64,000 nucleotides of DNA from Pelomonas sp. BJYL3 (GTDB lineage: Bacteria > Pseudomonadota > Gammaproteobacteria > Burkholderiales > Burkholderiaceae_C): NCBI RefSeq assembly GCF_027257975.1, contig NZ_JANZKX010000004.1, forward strand, positions 124,001 through 188,000. The letters are read 5' to 3'. Positions 1-64,000 of this stretch are shown here, piece by piece. The translations under genes and the position numbers were made by a program. Position 1 is the stretch's first letter, and every line of letters begins with the position of its first letter. The notes under the pieces were generated by a model. That model had not been told where the DNA came from, did no database searches, and worked only from the letters and a program-made list of their open reading frames with translations.

Positions 1-1
1 C

Positions 2-1753
2 ACCTGCCAGGACTGGAGCGTGAACCACTGGGCCGGCATGGTCGAGCTGGCCAAGGAGCCGGTGGACTTCGTCGTGCATCTGGGCGACTACATCTACGAA
101 GCCGTGGGTGCGGACTACCAGGCCGGCGGCGTCGAGCCCGCCCACACCGCCCTGCTGCTGCCCAATGGCAGCGACCTGCCCGGCAAGGGCAAGTACGCCA
201 CCACCCTGGCTGACTACCGCTACCTCTACAAGCGCTACCGCAGCGACCCGCGCCTGCAGGCCGTGCACGAGCGCTTCGCCTTCGTGCCCATCTGGGACGA
301 CCACGAGTTCTCCGACGACTGCTGGCAGGACCGCGAGACCTACGACAACGGCACGTTCAACGCCGCCACCTCGGTGGGCGACAACACCGCCCAGACCTCG
401 CGCCGCCGCTCGGCGAGCCAGGCCTGGTTCGAGTTCATGCCGGCCGACGTCAGCTTCACGCTGGACCCGGGCTACGGCATCAGCAACATCCGCATCTACC
501 GTGAGCTGAAGTTCGGCAAGCTGATGCACCTGGTGATGACGGACCAGCGCCTCTACCGCGCCGACCACCTCATCCCCGAGGCCGCCCCCAACCCGCTGAC
601 CGGCCAGGCCATCGGCTCCATCGGCGCCCGCTACATGGTGCCCGAGACCACGCTCAACGCCGTCGAGGCCGCCAAGCTGGCCGCCGGCAAGCAGCTGCCC
701 GACCCGCTGGGTCTGGTGAGCGTGCTGGGCGCCGCCCAGCGCCAGTGGTTCCTGCAGACCCTCACGGCGTCGACCGCCCAGTGGAAGATCTGGGGCAACG
801 AGACCTCGCTGCTGAAGATGAGCGTGGACGGCGCCGCCCTGCCCACCGCCCCCGCGGCCTTCAAGCAGCGCTTCATCCTCAACGCCGACCAGTGGGACGG
901 CTACAACGCCGAACGCCAGGCGCTGATGAAGCACATCGTGGACAACAAGATCAGCAACGTGGTGGCCGTCACCGGTGACATCCACGCCTTCTACGCCGGC
1001 CAGGTGATGGTCGACTACAAGGCCGCGACGCCCGTGCCCGCCATGGTGGACCTGGTCACCGCCGGCATGTCCTCCAACAGCTTCTTCAGCTACTTCCTGG
1101 GCGCCGCCAGCCAGCCGGGCTTCAGCGACCTCAAGCCCCTGGTGGCCACCAGTGAGGCCGAGGCCGAAGGCATCGCGATCAAGATGCTGTCGGCCGGCAT
1201 CGCGCAGGCCGCGGGCGTGACCGACCTCAGCAACACGGCCGCCGTCCAGGCAGCGGTGATGGGCGCCATCCAGGCAGGCAAGCTGCCGGCCGCCGCGGTG
1301 CAGCCCACGCCGGGTCTGTCCACGGCCATCATCAACACCTTCGACGAGACCCTCACGGGTGGCATGGGCGGCGTGATCGCCGGCACCATCGCCATGCTGG
1401 CCGCGACCAGCCGCTCGGCTGCGGCGATGACGCTCTACGGCCTGATCCAGCAGAAGCTGGCCGCAGCGCTGGGCATCCCGCCTGCGTCCGTGCCTTCCAG
1501 CGAGATCGTCAAGCGCCTGAACCCGCTGGCCAACGCCACGACCGGCGCCGCCCCCGCGCTCAACAACCCCTGGATCAAGCATGCCGACACGGATGCCCAG
1601 GGCTATGCGGTGGTGAGCCTGTCCAAGACCGAGCTGGTCTGCCAGTTCAAGAAGGTCAAGCGCCTGAGCGGCGGCGCCGCGCCCACCGACGCCATCGCCA
1701 GCGTCAAGACCGTGCGCGTGCCCAGCGGCAGCGCCACGCTGACGGTGAGCTGA
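2..1753 (+). CDS. phoD: PhoD-like alkaline phosphatase/phosphodiesterase (5' partial)
   Basis: The reading frame is open from the first bases of the window, and the residues before the first ATG (TCQDWSVNHW) already fit the family, so the true start lies outside. Family hallmarks of the PhoD metallophosphatases are visible: GDYIYE (coded near 83-100), WDDHEFSDD (near 293-319) and TGDIHAF (near 971-991), which provide metal-binding Asp, His and Asn positions. PhoD enzymes are usually Tat-exported phosphomonoesterases or diesterases using Ca/Fe; the signal peptide would be upstream of the window. An Ala/Gly-rich, low-complexity block of roughly 150 residues (about 1090-1560) separates the catalytic part from the short C-terminal end (NNPWIKHADTDAQGY), which is unusual for the family. 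An intrinsic terminator follows the stop codon. Confidence 0.9.
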   Translation, partial: TCQDWSVNHWAGMVELAKEPVDFVVHLGDYIYEAVGADYQAGGVEPAHTALLLPNGSDLPGKGKYATTLADYRYLYKRYRSDPRLQAVHERFAFVPIWDDHEFSDDCWQDRETYDNGTFNAATSVGDNTAQTSRRRSASQAWFEFMPADVSFTLDPGYGISNIRIYRELKFGKLMHLVMTDQRLYRADHLIPEAAPNPLTGQAIGSIGARYMVPETTLNAVEAAKLAAGKQLPDPLGLVSVLGAAQRQWFLQTLTASTAQWKIWGNETSLLKMSVDGAALPTAPAAFKQRFILNADQWDGYNAERQALMKHIVDNKISNVVAVTGDIHAFYAGQVMVDYKAATPVPAMVDLVTAGMSSNSFFSYFLGAASQPGFSDLKPLVATSEAEAEGIAIKMLSAGIAQAAGVTDLSNTAAVQAAVMGAIQAGKLPAAAVQPTPGLSTAIINTFDETLTGGMGGVIAGTIAMLAATSRSAAAMTLYGLIQQKLAAALGIPPASVPSSEIVKRLNPLANATTGAAPALNNPWIKHADTDAQGYAVVSLSKTELVCQFKKVKRLSGGAAPTDAIASVKTVRVPSGSATLTVS

Positions 1754-1777
1754 GTCCCCGCGACCCGCTCATGCAAG

Positions 1778-1802
1778 GGGCTGCCTTCGGGCAGCCCTTT
1801 TT
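1778..1802 (+). terminator. Intrinsic terminator after the PhoD-like gene
   Basis: An 8-bp perfect GC stem (GGGCTGCC / GGCAGCCC) is closed by a TTCG tetraloop and followed by five T residues. It starts 25 bases after the stop codon of the PhoD-like gene. Confidence 0.93.
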
Positions 1803-1830
1803 CATGGCGGCGCGCGTGCGCAAGCCGCAA

Positions 1831-1847
1831 GGCAAGACCTGACCCCG
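1831..1847. repeat. Copy of the GGCAAGACCTGACCCCG dispersed repeat
   Basis: The sequence GGCAAGACCTGACCCCG lies between two convergent genes. The same core recurs as inverted pairs at 14862-14895 and 45224-45272. Short GTCAGGCGC and GCTCAGTAGGC duplications follow directly (1847-1891). The location, just behind a terminator between convergent genes, is typical of REP-like elements. Confidence 0.55.
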
Positions 1848-1883
1848 TCAGGCGCTTGCCCCCGTCAGGCGCTCAGTAGGCGC

Positions 1884-3863
1884 TCAGTAGGCGCTGCGCT
1901 GCACGAAGGGCCGCGCCTGCAGCATCACCAGGCGGCCTTCGCCGTCGATGGCCCATTCGATGTCCTGCGCCACGCCGCCCAGCTCGCGGCGGATGGCCAG
2001 GGCCAGGCGCGAGAGGGCCAGCACCTGCGCGTCCTGCAGCACCGCAGCCGAGGCCACGGCCACTTCCTTCAGGCCGCCGGACTCGTCCAGGCGCAGCTCG
2101 GTGCTTTCCGCCGAGCTGGAGAGGCGCTCGATGGCGCCGCTGCGCTCGTCGTAGAGCGCCTGCTCGGCAATGCGCTTGCCCTCCACCACCTTGATGCCGA
2201 TGCCCCGCTTCGCCGAGACATAGACCACGCCGCTGCGCGTGGCGTCGAAGGGGTCGCGGGTGATCATCACGCCGGACATGCGCGAGTCCACGGCCTTCTG
2301 CACGAGGACGGCCATCTGCACCTGTTCATGCCGCAGGCCGGCCTGGCGCCGGGCCTCGAAGGCCTCGGCATTCCAGACCGAGGCCCAGACGGTCTTGACC
2401 GCGCGGGCCAGTTCGGTGCGCACATTGGGCACGGTGCTGTAGAGCCCGGCACCGCTGAAATTGGCCAGGTCTTCCGAATTCGACGAGCTGCGGACGAAGA
2501 CCCCCGCGCGGCCCAGCTGCCGCTCCCATTGCTGCTCCCACTGCGCCTCCAGCCCGGCGGGCAGGGGCATGGTGAGCAGGTCCTCGCGCAGGCGGGCGAG
2601 CACGGCGCGGCGCTGGCCGGGGCTGCCCTCGAAGCCGCCTTCCGACAGCGCCTGGGCCACCCGCGCCTTCACCACGGGCTGGGCCATGAAGGCCGCGAAA
2701 GCGCCGTAGGGGATGCAGAAGCCATCCGGCACCGGCGCCGTGGCCGGCAGCCGGCCCTGCGACTGCAGCCATTGCAGCTCGCCCAGGCGCGCGGCCTTGC
2801 CGCCACAGGCGCTCATGTCCTTCAGGCGCATCTGCGCCAGGGGCAGAGGCTGCTGGCGGCGCAGGTCCGGCGCACTCAGCAGGCGCGCCTTGGCCTGACG
2901 CGCCACCGGGCGCCAGCCGGCGGGCGCCTCGGCGCGCGCCTCGATCCGCTGGCTGCCACGCCGTACGTCGAGCCACACCGTCTGCCCGTCCAGGCCCTGC
3001 AGCTGCTGCCAGGCGTCCTTGAGGTAGAGGTTGGGAATGCCCCAGCCCTTGGCCAGGAGGTTGACGTGCGAGAGCGCCGTCGAGGGCGAGGCCAGGATCA
3101 CGCCGGCCACCGGCGGCAGCGCCAGCGGGGCCTCGCGCAGCACGACGATGTCCTCCGGCGCCAGGTCGTCGACCTGCTCGATGTCCTCCACCAGGCGCAG
3201 CCGGCCAAAGGCACGGCCCGGGTTGTAGGCCAGCGCGCTGCGGCCGGCGATGAGCTGGGCCTGCGTCACCGCCTCGATGCCGGCCTCCTGCGCCACCTGC
3301 TCGTGCTGGGCGGCATTGGCCTTGAAGCGCAGGGGCGCGAAGCTCATGTCGCGAGCCAGCACCGCCTGCGCCGTGCGCAGCAGCTCGGGCGTCTGGCGGT
3401 CGCCCTCCCAGAATTCGTAGACAAAGCCCTTGAGCTGCGGCTGCCAGCTGACCATGCCCAGAATGAATCGCCGCTGCGGCTGCTGGTAGAGCCGCGTGCG
3501 CACGCCCGGCTCCCAGCTGGTCACCAGATGGCGCGCCTTGAGGAAGTCCTCATGCAGGGCATGGCGCCGCGTGTTGACGAAATAGACCTTGCCCTGCGCC
3601 GCCTGCCGGTCGATCACGAACAGCACATGCGGCTGCGCCTCGGGCGTGCCCGGGTCGTAGACGCGGGCCATGCGGTCGAAGCTGGCGCGGTCCGGCAGCT
3701 CGCTCAGGAAGGGCGCGGGGTCGGGCGCCAACGCCAGCTGAGGCCGACCGATGCGCTGGGCGACGAGGGCGGAGGGCTTGGATTCGGTCTGGGCGTGGGC
3801 GGGGCCCATGACGGCCATGGCAGTGGCCAGAGGCAGGATGGCAAGACAAAGTCGAAACGACAT
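1884..3863 (-). CDS. Exported PEP/pyruvate-dikinase-like protein (PPDK_N domain)
   Basis: The protein is 659 residues long. I chose the ATG at 3861-3863 because it gives a clean signal peptide (MSFRLCLAILPLATAMAVMGPAHA, cleaved after AHA); an upstream in-frame start would bury it. The C-terminal half resembles the PEP/pyruvate-binding ATP-grasp domain of PEP synthase and pyruvate phosphate dikinase: RSSSNSEDLANFSGAGLYST (about 458-477), RMSGVMITRDPF, and a final EWAIDGEGRLVMLQARPF. Upstream, around residue 266, LSHVNLLAK resembles the phosphohistidine segment of the swivelling domain. The order His segment then nucleotide-binding domain is that of glucan water dikinases rather than PpsA. Export is odd because the periplasm lacks ATP. 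The substrate is unknown. It lies 100 bp downstream of the fic gene on the same strand, across a short A/T-rich gap. Confidence 0.75.
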   Translation of the reverse strand: MSFRLCLAILPLATAMAVMGPAHAQTESKPSALVAQRIGRPQLALAPDPAPFLSELPDRASFDRMARVYDPGTPEAQPHVLFVIDRQAAQGKVYFVNTRRHALHEDFLKARHLVTSWEPGVRTRLYQQPQRRFILGMVSWQPQLKGFVYEFWEGDRQTPELLRTAQAVLARDMSFAPLRFKANAAQHEQVAQEAGIEAVTQAQLIAGRSALAYNPGRAFGRLRLVEDIEQVDDLAPEDIVVLREAPLALPPVAGVILASPSTALSHVNLLAKGWGIPNLYLKDAWQQLQGLDGQTVWLDVRRGSQRIEARAEAPAGWRPVARQAKARLLSAPDLRRQQPLPLAQMRLKDMSACGGKAARLGELQWLQSQGRLPATAPVPDGFCIPYGAFAAFMAQPVVKARVAQALSEGGFEGSPGQRRAVLARLREDLLTMPLPAGLEAQWEQQWERQLGRAGVFVRSSSNSEDLANFSGAGLYSTVPNVRTELARAVKTVWASVWNAEAFEARRQAGLRHEQVQMAVLVQKAVDSRMSGVMITRDPFDATRSGVVYVSAKRGIGIKVVEGKRIAEQALYDERSGAIERLSSSAESTELRLDESGGLKEVAVASAAVLQDAQVLALSRLALAIRRELGGVAQDIEWAIDGEGRLVMLQARPFVQRSAY

Positions 3864-3963
3864 GAGGCAGAAAGTTGCTGTGCTTGGAAGCAGTGCGGGC
3901 CGGCGAACGATCCACACCATGTTTACTTTGAGTGCCACCTAAGGTAAAGAAAACGCATTTCCT

Positions 3964-5097
3964 TTAACTTACGAACAAGCTGAGGTAGCGATCAAAGACA
4001 TAGACGCGCCCCTTCTGGCGCCCCGTGTTCTCGCGCAAGAGGCCCAGACGCTCGAATTCGCGGATCAAGACGTTGGCCGTTGGGCTGCTGATGCCCAGCT
4101 CGGCCACCAACTGCCCGGCCGTGACCACAGGCTTGCGGTAGAGCAGGTGCAGCGCCTCGCGGGCGGTCGCACTTCGCTTGCCCAGGCTCATCACCTGCTG
4201 CTCGACTTCAGTGCGCAACTGCAGGACCGCCCGGAACACATCCCGTCCCTTGCGTGCGGTCTCGGCCACGCCGCTCAGGAAGAAGCGCATCCAGTGAATG
4301 AGGTCATGGCTGGTCCGCACCCGCATCAGGGCGTCGTAGTAGCTGGCCCGGTTGCGCTCGAAGAAGTCTGAGAGGTACAGCGAGGGCTTGGCCAGAATGC
4401 CGCAGCTCACGAGGTACAGCGGAATCATCAGCCGCCCGATCCGTCCGTTGCCGTCCAGGAACGGGTGGATGGTCTCGAACTGGTAGTGCGCCAGCGCGAT
4501 CCGCACCAGGTGCGGCACGGCCACCGCCTCGTTGTGAAGGAACTTCTCCAAGTCGCTCATCAGCTCGGCCACGCCTTCATGATGCGGAGGGATGAAGGCG
4601 GCGTCCTGGAGGCTGGAGCCGTCGATCCAATTCTGGCTGCTGCGGAACTCGCCCGGCTGCTTGTGCTCCCCGCGCACGCCCTGCATCAACGTGGCATGCG
4701 TCTGCCTGAGCAGGCGATTGGACAGAGGCAGCTCGGCCAGGGCGGCGACGGCCGTGTTCACTGCGTCGATGTAGTTGTGCACCTCTCGCCAGTCATCGCG
4801 CTTCTCGGGCAGCACCTGCTCCTCGGGCAGCAGGGCCTCGTCCATCTCGGTCTGCGTGCCCTCGATGCGGCTGGAGGTCTGCGCCTCCTTGACCACATGC
4901 ATCTGGATGAAAAGATCGACGTCGGGAACGATCAACGAAAAGGCGTTGAGCTCCCCCAGCGCCCGGTTCGCCTGCTCCAGGAGCACCGCGATGTGCGGGT
5001 CCTCCCACTGCCATTCACCGTTGATGGGCGTGGGTTCGAAGCTCTTGTACTGGTAGCGCGGCATCCATTGGCCGGCAACAAAGGTCTCGAATCTCAT
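3964..5097 (-). CDS. Fic family protein (class II, with C-terminal winged helix)
   Basis: The protein is 377 residues with the start at the ATG ending at 5097, which has GGAG ten bases upstream; a longer in-frame start exists but its extra 40 residues look unlike the family. The core motif HPFLDGNGRIGR (residues 211-222) is intact, with catalytic His and the phosphate-binding loop, so AMP transfer (or a related nucleotidyl transfer) to a target hydroxyl is expected. SSRIEG near residue 75 matches the inhibitory (S/T)xxxE(G/N) helix placed N-terminal to the Fic domain, which defines class II autoinhibited Fic proteins. The C-terminal 80 residues (LLYRKPVVTAGQLVAELGIS and onward) form a winged helix-turn-helix. 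No antitoxin gene is adjacent, as expected when inhibition is internal. Target unknown. Confidence 0.92.
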   Translation of the reverse strand: MRFETFVAGQWMPRYQYKSFEPTPINGEWQWEDPHIAVLLEQANRALGELNAFSLIVPDVDLFIQMHVVKEAQTSSRIEGTQTEMDEALLPEEQVLPEKRDDWREVHNYIDAVNTAVAALAELPLSNRLLRQTHATLMQGVRGEHKQPGEFRSSQNWIDGSSLQDAAFIPPHHEGVAELMSDLEKFLHNEAVAVPHLVRIALAHYQFETIHPFLDGNGRIGRLMIPLYLVSCGILAKPSLYLSDFFERNRASYYDALMRVRTSHDLIHWMRFFLSGVAETARKGRDVFRAVLQLRTEVEQQVMSLGKRSATAREALHLLYRKPVVTAGQLVAELGISSPTANVLIREFERLGLLRENTGRQKGRVYVFDRYLSLFVS

Positions 5098-5253
5098 GCG
5101 GGGCGCGCTCCTGCCGCAGGGCGGGGGGATCATGCGATACCAGCAGGCCGAACTGCAGCCGCGCTTGGGGGTGGCCGCATTGTCTGCGCAAAGGGAAGGC
5201 GCCGACAGCACCGGCAAGGCGCGGCACCCCTCGCATGACGGGCAGCGGCCCCT

Positions 5254-7323
5254 TCAGCGCTCGTTCTGCTTCGCCGCCGCCGCCGCGGCCGCAGCCTTGG
5301 CCGCCAGCTCCTCGCGCATGCGCTTGAGCTTCTCGCGCGGGTCTTCCTTGATGCCGGACTCGTGCAAGCGCATCTCCGCGATGAAGCGGCTGGGGATGCC
5401 CATCACCATCTCGCGGGCCTTCTTGCGGCGGCGCAGGGTGCTCACGGCCAGCGTGGTGCGGGCGCGGGTGATGCCCACGTACATGAGGCGGCGTTCCTCC
5501 TCCAGGCGCTGGGCGGTCATCTCCTCGTCGTCGGCCTTGAAGGGCAGCAGGCCCTCGTTGACGCCGGCCAGGAAGACATGCGGCCACTCCAGGCCCTTGG
5601 AGGCATGCAGGGTGGTCAGCACGACCTGGTCCTGCTCCTCGCCGCGCTCGGAGAGCGAGAGGATCACGCTGATGGTCTGGGCGACCTGCAGCACCGTCTG
5701 CTTGGGCTCCTCGAAGGTGGCGCCGCCGTCCTGGGCCAGCTGGCCGCCGCAGCGCTTGGCCACCCAGTCGACGAAATCGAGGACGTTGCTCCAGCGCGCG
5801 GCGGCGGCCTTCTCGTTCTCGTCGTTGTCGTAGAGGTGCTGCTCGTAGCCGATGTCCTTGAGCCACTCCAGCATCAGCGTCTTGGCGTCCTCGGCGCCCT
5901 CGGTATGGCGGGCGCGGTACTCGAGGTCATTGAGGTAGCGGCCGAACTCGTGCAGGGAACCGATGGCCTTCTTGTTGAGCACGGTGGACAGCGAATCCGA
6001 GAACAGCGCCTCGTACATGCTGATCTTCCACCGGCCCGCGAACTGGCTCAATGCGCCCAGCGTGGTGTGGCCGATGCCGCGCTTGGGCGTGGTCACGGCG
6101 CGCAGGAAGGCGGGGTCGTCGTCCTGGTTGACCAGGAGGCGCAGCCAGGCGCAGAGGTCCTTGATCTCGCTCTTGTCGAAGAAGCTCTGGCCGCCGCTGA
6201 CCTTGTAGGGAATCTCGGCCCGGCGCAGGGCCTGCTCGAAGATGCGCGCCTGGTGATTGGCGCGGTAGAGGATGGCGAAGTCGGCGAACTTGACCTTGGC
6301 CCCGAGGCTGGCCCGGATGGCCTGGATGCGGGCCACGGCGCGCTCGGCCTCGTGCTCCTCGCCGTCGGCCTCGACCAGGGCGATGGGCTCGCCGTCGCCG
6401 TACTCGCTCCACAGCTTCTTCTGGAAGAGCTTGGGATTGGTCTCGATGACGTTGTTGGCCGCGCGCAGGATGGCGCCGGTGGAGCGGTAGTTCTGCTCCA
6501 GCGGGATGATCTTGAGATTGGGGTAGTCGACCGGCAGGCGCTTGAGGTTCTCGATGGTGGCGCCACGCCAGCCATAGATGCTCTGGTCGTCGTCGCCCAC
6601 GGCAGTGAACATGCCGCGCTCGCCCACGATGGCCTTGAGCAGCTCGTACTGCACGGAGTTGGTGTCCTGGTATTCATCCACCAGCACATAGCGCAGGGTG
6701 TCCTGCCACTTGCCGCGGGCCTCGGCGTCCTCGGTGAGCAGCTTCAGGGGCAGGCTGATGAGGTCGTCGAAGTCCACCGCCTGGTAGGCGGCCAGGCGCT
6801 CCTGGTAGCGGCCCATCACGACGGCGGCCACGCGCTCCTGCTCGTCCTTGGCGGCCTTGAGCGCCATCTCGGCGTTCAGGCCCATGTTCTTCCACAGCGA
6901 GATGGTCCATTGCCACTGCTTGGCCATGTTGGCGTCGGTGGTGCCGCCGGCATCGCGCAGCACGCCCAGGACGTCGTCGCTGTCCAGGATGGAGAACTGC
7001 TCCTTCAGGCCCACCCGCGTGCCCTCCTCGCGCAGCAGGCGCACGCCCAGGGAGTGGAAGGTGGAGATGGCCAGGTCCTTGGCCGCCCGCGCGCCCACCA
7101 GGCCCTTGGCCCGCTCGCGCATTTCCTGCGCGGCCTTGTTGGTGAAGGTGATGGCAGCGATGTTCTTCGCCTGGTAGCCGGCCTGCAGCAGGCGGGCGAT
7201 CTTGGTGGTGATGACGCGGGTCTTGCCCGAACCCGCACCGGCCACGACCAGGCAGGGCCCGTGCAGGTGGTGCACGGCTTCGAGCTGGGCGGGATTCAGG
7301 GTGGCGGTGGGATCGGCGGACAT
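5254..7323 (-). CDS. rep: ATP-dependent DNA helicase, Rep/UvrD family
   Basis: The protein is 689 residues from the ATG ending at 7323, close to the 673 residues of E. coli Rep. SF1A helicase motifs run in order: Q-motif region LNPAQLEAV, Walker A AGAGSGKT (28-35), motif Ia TFTNKAAQEM, motif II VDEYQDTN, motif III VGDDDQSIYGWRG, motif IV EQNYRST, motif V TLHASKGLEW and motif VI EEERRLMYVGITRA. It is a 3'-5' DNA translocase that clears the way for replication forks. The last 35 residues are Lys/Ala-rich. The assignment to Rep rather than UvrD rests on length and overall appearance and is less certain than the family. It is transcribed toward fic with a 156-bp gap. Confidence 0.9.
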   Translation of the reverse strand: MSADPTATLNPAQLEAVHHLHGPCLVVAGAGSGKTRVITTKIARLLQAGYQAKNIAAITFTNKAAQEMRERAKGLVGARAAKDLAISTFHSLGVRLLREEGTRVGLKEQFSILDSDDVLGVLRDAGGTTDANMAKQWQWTISLWKNMGLNAEMALKAAKDEQERVAAVVMGRYQERLAAYQAVDFDDLISLPLKLLTEDAEARGKWQDTLRYVLVDEYQDTNSVQYELLKAIVGERGMFTAVGDDDQSIYGWRGATIENLKRLPVDYPNLKIIPLEQNYRSTGAILRAANNVIETNPKLFQKKLWSEYGDGEPIALVEADGEEHEAERAVARIQAIRASLGAKVKFADFAILYRANHQARIFEQALRRAEIPYKVSGGQSFFDKSEIKDLCAWLRLLVNQDDDPAFLRAVTTPKRGIGHTTLGALSQFAGRWKISMYEALFSDSLSTVLNKKAIGSLHEFGRYLNDLEYRARHTEGAEDAKTLMLEWLKDIGYEQHLYDNDENEKAAAARWSNVLDFVDWVAKRCGGQLAQDGGATFEEPKQTVLQVAQTISVILSLSERGEEQDQVVLTTLHASKGLEWPHVFLAGVNEGLLPFKADDEEMTAQRLEEERRLMYVGITRARTTLAVSTLRRRKKAREMVMGIPSRFIAEMRLHESGIKEDPREKLKRMREELAAKAAAAAAAAKQNER

Positions 7324-7469
7324 GGCGGCTGGGGCTGATCCGGCGCCCTCGGCACCGGGCCGCGAATCATACAAGCCGCCCCTGACAGCCCTGCTGCCAC
7401 TCGGTGCCAGGGCTGACAGCCGCCCTGCCCCTCCCTATCATCTGCCCACCTGGACAGGGAAGGTGCCTC

Positions 7470-8285
7470 ATGATGGGTCGCTGGTGGGGATGGGTGGCAG
7501 GCCTGTGCGTCGTGGTGATGGCGTCTGGCGCCATGGCGCAGGAGGTCCTGGCCGTGGGCACCAGCTTTCCCCGGCTGTTCATGCCCGTGCCGGGCAATCC
7601 GCCGGAGGGCCTGGCGGTGGAGCTGCTGCAGGCCGTCGCCCAGCAGCGGGGCTGGCAGCTGCGCTTCGAGCACTACCCCTGGCCGCGCGCCCAGGCCATG
7701 GTCGAGCATGGCCAGGCCCAGATCCTCATCGGCCCCTACCGCACGCCCGAGCGCGAGCAGCGCTTCGTCTTCGCGCCCTCGGCCTTCTACGAGGACCGCC
7801 TGGTCTTCTACGGCGGCCCCGCGCCGCGCCCGCACTGGCAGGGGGACTACCGCGCCCTGGCCGGCCTGGAGATCGCGCAGGTGGCCGGCTGGGCCTATGG
7901 CGAGGCCTTCGAGCAGGCCCGCCCCCTGCTGCGGCTGACCACGGTGCGCGACGTGGAGACCGGCCTGCGCATGCTGCGCACCGGCCGCGTGGCCCTGCTG
8001 GCCACCAATGAGCGCAACACCCAGCCGGTCCTGGCCAATCTGGGCCTGCTGCAGCAGCTGGGTCCCGTGGAGGGGCCCGCCATCGGCCAGCTGCGCGGGC
8101 ATTTCGCCTGCTCGCGCCAGCCGCCCGCGCCCGCCCTGTGCGAGACACTGGAGCTGGCCCTGCAGCAGCTCAGGCGCACGGGCGAATGGCCGCGGCTCAA
8201 CCAGAAATGGGGCGTGGGCCTGCCGGAGGTGGACGGCGCCAGCAATGCGCTGTGGCGCCTGCCGGCGCGGGCCTACAGCCCCTGA
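7470..8285 (+). CDS. Periplasmic solute-binding protein (SBP_bac_3 type)
   Basis: The protein is 271 residues from the ATG at 7470, which follows an AGGGAAGG ribosome-binding site by six bases. It begins with a signal peptide (MMGRWWGWVAGLCVVVMASGAMA). The mature part (LAVGTSFPRLF...GLAVELLQAVAQQRGWQLRF...RAQAMVEHGQAQILIGPYRTPERE) follows the type 3 amino-acid-binding protein fold found in ABC transport and in two-component sensors. No permease or ATPase gene is nearby, so it is an orphan; in this bacterial group such orphans are common and the ligand cannot be told. It is divergent from the rep-like helicase gene. Confidence 0.8.
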   Translation: MMGRWWGWVAGLCVVVMASGAMAQEVLAVGTSFPRLFMPVPGNPPEGLAVELLQAVAQQRGWQLRFEHYPWPRAQAMVEHGQAQILIGPYRTPEREQRFVFAPSAFYEDRLVFYGGPAPRPHWQGDYRALAGLEIAQVAGWAYGEAFEQARPLLRLTTVRDVETGLRMLRTGRVALLATNERNTQPVLANLGLLQQLGPVEGPAIGQLRGHFACSRQPPAPALCETLELALQQLRRTGEWPRLNQKWGVGLPEVDGASNALWRLPARAYSP

Positions 8286-8330
8286 ACCTCGGGAGGCGCT
8301 CGCCCGGCCAGGGCACGGGGCCTGCCGCCC

Positions 8331-9383
8331 TCAGCCGCGCAGGTGGCTCATCGCCCACAGGGCCAGGCCCAGCACGCCCAGGGCGCCGACGACGATGCCC
8401 GGCAGCAGCCACTGGCGCCAGGCCGGCCGCCGCGGCGGTGCCTGCTTGCGGCTGGGCTTGATGCGCGGCATGGACAGCGTGGGCGTGGGCGGCAGCGGCG
8501 AGGGCACCTCGCCGGCCAGCCAGGCGCGGATGTCATCCGCCAGGGCCTTGGCCGTGGTGTAGCGCTCCATCATGCTGGCCGCGGTGGACTTGCTGAGCAT
8601 GGCGTCCAGGGCCTGGCGCTCGCCGAGGCTCAGGCTCACCCAGGCCGCCAGCGAATGCACCGGCGCGCCCAGGTGGCCGACGATGAGGCTGTCGCTGCCC
8701 GGCAGGCGGCCGTTGACCAGCAGGCACATGAGCATGCCCACCGCATAGGCCTCGCTGGCCAGGTGGGGCGGCTGGCCGTCCAGCTGTTCGGGAGCGAGCA
8801 GGGGAATGGCAGCCGAGCTGTAGCCGAAGTCACCCGGGCCCTCGACGGCCATCATGGGCGCCAGGCCCTGGCCCATCAGGCGCAGGCGCTGCTCGGGCGA
8901 AAGCCACAGCGTGCCCGGGTCCAGCTCGCGCAGGACCTGGCCGTGCTCGTGCAGCACTTCCAGCAGGTCGCAGAGGTCGCAGACCAGCTCCAGGCGCTTG
9001 CGCAGGGGCAGCTCCGCGGCGGCGGGCAGCAGGGGCTGGCCCTCCATCCAGCGCAGCACCACGTAGGGCAGGCCGTCGGCGGTGAGGCCGCTGTCCTGGG
9101 GCAGGGAGATGTCGATGTGACGCAGGCTCTGCAGGCCGGGCTGCTCCTCGGCGAAGCGCAGCAGCACCAGGGCGGCATCGGCGGCCTGCTCATAGACCAG
9201 CACCGCCACCTGCTGCTCCGGCGCCAGCGTGTGCTCGCCCCGGTACCAGTGCCCGGAGGCGCAGACCTGGATGTCCTCGACGATGCGCCAGACACCCAGG
9301 CGCTCGCCGACCGGCAGCACATGCAGGGGGGAGTCGAGGTCGGGCGGCGCGGTGGCCGGCCCTTCGGGCAGCGGAGCGTTCAT
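8331..9383 (-). CDS. Membrane-anchored protein-kinase-fold protein, probably a pseudokinase
   Basis: The protein is 350 residues. It has the layout of a Ser/Thr kinase domain: a glycine-loop-like start (GVWRIVEDIQVCASGHWYRG), a hinge (LPYVVLRWMEGQPL), the helix before the catalytic loop (LCDLLEVLHEHGQ) and an APEQL-like segment (LLAPEQLDG) followed by DG-rich C-lobe helices. The catalytic residues are missing: the VAIK lysine position reads VAVLVYE, the HRDLKPxN loop reads LRELDPGTL, and DFG reads LMGQG. A single transmembrane helix (LLPGIVVGALGVLGLALWAM) closes the protein, so the kinase fold faces the cytoplasm. The likely role is scaffolding or regulation rather than phosphorylation. No phosphatase or FHA gene is next to it. 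Confidence 0.75.
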   Translation of the reverse strand: MNAPLPEGPATAPPDLDSPLHVLPVGERLGVWRIVEDIQVCASGHWYRGEHTLAPEQQVAVLVYEQAADAALVLLRFAEEQPGLQSLRHIDISLPQDSGLTADGLPYVVLRWMEGQPLLPAAAELPLRKRLELVCDLCDLLEVLHEHGQVLRELDPGTLWLSPEQRLRLMGQGLAPMMAVEGPGDFGYSSAAIPLLAPEQLDGQPPHLASEAYAVGMLMCLLVNGRLPGSDSLIVGHLGAPVHSLAAWVSLSLGERQALDAMLSKSTAASMMERYTTAKALADDIRAWLAGEVPSPLPPTPTLSMPRIKPSRKQAPPRRPAWRQWLLPGIVVGALGVLGLALWAMSHLRG

Positions 9384-9476
9384 ACAGATTGCAGGCGTAA
9401 ATGTAAGCGCCAGCGCACAAAGACGGTCCCCCCCTTTTCAGCTGGATACAAGCCCGTATTGCGATACTCGCGCCTC

Positions 9477-10439
9477 ATGCAAGCCGTCATCGCCGTCACC
9501 GTGCCTTTCTTCGCCCTGGTGCTCTGCGGCTACCTGGCCGCACGCCGGGGACTGCTGGCGGAAAGCGCCATCCCGGGGCTCAACACCTTCGTGCTCTTCT
9601 TCGCGCTGCCCTGCATGCTGTTCCGCTTCGGCGCGAGCACGCCGCTGCTGGAGCTGCTGAGCCCGGCGGTGCTGGCGGTCTACCTGGCCTCGGCCCTGCT
9701 GATCGTGGGCGTGACCCTGTTCCTGACGCTGGACGACGTCACCCATCTCAAGGACGCCTCCTTCGGCGCCCTGGTCGCCGCCTTCCCCAACACCGGCTTC
9801 ATGGGCGTGCCCCTGCTGGTGGCACTGATGGGGCAGGCCGCGGCGGCGCCGGTGATCTGCACCATCCTGGCCGACCTCATCGTGACCAGCTCCCTGTGCA
9901 TCGCGCTGGCCCGGGCCCACGATGCCGGCGGCAGCCATTGGCGCGTGGCCCTCTGGCAGGCGCTCAGGGGCGCGCTGTCCAACCCGCTGCCCTGGGCCAT
10001 CGCCCTGGGCGCGCTGAGCTCGGTCAGCGGCTACACCCTGCCCCCCATGCTCATGACGGTGGTCAAGATGCTGGGCGATGCCGCCTCGCCGGTGGCCCTG
10101 TTCACCATCGGCGCGGTGCTGTGGCGCGCCGGCCAGCATGCCCACACGCGCACGCCCCCGGAGCGCTACCTGCCGGTGGCCCTCATCAAGCTCTTCGGGC
10201 ACCCGACCCTGGTGCTGCTGCTCGGCGCCACGGCAGTCAAGATGGGCCTGGACCTCAGCCCCTTCCAGCTGCATGTGCTGGTGCTGGCCGCAGCCCTGCC
10301 CAGCGCCAGCAACGTCTCGCTGCTGGCCGAGCGCTACGGTGCGGACAACGGCCGCATCGCCCGCATCATCATGGCCTCCACCGTGATCGCCTTCTTCAGC
10401 TTCAGCGGGCTGGCGACCTGGCTGGTGCCGCAGCCATGA
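9477..10439 (+). CDS. AEC family transporter (auxin efflux carrier-like permease)
   Basis: The protein is 320 residues from the ATG at 9477 (MQAVIAVTVPFFALVLCGYL) and is almost entirely hydrophobic, with about ten membrane helices in two halves. AEC-type features include NTFVLFFALPCMLF and AFPNTGFMGVPLL in the first half and PSASNVSLLAERYG in the second. Bacterial members carry malonate, malate or other organic acids; the substrate is not evident here. It starts 93 bp from the divergent pseudokinase gene and its TGA overlaps a possible early start (10436) of the following peptidase frame, so the two may be co-transcribed. Confidence 0.88.
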   Translation: MQAVIAVTVPFFALVLCGYLAARRGLLAESAIPGLNTFVLFFALPCMLFRFGASTPLLELLSPAVLAVYLASALLIVGVTLFLTLDDVTHLKDASFGALVAAFPNTGFMGVPLLVALMGQAAAAPVICTILADLIVTSSLCIALARAHDAGGSHWRVALWQALRGALSNPLPWAIALGALSSVSGYTLPPMLMTVVKMLGDAASPVALFTIGAVLWRAGQHAHTRTPPERYLPVALIKLFGHPTLVLLLGATAVKMGLDLSPFQLHVLVLAAALPSASNVSLLAERYGADNGRIARIIMASTVIAFFSFSGLATWLVPQP

Positions 10440-10504
10440 GCCTGGGCCTTGATGCCCCCGTCAGCCGCGTGCGCTATCGTGCGCGGCATCCTGCCCCCGC
10501 CGCC

Positions 10505-12952
10505 ATGCGCCTTCTCCGCCACGTCCTCACCGTCCTGCCCGGGCTGCTGCTTGCCAGCGCCCTGCTGCCCACGGCCGCCGGTGCAGCCGGCTACCAGCAG
10601 CCCTCGGCCGCCGTGCGCGAGCTGCTGGACACCGCGCCCCTGCCCCGCCTGCTCCCCTCACCGGACCGCCAGCAGCTGGCGCTGATCGAGATGCGCCGCT
10701 TCTCGACCATCGAGGACCTGCAGCGCCCCACCCTGCACCTGGCCGGTACCCGCTTCGACGCCGGCAGCAGCGTGGCGCCGGGCGTCGCGGCCATCCAGCG
10801 CCTGCGCCTGAGGGCCCTGCTGCAGCCGGACGCGCCGGAACGCGTGGTCGAGCTGCCCGCCGGCGGCCTGTGGCATGACTTCGCCTGGGCACCCGACGGC
10901 CAGCGCTTCCTCATCGAACGCCGCATGGAGCGGGCCAACGAGCTGTGGGTGGGTGACACCGCCAGCGGCGCCGTGCGCCCCATCCAGGGCCTGCGGCTCA
11001 ACGAGGTGCTGGCCCAGGGCGAGAAGGCGTGGCTCAACCCGCGCGAGCTGGTCGTGCTGAGCGTGCCCGACCACCGCGGCCCGCCGCCCCGCCTGGCGCC
11101 CCAACCCATCAGCGAGGAAAGCCGGGGCCTGGCCTCACCCGAGCGCACCCATCCTGATCTGCTGCATGGCCCGCAGGACGAGGCCCTGTTCGAGTACCAC
11201 GCCCGCTCGGTGCTGACCTGGGTGGACCTCGCCAGCGGCGCCAGCCGGGACCTCGGCCCGCCCCAGCTCTACAGCAGCGTGAGCAGCGTGGGCGAGGGCC
11301 AGTACCTTCTGACCGAGCGCATCAGCCGCCCCTTCAGCTACCGCCTGCCCTGGGACGATTTCCCGACCACCGTGGAAGTGCGCCAGCGCGACGGCAAGCT
11401 GATCCGCGAGCTGGCGCGCATGCCGCTGAAGAGCGGCGTGGCCATCGACGGCGTGCTGCCCGGGCCGCGCGTGTTCTATGCCTCGCCCATGAAGGATGCG
11501 GCCGTCTACTGGATCGAGGCCCTGGACGGCGGCAACCCGGCCCAGCGCGTGGCCTTCCGCGACCGCGTGATGCGCCTGGACCCGCCCTTCACGGGCGAGC
11601 CGCTGGAGGTGCAGCGCATGCCGCACCGCTTCTCGCGCCTGCAGTTCCTGGACGACGGCCAGAACGCCCTGCTCACCGAGGTCGACCGCCAGCGCGCCTG
11701 GCAGCGCAGCTACCTGCTGCCGCTCAAGGGCACGCAGAGCAAGCCCCTGTTCGAGTTCAGCCAGCGCGAGCGCTTCCGCCACCCCGGCACGCCGCTGACG
11801 CGCCTGCTGCCCAACGGCCACCTCGTGGTGCAGACCCTGGGCGGCGACCTGCTGATGACGGGCCCCGGCGCCAGCCCCAAGGGTGATCGCCCCTTCCTGG
11901 ACCGCTTCTCGCTGCGGGACCTCAGCGCCCAGCGCCTGTTCCAGTCGCCCGAGGGCAGCTACGAGACGCCCCTGGCCGTGCTGGAAGGCGGCAAGCAGTT
12001 GCTGCTCAGCCGCGAGAGTGCCAGCGAGCCGCCCAACCTCGCGCTGCGCGAGCTGGCCTCGGGCAACAGCCTGCAGGCCCTCACGCGGCTGAAGGACAAC
12101 ACGCCGCAGCTGCGCAGGATCCGCCGCGAGTTCATCAGCTTCAAGCGCTCGGACGGCGTGGACATGTCCTTCTGGATGTACCTGCCGCCCGACTACAAGG
12201 AGGGCGAGCGCCGCCCCACCCTGGTCTGGGCCTATCCGCTGGAGTACAGCGACGCCTCCATCGCCAGCCAGGTCAGCGGCGCCCCCAACCGCTTCCTGAG
12301 CTTCAACGGCATCAGCCCCCTGGCCCTGCTGCTGGACGGCTTCGTGGTGCTCTACGACGCCCACATGCCCGTCGTGGGCGACCTGAAGACGGTGAACGAC
12401 GGCTTCATCGAGCAGATCACCATGAACGCCCGCGCCATCATCGACAAGGCCGAGGACCTGGGCGTGTCCGACCCGAAACGCATGGCCGTGGGCGGCCACA
12501 GCTACGGCGCCTTCATGGCCGTCAACCTGCTGGCGCACACCGACCTCTTCAAGGCCGGCATCGCCCGCAGCGGGGCCTACAACCGCACGTTGACGCCCTT
12601 CGGCTTCCAGAGCGAGCGCCGCTCACTCTGGGACGCGAAGGAGGTCTATCTCAACCTCTCGCCCCTGCTCTATGCACCGCAGATCAGGGAGCCCCTGCTG
12701 CTGCTGCACGGCGAGCAGGACGGCAACGCGGGCACGCCGCCGCTGCAGAGCGAGCGCCTGTACCACGCGCTGTCCGGCCTGGGCGGCACGGTGCGCCTCA
12801 CGATGCTGCCCCTGGAATCCCACGGCTACAGCGCCCGCGAGTCCGCCGGCCATGTGCAGTGGGAGATGAGCCGCTGGCTCAAGACCTGGCTGGGCGACCC
12901 GCGGGACAACGGCCGTGAACCGCGCGAGGGCAAGGCCTCGGCACCGCGCTGA
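10505..12952 (+). CDS. S9 family peptidase, glutamyl endopeptidase-like (S9D)
   Basis: The protein is 815 residues from the ATG at 10505, chosen because it starts a good signal peptide (MRLLRHVLTVLPGLLLASAL). The N-terminal two thirds are beta-propeller-like. The C-terminal alpha/beta hydrolase domain carries the catalytic triad: Ser666 in GGHSYGAF, Asp739 in GEQDGN and His773 in ESHGY. The stretch GIARSGAYNRTLTPFGFQ matches plastid glutamyl endopeptidase (S9D) as I recall it. It probably trims peptides after Glu in the periplasm. It follows the AEC permease gene by 65 bp and runs convergently into priA with an 18-bp gap. Confidence 0.9.
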   Translation: MRLLRHVLTVLPGLLLASALLPTAAGAAGYQQPSAAVRELLDTAPLPRLLPSPDRQQLALIEMRRFSTIEDLQRPTLHLAGTRFDAGSSVAPGVAAIQRLRLRALLQPDAPERVVELPAGGLWHDFAWAPDGQRFLIERRMERANELWVGDTASGAVRPIQGLRLNEVLAQGEKAWLNPRELVVLSVPDHRGPPPRLAPQPISEESRGLASPERTHPDLLHGPQDEALFEYHARSVLTWVDLASGASRDLGPPQLYSSVSSVGEGQYLLTERISRPFSYRLPWDDFPTTVEVRQRDGKLIRELARMPLKSGVAIDGVLPGPRVFYASPMKDAAVYWIEALDGGNPAQRVAFRDRVMRLDPPFTGEPLEVQRMPHRFSRLQFLDDGQNALLTEVDRQRAWQRSYLLPLKGTQSKPLFEFSQRERFRHPGTPLTRLLPNGHLVVQTLGGDLLMTGPGASPKGDRPFLDRFSLRDLSAQRLFQSPEGSYETPLAVLEGGKQLLLSRESASEPPNLALRELASGNSLQALTRLKDNTPQLRRIRREFISFKRSDGVDMSFWMYLPPDYKEGERRPTLVWAYPLEYSDASIASQVSGAPNRFLSFNGISPLALLLDGFVVLYDAHMPVVGDLKTVNDGFIEQITMNARAIIDKAEDLGVSDPKRMAVGGHSYGAFMAVNLLAHTDLFKAGIARSGAYNRTLTPFGFQSERRSLWDAKEVYLNLSPLLYAPQIREPLLLLHGEQDGNAGTPPLQSERLYHALSGLGGTVRLTMLPLESHGYSARESAGHVQWEMSRWLKTWLGDPRDNGREPREGKASAPR

Positions 12953-12970
12953 GGCCGCCGCGCGCAGGGC

Positions 12971-15091
<2,121 letters not shown>

Positions 15092-15650
15092 CGATCGCCT
15101 CCGGAGCCCTCGCGGCCAGGCAGGCGAAGGCCCGGCCGGAGCCCTGGAAAGCCTGTCGCACTTGCCGCGTTTTCTGCATGTCTGCCCTCGAAATCCCCGC
15201 TAACTGCTTGATTCATCCAGGCTGTTGGCGCCGGGCGCGCTCAAGCTGTGGATAACTTTGTGCAAAAGTTGCGCTCACCGCCGGACCGATGGTTCCGCCC
15301 TGCCCCCGTCCGTTCAGCCCTGCGGACTGCCGATTCGCGATGCGAACTGATCAACATCAATAAAATCAAGCACTTAGCCAGCAATCGTGGAAACCCCGAG
15401 ATGCGCCGCAGCAATTGCCACAAGCTGGAACGCCCGCCCCCTTTTTGGGGATAAGTGTCTACTTACTGTGCAGACTTCACAGCCATTGGGCCGTTGATTC
15501 ACGGGACTTGCGCGGCGATTCCACCGCTCATGGCCCGCGATTCATCGGGACGCGCCCCTGCCCCTTCCCGGCCCAGCCGGCTGGCCCTCCGCAAGGCCTG
15601 CTGCGCTGGCCGGAAGGCGGCTGGCCGCCATTCTGGCGCAGCAGCCGGGA
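15092..15650. other. Intergenic region between priA and hemE
   Basis: This 559-bp stretch has no convincing gene. It must hold the priA promoter on the minus strand. It contains a perfect DnaA-box-type 9-mer TGTGGATAA (15246-15254) next to GCTTGAGCGCG-type sequence, an A/T-rich patch (about 15345-15372, containing AACATCAATAAAATCAAG), and otherwise G/C-rich sequence down to the end of hemE. A single DnaA box is not enough to call an origin. Confidence 0.5.
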
Positions 15651-16739
15651 TCAGGCCTGGCGCAGACGGCGCGAGTGCTGGTGCACCTCGTCCACCAGGT
15701 GCAGCACGTGCTCCGGCGGCGTGAACTGGCTGATGCCATGGCCCAGGTTGAAGACATGGCCGCCCCAGCCGCCGTCGGCCCGCTGCGGACGGCCAAAGCT
15801 GTCCAGCACGCGGCGGACCTGGGCGCGGATGGCCTCGGGCGGCGCGAACAGCACGTTGGGGTCCAGATTGCCCTGCAGGGCGACGCGGTCCTGCACCTGG
15901 GCGCGGGCCTTGGCCAGGTTGGCCGTCCAGTCCAGGCCGACGACATCGGCACCCGCCTCGGCGATCTCGTCCAGCCACAGGGCGCCGCCCTTGGTGAAGA
16001 GAATGCGCGGGATGCGCTGGCCTTCGTGCTCGGTCTTGACCTGCGCCAGCACGCGGCGCGAGTAGGCCAGGCTGAATTCCTGGAACATGCCGTCGGCCAG
16101 CACCCCGCCCCAGGAGTCGAAGACCATCACGGCCTGCGCGCCGGCCTCGATCTGGGTGTTGAGGTACTGGGCCACGGCGTCCGCGTTGACCTGCAGGATG
16201 CGGTGCATCAGGTCCGGGCGGCTGTACATGAGGGCCTTGACCTGGCGGTAGTCGTCCGAGCCGCCGCCCTCGACCATGTAGCAGGCCAGGGTCCAGGGGC
16301 TGCCCGAGAAGCCGATCAGCGGCACGCGGCCGTTGAGCGCCTTGCGGATGGAGCTGACGGCGTCGAAGACGTAGCGCAGCTTGTCCATGTCCGGCACGGC
16401 CAGCGCGGCCACGGCGGCTTCGTCACGCACGACCTTGGCGAACTTGGGCCCCTCGCCCTGCTGGAAGGACAGGCCCAGGCCCATGGCGTCGGGCACGGTG
16501 AGGATGTCGCTGAAGAGAATGGCGGCGTCCAGCGGGTAGCGCTCCAGCGGCTGCAGCGTGACCTCGGTGGCGTAGTCGGTGTTGGTGGCCAGGCCCATGA
16601 AGCTGCCGGCCTGGGCGCGGGTGTCGCGGTACTCGGGCAGATAGCGGCCGGCCTGGCGCATCAGCCAGACGGGCGTGTAGTCGGTCGGCTGGCGCAGGCA
16701 GGCGCGCAGGAAGGTGTCGTTTTGCAGGGGAGCGCTCAT
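15651..16739 (-). CDS. hemE: Uroporphyrinogen decarboxylase
   Basis: The protein is 362 residues, the normal length. It decarboxylates the four acetate side chains of uroporphyrinogen III to give coproporphyrinogen III in cytoplasmic heme synthesis. Family signatures are present: the N-terminal [15 protein letters not shown] with the substrate-binding Arg residues, [25 protein letters not shown], and the C-terminal [16 protein letters not shown]. It lies on the minus strand between the mutarotase gene (84 bp away) and priA, and the priA-hemE-atp order is typical of Burkholderiales near the replication origin side of the chromosome. Confidence 0.98.
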
Positions 16740-16823
16740 GGGCCGCGATTATCGGCGTCTTGAGCCAGGTCATGCCGGGGCTGGATCAAGAAGACGCGCT
16801 TCGCGCCCCGGGCGCCTTCGGCA

Positions 16824-17693
16824 TCAGGCCAGGCGCAGGCTCTGCATGCCGCTCCACACCTCGCCCGGCTGCAGGGGCACCGGGCGTTCGATGGCCGCGG
16901 ACTCCACGCACAGGAAGTGCTGGTAGCCCTCAGCGGGCATGTCGGCCAGCTGTGCGCACTTGGCGGCGCCGGGGTTCCAGACCACGGTGTCCTCGAAGCC
17001 CTGCTGCAGCAGATCCAGGGCGCGGCGCTGCGGGCCGGACTCGTCGATCAGCTGCAGCGGGTTCTTCACCTGGTAGTAGATGCGGTCCAGGTCCTCGCAG
17101 CCGGGGCTGCCGGGCAGGACCAGGTCGCTGCGTTGCAGCTGCTCGCCGTTCTTCACCTGGTCCCAGTAGTGCAGGCCGGCCAGGCCGCGCAGGCTGGTGG
17201 CGTCCAGGGCGCCGGTGCGCAGATAGGTGTGCAGGGCGGCGGTGAAGTCGAAGGCCGTGTCACCGGTGTTCTCCACGGCCAGCTCGATGTCCAGGCTCTG
17301 CCCGCTGACCCGAACCGACAGCTCGGCCGAGAAGGCATGCGGCCAGACCATGCGGGTGGCAGCGTCGTCGGTCAGCTGCAGCACAGCCAGGGCGTCGTCG
17401 GCGCCCTGCTCGGCCTGCAGCAGCTGCCAGGGCTTGGTGCGGGCGAAGCCATGGCGCATCAGCGGCCCCCGCGCGCTGAACTGCGGAAAGATCAGGGGCA
17501 CGCCGCCGCGGATGGCCTGGCCCGTCGCGAAGGCGCTCTTGGGCGAGAGGTACAGCTGCTCCTCCCCGCCCGCGGGGATCCAGGAAGTCAGGTGCGCGCC
17601 GTGCAGCAGCAGCACCGCACGGGCGCCATCGGGCGCGACGAGTTCCAGGGCTTCGAGGCCGTGGTGGCGGGTCAGGGCGATGGGCGTGGGCAT
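16824..17693 (-). CDS. D-hexose-6-phosphate mutarotase (YeaD-like aldose 1-epimerase family)
   Basis: The protein is 289 residues. YeaD-type enzymes interconvert alpha and beta anomers of glucose 6-phosphate. The visible signatures are the N-terminal LLLHGAHLTSWIPAGGEEQLYLSP, GGVPLIFPQF and GFARTKPW, the acidic-His region HTYLRTGALD, and the late VVWNPGAAKCAQLADMP block with the catalytic Glu region FLCVESA near the end. It sits downstream of the ATP synthase operon terminator on the same strand, so it probably has its own promoter in the 168-bp gap. Confidence 0.9.
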   Translation of the reverse strand: MPTPIALTRHHGLEALELVAPDGARAVLLLHGAHLTSWIPAGGEEQLYLSPKSAFATGQAIRGGVPLIFPQFSARGPLMRHGFARTKPWQLLQAEQGADDALAVLQLTDDAATRMVWPHAFSAELSVRVSGQSLDIELAVENTGDTAFDFTAALHTYLRTGALDATSLRGLAGLHYWDQVKNGEQLQRSDLVLPGSPGCEDLDRIYYQVKNPLQLIDESGPQRRALDLLQQGFEDTVVWNPGAAKCAQLADMPAEGYQHFLCVESAAIERPVPLQPGEVWSGMQSLRLA

Positions 17694-17769
17694 GGCGGGA
17701 ACCTGTAGCGTGGCGGCGGATGCTGCCTGAATTCGAGGACCTCGGCTGAAATCGGCTGAAATCCGGAAA

Positions 17770-17811
17770 GGGAAAAGACAACGCCCGCCGGACTTGCGTC
17801 GGCGGGCGCCG
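17770..17811 (-). terminator. atpC: Intrinsic terminator of the atp operon
   Basis: Read on the minus strand, a perfect 9-bp stem CGCCCGCCG / CGGCGGGCG (17808-17800 and 17790-17782) with a 9-base loop is followed by TTGTCTTTTCCC. It lies about 50 bp after the atpC stop codon and closes the ATP synthase operon. Confidence 0.9.
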
Positions 17812-17861
17812 TGGGAAGACCACCGCTCAGCGGCCCGGGGGCAGGCTGAGGGCGGCGGCCC

Positions 17862-18278
17862 TCACTTCTTGCGGAACTTGCGCAGGGCTGCGATCTGGGC
17901 AGCCATGGCGGCGAACTCGCCTTGCGCCTTGGCGAAGTCGATGTCGCTCTTGGCGTTCTTCATCGCTTCCTCGGCCAGCTTCTTGGCCTCGGTGGCCTTG
18001 GCTTCGTCCAGGTCCTTGCCGCGGATGGCGGTGTCGGCCAGCACGGTCACGCAGTTCGGCTGCACTTCCAGAATGCCGCCGGCCACGAACACGAACTCTT
18101 CCTGGCCGTTGTCAGCGCGCTGGATGCGCACCGCGCCCGGCTTGATGCGGGTGATCAGCGGCGTGTGCTGCGGCAGGATGCCCAGCTCACCACCTTCACC
18201 CGGCAACGCGACGAACTTGGCCTCGCCCGAGAAGATGCTCTCCTCGGCGGACACCACGTCAACATGAATGGTTGCCAT
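17862..18278 (-). CDS. atpC: F1 ATP synthase epsilon subunit
   Basis: The protein is 138 residues from the ATG ending at 18278 ([13 protein letters not shown]), the normal family length; an in-frame TTG two codons upstream is less likely. Epsilon links the gamma shaft to the c-ring and inhibits ATP hydrolysis through its C-terminal helices. The N-terminal beta-sandwich motif [20 protein letters not shown] and the C-terminal Ala/Lys-rich helical pair are present. It is the last gene of the operon and is separated from atpD by an unusually long 167-bp spacer with two hairpins. Confidence 0.98.
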
Positions 18279-18388
18279 GTTCAATCTTTCTAGCGTTGAA
18301 GTTGAAGTAAGTCCGCTTCCCTGTCTTCATCACGAGTAAGAAGCTGCAGGAAGCGAGCAGACGGCGCGCTGGCTAGGCGCCGCGCACA

Positions 18389-18435
18389 GCCGGACTACCT
18401 GTCCGGCGAGCACGGCAACGACGCCAGCGCGTCGT
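18389..18435 (-). other. Two strong hairpins in the atpD-atpC spacer
   Basis: Two perfect 7-bp stems lie in the spacer: GCCGGAC / GTCCGGC (18389-18407, loop TACCT) and ACGACGC / GCGTCGT (18418-18435, loop CAGC). The second starts 10 bases after the atpD stop codon. Neither is followed by a T tract, so RNA processing or 3' end protection of the atpA-D part is more likely than termination. Confidence 0.5.
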
Positions 18436-18445
18436 ATGCGAAGTC

Positions 18446-19870
<1,425 letters not shown>

Positions 19871-19906
19871 TCAATTCCAAAACTTTTGCTGCTGCGTCTG
19901 CTGCGA

Positions 19907-20779
19907 TCAGCCCACGGCGGCGGCGCCGCTGACGATTTCGCTCAGCTCCTTCGTGATCGCGGCCTGGCGGGTCTTGTTGTAGACCAGCTTCAGCTCACCG
20001 ATCAGGGTGCCTGCGTTGTCAGTGGCGGCCTTCATGGCCACCATGCGCGCCGATTGCTCGGACGCCATGTTCTCGGCGACGGCCTGGTAGACCAGGGCCT
20101 CGGTGTAGCGCACCAGCAGCTCGTCGATGACGGTCGCGGCGTCGGGCTCGTAGAGGTAGTCCCAGCTGTGCGAGGCCTTGTCCGTCTGCATGTCGTCGGC
20201 CGACAGGGGCAGCAGCTGCTGCACCACCGGCTCCTGCTTCATCGTGTTGATGAAGCGGGTGTAGCAGAGGTAGACGGCGGACAGCTCGCCAGCGGCGTAC
20301 TTGTCCAGCAGCACCTTGACGGGGCCGATCAGCTTCTCGATGTGCGGCTGGTCACCCAGCTGCGTGGCGTGGGCCACGACCTTGGCGCCGATGCGGTTCA
20401 TGAAGCCCAGGCCCTTGTTGCCGATGGCAACGACCTCAGCCTTCTGACCCGTGGACTCCAGATCCTTGAGCTTGGTGGTGACCGCGCGCAACAGATTGGT
20501 GTTCAAGCCGCCGCACAGACCCTTGTCCGTCGTGACCACCACGAAACCGGCCGACTTCGCCTGGTCATTGCGGACCATGAAGGCATGCTGGTACTCGGGA
20601 TTGGCCTTGGACAGATTGGCCGCGATGTTGCCGATCTTGTCGCTGTAGGGACGGGCCGCACGCATCCGGTCCTGCGCCTTGCGCATCTTGGATGCCGCGA
20701 CCATCTCCATGGCCTTGGTGATCTTCTTGGTGTTCTCGACCGACTTGATCTTGCCGCGAATTTCCTTGCCTGCTGCCAT
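19907..20779 (-). CDS. atpG: F1 ATP synthase gamma subunit
   Basis: The protein is 290 residues. Gamma forms the central rotating shaft. The N-terminal [33 protein letters not shown] and the C-terminal [20 protein letters not shown] coiled-coil helices, which contact the beta subunits and the c-ring, match the family closely. AGGAG lies five bases before the ATG. Spacing to atpA is 55 bp. Confidence 0.98.
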
Positions 20780-20834
20780 GATTTCTCCTGTTAGGGCCGG
20801 GTGCTCACCGAGGTTTGCACCCGGTCATGGTTGC

Positions 20835-22388
<1,554 letters not shown>

Positions 22389-22473
22389 TGCTTGCTCCCA
22401 TCTGGTCGGGCGTCTGTTGCCAGAGCGCGGGTGACACAGGGATGAATCGGATAAGGTGTCTTCGCGCTGGTGC

Positions 22474-23007
22474 TTAAGCGGTGAGCGCCACTTTCATGCG
22501 GTCCAGGCGGGCCTTGACGGAGGTGTCGAGCACCTCATCGCCAACCACCACCCGGATACCGCCGATGAGAGCGGGCTCCAGCTGAACATGGGCTTCGAGC
22601 TTGCGACCGAAGCGCTTTTCCAGCGTCGCGACCACGTCCGCCAACTGGGCCGGCTCGATCGGATAGGCACTGAAGATCTGCGCATCGGCGACGCCGGCGG
22701 CTGCATTGGCGAGCACGTGGAACTGCTCCACGACCGCCGGCAGCGCCGAGAGGCGGCCGTTGTCGATCACCGCGCGCAGGAAGTTCTGCAGCTCCGGCGC
22801 CAGGGTCTGCTTGGCAGCGGCCGTCATGATGACGAACACCTGCTCGGCGGTGACCTTGGGGTTGTCGGCAAACGAGCGCAGGTCAGCATCCTGTGCGACC
22901 AGGGCCAGCGCATCAAGCTGCTGACCCCAGGTCTTCACATCGTGCTTCTTCGCGACCTGATAGAGCGCCTCAGCGTAGGGGCGTGCAATGGTGGCGAGCT
23001 CAGCCAT
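22474..23007 (-). CDS. atpH: F1 ATP synthase delta subunit
   Basis: The protein is 177 residues. Delta ties the top of F1 to the peripheral b stalk. The N-terminal [12 protein letters not shown] and the C-terminal segment [21 protein letters not shown] are characteristic. It follows atpF by two bases, which suggests translational coupling, and precedes atpA by 85 bp. Confidence 0.98.
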
Positions 23008-23009
23008 GA

Positions 23010-23480
23010 TTACAGCTCCGTCTTCAGACGGCCCAGCAACTCGGCGTGCACGCTGGCATTGACCTCGCGCTGCAGAATTTGCTCGGCGCCCTTCACGGCC
23101 AGCACGGCGACCTGCTCGCGCAGGGCCTCGCGGGCACGGGTGGCCTGCTGCTCGGCATCAGCCTTGGCAGCGGCCACGATCTTGGCGCCTTCTTCTTCTG
23201 CACGCTTCTTGGCCTCGTCCACGATGGCGGCGGCGCGCTTTTCAGCGTCAGCCAGCAGCTTGGTGGTCTCGTTGCGCGCAATGGCCCGTTGCTCATCTGC
23301 CGCCTTGTTGGCGGTGGCCAGCTCAGCCTTGGCCTTGTCGGCGGCAGCCAGACCCTCGCGGATCTTGCCTGCACGCTCGTCCAGGGCCTTGGTGATCGGC
23401 GGCCAGATGAAGCGCATCGTGACGAACACGAGCACTGCGAACGGGATCCACTGAATGAAAAGGCTTGCGTTGATATTCAC
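23010..23480 (-). CDS. atpF: Fo ATP synthase b subunit
   Basis: The protein is 156 residues and starts with GTG ([29 protein letters not shown]). One N-terminal transmembrane helix is followed by a long, charged Ala/Lys/Glu-rich helix that dimerises to form the peripheral stalk. Length and sequence match the bacterial b subunit. It sits between atpE and atpH. Confidence 0.97.
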
Positions 23481-23517
23481 GGCACGATCCTTTCAGTCGT
23501 GAAAGGGGACGTGGCGC

Positions 23518-23793
<276 letters not shown>

Positions 23794-23795
23794 TT

Positions 23796-23831
23796 AGAAA
23801 AGAAAGAAAGGAAACGAGAAAAAGAAAGAGG
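23796..23831 (-). promoter_or_regulatory. Polypyrimidine tract before atpE (possible translation enhancer)
   Basis: On the coding strand this 36-base stretch between atpB and atpE is all C/T except for one G. Such a run stands out in a high-GC genome. E. coli atpE is known to have a U-rich translation-enhancing segment upstream of its ribosome-binding site; the present tract occupies the equivalent place. Function is inferred. Confidence 0.5.
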
Positions 23832-23852
23832 TGCCCGACTGAAGGTCTTCAA

Positions 23853-24731
23853 TCAGTGCGCGTCATGGGCCTGGCCGATGTAGATCAGCGTCAGCATCAT
23901 GAAGATGAAGGCCTGCAGCACGATCACGAGGATGTGGAACAGGGTCCAGACAGTGCCGGCGACGATGTGGCCGATGGCCAGACCGATGCCCGTGCCCGTC
24001 AGCGCCCAGCCGCCACCCATCAGGGCGATCAGCATGAACACGAGCTCGCCTGCGAACATGTTGCCGAACAGTCGCATGCCGTGGGACACGGTCTTGGCGA
24101 GGAATTCGATCATCTGCATGGCGAAGTTGAACGGCCACAGCACGGGGTGCGCGCCGAAGGGTGCCGAGATCAGCTCGTGACCCCAGCCGCCCAGGCCCTT
24201 GATCTTGATGTTGTAGAACAGGCAGAGCAGCAGCACGAAGGTGGACATGCTCAGCGTGGTCGACAGGTCGGCCGTGGGCACAACGCGCATGTAGGCGTGG
24301 TGCGGGTCATGGCCGGTAGCGGCGACGTAGTTGCCCCACAGCTTGGGCAGCCAGTCCACGGGCAGCATGTCCATGGCGTTCATGAAGAAGATCCACACGA
24401 ACACGGTCAGGGCGACAGGGCCCACGACCTTGCGGCTCTTCTCGTTGTGGATCACGCCCTTGGCCTGGTTGTCGACCATCTCGACCAGGATCTCGACGGC
24501 AGCCTGGAAGCGGCCCGGCACGCCGGAGGTGGCCTTGCGGGCGGCACGCCACAGGAAGAAGACGGCCAGGAAGCCCAGCACGACGGAATAGATCAGCGAG
24601 TCCAGGTTGAAGACGCTGAAATCGACGATGCCATGCTGCTTCTGGTCCACCAGAGCAAAGTTCTTCTGCCAGTGCTGCAAGTGGTGAGTGATGTACTCAC
24701 CTGCGGTCGGCGCGTGTCCTTCTGCTGCCAT
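23853..24731 (-). CDS. atpB: Fo ATP synthase a subunit
   Basis: The protein is 292 residues from the ATG ending at 24731 (MAAEGHAPTAGEYITHHLQHWQ), which matches betaproteobacterial a subunits; the frame stays open further upstream but that part overlaps atpI. It forms the proton half-channels beside the c-ring. The conserved helix with the essential Arg reads LAKTVSHGMRLFGNMFAGELVF, followed by the C-terminal helix FHILVIVLQAFIFMMLTLIYIGQA. It follows atpI by 14 bp. Confidence 0.97.
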   Translation of the reverse strand: MAAEGHAPTAGEYITHHLQHWQKNFALVDQKQHGIVDFSVFNLDSLIYSVVLGFLAVFFLWRAARKATSGVPGRFQAAVEILVEMVDNQAKGVIHNEKSRKVVGPVALTVFVWIFFMNAMDMLPVDWLPKLWGNYVAATGHDPHHAYMRVVPTADLSTTLSMSTFVLLLCLFYNIKIKGLGGWGHELISAPFGAHPVLWPFNFAMQMIEFLAKTVSHGMRLFGNMFAGELVFMLIALMGGGWALTGTGIGLAIGHIVAGTVWTLFHILVIVLQAFIFMMLTLIYIGQAHDAH

Positions 24732-24745
24732 GTTCAGGGTTCCGT

Positions 24746-25330
24746 CTAATTTTTGTTTCGGCCCCACCGAAGCAGGACCAGCCAGTAAACCTTGAGGCAC
24801 ACGACCATCGTCAGCAGCAGTGCTGGCCAACGCAGGTCGGGCACCCCTTTGATCACCGCCAACAGGATGACGGCGACCAAGAGAATCTTGATCAGCTCCC
24901 AGACCATCAGGGAGAGCAATGCAGCTCCCGCCATGCCGGCCGGGCGCCGGGTCATCCCCCATGCCATCAAGGCATTGGGGCCGACCACGGCCAAGGCGCC
25001 GAACAGCGCCGACAGCCCGTGGCGCGCCGAACCGAAAAAGGTCCACAGCGCCACCATCAGCACCGCAGCCACCGCCTGGAACAAGACCACACGCCAGGGC
25101 GACGTCGCTCGGTGCCGGGCCCGCCAAGCTGCCGCCTCTTCAGGCGTCAGGGGCTCACAGGCCTTGAAATCTTCCTCGCCGTCCTCATTCCATGGATCAG
25201 GGCGCACGCCGGTGGGCGTGCCGGGAACCTGCTGCGCAGGCTGCAGGGAAGCTGCAGCCGCTGGCGGAGCCGCTGCATGGGTCGCTTGGGCGTCATCGGC
25301 CGAGGCGGCGTCATGCGGTTCGGAGCTCAC
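24746..25330 (-). CDS. atpI: ATP synthase subunit I
   Basis: The protein is about 194 residues if it starts at the GTG ending at 25330; a TTG at 25354 would add eight residues but lies only about three bases after the likely transcription start. AAGGA precedes the GTG closely. AtpI helps assemble the c-ring. The N-terminal 80 residues are Ala/Pro/acidic-rich and longer than usual. Four membrane helices follow (VVLFQAVAAVLMVALWTFFG, ALFGALAVVGPNALMAWG, LLSLMVWELIKILLVAVIL and ALLLTMVVCLKVYWLVLL). It is the first gene of the operon. Confidence 0.9.
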   Translation of the reverse strand: MSSEPHDAASADDAQATHAAAPPAAAASLQPAQQVPGTPTGVRPDPWNEDGEEDFKACEPLTPEEAAAWRARHRATSPWRVVLFQAVAAVLMVALWTFFGSARHGLSALFGALAVVGPNALMAWGMTRRPAGMAGAALLSLMVWELIKILLVAVILLAVIKGVPDLRWPALLLTMVVCLKVYWLVLLRWGRNKN

Positions 25331-25363
25331 GGATCCTTGGGGGTCGATCGGCAAAACCCAAAG

Positions 25364-25369
25364 ATTATA
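25364..25369 (-). promoter_or_regulatory. atpI: Perfect -10 element (TATAAT) in front of the atp operon
   Basis: On the minus strand TATAAT is preceded by a G/A-rich spacer and no good TTGACA match at 16-18 bp (the nearest T-rich hexamers are TTGTAA at 12 bp and TTAAGT at 20 bp). The expected transcription start near 25357 would make a TTG start at 25354 almost leaderless. The rest of the 25355-25577 gap shows no gene. Confidence 0.6.
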
Positions 25370-25577
25370 TGTGGTTTCCCCTTACAAGCACTTAACAGAC
25401 GCCCAACAATGCATCAGGGCTTGCCCTTGACAAGGTCCGGCAAGTGCCTTTTGTCATCAAGATGCACCCGAACGACGCTCAGTCGCCCATGGCTGAGGCG
25501 GGCGGCCCGAGGCCTGCCGGGGCAGGAATGCACTGCGCTGGAGGCCAGCGCCCACCCCGGGGCAGGCGCCGCCGCTC

Positions 25578-26480
25578 CTACAAGGTCACGGCCGGCACCG
25601 GCAGGCCGGGCACTTCCACGCGCAACTGCAGGACGCAGCCTGCCCAGGGCTGCTCGGCCACTTCCTCCGCAGGCCGCCCCTGGCGGGCAGTGGTGATGAA
25701 GAGCGTCCGCAGGTCCGGCCCGCCGAAGGCCGGCATGGTGGGGCAGCGCACAGGCAGGGGCAGCTCGGTCAGCACCTCGCCCTCGGGTGAGAGGCGCAGC
25801 AGCCGCTGCCCCTCGAACATCGCGACCCAGTAGGCCCCTTCAGCGTCCACGGCCGCGCCGTCCGGCCGCCCGCCATAGCTCGACAACGGCTGGCCGACCT
25901 CGCGCGGCGCGAAGCGCGCCAGCACGCGGGGCTCGCCGGGCAGGCCGGCGGCGGGGTCGTAGTCGCGCACCTGGACGGTGTGCGCCTTGGTGTCAGAGCA
26001 GTAGAGCCGGCGACCATCGGGGCTGAAGGCCAGACCGTTGCCGGTGCTCACGCCGGCGATGAGGGCCTGGCAGCCCTGCGCGTCCAGGCGGTAGAAGAAG
26101 GCCTCGGGTGCGCGGGCGTCGTCGATGCCGCCGATCCACCAGCGGCCCTGCGGATCGGCCTTGCCGTCGTTGAAGCGCTGGCGGGAGGGATCGTAGGGTG
26201 GCGGCAGCAGCAGCTCGGAGCGGCCGGTCGCGGGGTCGAAGGCATGGACGCCGTCGCGCCGCGCCATCAGCAGGCCACCGCGGGCCCGCACGGCAATGCA
26301 GCCCGGCTCGGCCGGCAGGGGCCAGCGGTCCAGGGTCTCGCCATCGGCCCGCAGGCGCAGCAGGGCTTTGCCGGGGATGTCCACCCAGTAGAGCGCCTGC
26401 TCCTGGGCATGCCACAGCGGAGACTCGCCCAGCCCGGCAGCGTGCGGGTGGGCGGGGCGGATGTCGGGGGAGAGGCTCAT
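25578..26480 (-). CDS. SMP-30/gluconolactonase/LRE family protein
   Basis: The protein is 300 residues from the ATG ending at 26480 (MSLSPDIRPAHPHAAGLGESPLW). Members are six-bladed beta-propeller lactonases with a divalent metal bound by Glu, Asn and Asp. The metal ligands are likely Glu in GLGESPLW, Asn in STGNGLAFSPDG and Asp in YGGRPDGAAVD; RFNDGKADPQGRWW is the substrate-loop signature. A sugar acid lactone such as gluconolactone or arabinolactone is the probable substrate. It is divergent from nothing: the atp operon promoter lies upstream on the same strand, and no sugar-pathway genes are adjacent. Confidence 0.92.
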   Translation of the reverse strand: MSLSPDIRPAHPHAAGLGESPLWHAQEQALYWVDIPGKALLRLRADGETLDRWPLPAEPGCIAVRARGGLLMARRDGVHAFDPATGRSELLLPPPYDPSRQRFNDGKADPQGRWWIGGIDDARAPEAFFYRLDAQGCQALIAGVSTGNGLAFSPDGRRLYCSDTKAHTVQVRDYDPAAGLPGEPRVLARFAPREVGQPLSSYGGRPDGAAVDAEGAYWVAMFEGQRLLRLSPEGEVLTELPLPVRCPTMPAFGGPDLRTLFITTARQGRPAEEVAEQPWAGCVLQLRVEVPGLPVPAVTL

Positions 26481-26576
26481 GGCGGCACTTCGGGCGGGGA
26501 AGGGAGCCATGCTAGCGGCGTAATCGGGCGTAATCAGCGGCAATCGACCGCAAAGCTGCCGTCACCCGCCGCGCCA

Positions 26577-26628
26577 GCCGACCGCAGCTGCCGACCGCAG
26601 CTGCCAAGCGCAACTGCCAAGCGCAACT
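26577..26628. repeat. 13-bp tandem repeat, two variants in two copies each
   Basis: Two copies of GCCGACCGCAGCT (26577-26589 and 26590-26602) are followed by two copies of GCCAAGCGCAACT (26603-26615 and 26616-26628), and then by GCC. The two units differ at three positions. The array lies in the 174-bp gap between the GNAT gene and the SMP-30 gene, downstream of the GNAT stop codon. Confidence 0.9.
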
Positions 26629-26654
26629 GCCGCTCGGGCCTCGAAGCCCACACC

Positions 26655-27149
26655 TCAGTCCAGCTCGACCTTGAGGTAGTGCGCGCCGGGGATGGGGTTG
26701 TAGTAGTAGGGCGGCACGGTCTCGAAGCCCAGGTTGCCGTAGAGGCCGCGGGCGGCTTCCATGTCGTCCAGGGTGTCCAGCAGCATGGCCGAATAGCCGG
26801 CCTGGGTGGCGCGCTCGATCAGGGTCTGGGCCATGATGCGACCCAGGCCGAAGCGGCGGAAGGCGGGCCGCACGTAGAGCCGCTTCATCTCGCAGGCGTT
26901 GGCGTAGTCCACATCGGGCAGGTTGCGGAAGGCACCGGAGCCGGCGACCTGGCCGTCCACCAGGGCCAGCAGCAGCAGGCCCGAGGGCGGGGCATATTCG
27001 CCGGGCAGCTGCAGCAGCTCCTGCTCGAAGCCCTGGAAGCACAGGTCCACATCGAGGCTCTGCGCGTATTCACGCAGGATCTGCCGCGCTTCCTCCCACA
27101 TCTGGGGGCTATCGGGACTGATCAGTTGGATCTGGTTCGAAGCGTCCAT
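26655..27149 (-). CDS. GNAT family N-acetyltransferase
   Basis: The protein is 164 residues from the ATG ending at 27149 (MDASNQIQLISPDSPQMWEEA). The GNAT fold is clear: MKRLYVRPAFRRFGLGRIMAQTLI carries the acetyl-CoA-binding R/Q-x-x-G-x-G/A loop, and MLLDTLDDMEAARGLYGNLGF is the following strand-helix pair. The substrate is unknown. It lies upstream of the SMP-30 gene on the same strand with the tandem repeat array between them. Confidence 0.9.
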   Translation of the reverse strand: MDASNQIQLISPDSPQMWEEARQILREYAQSLDVDLCFQGFEQELLQLPGEYAPPSGLLLLALVDGQVAGSGAFRNLPDVDYANACEMKRLYVRPAFRRFGLGRIMAQTLIERATQAGYSAMLLDTLDDMEAARGLYGNLGFETVPPYYYNPIPGAHYLKVELD

Positions 27150-27226
27150 AGGCGGGCCAGTGTACCCAGGCTGCGGCGGCTCGCGTTGTCGGGATGCGAC
27201 TGAGGGCGGGGCGGCGCGTCCGCCCT

Positions 27227-27919
27227 TCAACCGGGCGTGCCCAGGTTCACCAGCAGGTAGACCGCGGCCGCGCAGGCGGTCAGCAGGGTCAGCGCAAAGA
27301 GCCGGGTGGCGGCGGAATCCCGGCTGGCCTGCAGATGGGCGGGCGCCAGCTTGTCGCCGCCAAGCATCGCGCCGATCAGCTGGCGGCGCTTGAACCACTG
27401 ATGGAAGAGGACCGCACCCACATGCAGGCCCAGCATGGCGTAGAGGCCCCACTGGCCCAGGTGCTGGTGGTAGTCGGTCCAGTCCAGGCTGGTCTCGCTG
27501 CTGACCCAGGCGGCCAGCGGGCCCGTGGTGGCCACCTCGTCATCCGAGATCAGGCCCGAGCCCACCTGCACGGCCAGCCAGCACAGCATGACCAGCACCG
27601 AAAGCGCGCCCAGGGGGTTGTGGCCGACATCGAAGTGGTCATCAGGCAAGGCCTGACCCCGCAGATAGCGCCAGGTGGCCGCGGGCCCGTAGAGCATCTG
27701 GCGCCAGCGGGACCAGTGCCCGCCGAACACGCCCCACAGCAGGCGAAACACCAGCAGCGCCATCACCGCATAGCCGAAGCGCAGATGCCAGGCCATGGCG
27801 TTCCCGCCCAGCTTGGCGCAGACCACCGCCCCGCCCACGCAGAGCACCAGGCCCCAGTGGAAGAGCCGGGTCGGCAGGTCCCAGACCCGCAGGGCTTGAT
27901 GGGTGTCGCGGTCCTTCAT
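27227..27919 (-). CDS. Cytochrome b561-type membrane protein
   Basis: The protein is 230 residues from the ATG ending at 27919. It has four membrane helices with heme-ligand histidines in VWDLPTRLFHWGLVLCV, AWHLRFGYAVMALLVFRLLWG and LGQWGLYAMLGLHVGAVLFHQ, and the HNPLGALSVLVMLCWLA helix. It resembles the diheme cytochrome b subunits of the b561/Ni-Fe hydrogenase type. The divergent gene encodes a cytochrome c', and such pairs are common in proteobacteria, so electron transfer to c' is likely. A half copy of the dispersed repeat (GGCAAGGCCTGACCCCG, 27645-27661) falls in its coding sequence. Confidence 0.9.
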   Translation of the reverse strand: MKDRDTHQALRVWDLPTRLFHWGLVLCVGGAVVCAKLGGNAMAWHLRFGYAVMALLVFRLLWGVFGGHWSRWRQMLYGPAATWRYLRGQALPDDHFDVGHNPLGALSVLVMLCWLAVQVGSGLISDDEVATTGPLAAWVSSETSLDWTDYHQHLGQWGLYAMLGLHVGAVLFHQWFKRRQLIGAMLGGDKLAPAHLQASRDSAATRLFALTLLTACAAAVYLLVNLGTPG

Positions 27920-28095
27920 GAGGCAACGATACCCGAGCCCCGTGGCGAACCCAAGCCGCCGTGGCAATGCCCGTGCCTGGCCGATGGCCCGACGCCACGG
28001 CGCCCGGCCAGTCCTGCAAGGCCGCGGGGCCTGGCCTACACTGCGCCGACCCCGCCCGGCACCACCGGGCAGGCACATCACAACACGGAGACCCC

Positions 28096-28578
28096 ATGCC
28101 TTCGATCCTCGCCCAGTCCCGCCCCGCCCTGCTGGCCCTGCTGTGCTTTGGCAGCGCCCTGAGCAGCGCCCAGGCTCAAAGCGCCTTCAAGCGCCCCAGC
28201 GATGCCGTGGAATACCGCCAGGCCGGCTTCGAGCTGATGGCCACGCACTTCAAGCGCCTCAACGACATGGCCCAGGGCAAGGTGCCCTATGACGCGAAGG
28301 CCGTCGAGGAGAACATGGCCGTGATCGCCGTCGTGTCCAAGCTGCCCTTCACCGCCTTCGTGCCGGGCAGCGACAAGGCCAAGGGCACCGAAGCCCTGCC
28401 CGAAGTCTGGAGCCAGCCGGCCAAGTTCCAGGAAGCGGCTGACAAGCTGCAGGCCGAGGTCGGCAAGCTGCAGGCCGCGGTCAAGTCAGGCAAGCAGGAA
28501 GACGTGAAGATCGCCGCGGGCGCCGTGGGCCAGAGCTGCAAGGCCTGCCACGACAACTTCAAGCAGAAGGGCCACTGA
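28096..28578 (+). CDS. Cytochrome c'
   Basis: The protein is 160 residues, starting at the ATG at 28096 with GGAG five bases before it. A signal peptide (MPSILAQSRPALLALLCFGSALSSAQA) leads to the periplasm. The four-helix-bundle cytochrome c' signature is present with the heme-attachment site CKACH at residues 148-152, close to the C terminus, and the RQAGFELMATHFKRL first helix. The family binds NO and may protect against nitrosative stress. It is divergent from the cytochrome b gene with 176 bp between them. Confidence 0.95.
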   Translation: MPSILAQSRPALLALLCFGSALSSAQAQSAFKRPSDAVEYRQAGFELMATHFKRLNDMAQGKVPYDAKAVEENMAVIAVVSKLPFTAFVPGSDKAKGTEALPEVWSQPAKFQEAADKLQAEVGKLQAAVKSGKQEDVKIAAGAVGQSCKACHDNFKQKGH

Positions 28579-28596
28579 GGCGCTTGTTCCGCCTCA
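28576..28596. terminator. Stem-loop between convergent cytochrome c' and alaX genes
   Basis: A perfect 7-bp stem TGAGGCG / CGCCTCA with a 7-base loop begins at the stop codon of the cytochrome c' gene and reaches the end of the alaX-like gene. There is no T tract, so it may terminate weakly or only separate the two transcripts. Confidence 0.4.
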
Positions 28597-29316
28597 GGCG
28601 TCGCCTGGCTGGGCAAAGCCCAGCACGACGCGCCGCGTCATCGCGGACTTCTTCTCGATCTTGGTGACCACCACGGCGCCGATGTCCGCCGTGTTGCTCA
28701 CATGCGTCCCGCCGCAGGGCTGGAGGTCCAGGCCCTCGATCTCGACCAGGCGCACGCGGCCGCTGCCGCGTGGCGGCTGCACGCTCATGCTGCGCACGAG
28801 GCCGGGATTGGCATCCAGCTCGGCGTCAGTGATCCAGCGCAGCCGCACCGGCCGGGCCTCGGCCACGAGGCGCGCCAGGCCCGCCGTCAGGGCCTCCTTG
28901 TCCAGGGGCTCGCTCATGTGGAAGTCCAGGCGCGCATAGCCCGCGGTGATGGAGCAGCCGTCGACCGGATGCGGCACCAGCGCGCACAGCAGGTGCGTGG
29001 CGGTATGCAAGCGCATGTGGGCCCGGCGCCGCTGCGCATCGATGCGCAGCCGCAGCTCCTGCCCGGGCGCCAGCCCCTCCAGCGACTGACCCGCGGCGGG
29101 CAGGTGCAGGATCTCCAGGCCCTCGCCCTTGCGGGTGTCGGCGATGGCTATCGTGCGGCCATCGGCCAGCACGACCTCTCCCGCGTCGCCCGCCTGACCG
29201 CCGCCCTGCGGGTAGAACACGGTGCGGTCCAGCAGCAGCCCACGCTCGTCCACTCGCAGCAGGCGGGCCGTGCATTCGAGCAGCCCGGCGTCGTCCCGGA
29301 ACAGGTCCTGGGTCAT
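28594..29316 (-). CDS. Alanyl-tRNA editing protein AlaX
   Basis: The protein is 240 residues, the size of the larger AlaX class. AlaX proteins hydrolyse mischarged Ser- or Gly-tRNA(Ala). The zinc site is complete: HTATH (104-108) and the CGGTHVSNTADIG segment with Cys and His. FYPQGGGQAGDAG is the conserved AlaRS-type editing motif. Its start codon overlaps the stop of the upstream VOC gene by four bases, so the two are translated together. Confidence 0.93.
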   Translation of the reverse strand: MTQDLFRDDAGLLECTARLLRVDERGLLLDRTVFYPQGGGQAGDAGEVVLADGRTIAIADTRKGEGLEILHLPAAGQSLEGLAPGQELRLRIDAQRRRAHMRLHTATHLLCALVPHPVDGCSITAGYARLDFHMSEPLDKEALTAGLARLVAEARPVRLRWITDAELDANPGLVRSMSVQPPRGSGRVRLVEIEGLDLQPCGGTHVSNTADIGAVVVTKIEKKSAMTRRVVLGFAQPGDA

Positions 29317-29891
29317 CCGATCACCTCCAGCATCCGCTCGCCCAGGGGCGTGTCCAGCCAGACCCGCAGGCCGTCGCGGGCCTCGAAGGCCTTGAGGCTG
29401 ACGGGGCTGTCAGGCAGGGCGTCGCAGGGGTGTCTGTCGCCCCATTCGATCAGCATGGGCAGCCCTTCGCGACGCAGCCGCCGGCCGTCCTCGCGCAGGG
29501 CGATCTGCCAGCTCAGCAGGCCGCGCGAGGCCGCCACGGGCTGGCCGCCGTCCACGCCCTCGCTGCGCCACTGCGCCAGCGTGGCCTCCAGGCTGGGCAC
29601 CCGCGCGACCCAATGGATGAGCCCCGGCCCCTGCGCCAGGCGCTCGCGCAGCGCGGGCAGGTCCAGGTCGAACCAGCGGGCGCGGCCGGGGGGCGGCGCC
29701 TCGGGATCGATGGCGATGATCTCCAGGTAGCAGCGCGGATGCGTCGCCGAGCTGGTGTTCAGCACGGCGTTGTGCGTGCCCATCAGCGCGTGCTTGCCGC
29801 CCGGCACCGGGCGCACGCCCAGGGTCCGCTCGCACCAGGCCACCCCATCGTCCAGCGTGGCCGCACCGACCACCAGATGATCCATGTCCAT
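29313..29891 (-). CDS. VOC/glyoxalase-like domain protein
   Basis: The protein is 192 residues (MDMDHLVVGAATLDDGVAWCERTLGVRP). The N-terminal DHLVVGAATLDDG and GGKHALMGTHNAVL match the glyoxalase-like fold with one betaalphabetabetabeta unit and a metal-ligand His near the start. The enzymatic role is not known. The gene ends in a four-base overlap with alaX and starts 39 bp after the phzF-like gene, on the same strand. Confidence 0.85.
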   Translation of the reverse strand: MDMDHLVVGAATLDDGVAWCERTLGVRPVPGGKHALMGTHNAVLNTSSATHPRCYLEIIAIDPEAPPPGRARWFDLDLPALRERLAQGPGLIHWVARVPSLEATLAQWRSEGVDGGQPVAASRGLLSWQIALREDGRRLRREGLPMLIEWGDRHPCDALPDSPVSLKAFEARDGLRVWLDTPLGERMLEVIG

Positions 29892-29930
29892 TGCGGTCTC
29901 CCCTGCTCTGCTTCGCTGTCAGGGCCGGCC

Positions 29931-30776
29931 TCAGAGGAGGACCTGCCCCTCGATCAAGGGCACGACATCCCCGCCGATCCAGCAGGTGCCGCCCTCGCTG
30001 TGCACATGGATGCGGCCATCCCGGCCCAGCACCTGGCCCTGGCCGGCGGTATAGGACGGGCCTGCGAGGCCGCTGCCGATCAGCCACAGGGCCAAGCCGG
30101 CATTGAGGCTGCCCGTCACCGGGTCCTCGGGCACCGACAGGCCCGGCACGAAGCCGCGCACCTCGAACTGCAGCTCATGCCCCGGCGGGTAGGCGCCGAC
30201 GACGCCCAGGTCCAGGCCCTGCATCGCCAGGAAATCGGGCTGGATGGCCAGCACGGCCTCGGCCGTCTCCAGGCGCGCCGCCACCCAGGGCGGCCCGCCG
30301 TTGTCCACCCAGACCACGTCCAGCAGCTGCGTGTCCGCCACGCGCAGGCAGCGGACGACCTGGTCGCGCACCTCGGCCGGCACCGGGCCGCTGCGCACCA
30401 GGGCCGGTGCCGCAAAGGCCAGACGCTCGCCGTCCTGGCGCAGGGTCACGGCGCCGATGGCGCTTTCCTGGACGATGCGGCCGGGCGTCTTGGGCACGCC
30501 ACCGTGCCTGAGCCAGACATGGGCCGAGCCCAGGGTCGGATGGCCGGCAAAAGGAAGCTCGCCGCCGGGCGTGAAGATGCGCACGCGATAGTCCGCCTCG
30601 GGCAGGGTGGGCGGCAGCAGGAAGGTGGTCTCGCTGAGGTTGGTCCAGCAGGCGAAGGCCTGCATCTGGGTCTCGTCGAGGCCCGTCCCGTCCACCACGA
30701 CCGCCAGGGCATTGCCCTTGAGCGGCACCGCCGTGAAGACATCGACCTGGGCAAAGGGGCGCGAACGCGGGCTCAT
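29931..30776 (-). CDS. PhzF family isomerase
   Basis: The protein is 281 residues from the ATG ending at 30776, with AGGAG five bases upstream. The catalytic Glu49 lies in WTNLSETTFLL, and GNALAVVVDG and LPFAGHPTLGSAHVWL are the family signatures. PhzF-type proteins are diaminopimelate-epimerase-fold isomerases; only some act in phenazine synthesis and no other phenazine genes are present, so this one probably serves another, unknown metabolite. It belongs to a run of six minus-strand genes from the racemase down to alaX. Confidence 0.9.
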   Translation of the reverse strand: MSPRSRPFAQVDVFTAVPLKGNALAVVVDGTGLDETQMQAFACWTNLSETTFLLPPTLPEADYRVRIFTPGGELPFAGHPTLGSAHVWLRHGGVPKTPGRIVQESAIGAVTLRQDGERLAFAAPALVRSGPVPAEVRDQVVRCLRVADTQLLDVVWVDNGGPPWVAARLETAEAVLAIQPDFLAMQGLDLGVVGAYPPGHELQFEVRGFVPGLSVPEDPVTGSLNAGLALWLIGSGLAGPSYTAGQGQVLGRDGRIHVHSEGGTCWIGGDVVPLIEGQVLL

Positions 30777-30809
30777 CAAGGCTCCTTCAGACGGTGGTGA
30801 CGAACGCTC

Positions 30810-31301
30810 TCAGGGCGGCGGCTGGGTGCCGCCCTGCAGGTACAGGCCGGGCCGGGCAATCTCCATGCCCCGCTCGGGATGGCCCAGGGGCCGGAAGCCG
30901 TGGCGGGCGTACAGCGCCTGCATGTCACGGGTGACCAGCTGCAGCCGGCGCAGGCCCTGAAGGTCCGGGTGCTGCAGCAGGGTCTGCATCATCCAGTCGG
31001 CCAGGCCCTGGCGGCGGTGCGGCTCCAGCACGTAGACGTCGCAAAGGTAGGCGTAGGTCGCCCGGTCCGTGACCATGCGGGCGAAGCCCACCTGGACCTC
31101 GGGCCCCTCGCCTTCACGGCAGCGCAGGGCGATGCACAGCGAGTGCGCGATCGCCCGCTGCACCAGCGCCAGCGGGATGCCCTCGGACCAGTAGGCCTGG
31201 CTCAGGTAGGCATGGGCGGCCATGGCGTCGATGTCGGCCGGCGCGAAGCCCAGCCGGTAGCGGCGCTCCCCGAGCTGGCGGTGCAGGCCGTCGTCCACCA
31301 C
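30810..31301 (-). CDS. GNAT family N-acetyltransferase
   Basis: The protein is 163 residues and appears to start with GTG, nine bases after the aminotransferase stop codon, which suggests coupling. GNAT features are visible: the N-terminal AHAYLSQAYWSEGIPLALVQRAI, the core RATYAYLCDVYVLEPHRRQGLADWMM with the acetyl-CoA loop, and the end MQALYARHGFRPLG. The substrate is unknown; an amine or amino acid is plausible from the aminotransferase and racemase neighbours. Confidence 0.88.
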   Translation of the reverse strand: MVDDGLHRQLGERRYRLGFAPADIDAMAAHAYLSQAYWSEGIPLALVQRAIAHSLCIALRCREGEGPEVQVGFARMVTDRATYAYLCDVYVLEPHRRQGLADWMMQTLLQHPDLQGLRRLQLVTRDMQALYARHGFRPLGHPERGMEIARPGLYLQGGTQPPP

Positions 31302-31310
31302 GGCGGCGCC

Positions 31311-32522
31311 TCAGGGCGTGGGCTGCGCGCCGGACTCCAGCGCCTCGCCCAGCACGCGGCCCAGGATGGCCACGCCCTCGGTGATCAGCTCCGGCGTCAG
31401 GGTCACAAAGGACAGGCGCAGGGCACGCAGATCGGGGTTGGCGGCGTAGAAGGCCGCGCCTGGCACATAGGCGATGTTGGCGTCCACGGCCTTGGGCAGC
31501 AGGGCCATGGCGTCCAGGCCCTCGGGCAGGCGGATCCAGAAGAACATGCCGCCCTTGGGCTTCTGCCATTCGCAGCCGGCCGGCAGGTACTTCTTCAGGG
31601 CCTCGGCCATGGCATCGCGATTGGCCTTGTAGCGGGCGCGGATGCTGGGGATGTGCTGGTCCAGGAAGCCGTCCTTGATGACTTCATAGACCACGCGCTG
31701 GTTGAAGCCCGGCGTGTGGAGGTCGGCCGCCTGCTTGGCCTGCAGCAGCTTGGGGTACAGGGCCTTGGGCGCCACGATGTAGCCCAGGCGGAAGCCCGGG
31801 GTCAGCACCTTGGAGAAGGAGCCCAGGTAGATGGAGCCCTCGGGCCACATCGAGGTCAGCGCGGCCGGCGGTTCCTCGTCGAACCACAGGTCGCCGTAGG
31901 GGTTGTCTTCCACGACCGGCACGTTGGCTGCCTTGGCCGCGGCCATCACGGCCTGGCGGCGCTCCAGGCTCATCACGCGACCGGTGGGGTTCTGGTAGTT
32001 GGGCAGCAGGTAGGCGAAGCGGGTGCCGGGCGCGTCATGGGCCAGGCGGCCGAAGGCTTCAGGCAGCGGGCCTTCGTGGTCGCTGGCCAGGCTGGTGAAG
32101 ATGGGCTCGTAGGGCGTGAAGGCCTGCAGGGCGCCCAGGTAGGTGGGCGTCTCGACGGCCACGGGCGCGCCGGCATCGCACAGGATCTTGCCGACCAGGT
32201 CCAGGCCCTGCTGCGAGCCGCTGGTGATCAGCACCTGGTCCGGCGAGCAGTCGATGCCCAGGTGCGCCACGCGGGCGGCGACCCACTCGCGCAGCGGCGC
32301 AAAGCCCTCGCTGGCGGCGTACTGGAGGGCCTCCTTGGCATTGAGCGAGAGCACACGGTCGCAGGCCGACTTCAGGGCCTCGACGGGGAAGGTGTCCGCC
32401 GAGGGCAGGCCGCCGGCCATGGACAGGATGCCCGGCTTCTCGGTGACCTTGAGGATCTCGCGGATGATGGACGGGTTCATCCGTGCGGCGCGTTGGGCCA
32501 GGTTCCAGGGGGTGGTGCTCAT
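31311..32522 (-). CDS. PLP-dependent aminotransferase (fold type I, 2-aminoadipate/LysN-like)
   Basis: The protein is 403 residues from the ATG ending at 32522 (MSTTPWNLAQRAARMNPS). The PLP-binding Lys is in GSFSKVLTPGFRLGY; ITSGSQQGLDLVGKIL, LPNYQNPTGRVM and VEDNPYGDLWFD are standard fold type I signatures. It resembles class I aminotransferases of the LysN/ARO8 group with broad substrate range. It lies 59 bp downstream of the racemase gene, so the pair probably acts in amino-acid turnover under the divergent MocR regulator. Confidence 0.92.
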   Translation of the reverse strand: MSTTPWNLAQRAARMNPSIIREILKVTEKPGILSMAGGLPSADTFPVEALKSACDRVLSLNAKEALQYAASEGFAPLREWVAARVAHLGIDCSPDQVLITSGSQQGLDLVGKILCDAGAPVAVETPTYLGALQAFTPYEPIFTSLASDHEGPLPEAFGRLAHDAPGTRFAYLLPNYQNPTGRVMSLERRQAVMAAAKAANVPVVEDNPYGDLWFDEEPPAALTSMWPEGSIYLGSFSKVLTPGFRLGYIVAPKALYPKLLQAKQAADLHTPGFNQRVVYEVIKDGFLDQHIPSIRARYKANRDAMAEALKKYLPAGCEWQKPKGGMFFWIRLPEGLDAMALLPKAVDANIAYVPGAAFYAANPDLRALRLSFVTLTPELITEGVAILGRVLGEALESGAQPTP

Positions 32523-32581
32523 CTTCTTGTCTCCAGCAAGTCGTCTGAAAAACGTCGGGGGCCGGCAAAGGCCCGGTGATT

Positions 32582-33298
32582 TCACGGGGCCAGCAGCCAG
32601 TCTGCAGCCGCCTGCGCCTGCAGGCGGGTGCTGTCGAAGAACGGCAGCGGGCAGTCCTGCTGGACCGCATCATCCAGCAAGAGTCCCAATTCGGTACAGC
32701 CCAGGATCAGGGCTTGTGCGCCCTGCGTGGCCAGCTGGGCGGCCTGGCACAGCAGGGTCTGGCGCGAGCGGTCCCGCACCTCGCCGCGGCACAGCTCCTC
32801 GAAGATGATGCGGTGCACCTCCTCGGCGTCCTCGCCCTGAGGGCTCAGCAGCTCGATGCCCTGGGCCTGCATGCGTTCGGTGTAGAAGCCCGGCGCCATG
32901 GTGTAGCGCGTGCCCATCAGCGCGGCGCGGCGGATGCCCTGGCGCTTCAGCGCGGCGGCCGTCAGGTCCACCAGGTGCAGCAGGGGCAGCTCGCCGCCGG
33001 CCTCGATGGCCGGGGCCACGCGGTGCATGGTGTTGGTCGCCAGCATCAGGGCCCCGGCGCCGGCACGGCGCAGGCCGGCGGCGGCCTCGCCCAGGAGGCG
33101 CCCGGCCTCGTCCCAGCGGTCCTCGCGCTGCAGGGTGGCGATTTCGTCGAAGTCCACGCTCCACAGCAGCAGGCGCGCGCTGTGCAGCCCACCCTGGCGG
33201 GCGGCCACCTCGCGGTTGATCAGGGCGTACAGCTGCGCGCTGGACTCCCAGCTCATGCCGCCGAGCAGTCCCAGAACACGGGTCGAAGACTTCTGCAT
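32582..33298 (-). CDS. Aspartate/glutamate racemase family protein (YgeA-like)
   Basis: The protein is 238 residues. It begins LGLLGGMSWESSAQLYALIN and contains ATNTMH (87-92) and LILGCTELGLLL with Cys201, as in E. coli YgeA. PLP-independent racemases generally use two thiols; here the first position is Thr88 and only the second is Cys, which, as I recall, is also the case in the L-Asp/Glu-specific E. coli enzyme. It interconverts or turns over acidic D- and L-amino acids. The gene is divergent from the mocR gene across a 73-bp region that holds a perfect inverted repeat. Confidence 0.92.
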   Translation of the reverse strand: MQKSSTRVLGLLGGMSWESSAQLYALINREVAARQGGLHSARLLLWSVDFDEIATLQREDRWDEAGRLLGEAAAGLRRAGAGALMLATNTMHRVAPAIEAGGELPLLHLVDLTAAALKRQGIRRAALMGTRYTMAPGFYTERMQAQGIELLSPQGEDAEEVHRIIFEELCRGEVRDRSRQTLLCQAAQLATQGAQALILGCTELGLLLDDAVQQDCPLPFFDSTRLQAQAAADWLLAP

Positions 33299-33320
33299 CG
33301 GGCCAGTCTACGACCCACAG

Positions 33321-33370
33321 CCAGTACAGAACCAATACACTTGTCCAGACAGCACTAGAAACTGTACTGG
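33321..33370. promoter_or_regulatory. Inverted repeat CCAGTACAG...CTGTACTGG, probable MocR operator
   Basis: Perfect 9-bp arms at 33321-33329 and 33362-33370 are separated by 32 bases (41 bp centre to centre, about four helical turns). The right arm ends one base before the mocR ATG. A related ACCAATACAC half-site lies between them (33330-33339). The core GTAC-containing arms resemble sites of GntR/MocR regulators, and the position covers both divergent starts. Confidence 0.75.
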
Positions 33371-33371
33371 C

Positions 33372-34811
33372 ATGCACACCGACACAGCCTCCCTGCAGCG
33401 CGACGCCGGCCAGACCCTGGCCCAGCAGCTCGCCCAGCGTTTTTCCCAGCGCATCCAGCAGCGCCTGCTGCTGCCGGGCAGCCGCCTGCCCTCGGTGCGC
33501 GAATGCGCCCGTCATCACCGCGTGAGCCCCTACACCGTGGTCGCCGCCTACGACCAGCTGCTGGCCGCCGGCCTGGTGGAGGCGCGCAAGCAGCGCGGCT
33601 TCTTCGTGCGGGACCTGCGCCCCCAGCCCGTGGCGCCCGGGCGCAGCGAGCCCCCGCGTCCGCCGATGGGCATCCCCCAGGGCGTGCCCCTGGACGCCAC
33701 CGCGCTGATCCGCGGCATGTTCCAGGCCGACGCCCGCCATGCGCCCGGCCTGGGCACCCTGCCCGGCGACTGGCTGGACCTGCCCCTGCTGCAGAGCGCC
33801 ATGCGCCGCGTGCTGGCCCAGACCGACGGCGACGACCCCCTGGCCCTGCAGTACGGCGAACCCGGTGGCGACCTGCGCCTGCGCCAGGCCCTGGCCCGGC
33901 GCCTGGACGACCTGGGCATCAGCGCCCCGGCGGACCAGATCGTCAGCACCGTCGGCGCGACCCATGCCCTGGACCTCATCACCCGCCGCCTGCTGCAGCC
34001 CGGCGACGCCGTGCTGGTGGACGACCCCGGCTGGTCCATCGAATACGCACGGCTGTCCCAGGCCGGCATGCGCCTGCTGCCAGTGCCCCGCGGCGCCGAC
34101 GGCCCGGACATGGCCGTGATGACCCAGCTCGCCCAGGAGCACCGGCCTCGCATGTACGTGACGGTCTCGGTGCTGCACAACCCCACGGGCGGCACACTGT
34201 CGCTGGCCCGCGCCCACCAGATCCTGAAGCTGGCCGAGTCGCAGGACTTCCAGATCGTCGAGGACGACACCTATGCCTCCATGGCGCCCAACCACGCGCC
34301 GCGCCTGTCGGCCCTGGACGGGCTGCGGCGCACGCTCTATGTCTCGGGCTTTTCCAAGATCCTCACGCCGGCCTGGCGCGTGGGCTTCGTGGCGGCGGCG
34401 CCCGAGGTCGTGGCCCAGCTGACCGAGCAGAAGCTGCTGACCACCCTCACCACCAGCCCCCTGATGGACCGCGCCGTGGCCGTGTGCCTGGAGCAGGGCA
34501 CGCTGCGCCGCCACGCGGAGCGCGTGATCGCCCGGCTGGACGCCGCCCGCCAGCGCGTCGTGCCCCTGGCCGAGGCCGCGGGCTGCCGCTTCGTCACGCC
34601 GCCCGCCGGCCTCTTCGGCTGGCTGGAGGTGGGCATGGACACCGAGCGCCTGGCCCAGCGCATGCTGGACGAGGGCTGGCTGATCGCCCCAGGCGTGCTG
34701 TTCAGCGCCACCCGCCAGGCCGGCAGCCTCATGCGCATCAACTTCGCCACCTCGCAGGACGCCCGCTTCTGGCGCCGCCTGCAGGCCATGCGCGAGGAGC
34801 GCCTGCGCTGA
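33372..34811 (+). CDS. MocR/GntR family regulator with aminotransferase domain
   Basis: The protein is 479 residues from the ATG at 33372. The N-terminal 75 residues are a GntR winged helix (LLLPGSRLPSVRECARHHRVSPYTVVAAYDQLLAAGLVEAR). The remainder is a fold type I aminotransferase domain with the PLP Lys in YVSGFSKILTPAWRVGF and HNPTGGTLSLARAHQIL. MocR proteins sense PLP or amino-acid adducts and usually control the divergent gene and themselves. Here the target is likely the racemase-aminotransferase pair, through the inverted repeat just upstream. Confidence 0.95.
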   Translation: MHTDTASLQRDAGQTLAQQLAQRFSQRIQQRLLLPGSRLPSVRECARHHRVSPYTVVAAYDQLLAAGLVEARKQRGFFVRDLRPQPVAPGRSEPPRPPMGIPQGVPLDATALIRGMFQADARHAPGLGTLPGDWLDLPLLQSAMRRVLAQTDGDDPLALQYGEPGGDLRLRQALARRLDDLGISAPADQIVSTVGATHALDLITRRLLQPGDAVLVDDPGWSIEYARLSQAGMRLLPVPRGADGPDMAVMTQLAQEHRPRMYVTVSVLHNPTGGTLSLARAHQILKLAESQDFQIVEDDTYASMAPNHAPRLSALDGLRRTLYVSGFSKILTPAWRVGFVAAAPEVVAQLTEQKLLTTLTTSPLMDRAVAVCLEQGTLRRHAERVIARLDAARQRVVPLAEAAGCRFVTPPAGLFGWLEVGMDTERLAQRMLDEGWLIAPGVLFSATRQAGSLMRINFATSQDARFWRRLQAMREERLR

Positions 34812-35137
34812 GGAACGGAATGCGTCTTGCCGCGCTTTGGCGCAGCCTTGCACAGTCCGGGTCAGAAAGGGAACCCAAGTCGCCCTCTCAGTGCCGCCTC
34901 CGGCAGCTGGATCGTCCTATGGGGAGGGCCCCAGACGCCAGGCCGCGGGCCTGGATCGGCGTACGCCAACATTGTGGCCAATCCTCTAAACTATCGCGCC
35001 ACCGCCCTCCTTGGGTGGGAAATCTGCAGTCGATCCGCAGGCCGATATCGACTGCATGCTCGAATTGAAAACAATAGAAAAACACTTTATAGGGAGGCCA
35101 CTGCCCCTTTTTTGCAGTGGGTACAAATGGAGAAAAT
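34812..35137 (+). promoter_or_regulatory. Leader and promoter region of the GG-leader peptide gene
   Basis: This 326-bp gap holds no convincing gene. Its second half is visibly A/T-richer. A sigma-70-like promoter is present: TTGAAA (35065-35070), a 17-base spacer, and TATAGG (35088-35093). A hairpin CCACTGC / GCAGTGG with a C3T6 loop (35098-35120) lies in the predicted leader, and a GGAG ribosome-binding site follows at 35129-35132. Confidence 0.65.
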
Positions 35138-35347
35138 ATGCTGATCTTGAACGAAGAACAATGCGACCTCGTCGGCGGCGGTGAAGTTGGCGCCACGGGG
35201 CGGGGAGACAACATGAGCTATGCGGGGTACTACGGCTCCGGCGCCTCCGGCTGCTTTTACGATGCGATGATTTTTACGGGCGGCCCAATGCTCGGCAAGG
35301 GCATGATCGCATACTGGGAGCGCGCCATCGAATGCCTCGCTCAGTAA
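35138..35347 (+). CDS. Bacteriocin-like peptide with double-glycine leader
   Basis: The gene encodes 69 residues from the ATG at 35138, five bases after GGAG. The first 15 residues (MLILNEEQCDLVGGG) form a short leader of the double-glycine type, with the usual acidic/hydrophobic pattern before GG. The remaining peptide is rich in Gly, Ala, Tyr and Ser, contains GxxxG spacing (GSGASG, GGPMLGKG), and has two Cys (39 and 66) that could pair. This pattern is typical of class II bacteriocins/microcins exported and trimmed by C39-peptidase ABC transporters. No such transporter is in the window. The next gene encodes a CPBP membrane protein 42 bp downstream. A/T-rich codons suggest transfer. I do not recognise a specific family. 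Confidence 0.7.
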   Translation: MLILNEEQCDLVGGGEVGATGRGDNMSYAGYYGSGASGCFYDAMIFTGGPMLGKGMIAYWERAIECLAQ

Positions 35348-35389
35348 ATTAGCCGGCCGGCGGGAGATTTCAATTCCCCCGCCATATCC

Positions 35390-36211
35390 ATGCTCATACA
35401 CATACTTCGGACTTACTGCTGCTATGCCCTCTTCGGGCTAGGCGGCGTAATCCTCGTCCACTTACTGGTGACAGGTGGTGCGTATTTCCTCTTCAATTCG
35501 CTAGCCCCCATCGGCTCGATGAGCTTCATGGCCAGCAAGTGGACGATCAATACTCTGGCATTGGCACTTGGGCTACTTGCATACTGGACTACAAGGAAGG
35601 TCCTGCATAGACCTGCAGGCTGCGGCGCGCCACACGAGTCTGAAAGGCTTGGCAGTAGATCGGTAGCTTGGGCTGCTACCGCGTCATTCATGGTCGCTCT
35701 GGCAGCCCCCATCCTCTGGGCGGTACTCTCTGTCCCAAACAAGGACGCCGTCGGCGTATTTCATTTCGAGTACCTGACCGTCTCCTTGTTTTCAATTCTC
35801 GCTGCGGCCTTACTGGAGGAGGTCGCTTTCAGAGTACTGTTCATCGACAGCGCCCGGAAAATTGGTGTAAACCTATCTTTTGCGATCATCTTCCAGTCGT
35901 TGATATTTACCGTTGCGCATGGCCGTCTCGCCCAACGCACCCTAGACGAGTTGCTGTGGTTCGCTACGATAGGAATCTTTCTGGGTTGCGCCTATGCAGC
36001 CTGGGGAATCCTGTCTTCTACTGTTCTGCATTGCTGGATCAATGTGCTTGTCTCCCAGGCCGAGCGTCCCAACGAATGGTATGCCGGGCAAATTTTTGCC
36101 AGCGTGCCCCAAGCCTGGAAGGGGCTCTGCATGCTAGCGATGGCTCTCTTGTCGGCGGGCATGGTCATCGCGCTGCGGCGGAATGCCGTGCGCAAAACAC
36201 GCACCAGCTAA
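35390..36211 (+). CDS. CPBP family intramembrane protease (possible bacteriocin immunity/processing)
   Basis: The protein is 273 residues with about seven membrane helices. All three CPBP (CAAX protease/bacteriocin-processing) motifs are present: EEVAFR (143-148), FTVAH (173-177) and HCWIN (214-218), so an active glutamate-type protease is expected in the membrane. Family members process prenylated proteins, act as bacteriocin immunity proteins, or serve phage defence. The gene directly follows the GG-leader peptide gene and shares its lower GC content, so immunity or maturation of that peptide is the simplest idea. It converges on the GGDEF gene, 27 bp away. Confidence 0.85.
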   Translation: MLIHILRTYCCYALFGLGGVILVHLLVTGGAYFLFNSLAPIGSMSFMASKWTINTLALALGLLAYWTTRKVLHRPAGCGAPHESERLGSRSVAWAATASFMVALAAPILWAVLSVPNKDAVGVFHFEYLTVSLFSILAAALLEEVAFRVLFIDSARKIGVNLSFAIIFQSLIFTVAHGRLAQRTLDELLWFATIGIFLGCAYAAWGILSSTVLHCWINVLVSQAERPNEWYAGQIFASVPQAWKGLCMLAMALLSAGMVIALRRNAVRKTRTS

Positions 36212-36238
36212 GCAGCGGCGCGCCCGCGCACCGCTCGC

Positions 36239-37801
36239 TCAGGCGCACTCGATGCGGTCGCGGCCCGCGGCCTTGGCGCGGTACAGGGCAGCGTCGGCCC
36301 GCTGGTAGAGCGTGTCGGGGCTGTCCGGCGTCGAGAACATCGCCAGGCCGATGCTGGCGGTGACGAAGGCGGTGGCCGCGCCCTCGGGCTGGGCCTCGTG
36401 GACGATGCCAGCCCGCGCCAGCAGGGCACGGAACTCCTCGGCCTGGTGCAGGGCGCCCGGCGCGTCGGTGTCCTGCAGCAGCAGGGCGAATTCCTCGCCG
36501 CCCAGGCGGGCCGGCAGGTCCGAGGGGCGGCGCGCGACCTCCTGCAGGCAGCGGGCGACCTCCTGCAGCGCCCGGTCCCCCGCGGCATGGCCGTAGTGGT
36601 CGTTGTAGCGCTTGAAGTGATCCACGTCGATCAGGATCAGGCACAGCGAGGCGCCGTTGCGGTGCTGCTGGCGCAGGGCCAGGGACAGGCGCTGGCTGAA
36701 GCAGCGCCGGTTGGGCAGGCCGGTCAGGGCGTCGGTCTGCGAGAGCTTCTCCAGCTCGTAGACCTGGCGGTCGATGACGGACAGCAGGTGATTGATGCCG
36801 GCGCCCAGCTCGTTGATCTCGTCCGCGCCCTGCAGGGTCACGGCGGCATGCCACTGCCTCTGCTCACGGATGGCGGCCAGCTCGCGCCGCATGCGCACCA
36901 CGCGCGAGATCACCTGGCGGTCCAGCAGCCAGGCCAGGGCCACGCCGAGCACCAGGGCCAGCGCCGCCATGACCAGGCGGCGATCGCGGGCCTCGCGTTC
37001 GCCGCGCTGGACGATGCCGCGCCCGTGCTGGACCTCCAGCGCCACGAGCTGCAGGGGTTCGCCGGCCAGAGGCAGGGGCCAGTGCATCAGCAGGCGCTCG
37101 TCCAGGCGGCGCAGGCTCCAGGGGCCGGCACCGGGCAGCTCGGCGCTGCTCAGGGCCTGCACCAGGTCGCCGGCCAGGGGCAGGGCCTGGGTGGCCGGCA
37201 CGACGCGCACGGGCAGGCCCACCCGGCGCTGGAGCTGGCGCAGAAAGCGGCTGTCCAGGCGCTCGGCCATCACCAGCACGCCACGGGCGCCGTCGTTCAT
37301 CCCGGGCTCCTCCAGCCGGCGCCGGCACAGCAGCACCAGGTAGTCCGGCGAACCCGCCAGGCCACAGGCGGGGCTGTCGGCGGCGGGCGCGCCCAACCAG
37401 TGGCGGGTGCCCGCCGGCAGGGAGGCCAGCCAGCTCTCCCCGTCCACCGCGGCCCAGACCTGCAGGGCCACGCGGCCCTGATCGTCCAGGAGCAGCAGGC
37501 CGTCCAGGCCCACCTGCGCGAGGTAGGCGGGACTGAAGTTGCGCTGGATGAACTCGGGATCGGACCGTGTCAGGTGCCGGCGCAGATCCGGCCACAGGCG
37601 CCACTCGTGCAGCATGAACTCGCGGTGCTGGATCTCGCCGTCCAGCACCGCCACCAGGTGCTGGAAGTCGTCGCGGGCCTCCTCGAGCTCCACGTCCTGG
37701 TAGGCCTGGTCCTGGCCCTGCTGGATGGCCCAGACGCCCAGCAGGATGCAGCCCGCGGAGAGCGCGATCACGTAGCCGATCATCTGGCGCCTGAGACCCA
37801 T
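36239..37801 (-). CDS. Diguanylate cyclase with periplasmic CHASE4-like sensor
   Basis: The protein is 520 residues from the ATG ending at 37801, which follows AGGAAG by eight bases. It has an N-terminal membrane helix (MIGYVIALSAGCILLGVWAI), a periplasmic domain resembling CHASE4 (FQHLVAVLDGEIQHREFMLHEWRLW), a second membrane helix (about 278-298), a HAMP-like linker and a GGDEF domain with GGEEF at 434-438. An RxxD inhibitory site (RPSD, 425-428) lies five residues before it, so c-di-GMP feedback is expected. It makes c-di-GMP in response to an unknown periplasmic signal. Confidence 0.92.
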   Translation of the reverse strand: MGLRRQMIGYVIALSAGCILLGVWAIQQGQDQAYQDVELEEARDDFQHLVAVLDGEIQHREFMLHEWRLWPDLRRHLTRSDPEFIQRNFSPAYLAQVGLDGLLLLDDQGRVALQVWAAVDGESWLASLPAGTRHWLGAPAADSPACGLAGSPDYLVLLCRRRLEEPGMNDGARGVLVMAERLDSRFLRQLQRRVGLPVRVVPATQALPLAGDLVQALSSAELPGAGPWSLRRLDERLLMHWPLPLAGEPLQLVALEVQHGRGIVQRGEREARDRRLVMAALALVLGVALAWLLDRQVISRVVRMRRELAAIREQRQWHAAVTLQGADEINELGAGINHLLSVIDRQVYELEKLSQTDALTGLPNRRCFSQRLSLALRQQHRNGASLCLILIDVDHFKRYNDHYGHAAGDRALQEVARCLQEVARRPSDLPARLGGEEFALLLQDTDAPGALHQAEEFRALLARAGIVHEAQPEGAATAFVTASIGLAMFSTPDSPDTLYQRADAALYRAKAAGRDRIECA

Positions 37802-38028
37802 GCAATGGACTTCCTGCTGCTGGCCCGAACAGCCCATGCTAGGGCCAAACGCGGCGCAGAGGCTGTGCCGCCCGGGCCGGCGTCGCGGCGGCGTCACGCA
37901 CTTATTTCACGCTGCCGAAGGTTGAGGCGGCCGGGCTTTCCCGGGGCGTCAGCAAGGCGCAGGCCGGGCTCGATAAGATCGTTTGCAATTTCGATTGCAG
38001 GCCCCCGTCCACACCCGGCCGCGCCGCC

Positions 38029-38667
38029 ATGAACGCCCCCGCCCCGCTCCATTTCCTCGTCGTCGATCCGCTGCCCGGCGTCCAGACCTTTGCACGCCAG
38101 CTGCTGGAGGGCTACGGCTTTCCAGCGGACAGCATCCGCTGCTGCAGCCGGCCCGACGAGGCCCTGGCCCTGCTGCCCGGCTTCCGCCCCCAGTTCCTGA
38201 TCTGCGACTGGTTCCCCAAGGAGGCGCTCAGCGGCATCGCCCTGCACCGGCAGGTCTGCCAGCAGGTGCCGGACTGCCGGCTCGCACTGCTGAGCTTCGA
38301 GACCGGCCCCGAGCAGCAGGCTCAGGCCCAGGCGGCCGGCGCCCGCTTCCTGCTGAAGAAGCCCTTCACGGCCCAGGAGCTGAAGAGCACCCTGCGCCAG
38401 GCCCTGGAAAAGCTGGCCACCGAACGGCCCGAGCTGCACCGGCGCCTGCAGCAGGTCATGGGCTCGCCGCAGGTGATGCAGCGGGTGTCGGCCCCCATCC
38501 CGATGCCGGCCATGCCCCAGGTGCCTCCGCTGAAGCCGGGCGACCGCGTGCGCCTGGGCAGCAGCACCGAGGTGGTGGACGCCGTGGTCATCCGCCAGGG
38601 CGAGCTGGTGGTGCAGCTGAAGAACAAGAACGGCCTGATCCCGGCCGACAAGCTGCAGCGCGCCTGA
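38029..38667 (+). CDS. Response regulator with small C-terminal beta-domain
   Basis: The protein is 212 residues. Residues 7-128 form a REC domain with the phosphoacceptor Asp60 (FLICDWFP), Ser89 and Lys111 (LLKKPF). A Pro/Met-rich linker (about 150-165) leads to a C-terminal segment of some 45 residues (LKPGDRVRLGSSTEVVDAVV, then VQLKNKNGLIPADKLQRA) that looks like a small SH3-like barrel. I do not recognise this output domain. It is not a standard DNA-binding or enzymatic output. The divergent gene, 227 bp away, encodes the GGDEF protein, so a joint signalling role is possible. Confidence 0.75.
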   Translation: MNAPAPLHFLVVDPLPGVQTFARQLLEGYGFPADSIRCCSRPDEALALLPGFRPQFLICDWFPKEALSGIALHRQVCQQVPDCRLALLSFETGPEQQAQAQAAGARFLLKKPFTAQELKSTLRQALEKLATERPELHRRLQQVMGSPQVMQRVSAPIPMPAMPQVPPLKPGDRVRLGSSTEVVDAVVIRQGELVVQLKNKNGLIPADKLQRA

Positions 38668-38688
38668 GCCCGGCGCCAGGCCTCGTGC

Positions 38689-40554
38689 TCAGCGGGCGCC
38701 CAGGGTCTCCCAGCGCTCCAGCAGGACCATCAGCTCCTCCTCGATGGCCGCCGCCCGGTTCGTGACCTCCTGGATGCGGCCGGCGCCCTGCGTGTAGAGC
38801 TCGGTACCGCCGATCAGGGCGTTGAGTGCCGCCTGCTCGGCTTCCAGGGCCTCGATGCGGCCCGGCAGTTCGTCCAGCTCGCGCTGCTCCTTGTAGCTGA
38901 GCTTGCGTTTGGCCGCGGCAGGCGCCGCCACCGCCGGTGCCGGCGCCGGGGTGGCCTTGGGTGCAGCCGCAGCCGCCATGGCCCTGGCACGCTGGGACTG
39001 CGTCAGCCAGTCCTGCACGCCGCCCTCGTACTCGCGCCAGACGCCATCCCCCTCAGAGACCAGCGTGGAGCTGACCACGTTGTCCAGGAAGCGGCGGTCA
39101 TGGCTGACCAGGAAGACCGTGCCGTCATAGTCCTGCAGCAGCTCTTCCAGCAGCTCCAGGGTCTCGATGTCGAGGTCGTTGGTGGGCTCGTCCAGCACCA
39201 GCACATTGGCCGGGCGGGCGAAGAGCCGGGCCAGCAGCAGGCGGTTGCGCTCGCCGCCGGAGAGGCTCTTGACCGGCGAGTTGGCGCGCTGCGGGGCGAA
39301 GAGGAAGTCGCCCAGATAGCTCATCACGTGCTTGCGCTGGTTGCCGATCTCGATCCATTCGCTGCCCGGGCTGATGGTGTCGGCCAGCGTGGCTTCCAGG
39401 TTGAGCCCGTCACGCATCTGGTCGAAATAGGCCACGGTGAGGCGGGTGCCCTGGCGCACGGTGCCGCTGTCAGGGGCCAGCTCGCCCAGGATCAGCTTCA
39501 GCAGCGTGGTCTTGCCCGCGCCGTTGGGGCCGATCAGGCCGATCTTGTCGCCGCGCAGGATGGTGGTGCTGAACTCGCGCACCACGGTGCGCTCGCCGAA
39601 GCGCTTGCTGACCTTGTCCAGCTCCGCGACGATCTTGCCGCTGGCGTCGCCGGTGGCGATGTCCAGGCGCACCTTGCCCTGCACGTCGCGCCGGGCGGCG
39701 TGGGCCTCGCGCATCTGCATCAGGCGGGCGACGCGCGCCACGCTGCGGGTGCGGCGGGCCTCCACGCCCTTGCGGATCCAGACCTCCTCCTGCGCCAGGA
39801 CCTTGTCGAAGCGGGCATTGGCCAGGGCCTCGTTCTCCAGCTCGTACTGCTTGGCGGCCTGGAAGGCGGCGAAGTTGCCGGGGTAGCCACGCAGCTGGCC
39901 CCGGTCCAGCTCGACGATGCGGTTGCAGACGTTGTCAAGAAAGGCGCGGTCGTGGGTGATCAGCAGCAGGCTGCCCTTGAAGGCATTGAGCAGGCCTTCG
40001 AGCCAGGCGATGGCGTCCAGGTCCAGGTGGTTGGTGGGCTCGTCCAGCAGCAGCACGTCGGGCTGGGCCACCAGGGCGCGGGCCAGGGCCACGCGCTTCT
40101 TCAGGCCGCCGGACAGCGCACCGACCTGGCGGCTGCCGTCCAGACCCAGGCGCTGCAGGGTCTCCTCCACCCGCTGCTCCCAGGTCCAGCCGCCCAGCTG
40201 CTCCAGGCGGGTCTGCAGGGCGTCGAGGTCCTCGCCCGGGGCATGGGCCTCGAAGCGCTCGCGCAGCGCGCGGGCCTCGGCCACGCCTTCGCTGACGACC
40301 TCGAAGATGCTGGCCTCGGCCCGCAGCGCGGGCTCCTGGGGCACGTAGACGCTGCGCAGGCCCAGCTGCAGCTGCAGCAGGCCGTCGTCGAGCTTGTCGA
40401 TGCCGGCCAGGATCTTGAGCAGGGAAGACTTGCCGGTGCCGTTGCGGCCGATCAGGCCCACGCGTTCACCGGTTTCCAGCGCGAAATTGGCACCATCCAG
40501 CAGCGGCACATGGCCGTAGGCGAGATGGGCATTGGTCAGGGAGAGGACAGCCAT
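38689..40554 (-). CDS. uup: ABC-F family ATPase Uup
   Basis: The protein is 621 residues from the ATG ending at 40554 (MAVLSLTNAHLAYGHVPLLD). Two ABC cassettes are present: Walker A GRNGTGKS and GPNGAGKT, signature motifs LSGGLKKRV and LSGGERNRLLLA, and Walker B LLLDEPTNHLD and LVLDEPTNDLD. There are no membrane helices. The C-terminal Ala/Pro linker and coiled coil (LSYKEQRELDELPGRIEALE) identify Uup rather than EttA. ABC-F proteins act on ribosomes; Uup also affects transposon excision in E. coli. It converges on the response regulator gene. Confidence 0.95.
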   Translation of the reverse strand: MAVLSLTNAHLAYGHVPLLDGANFALETGERVGLIGRNGTGKSSLLKILAGIDKLDDGLLQLQLGLRSVYVPQEPALRAEASIFEVVSEGVAEARALRERFEAHAPGEDLDALQTRLEQLGGWTWEQRVEETLQRLGLDGSRQVGALSGGLKKRVALARALVAQPDVLLLDEPTNHLDLDAIAWLEGLLNAFKGSLLLITHDRAFLDNVCNRIVELDRGQLRGYPGNFAAFQAAKQYELENEALANARFDKVLAQEEVWIRKGVEARRTRSVARVARLMQMREAHAARRDVQGKVRLDIATGDASGKIVAELDKVSKRFGERTVVREFSTTILRGDKIGLIGPNGAGKTTLLKLILGELAPDSGTVRQGTRLTVAYFDQMRDGLNLEATLADTISPGSEWIEIGNQRKHVMSYLGDFLFAPQRANSPVKSLSGGERNRLLLARLFARPANVLVLDEPTNDLDIETLELLEELLQDYDGTVFLVSHDRRFLDNVVSSTLVSEGDGVWREYEGGVQDWLTQSQRARAMAAAAAPKATPAPAPAVAAPAAAKRKLSYKEQRELDELPGRIEALEAEQAALNALIGGTELYTQGAGRIQEVTNRAAAIEEELMVLLERWETLGAR

Positions 40555-40671
40555 GGGGGCGGATTGTCCCAGACTCGGCCGCGGCTCCGGGCCACGGGCC
40601 TGCCCCCCCTCTGGCGGCGTCCATTGGGCGATTGCTGATCCGGACATCCAATTACCTGCAACTTCTTACAG

Positions 40672-40699
40672 TTGCCCCACCCAGGGCAATACTTAGCAT
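40672..40699 (+). promoter_or_regulatory. Possible promoter with inverted repeat before the ATP-grasp gene
   Basis: TTGCCC (40672-40677) and TAGCAT (40694-40699) are spaced by 16 bases and could be -35 and -10 elements. The TTGCCC also forms one arm of a perfect inverted repeat TTGCCC-CACCCA-GGGCAA (40672-40689), which would place a repressor site over the promoter. Both hexamers are weak matches. Confidence 0.35.
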
Positions 40700-40724
40700 C
40701 CACCCGCGCCTCATGAAGAGATAA

Positions 40725-41771
40725 ATGATATTAATAATCTCCACCGAGTCTGATTTTCATGCGCACGTCGTATCAAAGGGCCTGGATGAATTAGGCAGCC
40801 ATAGTCAGCTGCTCTGCCTGGACGGGTCCCCCTTCAATCATGAGATATCACTGAGCCTGCAGGAAGAAGAGTGCCTGCGCTTCCGGAGCAGGGCTCGCAG
40901 CGCGGCGCTGGACTTTAGCAAGGTTCGAACAATCTGGCACCGACGCAGCGGCAGCATTTCCGCCCCAGACCGGCTCCCCTCCAAGAATCACAAGATATTC
41001 AATCAAGAGTGGCAGGATTCGAGGCGGGGCATGCTGCATCTTCTCGATCAAGCCGCCCCATTCTGGGCAAATCATTGGATGCAGGCCTGGCGTGCCGAAA
41101 ACAAGGTACTCCAGCTCAGCATGGCCAAAAAGCTCGGATTCAAAATTCCCAGGACGCTCATCTCCAACTCAGCGGATGAAATTCGTCGCTTTTACGAGTT
41201 GCATGATGGAAACATCATTCACAAGATGTTCAACCCTGCGACATTCGAGGGCGCGACAGCCTGCACCGCCAAGGTAGCGCCGGAACTGATGAGTCAAACA
41301 CAGACCCTCGGGTTGTGTCCGGGCATATTCCAGGAGTTTCTGGACATCGAATTCGAGGCCCGCGTGCTGGTGGCAGGAGAGGAAATCCTGGCCGCCAAGA
41401 TGATCAATAGCGGAAAGGCAGGTATCGACATTAGGCGGGATCAGCTCGGCGGGCTGGCGATCACGCCCATGGAGCTGCCTGCGGCAATCCATGAGCGCTG
41501 CATTCAACTGACCCGGCAGCTGGGACTCTGCACCTGTTCAATTGATCTGGCATATACCCGTTCCGGCCAGTGGAATTTCTTCGAAGTCAATCAGGCTGGA
41601 CAGTTTCTCTGGATGGAACTGCACGAACCGGAGCTGCGCACCCTGGACCTGATGTGCAGGTTCTTGGTTTCGGGAACAGCGGATTTCAGACTTAGGGAAA
41701 AGCCCAGCCTGAAACTCGCAGATCATCTGCCAAAAGAATTCTTTGACCGGCCAGGTCAGGAATGGAAGTAA
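40725..41771 (+). CDS. ATP-grasp peptide ligase, graspetide-maturase-like
   Basis: The protein is 348 residues from the ATG at 40725, preceded by GAAGAG. It resembles the MvdC/MvdD/PsnB ligases that join Ser/Thr/Lys side chains to Asp/Glu side chains of precursor peptides. Visible features are the N-terminal Rossmann-like part ending in IWHRR (70-74), the linker ENKVLQLSMAKKLGFKIPRT (125-144), nucleotide-binding Lys167 in IIHKMF, QEFLDIEFEARV (203-214), Asp274 in SIDLAY, and the magnesium-site stretch FFEVNQAGQFLW (285-296) with Glu287 and Asn289. The next gene is a small precursor-like gene 32 bp downstream. Codons ending in A/T (for example ATA, TTA, AAT) contrast with neighbours and suggest transfer. 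A glutathione- or RimK-like ligase is less likely because of the WHRR and EVNQAGQ motifs. Confidence 0.82.
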   Translation: MILIISTESDFHAHVVSKGLDELGSHSQLLCLDGSPFNHEISLSLQEEECLRFRSRARSAALDFSKVRTIWHRRSGSISAPDRLPSKNHKIFNQEWQDSRRGMLHLLDQAAPFWANHWMQAWRAENKVLQLSMAKKLGFKIPRTLISNSADEIRRFYELHDGNIIHKMFNPATFEGATACTAKVAPELMSQTQTLGLCPGIFQEFLDIEFEARVLVAGEEILAAKMINSGKAGIDIRRDQLGGLAITPMELPAAIHERCIQLTRQLGLCTCSIDLAYTRSGQWNFFEVNQAGQFLWMELHEPELRTLDLMCRFLVSGTADFRLREKPSLKLADHLPKEFFDRPGQEWK

Positions 41772-41803
41772 ACCCCATCAAATCCAACCACGAAGAGGCA
41801 ATC

Positions 41804-41992
41804 ATGAAACACACCGACACCCAAGGCGAAACCCTGGAAATCAAGATGCTGGGTGAATACTCGGCCCAAGACCTCAGCGACGAAGAAATCAATTCCGTGG
41901 CCGGCGCCCGGTGGGTCTCGACCGTCACCACGGACAGCGGCTGGGGCCCCAATCCCTTCTGCCCCTGCCCTGACAGGGACTTCATCAGCTGA
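41804..41992 (+). CDS. RiPP precursor peptide, graspetide-like
   Basis: The gene encodes 62 residues from the ATG at 41804, which has GAGG five bases upstream; an in-frame ATG at 41762 overlaps the ligase gene and has no ribosome-binding site. The leader (about residues 1-35) is acidic and ends LSDEEINSVAGA, the pattern of GG/GA-type leaders. The 27-residue core carries hydroxyl residues Ser39, Thr40, Thr42, Thr43 and Ser45 and acids Asp44, Asp57 and Asp59, plus a Pro/Cys segment PFCPCP (51-56). Thr/Ser to Asp ester links by the adjacent ATP-grasp ligase are the obvious prediction. The microviridin leader motif PFFARFL is absent, so it would belong to another group. Confidence 0.78.
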   Translation: MKHTDTQGETLEIKMLGEYSAQDLSDEEINSVAGARWVSTVTTDSGWGPNPFCPCPDRDFIS

Positions 41993-42006
41993 TCCCGAAG
42001 ATCCCG

Positions 42007-42031
42007 GGCGCGTGGACCTCCTCCACGCGCC
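42007..42031 (+). terminator. Strong hairpin after the precursor peptide gene
   Basis: A perfect 10-bp stem GGCGCGTGGA / TCCACGCGCC with a 5-base loop begins 14 bases after the precursor stop codon. There is no T tract. It may stabilise the precursor mRNA or give partial termination before the DUF6624-like gene. Confidence 0.6.
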
Positions 42032-42100
42032 TGCTGCGCTCCGCGGATACCGGGGCCGGATGCCTCCAGCACGTGCCGTCATCGCCAGCCGAGCATTCCA

Positions 42101-42814
42101 ATGATCACCCGCATGAAATCTGAACCCCTACGCTTGCGCCACAGGACCTTCGTTTGCGGATGCGCCTGGATGGCCTTGCTTCTTGCAGTCCATGTCCGTG
42201 CTGAGGATGCGCCGCGCGTGCCTGACTTTTCAATCTCGACCCCATGCGACTGGTACAAGGAAACCCGGCAAACCAACCAGTGGTTCGAACGCGATCAGCA
42301 ACCGCGCCAACAGCTTATGGCCATCTACTCGCGCGCCCAGGAAAGCGGCATCGCGGCGGATCCGGCCCAGGTCAAGGAAGCCATGGCGTTGATTGATGAG
42401 GCCGATGGCGCCCTGAGGAAGGCGTTGGAGGATCTGGTCACCCGGTGCGGCTGGCCGTCAAGAACCGCCTTTGGGCAAGCGGCCGTCCAGTCCGCCTACA
42501 TGGTCGTCCAGCACGCGCCTCTGGATTACCAGCTCAAGTACCTGCCCGTCATCACGGCAGCGACGGCCCAGGGTGAATTCGAGAAAAGACATCTGGCGCT
42601 GCTGACGGACCGGATTCTCGTCAGACAGCAAAAGCCACAGCGCTATGGCACTCAGACCCGAGTCATCGACGCGCTCGGGAATGCGGAGATGTTCCCCATC
42701 GAGGATGAAGAGGCCGTGGATCGGCTTCGCGCGGATGCGGGCATCGTCCCGGTCTCCATCTGCGCTTACGCTTCGATGATGAACGCCCGCCTGAAGCGCT
42801 GCGAAGGGCCATAG
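42101..42814 (+). CDS. Exported DUF6624-like protein of the RiPP locus
   Basis: The protein is 237 residues (start at 42101; an in-frame ATG at 42113 is also possible). A signal peptide (FVCGCAWMALLLAVHVRA) precedes an all-helical domain. The segments CGWPSRTAFGQAA (116-128), VQHAPLDYQLKYLPV (136-150), LLTDRI, QRYGTQ (180-185) and the ending PIEDEEAVDRLRADAGI (199-215) match DUF6624 as I remember it, a family of unknown function. It lies 108 bp downstream of the precursor peptide gene on the same strand, behind a hairpin, and its GC content is intermediate. Processing, binding or immunity are possible roles; none is shown by the sequence. Confidence 0.72.
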   Translation: MITRMKSEPLRLRHRTFVCGCAWMALLLAVHVRAEDAPRVPDFSISTPCDWYKETRQTNQWFERDQQPRQQLMAIYSRAQESGIAADPAQVKEAMALIDEADGALRKALEDLVTRCGWPSRTAFGQAAVQSAYMVVQHAPLDYQLKYLPVITAATAQGEFEKRHLALLTDRILVRQQKPQRYGTQTRVIDALGNAEMFPIEDEEAVDRLRADAGIVPVSICAYASMMNARLKRCEGP

Positions 42815-42857
42815 GCTAGCTGGCCACCCCGCCCTTCGCCGGGCCTGGCTGCGTGCC

Positions 42858-43718
42858 TCAGACCCAGACGCGATAGGCCCAGAAGGCCTCGTCCGTGTCG
42901 ATGCGCCGGCGCAGCTCCTCCGGGCTGAAGCCGGTGACGCGGCGGGTCTCGCGGCACAGATGGGCCTGGTCCGCATAGCCCGCGTCCTGGGCCAGGGCGC
43001 TCCACAGCACCTCGCCAGCCTCCATCTCGCGGCGCACCCGGTGGAAGGTGGACTCGGCACGGCTGACGCGGCGCAGGGCCTGCATGCTCTGGCCGCTCCA
43101 GCGCTTGATGCGGCGCTCGACCTGGCGCAGGCTGTCACCGTGGCCGCCGGCCACCGCCTTCAGCGCCAGGTTCTGCATCCAGTCCCGGTAGCGGCGCGGC
43201 GGCGAGGCCTGGCTCTGCGCCCAGGCCCGCCAGCGCGGCAGCAGGAATTCCTCCAGCAGGGCCTGGCAGGCGTGCTCGTCGGGGGCGGCCAGCAAGGCGG
43301 TGTTGAGGGCCTGCCAGTCGGCCCCCAGGGCGGATTCGATGGGCTCGTAGCGGTCCAGCAGGGCCGTCAGGTCTACGCCGGTCAGCGCATGCAGCGCCTC
43401 CGGCAGCATGGCCACCATGAAGCAGCGCGTGCCGGCATCGGAGCGGAACTGGGCGGGCCGGGTACGCGGCCCGCCGACCAGGCAGCGGCCGCCCAGGCGA
43501 CGCTCGCTGCCGTCGTCCAGGACCTGGCAGCCGTCGCCCTCCAGCACCCAGGTCATGCCGCAGAAGGGCGTGGCCGGGAAGTGGGAGCTGCGCTGCGCCG
43601 CGGTGAGCGAGGCAGCGGCCGTGGTGTCGCGCCAGAGGGAGGCATAGAGGCAGCCGCTGAGGGCCAGGCTGGGCGCTATCAGCCGGGCGACGGCATCGGG
43701 GTGGCGGTCGCTGTCCAT
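42858..43718 (-). CDS. AraC family transcriptional regulator
   Basis: The protein is 286 residues. The C-terminal AraC-type double helix-turn-helix is clear (RIKRWSGQSMQALRRVSRAE, then SALAQDAGYADQAHLCRETRRVTGFSPEELRRRI). The N-terminal part resembles a small effector-binding domain with a FCGMTWVLEGDGCQVLDDGS beta segment. It is divergent from the P450 gene with 96 bp between the starts and probably controls it. It converges on the RiPP locus. Confidence 0.92.
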   Translation of the reverse strand: MDSDRHPDAVARLIAPSLALSGCLYASLWRDTTAAASLTAAQRSSHFPATPFCGMTWVLEGDGCQVLDDGSERRLGGRCLVGGPRTRPAQFRSDAGTRCFMVAMLPEALHALTGVDLTALLDRYEPIESALGADWQALNTALLAAPDEHACQALLEEFLLPRWRAWAQSQASPPRRYRDWMQNLALKAVAGGHGDSLRQVERRIKRWSGQSMQALRRVSRAESTFHRVRREMEAGEVLWSALAQDAGYADQAHLCRETRRVTGFSPEELRRRIDTDEAFWAYRVWV

Positions 43719-43814
43719 GGCGGCAGTGTAGTCAGGCCGGAGACAGGGGGAGGTCCGGGCCGATGTCGATTTCGTTCAAGACCCGCCGCGGGCGTCTCGC
43801 CACCATGCGGGCCC

Positions 43815-45209
43815 ATGAACACCCAGACCCTCACCCCGACGACCTCCGCCCTCCCTCCAGGCCCCGCCGGCCTGGGCTTCGACCGCCTGCGCGCCCTCAG
43901 CCGCGACTACCTCGGCCCGCTGCGCCAATGGCATGCGCAGTATGGCGACGTCGTCCGCCAGCGCTTCGTCCACCTGGTGGACTACAGCTTCCTGCACCCC
44001 GACCACATCCGCGAGGTGCTGGTGGCCTCGCACGAGCAGCTAATCCGTTGGGAGCGCGGCACCGAGGTGTTTGCCAGCGCCCACGGCCACAGCGTGCTGG
44101 TGGCCGAAGGCGAGGCTTGGCAGCGCCAGCGTCAGATGCTGCAGCCCGCTTTCGCGCCCCGGCGTGTCGAGAGCTTCGTGCCGCGCATGGTGGACGCCGC
44201 CCGCGAGAGCCTGCAGCGCTGGCAGGGCCAGCCGAACTTCGAACTGGACTTCGATTTCGAATCGGCCATGACCCAGGTCACCATGGAGGTGATCATGCGC
44301 GCCCTCTTCTCCCGCGGCGACGAACAGCAGGGGCGCGCCATGGCCGCCGCCGTGCATGACCTGGGCATCGAGGCCATGCAGGAGTTCTACTGGCCGGTCA
44401 GCGCCCCGCTGTGGATGCCCTGGAAGGCCCGCAAGCGACGGGCCCTGCAGCTGCTCAAGCGCTTCATCGAGGCGGAAGTCGATCAACGCCTGGCCCGGAC
44501 CGAGACCCGCGAGGACACCGGCGCCGACACCGGCACCGACCTGCTGGGCCTGATGCTGGCGGCCCAGGACGCCCAGGGCCAGGGCTTCGACGCCCATGCC
44601 CTGAGGGACGAATGCATGACGACCTTCCTCGCGGGGCACGAGACCACCGCGGCCGCCCTCACCTGGTGGGGCTGGTGCATGGCGTCACATCCCGAGGAGC
44701 AGCGCCGTGTCGCCGACGAGCTGCAGGCCGTGCTGGGCGAGCGCGCGCCCACCGCTGCCGACCTCCCCCAGTTGCCCCGCCTGGCCCGCAGCTTCAAGGA
44801 GAGCCTGCGCCTGTATCCACCGGCGGCCGCCCTGTTCTCGCGGCGCACGACCGCGCCGGTCCGGGTGGCCGGCTACACGCTGCCGGTGGGCAGCATGGTG
44901 CGCATCACGCCCGCCCTCACGCACCGCGATCCGCGCTGGTTCCTCGAGCCGGAGGCCTTCCGCCCCGATCGCTTCGACCCGGCGGCCGGCCACCCGGAGA
45001 TCCCGCGCGGCGCCTGGCTGCCCTTCGGCGCCGGCCCGCGCGTATGCCTGGGCAGCCATTTCGCGCTGACGGAGATGAGCGTGATCGCCGCCCTGCTGCT
45101 GCAGCGCTACGAGCTGCAGACCGTGCCCGGCCGGCGCGCGCCGCAACCGCGCCTGGACATCACCCTGCGTCCCGACGTGCCGCTGCACCTGGCCCTGAAG
45201 CGGCGCTGA
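43815..45209 (+). CDS. Cytochrome P450
   Basis: The protein is 464 residues from the ATG at 43815 (MNTQTLTPTTSALPPGPAG). P450 signatures are complete: the oxygen-binding helix FLAGHETTAAALTWW, the ExxR motif in FKESLRLYPP, and the heme-binding loop FGAGPRVCLGSHFA with the axial Cys411. There is no membrane anchor, so it is soluble. It resembles CYP102/CYP110-like fatty-acid or terpene hydroxylases in overall motif spacing, but the substrate cannot be assigned. No ferredoxin gene is nearby. The divergent AraC regulator probably controls it. Confidence 0.95.
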   Translation: MNTQTLTPTTSALPPGPAGLGFDRLRALSRDYLGPLRQWHAQYGDVVRQRFVHLVDYSFLHPDHIREVLVASHEQLIRWERGTEVFASAHGHSVLVAEGEAWQRQRQMLQPAFAPRRVESFVPRMVDAARESLQRWQGQPNFELDFDFESAMTQVTMEVIMRALFSRGDEQQGRAMAAAVHDLGIEAMQEFYWPVSAPLWMPWKARKRRALQLLKRFIEAEVDQRLARTETREDTGADTGTDLLGLMLAAQDAQGQGFDAHALRDECMTTFLAGHETTAAALTWWGWCMASHPEEQRRVADELQAVLGERAPTAADLPQLPRLARSFKESLRLYPPAAALFSRRTTAPVRVAGYTLPVGSMVRITPALTHRDPRWFLEPEAFRPDRFDPAAGHPEIPRGAWLPFGAGPRVCLGSHFALTEMSVIAALLLQRYELQTVPGRRAPQPRLDITLRPDVPLHLALKRR

Positions 45210-45223
45210 GTTGCCGCTCAATC

Positions 45224-45272
45224 GGGCAAGACCTGCCCCCTGGCGTCCGTGCTGCCGGGGTCAGGTCTTGCC
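45224..45272. repeat. Inverted GGCAAGACCTG repeat pair between P450 and chitinase genes
   Basis: GGGCAAGACCTGCCCCC (45224-45240) and GGGGTCAGGTCTTGCC (45257-45272) are inverted copies with one mismatch and a 16-base loop. The pair lies between convergent genes, starting 15 bp after the P450 stop, where it could act as a bidirectional terminator or REP-like element. Confidence 0.8.
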
Positions 45273-45284
45273 TTCACACGGTGG

Positions 45285-46604
<1,320 letters not shown>

Positions 46605-46846
46605 GGGAACCTCCAGGGGATCGGTGCAAGGCTGGACAGCAGCCCGGTGGAGGCACCGCCCACAGCGGCGCCACGCTGGGCCGTTCGTTGACGACCCCTC
46701 CAGCGCACCCGTCTTTCCCCGGCCCGCCAGGGCTGACCGTGCAAGCCCCGACGAGTGCCGCGCCCGATCCGGGATCAGGCGTTATTGGTATTTTTTTGGT
46801 CTTGCTCTGGTATTTGACAACCCGAAGCGCCCGTGCGGCATGCGGA

Positions 46847-47833
46847 TCAACCCTGGGCCGCGCCCACCGCCTTCTGCAGCGCGTCGACGAAGAGCGCCAC
46901 CACGTCGAAGCCGGTCTGTGCGCCGATTTCCTGGAAGCAGGTGGGGCTGGTGACGTTGATCTCGGTGAGGCAGGGCCCGATCACGTCCAGGCCCACCAGC
47001 AGCAGGCCGCGCGCCGCGAGGATGGGCGCCAGGTGCTGCGCGATCTCGCGCTCGCGCTCGGTGAGCGGCATGGCCACGCCCTTGCCGCCGGCCGCCAGAT
47101 TGCCCCGCACCTCGCCACCCTGCGGAATGCGCGCCAGGGCGAAGGGCACGACCTCGCCGCCGATCAGCAGGATGCGCTTGTCGCCCTGGGCGATCTCGGG
47201 CAGGTAGCGCTGCACCATGACGGTCTGGGCGCCATCCTTGTTGAGCGTCTCGATGATGGCGCCCAGGTTCATGCCGTCCGGCCCGACGCGGAAGATGCCC
47301 ATGCCGCCCATGCCGTCCAGGGGCTTGAGGATGATGTCGCGGTGCTCGGCATGGAAGGCGCGGATGGCCGCGGCCGAACGCGTCACCAGCGTGGGCGTGA
47401 TGTGCTGCGGGAACTCCAGGATGGCCAGCTTCTCGGGGTGCTCGCGCAGAGCCGAGGGCTTGTTGAAGACCCGGGCGCCCTCGCGCTCGGCCTGGCTCAG
47501 CAGCTGGGTGGTGTAGAAGAACTCGCTGTCAAAGGGCGGATCCTTGCGCATCAGCACGGCATCGACCCCGGCGAGGGCCAGGTCTTGCCTGGCGCTCACG
47601 GTGTGCCAGTCCGGCGTGTCCGTGCCATAGCCGCTGGCCAGCGCCGCGGGCGAGAGCTGCAGCTGCTGCGCGCCGCGGGCCGTCACCAGGCCGCCGCGCT
47701 GCCAGACGAGGTCCGCGGGCTCGCAGGCCCAGAGTTCATGGCCGCGGCGGGCCGCCTCGCGCATCATCGCGAAGGTCGAGTCCTTGTAGGTTTTGAAGCT
47801 GGGCAGCGGGTCGGCAACGAAAAGCAGTTTCAT
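46847..47833 (-). CDS. gshB: Glutathione synthetase
   Basis: The protein is 328 residues, starting MKLLFVADPLPSFKTYKDST. It joins gamma-glutamylcysteine and glycine using ATP. Family motifs are LMRKDPPFDSEFFYTT, the ATP-grasp segments DIILKPLDGMGGMGIF, MVQRYLPEIAQGDKRILLIGGE and the terminal GLDVIGPCLTEINVTSPTCFQEI. A half copy of the GGCAAGACCTG repeat (47575-47590) codes for SARQDLALAG in the variable region before the RKDPPFD motif. gshA lies 5.7 kb further along on the same strand. Confidence 0.97.
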   Translation of the reverse strand: MKLLFVADPLPSFKTYKDSTFAMMREAARRGHELWACEPADLVWQRGGLVTARGAQQLQLSPAALASGYGTDTPDWHTVSARQDLALAGVDAVLMRKDPPFDSEFFYTTQLLSQAEREGARVFNKPSALREHPEKLAILEFPQHITPTLVTRSAAAIRAFHAEHRDIILKPLDGMGGMGIFRVGPDGMNLGAIIETLNKDGAQTVMVQRYLPEIAQGDKRILLIGGEVVPFALARIPQGGEVRGNLAAGGKGVAMPLTEREREIAQHLAPILAARGLLLVGLDVIGPCLTEINVTSPTCFQEIGAQTGFDVVALFVDALQKAVGAAQG

Positions 47834-47882
47834 GGCGAAGGTCCGGATGAGTAGGCGATGGATCTTGGGAGGGAAGGCGGCG

Positions 47883-49061
47883 TCAGGCCCTGCGCAGGCG
47901 CTGCACCATCAGGGCCAGGGCCCCAGCCACCACGCCCCAGAAGGCCGAGCCGATGCCCGCCAGCTTGAGGCCTGACAGCGTCACGAGAAAGGTCAGGATG
48001 GCGGCGTCGCGATGGGCCTCGTCCTTCAGCGCCGCGCTGAGACCGCCGGCAATGGTGCCCAGCAGGGCCAGGCCGGCGATGGCCGCCACCAGCTCCTTCG
48101 GGAAGGCCGCCAGCAGGCCCACGACGGCGCCCCCGGCCAGCCCCAGGGCGATGTAGAACACGCCGGCCATCACGGCTGCGGTGTAGCGCCGGGCCGGGTC
48201 CTCATGCGCCTCGCGGCCCATGCAGATGGCTGCGGTGATGGCCGCCAGGTTCAGCGCATAGCCGCCAAAGGGCGCAAGGAACAGCGAGGCCAGCCCGGTC
48301 ACGCCGATGCTGGCCGAGATGGGGGTCTGGTAGCCCGAGGCCCGCTGCGCCGCCACGCCCGGCAGGTTCTGCGAGGCCATGGTCACGAGGAACAGCGGCA
48401 GGGCCACGCCCACCATGGCCGCCACGCTGAAGCGCGGGCTCACCCATTCCGGGCGCGCCCAGGCCCATTGCACGGCATCCATGTGCAGGCGGCCCTGGGC
48501 GCCGGCCACCGCCACGCCCACCAGCAGCACCACAGGCACGGCATAGCGAGGCCAGAAGCGCCGGCCCAGCAGGAAGGCGCCGGCCATGCTCAGCACCAGC
48601 AGCGGCGCGCTCTGGGTGGCCAGCATCGCGTCCAGTCCGAAACGGGCCAGCACGCCGGCCAGCAGGGCCGAGGCGATGGCGATGGGGATGCGGTCCATCA
48701 GCCGCTCGAAGAGGCCACTGAAGCCGGCGATCGTGATCAGCAGCGCACAGACGATGAAGGCGCCGACCGCCTCGGGCATGGAGACGCCCACCGCACTGGC
48801 CAGCAGCGCCGCGCCGGGCGTGGACCAGGCCGTCAGCACGGGCTGGCGCGTCCACAGGGACAGGCCCAGGCTGGTCAGGCCCATGCCCAGGCCCAGGGCC
48901 CACATCCAGGAGGTGAGCTGGGTCGAGGTCGCGCCCAGGGCCTGCGCGCCCTGGAAGACGATGGCCACCGAGCTGGTGAAGCCCACGAGCACGGCCACGA
49001 AGCCGGCAACGGTGGAGGGCAGGGACAGGTCTTGCATGAAGCGGCGCATGGGGGGCAGCAT
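47883..49061 (-). CDS. benE: BenE family benzoate/H+ symporter
   Basis: The protein is 392 residues with 11-12 membrane helices. The N-terminal LPSTVAGFVAVLVGFTSSVAIVFQGA, the PGAALLASA loop, and SQNLPGVAAQRASGYQTPIS, LFLAPFGGYALNLAAITAAICMG match BenE. It may import benzoate or a related aromatic acid, but no aromatic catabolism genes are nearby, so the substrate is uncertain. A shorter start at MQDLSLPS (49037) is possible. It lies 49 bp upstream of gshB on the same strand and is divergent from the histidine kinase gene. Confidence 0.9.
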   Translation of the reverse strand: MLPPMRRFMQDLSLPSTVAGFVAVLVGFTSSVAIVFQGAQALGATSTQLTSWMWALGLGMGLTSLGLSLWTRQPVLTAWSTPGAALLASAVGVSMPEAVGAFIVCALLITIAGFSGLFERLMDRIPIAIASALLAGVLARFGLDAMLATQSAPLLVLSMAGAFLLGRRFWPRYAVPVVLLVGVAVAGAQGRLHMDAVQWAWARPEWVSPRFSVAAMVGVALPLFLVTMASQNLPGVAAQRASGYQTPISASIGVTGLASLFLAPFGGYALNLAAITAAICMGREAHEDPARRYTAAVMAGVFYIALGLAGGAVVGLLAAFPKELVAAIAGLALLGTIAGGLSAALKDEAHRDAAILTFLVTLSGLKLAGIGSAFWGVVAGALALMVQRLRRA

Positions 49062-49177
49062 AGCGGGGCCGGGCCCGGGCGGCAGGCGCAGGGGATTGGC
49101 CGTCGCACCGGCATTGGGTTCCGGCCGGAAAGCTGAAATACTGCAAGCTCCTTCCCTGCCGCGATGGGATCGCGTTC

Positions 49178-51541
49178 ATGAGCGACTCTTCCTCCGTCCC
49201 CCTTGCGCCGCCTCCGGCGGTGGGCCGATCCAGCGACCTGCTGCTGCTGGGGCTGGCCCTGGGGCTGGGGCTCGCCGCCAGCGTCTGGGTCTACCGCGCC
49301 CTGGCCGAGGCCGAGCAGCTGCACGCGATGAAGCACGCGCAGGCCATGGCCGAGCCCGTGCGACTGGAGGTCGAGCTGACTCTGGCCCGCATCGTGGAGG
49401 CCAGCCGCAGCGCCGGCCTGCTGGTGAGTACCCACAAGCCGCTGCGGCTGCCCGCCTTCCAGCATTTCGCCCGCGAGCTCGCGGCTTCCCTGCCTCCCCG
49501 CACCCTGATCGAATGGCAGCCCCTGGTGACCGGGCGCGAGGAGCGCCGCCAGCTGGAACGGGACGCCCGGGCCGAGGGCCTGGCCGGCTTCGAGATCCGC
49601 GAGCCCCGGCCCGATGGCCGCGGCTGGCAGGTGGCGCCCGAGCGCGACAGCTATGTGCCAGTGCTGTACGGCTGGCCCGCCGGCCAGTCGCCCCTGGGCT
49701 ACGACCTGGCACCGGACGCCGCTCGCATGACCTCCAAGCTGGCCGCCGCAGCCCAGCGCCGACCGGTGGCCTCCCACAGCTTTGCCGTGATCCGCGACGA
49801 CATCGGGGCCCGTCGCTCCTGGGGCTTTGCCATCACCGCGCCTGTCTTCGACGCGGCACCGGAAGGCGGCGAGCCGCGCCTGCGCGGCTACCTGGCCGCC
49901 GTGGTGGAGCTGCCCCTGCTGCTGGGGCCGGCGGTGGAGCGGGCGCGGCAGGGCGGCATGGGCCTGTGGGCCATGGAGGGCAGCGAGGAGCAGGCGCCGG
50001 TGCGCTTCACCAGCCGGGTGTCCGAGAGCGGCAACGCCCTTCAGCCTGCGGAACAGGGACCGGCACGCGCCCTGCAGCAGCGCTTCGGCATGGACATCGC
50101 CGGCCGCCCCTGGACCCTGCTGCTGCAACCCCTGCCCGAGACCCTGGATGCCGGCCAGCAGCGGCAGCCGCTGGCCGGGCTGCTGGCGGGCATCGCCGGC
50201 ACCCTGCTCATCAGCGCCGCCATGTGGCGCGCCCTGGCCGAGCGCCGCCGCACCGCGCTGGCCGGCCAGCAGCTGGCCCTGGAACGCGAGCGCCTGCAGC
50301 ATGTGATCGACGGCACCCAGGCCGCCACCTGGGAGCACAACCTCTTCAGCGGCGAGACCCATGTCAACGAGCGCTGGCAGACCCTGCTGGGCTATGCCGT
50401 GGGCGAGTTCCAACCCGGGCCCGGCTATGACTGGAAGGACGACTGCCATCCCGAGGACCTGCCCCGCGTCCGCGAGGCGCTGCGCCGCCACCTTCGCGGC
50501 GAGACGCCGGCATACGACGTCGAGTACCGGCACCGCCGCAAGTCCGGCGAGTGGCGCTGGATCCACGCACGGGGTCAGGTCATGCGCCGGGATGCCCAGG
50601 GCCGCGCCCAGCTGATCGCCGGCACCATGGTCGACATCGCCGACCGCAAGGCCGCGGAGGCCCGCGTGCTGGAGCTCAACGCCACGCTGGAGGCCCGGGT
50701 GGTGGAGCGCGGCGAGGCCCTGGCCGAGGCCATGGAATCGCTGCGCGAATCGCGCGAGGCCCTGGCCCAGGCCCAGCAGCGCGCCACCCTGGACGCCCTG
50801 GTCACCGGCGTGGCCCACGAGCTCAGCTCGCCCATGAGCAACGCCCTGGTGTGCAGCGAGTCCCTGCGCACGGAGGCCCTGCAGTTCCAGGCCCGCATCG
50901 CCCAGGGCAGCCTGCGCCGGGCCGAGCTGGACAGCTTCCTCCAGCACAGCGCCGAGCATGCCGAGCTCATCAGCCGCAATGTGCGGCGCGCGGTGGACCT
51001 GATCGGCGATGTGCGCCAGGTCGCCGCCGACCAGGTCAGCGCCCAGCGCCGCAGCTTCGACCTCAGCCAGACGGTGGGTGAGCTGATCGGCTCGCTGGCG
51101 CCCACCCTGCGTCTGCAGATCCACCAGGTGGTGCTGGACATCCCCGAGGGCATCCGCATGGACAGCTACCCCGGCCCCCTGGGCCAGGTGCTGATCAACC
51201 TGGTGAACAACGCCCTGCTCCATGCCTTCGAGGAGGGCCGGGCCGGCGAGGTGCGCATCCAGGCCGAGGCGCAGGGCGAGCTGGTGCAGTGCCGTGTCAG
51301 CGACAACGGCCGGGGCATGGACCAGGCCACGCTGGAGCAGCTCTTCAAGCCCTTCTTCAGCACCCGGCTCAACGCGGGCGGCATGGGGCTGGGGATGGTG
51401 ATCGTGGACCGCCTGGTGCACAAGGTGCTGGGCGGCCGGATGCAGGTGCACAGCCAGCCGGGCGCGGGCACCGTCTTCACGCTGAGCCTGCCCCGCGTGG
51501 CGCCGCCCCTCAAGCCCGAGGAGTCCGCGCCGGCCCCGTGA
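49178..51541 (+). CDS. CHASE-PAS sensor histidine kinase
   Basis: The protein is 787 residues. One membrane helix (LLLLGLALGLGLAASVWVYR) leads to a periplasmic CHASE domain (about 45-310, including WQPLVTGREERRQLERDAR and YVPVLYGWPAGQSPLGYDL). A second helix (LAGLLAGIAGTLLISAAMW), a PAS_3 domain (about 368-490), a coiled coil and a kinase core follow. The phosphoacceptor His547 is in GVAHELSSPMSNAL; the ATPase boxes are LINLVNNALLHAF, VSDNGRGMD and GGMGLGMVIV. CHASE domains typically bind small ligands such as cytokinin-like molecules or peptides. No partner regulator is adjacent; the CheY-like gene at 55018 is one candidate. Confidence 0.93.
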   Translation: MSDSSSVPLAPPPAVGRSSDLLLLGLALGLGLAASVWVYRALAEAEQLHAMKHAQAMAEPVRLEVELTLARIVEASRSAGLLVSTHKPLRLPAFQHFARELAASLPPRTLIEWQPLVTGREERRQLERDARAEGLAGFEIREPRPDGRGWQVAPERDSYVPVLYGWPAGQSPLGYDLAPDAARMTSKLAAAAQRRPVASHSFAVIRDDIGARRSWGFAITAPVFDAAPEGGEPRLRGYLAAVVELPLLLGPAVERARQGGMGLWAMEGSEEQAPVRFTSRVSESGNALQPAEQGPARALQQRFGMDIAGRPWTLLLQPLPETLDAGQQRQPLAGLLAGIAGTLLISAAMWRALAERRRTALAGQQLALERERLQHVIDGTQAATWEHNLFSGETHVNERWQTLLGYAVGEFQPGPGYDWKDDCHPEDLPRVREALRRHLRGETPAYDVEYRHRRKSGEWRWIHARGQVMRRDAQGRAQLIAGTMVDIADRKAAEARVLELNATLEARVVERGEALAEAMESLRESREALAQAQQRATLDALVTGVAHELSSPMSNALVCSESLRTEALQFQARIAQGSLRRAELDSFLQHSAEHAELISRNVRRAVDLIGDVRQVAADQVSAQRRSFDLSQTVGELIGSLAPTLRLQIHQVVLDIPEGIRMDSYPGPLGQVLINLVNNALLHAFEEGRAGEVRIQAEAQGELVQCRVSDNGRGMDQATLEQLFKPFFSTRLNAGGMGLGMVIVDRLVHKVLGGRMQVHSQPGAGTVFTLSLPRVAPPLKPEESAPAP

Positions 51542-51559
51542 GCCGGCGTGGTACGGGGC

Positions 51560-53449
51560 TCAGATCTCGACCTTGGAGCCCAGCTCCACGATGCGGTTGG
51601 TGGGCAGGTGGAGGAAGTCGGCCGCCGCGGCTGCGTTGCGGTGCATGCTGGCGAAGAGCTTCTCGCGCCACAGGGCCATGCCCGAACCGATGGTGGGGAT
51701 GACGATGTCGCGGGAGAGGAAGTAGCTCGTCTCCATGTCGTCCAGGTGCACGCCGCGGGCCTCCAGCAGCTTCAGCGCCTCGGGCACGTCGGGCTCGTTC
51801 TTGAAGCCGAAGTGCACGATCACCTGCCAGCAGTCGTTGCCCAGGTTCTCGACCTCCACGCGCTTGTCGAAGCCGATCCAGGGCTTCTCGTGGTGCTTGA
51901 CCGTCACGAAGAGGTTCTGCTCGTGCAGCACCTTGTTGTGCTTGAGGTTGTGCAGCAGCGCATTGGGCGTGATGCCCTGCTCCGCCGAGAGGAAGACGGC
52001 CGAGCCCGGCACCCGCAGTGGCGGGCTCAGGAACACGGCCTCCAGGAAGCCCTTGATGTCGATGGCGTCCTCGCGGAGCTTGTCGGACAGCAGCTGGCGG
52101 CCCTGCTTCCAGGTCAGCATCAGCGTGAACATCCAGATGCCGATCATCAGCGGGAACCAGCCGCCGGCCGCGACCTTCAGCAGGTTGGAGGCCAGGAAGG
52201 TGACGTCGATCAGGAAGAAGAAGCCGGTGGCCGCCACGCACAGCGCCAGCGGGTACTTCCAGCCATAGCGGATCACGAAGAAGGTCATGACCGTGGTGAT
52301 GGTCATGTCGATGGTCACCGCCACGCCGTAGGCGCCGGCCAGCTTGCTGGACGAGCCGAACATCACGACGGCCACGACCACGAAGCCGAACAGCATCCAG
52401 TTGATGAAGGGCACGTAGATCTGGCCGATGTCGCGCACCGAGGTGTGGACGATGCGCATGCGCGGCAGGATGCCCAGCTGCACCGCCTGCTTGGTGACGG
52501 AGAAGGCCGCAGTGATCAGGGCCTGCGAGGCCACGATGGCGGCCAGCGTGGCCAGGCCGAACAGAGGCATCTCGGCCCAGGAGGGCGCGATCAGGTAGAA
52601 GGGGTTCTTGATGGCCGCCGGGTCTTCCAGCAGCAGGGCGCCCTGGCCGAAGTAGTTGATCACGAGGGCCGGCATCACGATGGCATACCAGGCGATGCGG
52701 ATGGGCTGCTTGCCGAAGTGGCCGAGGTCGGCATAGAGCGCCTCGCCACCGGTCACCACCAGCACCACGGCGCCCAGGGCCACGAAGGCCACCCAGCCGT
52801 AGTGCAGGCAGAACTCGACGGCATAGACGGGATTCACCGCCGCCAACACCTTGGGGTTCTCAAGAATCTGGGGCAGGCCCAGCAGGGTGAGGCTGGCGAA
52901 CCAGACCAGCATCACCGGCCCGAAGGCCTTGCCCACCCCGCCGGTGCCGAAGCGCTGCACCGCGAAGAGCCCGGCCAGCACGATCAGGGTGATGGGGACG
53001 ATGAACTGGTGGTACTGGGGCGCGTAGACATCGATCCCCTCGACGGCCCCGAGCACCGTCATGGCCGGTGTGATGACTGCATCCCCGAAGAAGATGGCGG
53101 TCCCGAACAGGCCCACGCCCATCAGCACGCGCCGCAGCGTGGGCTTTTCGCGCACGGCCTGGGTGGCCAGGGCCAGCATGGCGATCAGGCCGCCCTCGCC
53201 GTTGTTGTCGGCCCGCAGGATCAGCAGGACGTACTTGAAGGAGACCACGATGGTCATGGTCCAGAACAGCAGGGACAGCACGCCCAGGATGTTCTGCGAG
53301 TTCAGCGGCACATGGCCGCCGTGGAAGACTTCCTTGAGGGCGTAGAGCGGGCTGGTGCCGATGTCGCCGTAGACCACCCCGAGGGCGCCCAGGGTCATGG
53401 CGGCGAGGATGCCGGGGCTGCGGTGTTGTTGTTCGTGGCTCGAGCTCAC
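51560..53449 (-). CDS. kup: Kup system potassium uptake protein
   Basis: The protein is 629 residues when started at the GTG ending at 53449 ([18 protein letters not shown]), which fits Kup homologues; the frame continues 13 codons upstream to a TTG. It is a proton-coupled potassium importer with about 12 membrane helices and a cytoplasmic C-terminal domain. The signature [21 protein letters not shown] is near the N terminus, and [18 protein letters not shown] and [16 protein letters not shown] are conserved. It ends 19 bp from the convergent histidine kinase gene and lies upstream of nothing on its own strand except gshA, 125 bp away. Confidence 0.96.
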
Positions 53450-53574
53450 AGGCGCGACGGCCTGACGCAGGTCAGGCCGAGGAGTCAAAAGTGGCTATTG
53501 TGCGCTCGCCAGCCCTCAGGACTGCGCCTGTCCCATGCAAGCTGGGCATGCCCCCCTGCCTCGGGGGCTGAGGC

Positions 53575-54870
53575 TCAGGCGTAGACCTCGGCCTCGGGGT
53601 CGGTGGCCTCCAGCTCGTAGCTGGCGGCCAGCATGCCCAGGCGGGCGATCACGCCGTACATGTAGAAGCGGTTGGGCGCGCTGGCGCCGGGGGTCTCGCC
53701 GGGGCGCGGCAGCTGGGTGGACTGGGCGAAGGCCAGGGGCACGTAGCTGGCGCCGGGGGCGTTGAGGTTCTCGTCCGCGGCGCGATCGGCATGCACGCGG
53801 TAGAAGCCGCCCACCACGTAGCGGTCCATCATGCAGACCACCGGTTCAGCCACGGCCTCGTTGACGCGCTCGTGCGTCACCACGCCCTCCTGCACGATGA
53901 CCTCGTGGACGGGCTGGCCGTCCTTGATCACCGACATCTTGTTCTTGCAGCGGCGGTTGAGCTCCTCCAGCTCCTTGGCGTCCCGCACGGTCATGATGCC
54001 CATGCCGTAGGTGCCGGCGTCGGGCTTGACGATGGCGAAGGGCTTCTCCTGGATGCCGTACTCCTTGTACTTGCGCCGCGTCTTGGTGAGGACCTGGTCG
54101 ACCTGGTCCTTCAGTGCCTCCATGCCCTGGCCTTCGGCGAAGTCCAGGCCCTGCACGCCCACCGTGAGGGGGTTGATCAGCCAGGGGTCCATGCCCAGGA
54201 GCTTGGCGAACTTCTTGGCCACCTCTTCGTAGGCCTGGAAGTGGCGCGACTTGCGGCGCAGCGTCCAGCCGGCATGCAGGGGCGGCAGCAGGTACTGCTC
54301 GTGCAGCCCCTCCAGCACGGCGGGAATGCCGGCGGAGAGGTCGTTGTTGAGCAGGATGGTGCAGGGGTCGAAGTCCTTCAGGCCAAGGCGGCCGCGCTTG
54401 CGCACCAGGGGCTCCAGCGCCAGGCTGCCGCCGTCGGGCAGGGCCAGGGTCGCCGGCGCCGCCAGGCTCTCGTCCAGGCTGCCCAGGCGCACGTTGAGGC
54501 CGGCCTGGGTGAAGATGCGCACCAGGGTCTGCAGGTGCTGCAGGTAGAAGCTGTTGCGGGTGTGGTTCTCGGGAATCAGCAGCAGGTTCTTGGCCTCGGG
54601 GCAGATCTTCTCGATGGCCGCCATGGCCGCCTGCACCGACAGCGGCAGCAGGTCCGGATTCAGATTGTTGAAGCCGCCAGGGAAGAGGTTGGTGTCCACC
54701 GGCACCAGCTTGAAACCGGCATTGCGCACATCCACCGAGCTGTAGAAGGGTGGCGTGTGCTCCATCCACTCGAGGCGGAACCAGCGCTCGATGGCCGGCA
54801 GGGACTCCAGGATGCGCTGCTCCAGTTCCTTGATGGGGCCGTTCAGGGCGGTGACGAGATGTGGAACCAT
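53575..54870 (-). CDS. gshA: Glutamate-cysteine ligase (betaproteobacterial type)
   Basis: The protein is 431 residues from the ATG ending at 54870 (MVPHLVTALNGPIKELEQRI). It makes gamma-glutamylcysteine, the first step of glutathione synthesis. The sequence belongs to the GshA family restricted mainly to betaproteobacteria and some others and unrelated in length to E. coli GshA: NLFPGGFNNLNPDLLPL, LLIPENHTRNSFYLQHLQ, AIVKPDAGTYGMGIMTVRD and VIVQEGVVTHE are conserved. gshB lies on the same strand, separated by kup, the histidine kinase and benE. Confidence 0.95.
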   Translation of the reverse strand: MVPHLVTALNGPIKELEQRILESLPAIERWFRLEWMEHTPPFYSSVDVRNAGFKLVPVDTNLFPGGFNNLNPDLLPLSVQAAMAAIEKICPEAKNLLLIPENHTRNSFYLQHLQTLVRIFTQAGLNVRLGSLDESLAAPATLALPDGGSLALEPLVRKRGRLGLKDFDPCTILLNNDLSAGIPAVLEGLHEQYLLPPLHAGWTLRRKSRHFQAYEEVAKKFAKLLGMDPWLINPLTVGVQGLDFAEGQGMEALKDQVDQVLTKTRRKYKEYGIQEKPFAIVKPDAGTYGMGIMTVRDAKELEELNRRCKNKMSVIKDGQPVHEVIVQEGVVTHERVNEAVAEPVVCMMDRYVVGGFYRVHADRAADENLNAPGASYVPLAFAQSTQLPRPGETPGASAPNRFYMYGVIARLGMLAASYELEATDPEAEVYA

Positions 54871-55017
54871 GGTGGAGAGTCCTGGGCTGACGGGGCAGGG
54901 AGATTCTAGGAGGCCGCAACTGAGGGCGTATTGCCCGAATGCAAGCCCTTCGACGCACACTTTGTGCGAGTGGCGGCGCTATGCTTGGCCGATCAACGCT
55001 GCACCGCCCTGCCCACA

Positions 55018-55401
55018 ATGCCTGCCAAATTGCTGATCGTTGAAGACCAGGCCGACATCCGCCGCCTGATCCGCTGGGCCCTGGAAGAGGACGACTACGA
55101 GATCCGAGAGGCCGCCAACGGCGCCGCCGGCCTGGAACAGATCCTCAGCTGGCACCCCGACATGGTCCTGCTGGACATGATGATGCCCGGCGGCATGGAC
55201 GGCCTGGAGCTCTGCCGCCAGGTCCGTGCGGCGCCGGGCACCGCCAAGACCATCATCGTGATGCTCACCGCCAAGGCCACCTCGGCCGACCACGAAGCCG
55301 CCCGCACCGCCGGCGCCGACTACTTCCTGCCCAAGCCCTTCAGCCCGGCCAAGCTGTCCGAGCTGCTGAACGCCTTGCTCAAGCACCGGCAGGACCGCTA
55401 G
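55018..55401 (+). CDS. CheY-like single-domain response regulator
   Basis: The protein is 127 residues from the ATG at 55018. It is a stand-alone REC domain with the acidic pair Glu9/Asp10 (LLIVEDQAD), phosphoacceptor Asp53 (VLLDMMMPGG), Thr in VMLTAKAT and the conserved Lys in FLPKPFS. With no output domain, it must act by protein contact. It is divergent from gshA with 147 bp between the starts. Confidence 0.93.
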   Translation: MPAKLLIVEDQADIRRLIRWALEEDDYEIREAANGAAGLEQILSWHPDMVLLDMMMPGGMDGLELCRQVRAAPGTAKTIIVMLTAKATSADHEAARTAGADYFLPKPFSPAKLSELLNALLKHRQDR

Positions 55402-55499
55402 GGCGTCCCCCCCTCGCACAAACCCGGCCACGGGCTCGCGAGGGCCTTCCTAGAATGCCGCCACCGTCGCCCCAGGCGACTTTCAATGGACCACTTCGC

Positions 55500-57176
55500 A
55501 TGCATCCGACTGCACGGCGCGCTCCCGCGCGCCTTCTGGGCCTGGCGGCCGCCCTGTCCCTGACTCCGCTGGGCTGCCTGGCCGCCGGCGAGGTGCCCGC
55601 CGACTCGGGCCTGTTCACCAGCCGCATCGTGACCAACGCGTCCAGCACCAACCGCGGCAACTTCCTGTATTTCAACCAATGGGAAACGCTGACGCTGGTC
55701 AACCAGGACAAGCGCGAGATCGAGATCAAGGCCGAGAAGGGCAGCGGCAACAACAACAGCCAGGTCTTCGAGGCCGTGCTGCCCGCCGGCAAGTACCAGC
55801 TGGTGCAGATGCTCTCTCCCAAGCTGGCCGGCCGGGTGACGGGTGACCTCAAGGGCGTCATCGGCGAATTCGAGGTCAAGCCCCAGACCGTCACCAGCCT
55901 GGGCACCCTGATCTACCAGCCGACGGGCAGCCAGGGCTACACCATCCTCTGCGACGGCTTCGACGCCCCGCAGATCGAGCGCGTGCGCCTGAGCTACCCC
56001 GCGCTGCACCAGGCCATGACCGACCATGCGCCGGTGCGCCCCTGCCTCAGCAACGAGGTGGCGGCCCGCAGCAACCAGGCTCAGCAGGGCCGCACCCTGG
56101 TGATGAGCAACTCCGGCATGACGGCGGTGGTGGGCACGCTCACGGTGGGCCTGATCCAGTCGCTGATCCAGAAGGCCTCGGCCACCGAGGCCATCCAGGC
56201 CTGGAAGGACGAGCAGGACCCGCAGAAGCGCCTGGCCATGGCCCGCAGCAGCACCTACGCCTTCAATGCAGCGCGCATGCTGGAGAGCGGCGACGTGCTG
56301 GCCGGCAGCAACCTGGGCCAGGTCCTGGCCCGCGACTCCGAAGGCCGCTGGGAACGCCTGGACACCGGCGACACCCGCGAGATCACCGCCCTGCTGGCCA
56401 ACGACCGCCAGCGCTTCATGGTCGGCGGCGAGGAAGGCCTGCTGATGCAGACCAGCGACGCCGGCAAGACCTGGCAGGCGCTCAGCGCCCCCACGCACGG
56501 CCTCATCGTCAACCTGGCGCGCCAGGGCCAGCGCGTCTACCTGCTGGCCGTCGAGGGCCTGGACGCCGTGCTGTACGCCACCGACGACCTCAAGGCCGGC
56601 ACCTGGCAGGAGTTGCGCCGCGAGGCCGGCAGCCGCTCGGACAAGCCTGAGGCCATGGGCTGGATCCGCCTGGCCTCGATGGCCGCCAGCGGCTGGATCG
56701 TGGGCGAGCGCTACGTGATGGTCACCGCCAACGGCTTCGTGAACAGCATGGACCTGAAGGACGGCAGCTGGACCCGCAGCAAGACCTCGTTCGAGGAACC
56801 CCGCCAGGTCACGGCCCTGCGCGACGGCACCCTCGTCGCCTACAGCCGCAACAAGGTCTACGTCAGCCGCGACCAGGGTGCCACCTGGACCAAGGACGAG
56901 CAGGGCTGCATGAAGATGATCACGGCGGCCTACGGCTACCAGGGCCAGGCCTACAACGTCTGCGGCCAGGGCGCCTTCGTGTTCTCCACGGCCATCATGC
57001 AGCGCGGCGGCGAAGGCGGACGCTGGACCACCCTCAGCGACGAGACCCCCACCCCGGCCTCCGCCCTCTTCGCCAGCGAGTACAACGACACCCTGCTCTT
57101 CATGAACCCGGAAGGCCTGATCTACGGCCGTGCCGCCGGTGCCAAGGAGTGGACCCTGGAGCGCAAGCCGCTCTGA
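55500..57176 (+). CDS. Exported YCF48/BNR-repeat protein
   Basis: The protein is 558 residues from the ATG at 55500. A signal peptide (RLLGLAAALSLTPLGCLAA) is followed by a beta-rich region that reads as an unusual N-terminal domain (about 30-190), a hydrophobic stretch (MTAVVGTLTVGLIQSLIQ), and then a propeller with Asp-box motifs SDAGKTW and SRDQGATW, as in YCF48/photosystem assembly and sialidase-like repeats. The role is unknown. It ends 22 bases before a strong terminator. The LGC before the cleavage site is not a proper lipobox because Pro is at -3. Confidence 0.75.
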   Translation: MHPTARRAPARLLGLAAALSLTPLGCLAAGEVPADSGLFTSRIVTNASSTNRGNFLYFNQWETLTLVNQDKREIEIKAEKGSGNNNSQVFEAVLPAGKYQLVQMLSPKLAGRVTGDLKGVIGEFEVKPQTVTSLGTLIYQPTGSQGYTILCDGFDAPQIERVRLSYPALHQAMTDHAPVRPCLSNEVAARSNQAQQGRTLVMSNSGMTAVVGTLTVGLIQSLIQKASATEAIQAWKDEQDPQKRLAMARSSTYAFNAARMLESGDVLAGSNLGQVLARDSEGRWERLDTGDTREITALLANDRQRFMVGGEEGLLMQTSDAGKTWQALSAPTHGLIVNLARQGQRVYLLAVEGLDAVLYATDDLKAGTWQELRREAGSRSDKPEAMGWIRLASMAASGWIVGERYVMVTANGFVNSMDLKDGSWTRSKTSFEEPRQVTALRDGTLVAYSRNKVYVSRDQGATWTKDEQGCMKMITAAYGYQGQAYNVCGQGAFVFSTAIMQRGGEGGRWTTLSDETPTPASALFASEYNDTLLFMNPEGLIYGRAAGAKEWTLERKPL

Positions 57177-57197
57177 CGGCCCGCCCGCAAGAAGAAA

Positions 57198-57220
57198 GGC
57201 CGCCCGAGGGCGGCCTTTTT
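57198..57220. terminator. Intrinsic terminator between the YCF48-like gene and amt
   Basis: A 7-bp perfect stem GGCCGCC / GGCGGCC with a CGAG loop is followed by TTTTT on the plus strand and preceded by AAGAAA, so it should work in both directions for the convergent genes. Confidence 0.93.
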
Positions 57221-57257
57221 GCTGCGCCCCTCGCCGGTGCGAGGGGCCTGCGGGAGA

Positions 57258-58787
57258 TCACTTGTGATAGGCCGTCTCGCCGTGCGAGCTGATGTCCAGG
57301 CCCTCGCGCTCTTCCTCTTCGGAGACGCGCAGCCCGATCGTCAGGTCCACGACCTTGTAGGCGATCACGGACACCACGGCCGACCAGACGATGGTCACGC
57401 CCACGGCCTTGGCCTGCGTCCAGACCTGGCTGGCGATGCTGTAGGCATCCGGCGCGATCATGGAGGCCGTGACCCAGTCGCCCACGGCGCTGGGGCCGCC
57501 CAGGGCCGGCGAGTTGAAGACACCGGTCAGCAGGGCACCGATGATGCCGCCCACGCCGTGCACGCCGAAGACGTCCAGCGAGTCGTCCGCGCCCAGCAGC
57601 TTCTTCAGGCCGGACACGCCCCACAGGCAGGCGAAGCCGGCGACCACGCCGATCACCAGGGCACCACCGACGCCCACATTGCCCGCAGCCGGCGTGATGG
57701 CCACCAGGCCGGCGACGGCACCGGAGGCCGCGCCCAGCATCGAAGCCTTGCCCTTGTGCAGGGCTTCACCCACGCTCCAGGCCAGCACGGCGGCGGCCGT
57801 GGCGACGAAGGTGTTGATGAAGGCCAGGGCCGCGAAGCCGTTGGCTTCCAGGGCGGAGCCGGCGTTGAAGCCGAACCAGCCCACCCACAGCAGCGAGGCA
57901 CCGACCATGGTCAGCGTCAGGCTGTGCGGCGTGAAGGCCTCGCGGCCGTAGCCGATGCGCTTGCCCACCATGAAGGCGCCCACCAGGCCGGCAACGGCGG
58001 CATTGATGTGCACCACGGTGCCGCCGGCGAAGTCCAGCGCGCCCCATTGCCAGATCAGGCCGGCGGTGCTGTTGACCTTGTCGACGACGGCGGCGCTGGT
58101 GTAGGCGTCCGGGCCGGCCCAGAACCAGACCATGTGCGCGATGGGCAGGTAGCTGAAGGTGAACCAGATCGTCATGAAGGCCAGCACGGCCGAGAACTTG
58201 ATGCGCTCGGCGAAGGCGCCCACGATCAGGCAGGCCGTGATGCCGGCGAAGGTGGCCTGGAAGGCGGCGAACACGATCTCCGGGATCACCACGCCCTTGC
58301 TGAAGGTGGCGGCGTTCGAGAAGGTGCCGGCGACGTTGTCCCAGATGCCCTTCATGAAGAGCCGGTCCGTGCCGCCGATGAAGGCATTGCCCTCGGTGAA
58401 GGCGAAGCTGTAGCCGTACAGCACCCACAGCACCACGATCAGCGAGAAGGTGACCATCACCTGCATCAGCACCGACAGCATGTTCTTGCTGCGGACCAGG
58501 CCGCCGTAGAACAGGGCAAGACCTGGCACCGTCATCATGATGACCAGCAGGGTGGACAGCATCATCCACGTCGTGTCGCCCTTGTTGGGCGTGGGGGCCG
58601 GCGCCGAGGCGGCTTCGGCGGGGGCCGGAGCGGCAGCGGCCGCGGGTGCGGCGGAGGCCGCCGCATCAGGGGCGGCGGCCACGGCCACGGAGGCAGCGGC
58701 GGCGGGCGCCGAGGCGGCGTCCTGGGCCCAGGCGCCGGGCGCGAAGACCGCCGCGGCGAGGGCCAGTCCGACAAGTAGTTTCTTCAT
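57258..58787 (-). CDS. amtB: Ammonium transporter
   Basis: The protein is 509 residues from the ATG ending at 58787, with GGAG eight bases upstream. It begins with a signal peptide (MKKLLVGLALAAAVFAPGAWA) and a long Ala/Pro-rich periplasmic segment (about 45 residues). The Amt/Mep domain follows with 11 membrane helices: VPGLALFYGGLVRSKNMLS, the first conserved pore His in FAGGTVVHINAA and the second in VFGVHGVGGIIG. It is the last gene of the torF-glnK-amt operon and would be gated by the GlnK encoded upstream. Confidence 0.96.
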   Translation of the reverse strand: MKKLLVGLALAAAVFAPGAWAQDAASAPAAAASVAVAAAPDAAASAAPAAAAAPAPAEAASAPAPTPNKGDTTWMMLSTLLVIMMTVPGLALFYGGLVRSKNMLSVLMQVMVTFSLIVVLWVLYGYSFAFTEGNAFIGGTDRLFMKGIWDNVAGTFSNAATFSKGVVIPEIVFAAFQATFAGITACLIVGAFAERIKFSAVLAFMTIWFTFSYLPIAHMVWFWAGPDAYTSAAVVDKVNSTAGLIWQWGALDFAGGTVVHINAAVAGLVGAFMVGKRIGYGREAFTPHSLTLTMVGASLLWVGWFGFNAGSALEANGFAALAFINTFVATAAAVLAWSVGEALHKGKASMLGAASGAVAGLVAITPAAGNVGVGGALVIGVVAGFACLWGVSGLKKLLGADDSLDVFGVHGVGGIIGALLTGVFNSPALGGPSAVGDWVTASMIAPDAYSIASQVWTQAKAVGVTIVWSAVVSVIAYKVVDLTIGLRVSEEEEREGLDISSHGETAYHK

Positions 58788-58900
58788 CGTCAAATCTCCA
58801 ACGGTTCTTTTGCAGTGCCGCTGCGCGGTGCACTCGCCGCAGTCAGCCAATCAAGCCCAGCGGGGCCCGAGGATCCGGCTTGGCCGGGCCTACGGGCACG

Positions 58901-58927
58901 CCCCCTTGAGGGGGCCGGCGCAGCCGG
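58901..58927. repeat. CCCCCTTGAGGGGG palindrome and second hairpin between glnK and amt
   Basis: The perfect palindrome CCCCCTTGAGGGGG (58901-58914) is followed directly by the stem CCGG-CGCAG-CCGG (58915-58927) and TAGGGGGTGGG. Elements of this form are, as I recall, scattered in intergenic spaces of Burkholderiales genomes. Confidence 0.6.
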
Positions 58928-58942
58928 TAGGGGGTGGGTGAA

Positions 58943-60307
<1,365 letters not shown>

Positions 60308-60309
60308 TC

Positions 60310-61830
60310 ATGACCCTGGCCCTGATCCACAGCCGCGCCCTGGACGGCCTGCGCGCCGAAGCGGTGACCGTCGAAGTCCACCTGGCCAACGGCCTGCCCA
60401 GCTTCACCCTGGTCGGCCTGGCCGACACGGAAGTGAAGGAAGCCCGCGAGCGCGTGCGGGCTGCCCTGCTCAGCAGCGGGCTGGAATTTCCCGCCAACAA
60501 GCGCATCACGGTGAATCTGGCCCCCGCAGACCTGCCCAAGGAGGGCGCACGCTTCGACCTCCCCATCGCCCTGGGCCTGCTGGCCGCCAGCGGGCAGATC
60601 GAGGCCGGGCCGCTGGCCGAGCTGGAGTGCGCGGGCGAGCTGTCCCTGGCCGGCGAGCTGCGCCCCGTGCGCGGCGCCCTGGCCATGGCCCTGGCGCTGC
60701 GCCAGCGGGCCTCGCCGCGCCAGCTGCTGCTGCCGCCGGGCAGCGCGGCCGAAGCCGCGCTGGTGGGCGGGGTGGACGTGCGCCAGGCCGGGCATCTGCT
60801 GGACGTGGTGCGGGCCCTGCTGCCGCAGTCGCAGGAACCCCTGGCCCGGGCCCGCGGGCCCGCCCGGGCCGGCATCACCGAGGAGCCTGCCCCTGACCTG
60901 CGGGACATCAAGGGCCAGGCCGTGCCCAAGCGGGCGCTGGAGATCGCCGCGGCCGGCGCCCACAGCCTGCTGCTGGTCGGCCCGCCGGGCTCGGGCAAGT
61001 CCATGCTGGCCCAGCGCCTGCCCGGCCTCCTGCCCGCCCTCGACGAAGACGCCGCCCTGGAGAGCGCCGCCACCCTGAGCCTGGCCGGCCAGTTCCGCCC
61101 CGCCGCCTGGGGCCGCCGGCCGCTGCGGGCGCCGCATCACAGCGCCTCGGCGGTGGCCCTCGTGGGCGGCGGCTCGCCCCCGCGTCCCGGCGAGATCTCG
61201 CTGGCCCACCAGGGGGTGCTCTTCCTGGACGAACTCCCCGAGTTCCAGCGCAGCGCCCTGGAGGCCCTGCGCGAGCCGCTCGAGACCGGCCGCATCCTGA
61301 TTGCCCGGGCCGCGCGCCAGGCGGAGTTCCCCGCCCGCTTCCATCTGGTGGCGGCCATGAACCCCTGCGCCTGCGGCTTTCACGGCCAGTCCGGCGTGCG
61401 GCAGTGCCGCTGCACGCCGGACCAGGTCGCCCGCTACCAGGGCCGTCTCAGCGGCCCCCTGCTGGATCGCATCGACATGATGGTGGAGGTGCCCGGCCTC
61501 CCGCCCGAACTCCTCGCCGCCGCCCCGGATGGCGACGACACGGCCACCGTGGCGCAGCGCGTGCAGCAGGCCCGCGAGCGCCAGCGCGCCCGCCAGGACT
61601 GCGTCAACGCCCAGCTGAGCCCGCCCCAGCTGGACCGCCACGCCCGGGCTGACCCGGCCGCCCAGGCCCTGCTGGAGCGCAGCATCGCGGCCCTGGGATG
61701 GTCGGCACGGGCCCAGCATCGCCTGCTGCGGGTGGCGCGCAGCATTGCCGACCTGGCTGCCGAGGACAGCATCCAGAAGGCGCATGTGGCCGAGGCGGTG
61801 CAGCTGAGGCGGGCGCTGGTGAGGCAGTGA
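60310..61830 (+). CDS. comM: ComM/YifB family Mg-chelatase-like AAA ATPase
   Basis: The protein is 506 residues from the ATG at 60310, with AGGAG six bases upstream. It has an N-terminal Lon-protease-like (ChlI) domain (FTLVGLADTEVKEARERVRAAL), an AAA domain with Walker A GPPGSGKSMLAQRLPGLLP (about 223-241) and Walker B GVLFLDELPEF, and a C-terminal ChlI domain with four Cys (CGF, CRC). ComM is a hexameric helicase that promotes branch migration during natural transformation. It is divergent from the torF operon with 288 bp between the starts, which include the NtrC and sigma-54 sites. Confidence 0.95.
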   Translation: MTLALIHSRALDGLRAEAVTVEVHLANGLPSFTLVGLADTEVKEARERVRAALLSSGLEFPANKRITVNLAPADLPKEGARFDLPIALGLLAASGQIEAGPLAELECAGELSLAGELRPVRGALAMALALRQRASPRQLLLPPGSAAEAALVGGVDVRQAGHLLDVVRALLPQSQEPLARARGPARAGITEEPAPDLRDIKGQAVPKRALEIAAAGAHSLLLVGPPGSGKSMLAQRLPGLLPALDEDAALESAATLSLAGQFRPAAWGRRPLRAPHHSASAVALVGGGSPPRPGEISLAHQGVLFLDELPEFQRSALEALREPLETGRILIARAARQAEFPARFHLVAAMNPCACGFHGQSGVRQCRCTPDQVARYQGRLSGPLLDRIDMMVEVPGLPPELLAAAPDGDDTATVAQRVQQARERQRARQDCVNAQLSPPQLDRHARADPAAQALLERSIAALGWSARAQHRLLRVARSIADLAAEDSIQKAHVAEAVQLRRALVRQ

Positions 61831-62011
61831 GCTGGCCCAGGCGGCAGCAAGGCCGACGCCACTGCCCGGCCTCCCTCATGAAGCCTTCGTGAAACCCACT
61901 TGAAACCGGCCCACGGCAGGCCAGGGCCACAATGCCCGCGCTCAAGGACTCCACGCGACCGGGCTTCAGGGCTGCGCCCGCCCTTCGCCCCGCCTCACCC
62001 GCCCGCTGCTC

Positions 62012-63055
62012 ATGAAGACTTTCAACTGGGCCCTCATCGGCCCCGGCAAGATCGCCCGGCGCTTTGCCCACGCCCTGAGCGCCCTGCCCGGCAGCCGGCT
62101 GGCCGCCGTCCATGGCCGCGACGCGGCACGGGCGACCGCCTTTTCGCGGCAGTGCCAGGACCAATGGCCCGACCCGGCCGGCGCGCCGCGCGTCAGCACG
62201 GACCTGGCCGCCCTGCTGGCGGATCCGGCCATCGACGCGGTCTATGTCGCCACGCCGCATGCCCAGCATGGCGAGCCGGTGCGCGCGGCCCTGCTGGCCG
62301 GCAAGCCCGTGCTGTGCGAGAAGCCCCTGGTGCCGCACCGCGCCGAGGGCGAGGCCCTGGTGGCGCTGGCACGCGAGCGCGGCGTCTTCCTGATGGAGGC
62401 GGTCTGGACGCGCTTCCTGCCGGCCTATGGGGTGCTGGGCAACTGGCTGCGCGAGCAGGCCATCGGGCCCTTGCGCGCCATCGAATCGAGCTTCTGCTTT
62501 CCCGCCCCGTTTGACCCGCAGAGCCGCCTCTTCGACCCGGCTCTGGCCGGCGGCGCACTGCTGGACATCGGCATCTACAACCTCACCGCGACGCGTTGGG
62601 TGCTGGAACAGGCCCTGGGCCACGTCCCCGCGCTCCAACACCTGGACGTGCAGGGCCTGCTGGCCCCCACGGGCGTGGACCTGCGGGTGCAGGGCCTGCT
62701 GGGCTTCGAGGGCGGCATCTCGGCGCAGTTCCTCTGCGGTCTGGACGCCAGCTCGCCCAATGCGCTGACGATCCTCGGCGAGCGCGGCTCCATCAGCCTG
62801 CCGCGCAACTTCTGGGAGAGCCAGCAGCTGCTGCTGCGCCCCCATGGCCAGGCAGAGCAGCTTGTCGACGCCCCCTGGCGCATCAACGGCTTCGAGGGCG
62901 AGATCGAGGAAGCGCAGACCTGCATCCGCGCCGGTCTCGTCGAGAGCCCGCGCATGAGCCATGCCGAGACCCTGGCCATCCTCGGCTGGATGGACCGCAT
63001 CCGTGCGCGGCTGGGCGTGCGCTACCCCTTCGAGCAGGACGCGCCCCAGCCCTGA
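62012..63055 (+). CDS. Gfo/Idh/MocA family oxidoreductase
   Basis: The protein is 347 residues from the ATG at 62012 (MKTFNWALIGPGKIARRFA). The N-terminal Rossmann fold binds NAD(P) through GPGKIARRF. The family motif CEKPL is present with the catalytic Lys (VLCEKPLVPHRA), followed by VFLMEAVWTRFLPAY and the dimeric-barrel segment LDIGIYNLTATRWVL. It resembles trans-1,2-dihydrobenzenediol/xylose dehydrogenase-type members, but the substrate is not certain. It lies 181 bp behind comM on the same strand. Confidence 0.92.
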   Translation: MKTFNWALIGPGKIARRFAHALSALPGSRLAAVHGRDAARATAFSRQCQDQWPDPAGAPRVSTDLAALLADPAIDAVYVATPHAQHGEPVRAALLAGKPVLCEKPLVPHRAEGEALVALARERGVFLMEAVWTRFLPAYGVLGNWLREQAIGPLRAIESSFCFPAPFDPQSRLFDPALAGGALLDIGIYNLTATRWVLEQALGHVPALQHLDVQGLLAPTGVDLRVQGLLGFEGGISAQFLCGLDASSPNALTILGERGSISLPRNFWESQQLLLRPHGQAEQLVDAPWRINGFEGEIEEAQTCIRAGLVESPRMSHAETLAILGWMDRIRARLGVRYPFEQDAPQP

Positions 63056-63197
63056 GTCCCGGGCGGGCGCTGTGGCGGCGGCCCGACAGCCCTGCCGGAC
63101 CGCGCCCACCGGCCCGCCCGCGAGACGGTCAGCGTCACGGGCTTGTGGAATGATGCGCGCGGAAACACAGACAAACCCAACCGCGAGGGACATCGCC

Positions 63198-63380
63198 ATG
63201 AGCCTGCTGCGTGCGTGGCTGGTACTGCTGATGCTGTGGCTGGCCTGCCTGGGCCTGCTGATCTGGCTGCGATCGCTGAACCGGCGCCAGGCCATCGCCT
63301 GGCTGCAGTGGCTGCGCTGGGCGGCCATCGGCGCCGTGCTGGCGGGCGTCCTGGCGGCCGCGATGATTCATTTCTTCTGA
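63198..63380 (+). CDS. Small two-helix membrane protein
   Basis: The gene encodes 60 residues from the ATG at 63198, behind a GAGGGA ribosome-binding site. Two membrane helices (AWLVLLMLWLACLGLLIWL and WAAIGAVLAGVLAAAMI) are joined by a basic loop (RSLNRRQAIAWLQW). It lies 9 bp before the SPFH lipoprotein gene and is probably in the same operon; a role in membrane microdomains is possible. I do not recognise a family. Confidence 0.7.
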   Translation: MSLLRAWLVLLMLWLACLGLLIWLRSLNRRQAIAWLQWLRWAAIGAVLAGVLAAAMIHFF

Positions 63381-63389
63381 GAGGGACCC

Positions 63390-64000
63390 ATGAGCACACA
63401 CAAGACCACGATCCGCCCCGCCACCCTGGCCCTGCTGCTGGCCGCCCTGACCCTGGGCGCCTGCACCCGCATCGAGACCGGTGAGGTCGGCCTGCGCGTG
63501 GGCATCGACAAGCAGATCAGCGGCGCCGAGCTGATGCCCGGCAGCTTCAACCAGACCCTGTTCGGCGATGTGCTGACCTTCCCGGTGCGCGACATCGCCG
63601 TCGTCCTGGACAACAAGAACCCGCTCACCGCCGACAACAGCACGCTGAAGGACTTCGACCTGACCCTGGTCTACTCCGTCAACCCCAGCAGCGTGTCCGA
63701 CCTCTGGAGCACCAAGAGCCGCAGCTTCCACGCCTACAACAAGGAAGAGCGCGACTGGATCCTGATGCACAGCTACATGACCACGGTGGCCAACAACGCC
63801 GCCTACAAGGCCGTGCGCGAGTACAAGGCGCTGTCGGTGGCGGACAACCGCCAGAAGATCGAGCAGGAGATCAAGCGCATCGTCACCGAAACCCTGGCCT
63901 CGGAGAAGCTGGACCAGGCCCTGACCGTGAGCCTGGTGCAGGTGCGCAATGTGATGCCGGCGGACGACATCATCGCCTCGGCCAATGCCGTGGTCACCGC
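63390..64000 (+). CDS. SPFH/Band 7 lipoprotein (3' partial)
   Basis: The frame begins at the ATG at 63390, after a GAGGG ribosome-binding site, and runs off the end of the window without a stop (203 codons seen). The lipobox LGAC (LLLAALTLGACTRIETGEVG) predicts a lipid-anchored periplasmic protein. The following residues (GEVGLRVGIDKQISGAEL, VYSVNPSSVSDLW, and RIVTETLASEKLDQA) match the SPFH/prohibitin fold. Most SPFH proteins are anchored by a membrane helix or hairpin, so a lipoprotein form is unusual. Confidence 0.85.
   Translation, partial: MSTHKTTIRPATLALLLAALTLGACTRIETGEVGLRVGIDKQISGAELMPGSFNQTLFGDVLTFPVRDIAVVLDNKNPLTADNSTLKDFDLTLVYSVNPSSVSDLWSTKSRSFHAYNKEERDWILMHSYMTTVANNAAYKAVREYKALSVADNRQKIEQEIKRIVTETLASEKLDQALTVSLVQVRNVMPADDIIASANAVVT

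Follow-up and report, generated by a model that had tools for sequence, protein, structure and literature searches.

A compact graspetide-type cassette with an adjoining DUF6624 gene and no local exporter in Pelomonas sp. BJYL3

In graspetides, wide variation of the core peptide behind one type of leader has been reported (PMC8939145). The protein family DUF6624 is described as frequent in four graspetide groups (18, 20, 23 and 42), and it has been suggested that it may represent a new biosynthetic enzyme class (PMC13097080). The family called "Cluster 23" in the first of these articles, which is reported often to carry a signal peptide and to have conserved His and Arg residues (PMC8939145), may be the same as DUF6624. 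For the group 8 graspetides of Legionella pneumophila, a further article describes the loss of three waters and the cleavage of precursor A, not of precursor B, by the C39 protease LahT150 (PMC9576775); these peptides may belong to the ligase clade treated below. The locus described here lies in a stretch of 64,000 nt of Pelomonas sp. BJYL3, hereafter the window, and has a synthetase, a short precursor and DUF6624 in common with the published DUF6624-bearing loci; groups 18, 20 and 23 show high co-occurrence with an NHLM-type transporter, whereas no transporter adjoins the locus of the window (PMC13097080).

Microviridin loci (MdnB/MdnC) resemble the window in the MvdC/MvdD type of their ligases and in a precursor leader that ends in small residues, but the window encodes one ligase instead of two, falls in a separate clade, and its precursor lacks both the PFFARFL leader and the TxKYPSD-type core, so that the original prediction was right in setting it apart from the microviridins. 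A canonical microviridin locus with a PFFARFL leader, two TLKYPSDGDDHL cores and two ligases is also present in the same genome (L026, G000:C1:1117000-1136000, at 8014-10475), and microviridin-type precursors and ligases occur in both sister species, G001 and G002. Two plasmid loci also resemble the window. That of Legionella adelaidensis (L064) shares the ligase clade and leaders of the form RV[LM]AYQLAK...IAGG, but has three precursors, an exported HEAT-type protein and HlyD plus a peptidase-containing transporter (PCAT) in the operon, and no DUF6624; to guess from genus and layout, it might be linked with group 8 (Gra-7 of L. pneumophila). The locus on pPLS206 of Xylella taiwanensis (L063) shares a precursor whose leader ends in LTETEMNLVSGA, the ligase and DUF6624 (63.7 bits), and differs in lying on a conjugative plasmid, with the precursor first and, upstream, a protein that has a weak trypsin-like match.

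Set against these systems, the claim that the locus forms a different group holds with respect to the microviridins and is less novel than it seemed, since named records of alpha- and gammaproteobacteria contain the clade, and the association with DUF6624 is already in print (PMC13097080). It is a new example of a known natural-product class and not a new kind of system, distinguished by an unusual gene order, the lack of a local exporter and an unmatched core. We consider it quite probable that the locus is a horizontally acquired, exporter-less graspetide cassette, in which the ligase would close rings in the core, a PCAT would export the product in trans and DUF6624 would serve as a periplasmic partner. 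The three genes look like a recent acquisition. Such a very small graspetide system would be a clean and testable case for asking by what means RiPP cassettes without an exporter of their own obtain one.

The features of the locus were derived from the open reading frame listing and its translation (Table 1). The precursor ATG lies 32 bp past the ligase stop, the longest form of its reading frame beginning at 41762, and the left bound proposed originally, 40672, lies 53 bp upstream of the ligase ATG. The motifs that had been quoted, namely WHRR, ENK...QL and FFEVNQAGQFLW in the ligase and LSDEEINSVAGA and PFCPCP in the precursor, are all found in the translations. A chance arrangement is argued against because the Pfam models for the MvdD pre-ATP-grasp domain and DUF6624 are both matched above their cut-offs and a leader profile picks the small reading frame first. 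Judged by sequence tests, 40725-42814 is a graspetide cassette in every respect but the conservation of core positions. A promoter scan of the locus gave no match, and six terminator-like sites all lie within the ligase or DUF6624 gene.

Table 1. Coordinates of the features of the locus in the window and of the related Xylella locus.
Feature	Position	Strand	Remarks
Graspetide-type ATP-grasp ligase	40725-41771	+	348 aa, ATG start
Precursor peptide	41804-41992	+	62 aa from ATG at 41804
Leader, residues 1-35	41804-41908	+	ends in KMLGEYSAQDLSDEEINSVAGA; aligns with leaders adjoining related ligases
Predicted core, residues 36-62	41909-41989	+	read off the sequence
DUF6624 protein	42101-42814	+	237 aa; PF20329, 70.8 bits
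Inserted stretch	40574-42854		blastn against the G001 and G002 sites; right edge between 42828 and 42854
Xylella taiwanensis graspetide locus	L063 5014-8414		upstream protein with a trypsin-like match of 20.5 bits, below cut-off

The ligase matches the Pfam MvdD pre-ATP-grasp domain (PF21068) with 32 bits at a cut-off of 27, and among the NCBIfam models it scores 168 bits with TIGR04187, 152 with MvdC and 143 with MvdD. Being under the curated cut-off of each of these three, it is on sequence grounds a divergent member of the MvdC/MvdD type. Its best solved relatives are the PDB chains 5ig9, 5ig8, 7mgv (CdnC) and 7m4s (AMdnB). Residues K167, D274, E287 and N289, which we take to function in ATP/Mg binding, are invariant in all seven aligned rows.

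Relatives of the ligase were sought in 399 genomes of the family and 399 of the order, the own genome included (E <= 1e-30), which gave proteins of 31-34% identity in G002 (two), G047, G105, G670 and G411. A profile search of 369 genomes of the class (E <= 1e-60) added five further clade ligases in G890, G1072, G1104 (two) and G826, and also returned two pairs, one at the microviridin locus of the own genome and one in G817, the latter left out of the loci opened. A ligase match was present in 74 plasmid records, of which 20 were listed and nine opened; a tenth, from Xylella, was reached through DUF6624, which is matched by five Xylella records. The clade leader is present in three of the ten, and these constitute the plasmid loci of the clade, from Legionella adelaidensis, Xylella taiwanensis and Bradyrhizobium sp. 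CB82. A ligase-only scan of the genome contigs gave one weak relative, and a scan of viral contigs gave one (L090, 3983-4981), a graspetide-type ligase near which there is no match to the clade leader.

In a ligase tree of 27 rows, the window and all leader-bearing ligases share one fork with support of 95/91. The Bradyrhizobium row, chosen as outgroup, fell inside this clade and turned out to have the leader. Once four rows were removed, those of Xylella and Pedobacter and of two RimK-type proteins, the 14 remaining leader-bearing ligases make up one side of a branch with support of 99/98, which is found in 100% of 200 bootstrap trees. The window ligase itself forms a long branch (2.08-2.27), with at most 31% identity to any row of the two trees, and because of this length its nearest relative within the clade is unsure.

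The leader common to this clade is of the type R[VIM]LAxxxAxxLxxEELxxVAG[GA] and is found in a small peptide at all 15 clade loci examined. The 14 loci outside the window follow a looser pattern, R-[VIM]-[LFIM]-[AGS]-x(7)-[hydrophobic]-x-x-E-x-[LIM]-x-x-[VI]-[AS]-G-[GA], with single-position exceptions; the window leader fits the clade pattern with Lys replacing Arg. Most outside precursors had first been chosen by eye or with a loosened pattern, the strict pattern having found precursors in two of the first nine stretches, three of which are microviridin loci. As a guard against such picking by eye, a leader profile was built from 16 outside precursors, with Bradyrhizobium and the window left out, and used to rank the window reading frames of 25-200 aa, among which the window precursor came first of 468 (E 6.9e-5, the next being 0.39). 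Moreover, in a leave-one-locus-out scheme, 14 of 15 loci, the window included, had their own precursor as the top hit among the small reading frames in the vicinity of the ligase, although the window lies in the lower part of the range of clade scores; the one precursor left unranked (L022) sits within a reading frame above the 200-residue limit. The co-occurrence of ligase and peptide expected originally is thereby borne out, and the reading of the small gene as the precursor agrees with the leader-bearing small reading frame in each of the 14 outside clade loci opened. At one of them (L054), a second precursor-like frame of 19.7 bits lies between the first precursor and the ligase (7281-7475, minus strand).

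In the leave-one-locus-out scheme, nine ligase loci outside the clade gave at best 12.4 bits, for the microviridin precursor, and elsewhere at most 8.5. With the profile of 16 outside precursors, the window precursor scored 17.6 bits against about 13 for a microviridin and 12.8 for a peptide of a lanthipeptide locus. Since the profile also matches these two, the GG half is not specific but a leader ending of general occurrence, and it is the RVLA half that by sequence comparison sets the clade apart, a signature suggested to go with one ligase clade. This half (K14-M-L-G in the window) would be what the ligase binds, and the leader would be removed after Gly-Ala, the cut falling after Ala35. 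Against Pfam and NCBIfam, the window precursor has lantibiotic matches only, both under the cut-off (14.2 and 12.5 bits, respectively), and neither the precursor nor the whole insert has a match in the plasmid collection.

The core of the window reads RWVSTVTTDSGWGPNPFCPCPDRDFIS. Its predicted donors are Ser39, Thr40, Thr42, Thr43, Ser45 and Ser62 and its predicted acceptors Asp44, Asp57 and Asp59, together with Cys53 and Cys55; all residue numbers given in the original prediction are correct. The ligase would phosphorylate Asp side chains of this 27-residue core, and the phospho-Asp side chains would then be joined to Ser/Thr side chains, resulting in ester rings. Among the 18 cores counted, from which the second frame of L054 was left out, Asp/Glu residues number 3-7 (window 3) and Ser/Thr residues 1-11 (window 6), and at least two Cys, as in the window, occur in eight of the 17 outside cores. 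The plesiocin-type TTxxxxEE is absent from all 18, in agreement with what had been noted for the window. The expected conservation of Thr/Ser and Asp positions, on the other hand, could not be shown, as these positions differ between the cores of the clade; because they are not shared, comparison reveals no ring pattern and any choice of ester sites is a guess. Searches of the three genus genomes and of the plasmid collection gave no close relative of the window core, and its combination of Ser/Thr/Asp with a CPC pair is unmatched in the searches made.

The third gene exceeds the cut-off of PF20329 (27 bits) by far, and the protein has by eye a Sec-type signal peptide at residues 1-34. Columns that are invariant in all 12 aligned DUF6624 members include Q137, H138, D170, R171, Q180, G183, Q185 and R210, all kept in the window, and judging from the alignment the polar residues among them would fit a catalytic or a binding function. 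A single-sequence AlphaFold model of the mature protein had a mean pLDDT of 49.5. The only PDB matches with phmmer were to bacterioferritin (E 0.44-0.5), which were taken as chance, and no DUF6624 was matched in viral contigs. Three clade ligases have DUF6624 as a neighbor, namely those of the window, of G002 (37.8 bits) and of the Xylella plasmid, which makes it plausible, as first proposed, that it belongs to the system, and in all three cases a signal peptide is seen by eye, for Xylella only in a longer reading of the frame.

It is nevertheless conceivable that ligase and precursor are real and that DUF6624 came along as an unrelated passenger of the insertion. Among 20 DUF6624 matches drawn from 300 genomes of the order and 260 of the family, 18 have no ligase within 1.5 kb, the window and G002 being the two that do, with contig ends shortening some of the loci, and six of the 15 clade loci have neither DUF6624 nor a HEAT-type protein in the stretches read. 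Against a mere passenger speak the three unlike genomes in which the gene adjoins a clade ligase, its frequency in four published graspetide groups (PMC13097080), and six other clade loci (L051, L052, L053, L054, L055, L064) in which a different protein, HEAT-type and exported as judged by eye, takes its place beside the ligase; the HEAT-type call refers to one protein above and one below the Pfam HEAT_2 cut-off, and for the rest to similarity to two of those proteins. We therefore regard a passenger as rather unlikely and favor DUF6624 as the periplasmic partner of the cassette. An exported DUF6624 would act after leader removal, and therefore immunity or late processing would be its most likely role. 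In this way the signal peptides narrow the roles that DUF6624 can have in the several graspetide groups that it accompanies.

The cassette lies in about 2.26-2.28 kb of DNA that is extra in the window, the site being empty by blastn in both sister species. G001 aligns to the window over 38003-40573 and 42855-45176, with 24 bp of G001 in between, and G002 aligns up to 40573 and again from 42829, with 13 bp of G002 in between; the flanking genes, named by eye as ABC-F-type and AraC-type, are adjacent in both. The GC content is 0.587 over 40574-42828, whereas the 5 kb on either side have 0.694 and 0.706, and GC3 is 0.66 for the ligase, 0.79 for the precursor and 0.75 for DUF6624 versus 0.93-0.94 for the two neighboring genes. 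No repeats flank the insertion, and repeats within 40500-43000 are short.

No C39 match is found inside the window and no exporter adjoins the cassette, so the earlier statement that a transporter is lacking is true for the vicinity of the locus, but a PCAT is encoded elsewhere in the genome. Four C39 matches of the genome are over the cut-off. One is a full-length PCAT followed by an HlyD protein (C23:79159-81276), about 84 kb from the precursor; another, on C22, belongs to a lanthipeptide locus of class I whose LanC-like and dehydratase matches reach 90.6 and 354 bits and which also has HlyD, and the remaining two are weaker (42.5 and 26.3 bits). This lanthipeptide locus (L060, G000:C22:759000-775000, at 5662-14915) encodes PCAT, HlyD, LanC-like and dehydratase proteins and has a Cys-rich GG peptide at 9196-9468. 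All three species of the genus have the C23 PCAT, the orthologs in G001 and G002 being 96% and 91% identical, respectively. In G001 no clade ligase was found, the two weaker matches both being at a microviridin locus. In G002, about 1.57 kb with a clade ligase and precursor lie in the PCAT region between otherwise colinear blocks (L021 vs L061), where the window genome has a gap of 50 bp. The PCAT therefore persists with or without a neighboring cassette, and the PCAT and HlyD pair on C23 would be the one that exports the core in trans.

An alternative to a functional cassette is one in decay from which no product is made. The precursor comes after the ligase, whereas in all 14 outside loci it precedes it; the ligase branch is long, and the window contains no C39 match. 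All three frames are open, however, the clade-invariant ligase residues and the DUF6624 invariants are retained, and a PCAT resides in the genome, which makes decay improbable. That the ligase is instead of the RimK/glutathione type and adds amino acids, next to a chance or unrelated small reading frame, is hardly credible, because the match to the Pfam RimK-like ATP-grasp domain (21.2 bits, cut-off 21) is outweighed by an NCBIfam rimK_fam score of only 34.5 bits versus 143-168 for the peptide maturases, RimK/GshB not being the best match, by the two RimK-type proteins of the genus (Pfam RimK 37.5 and 37.6 bits) branching apart outside the clade on a long stem, and by the first rank of the leader match. 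The original assignment of the ligase to the graspetides, and away from a RimK/glutathione branch, is thus upheld.

With the graspetide cassette as the preferred reading, a broader picture can be offered tentatively, to which we give somewhat less than an even chance: minimal graspetide cassettes, consisting of ligase and precursor with or without DUF6624, may enter clean chromosomal sites in the genus and make use of a resident, shared peptidase-exporter, and DUF6624 would be exported and serve either immunity or finishing in the periplasm once the leader is gone.

Elsewhere in the window, a chitinase-like protein is encoded at 45285-46604 on the minus strand, with matches to GH18 (52.4 bits) and CBM5/12 (53.6 bits) and a long Pro-Thr repeat linker.
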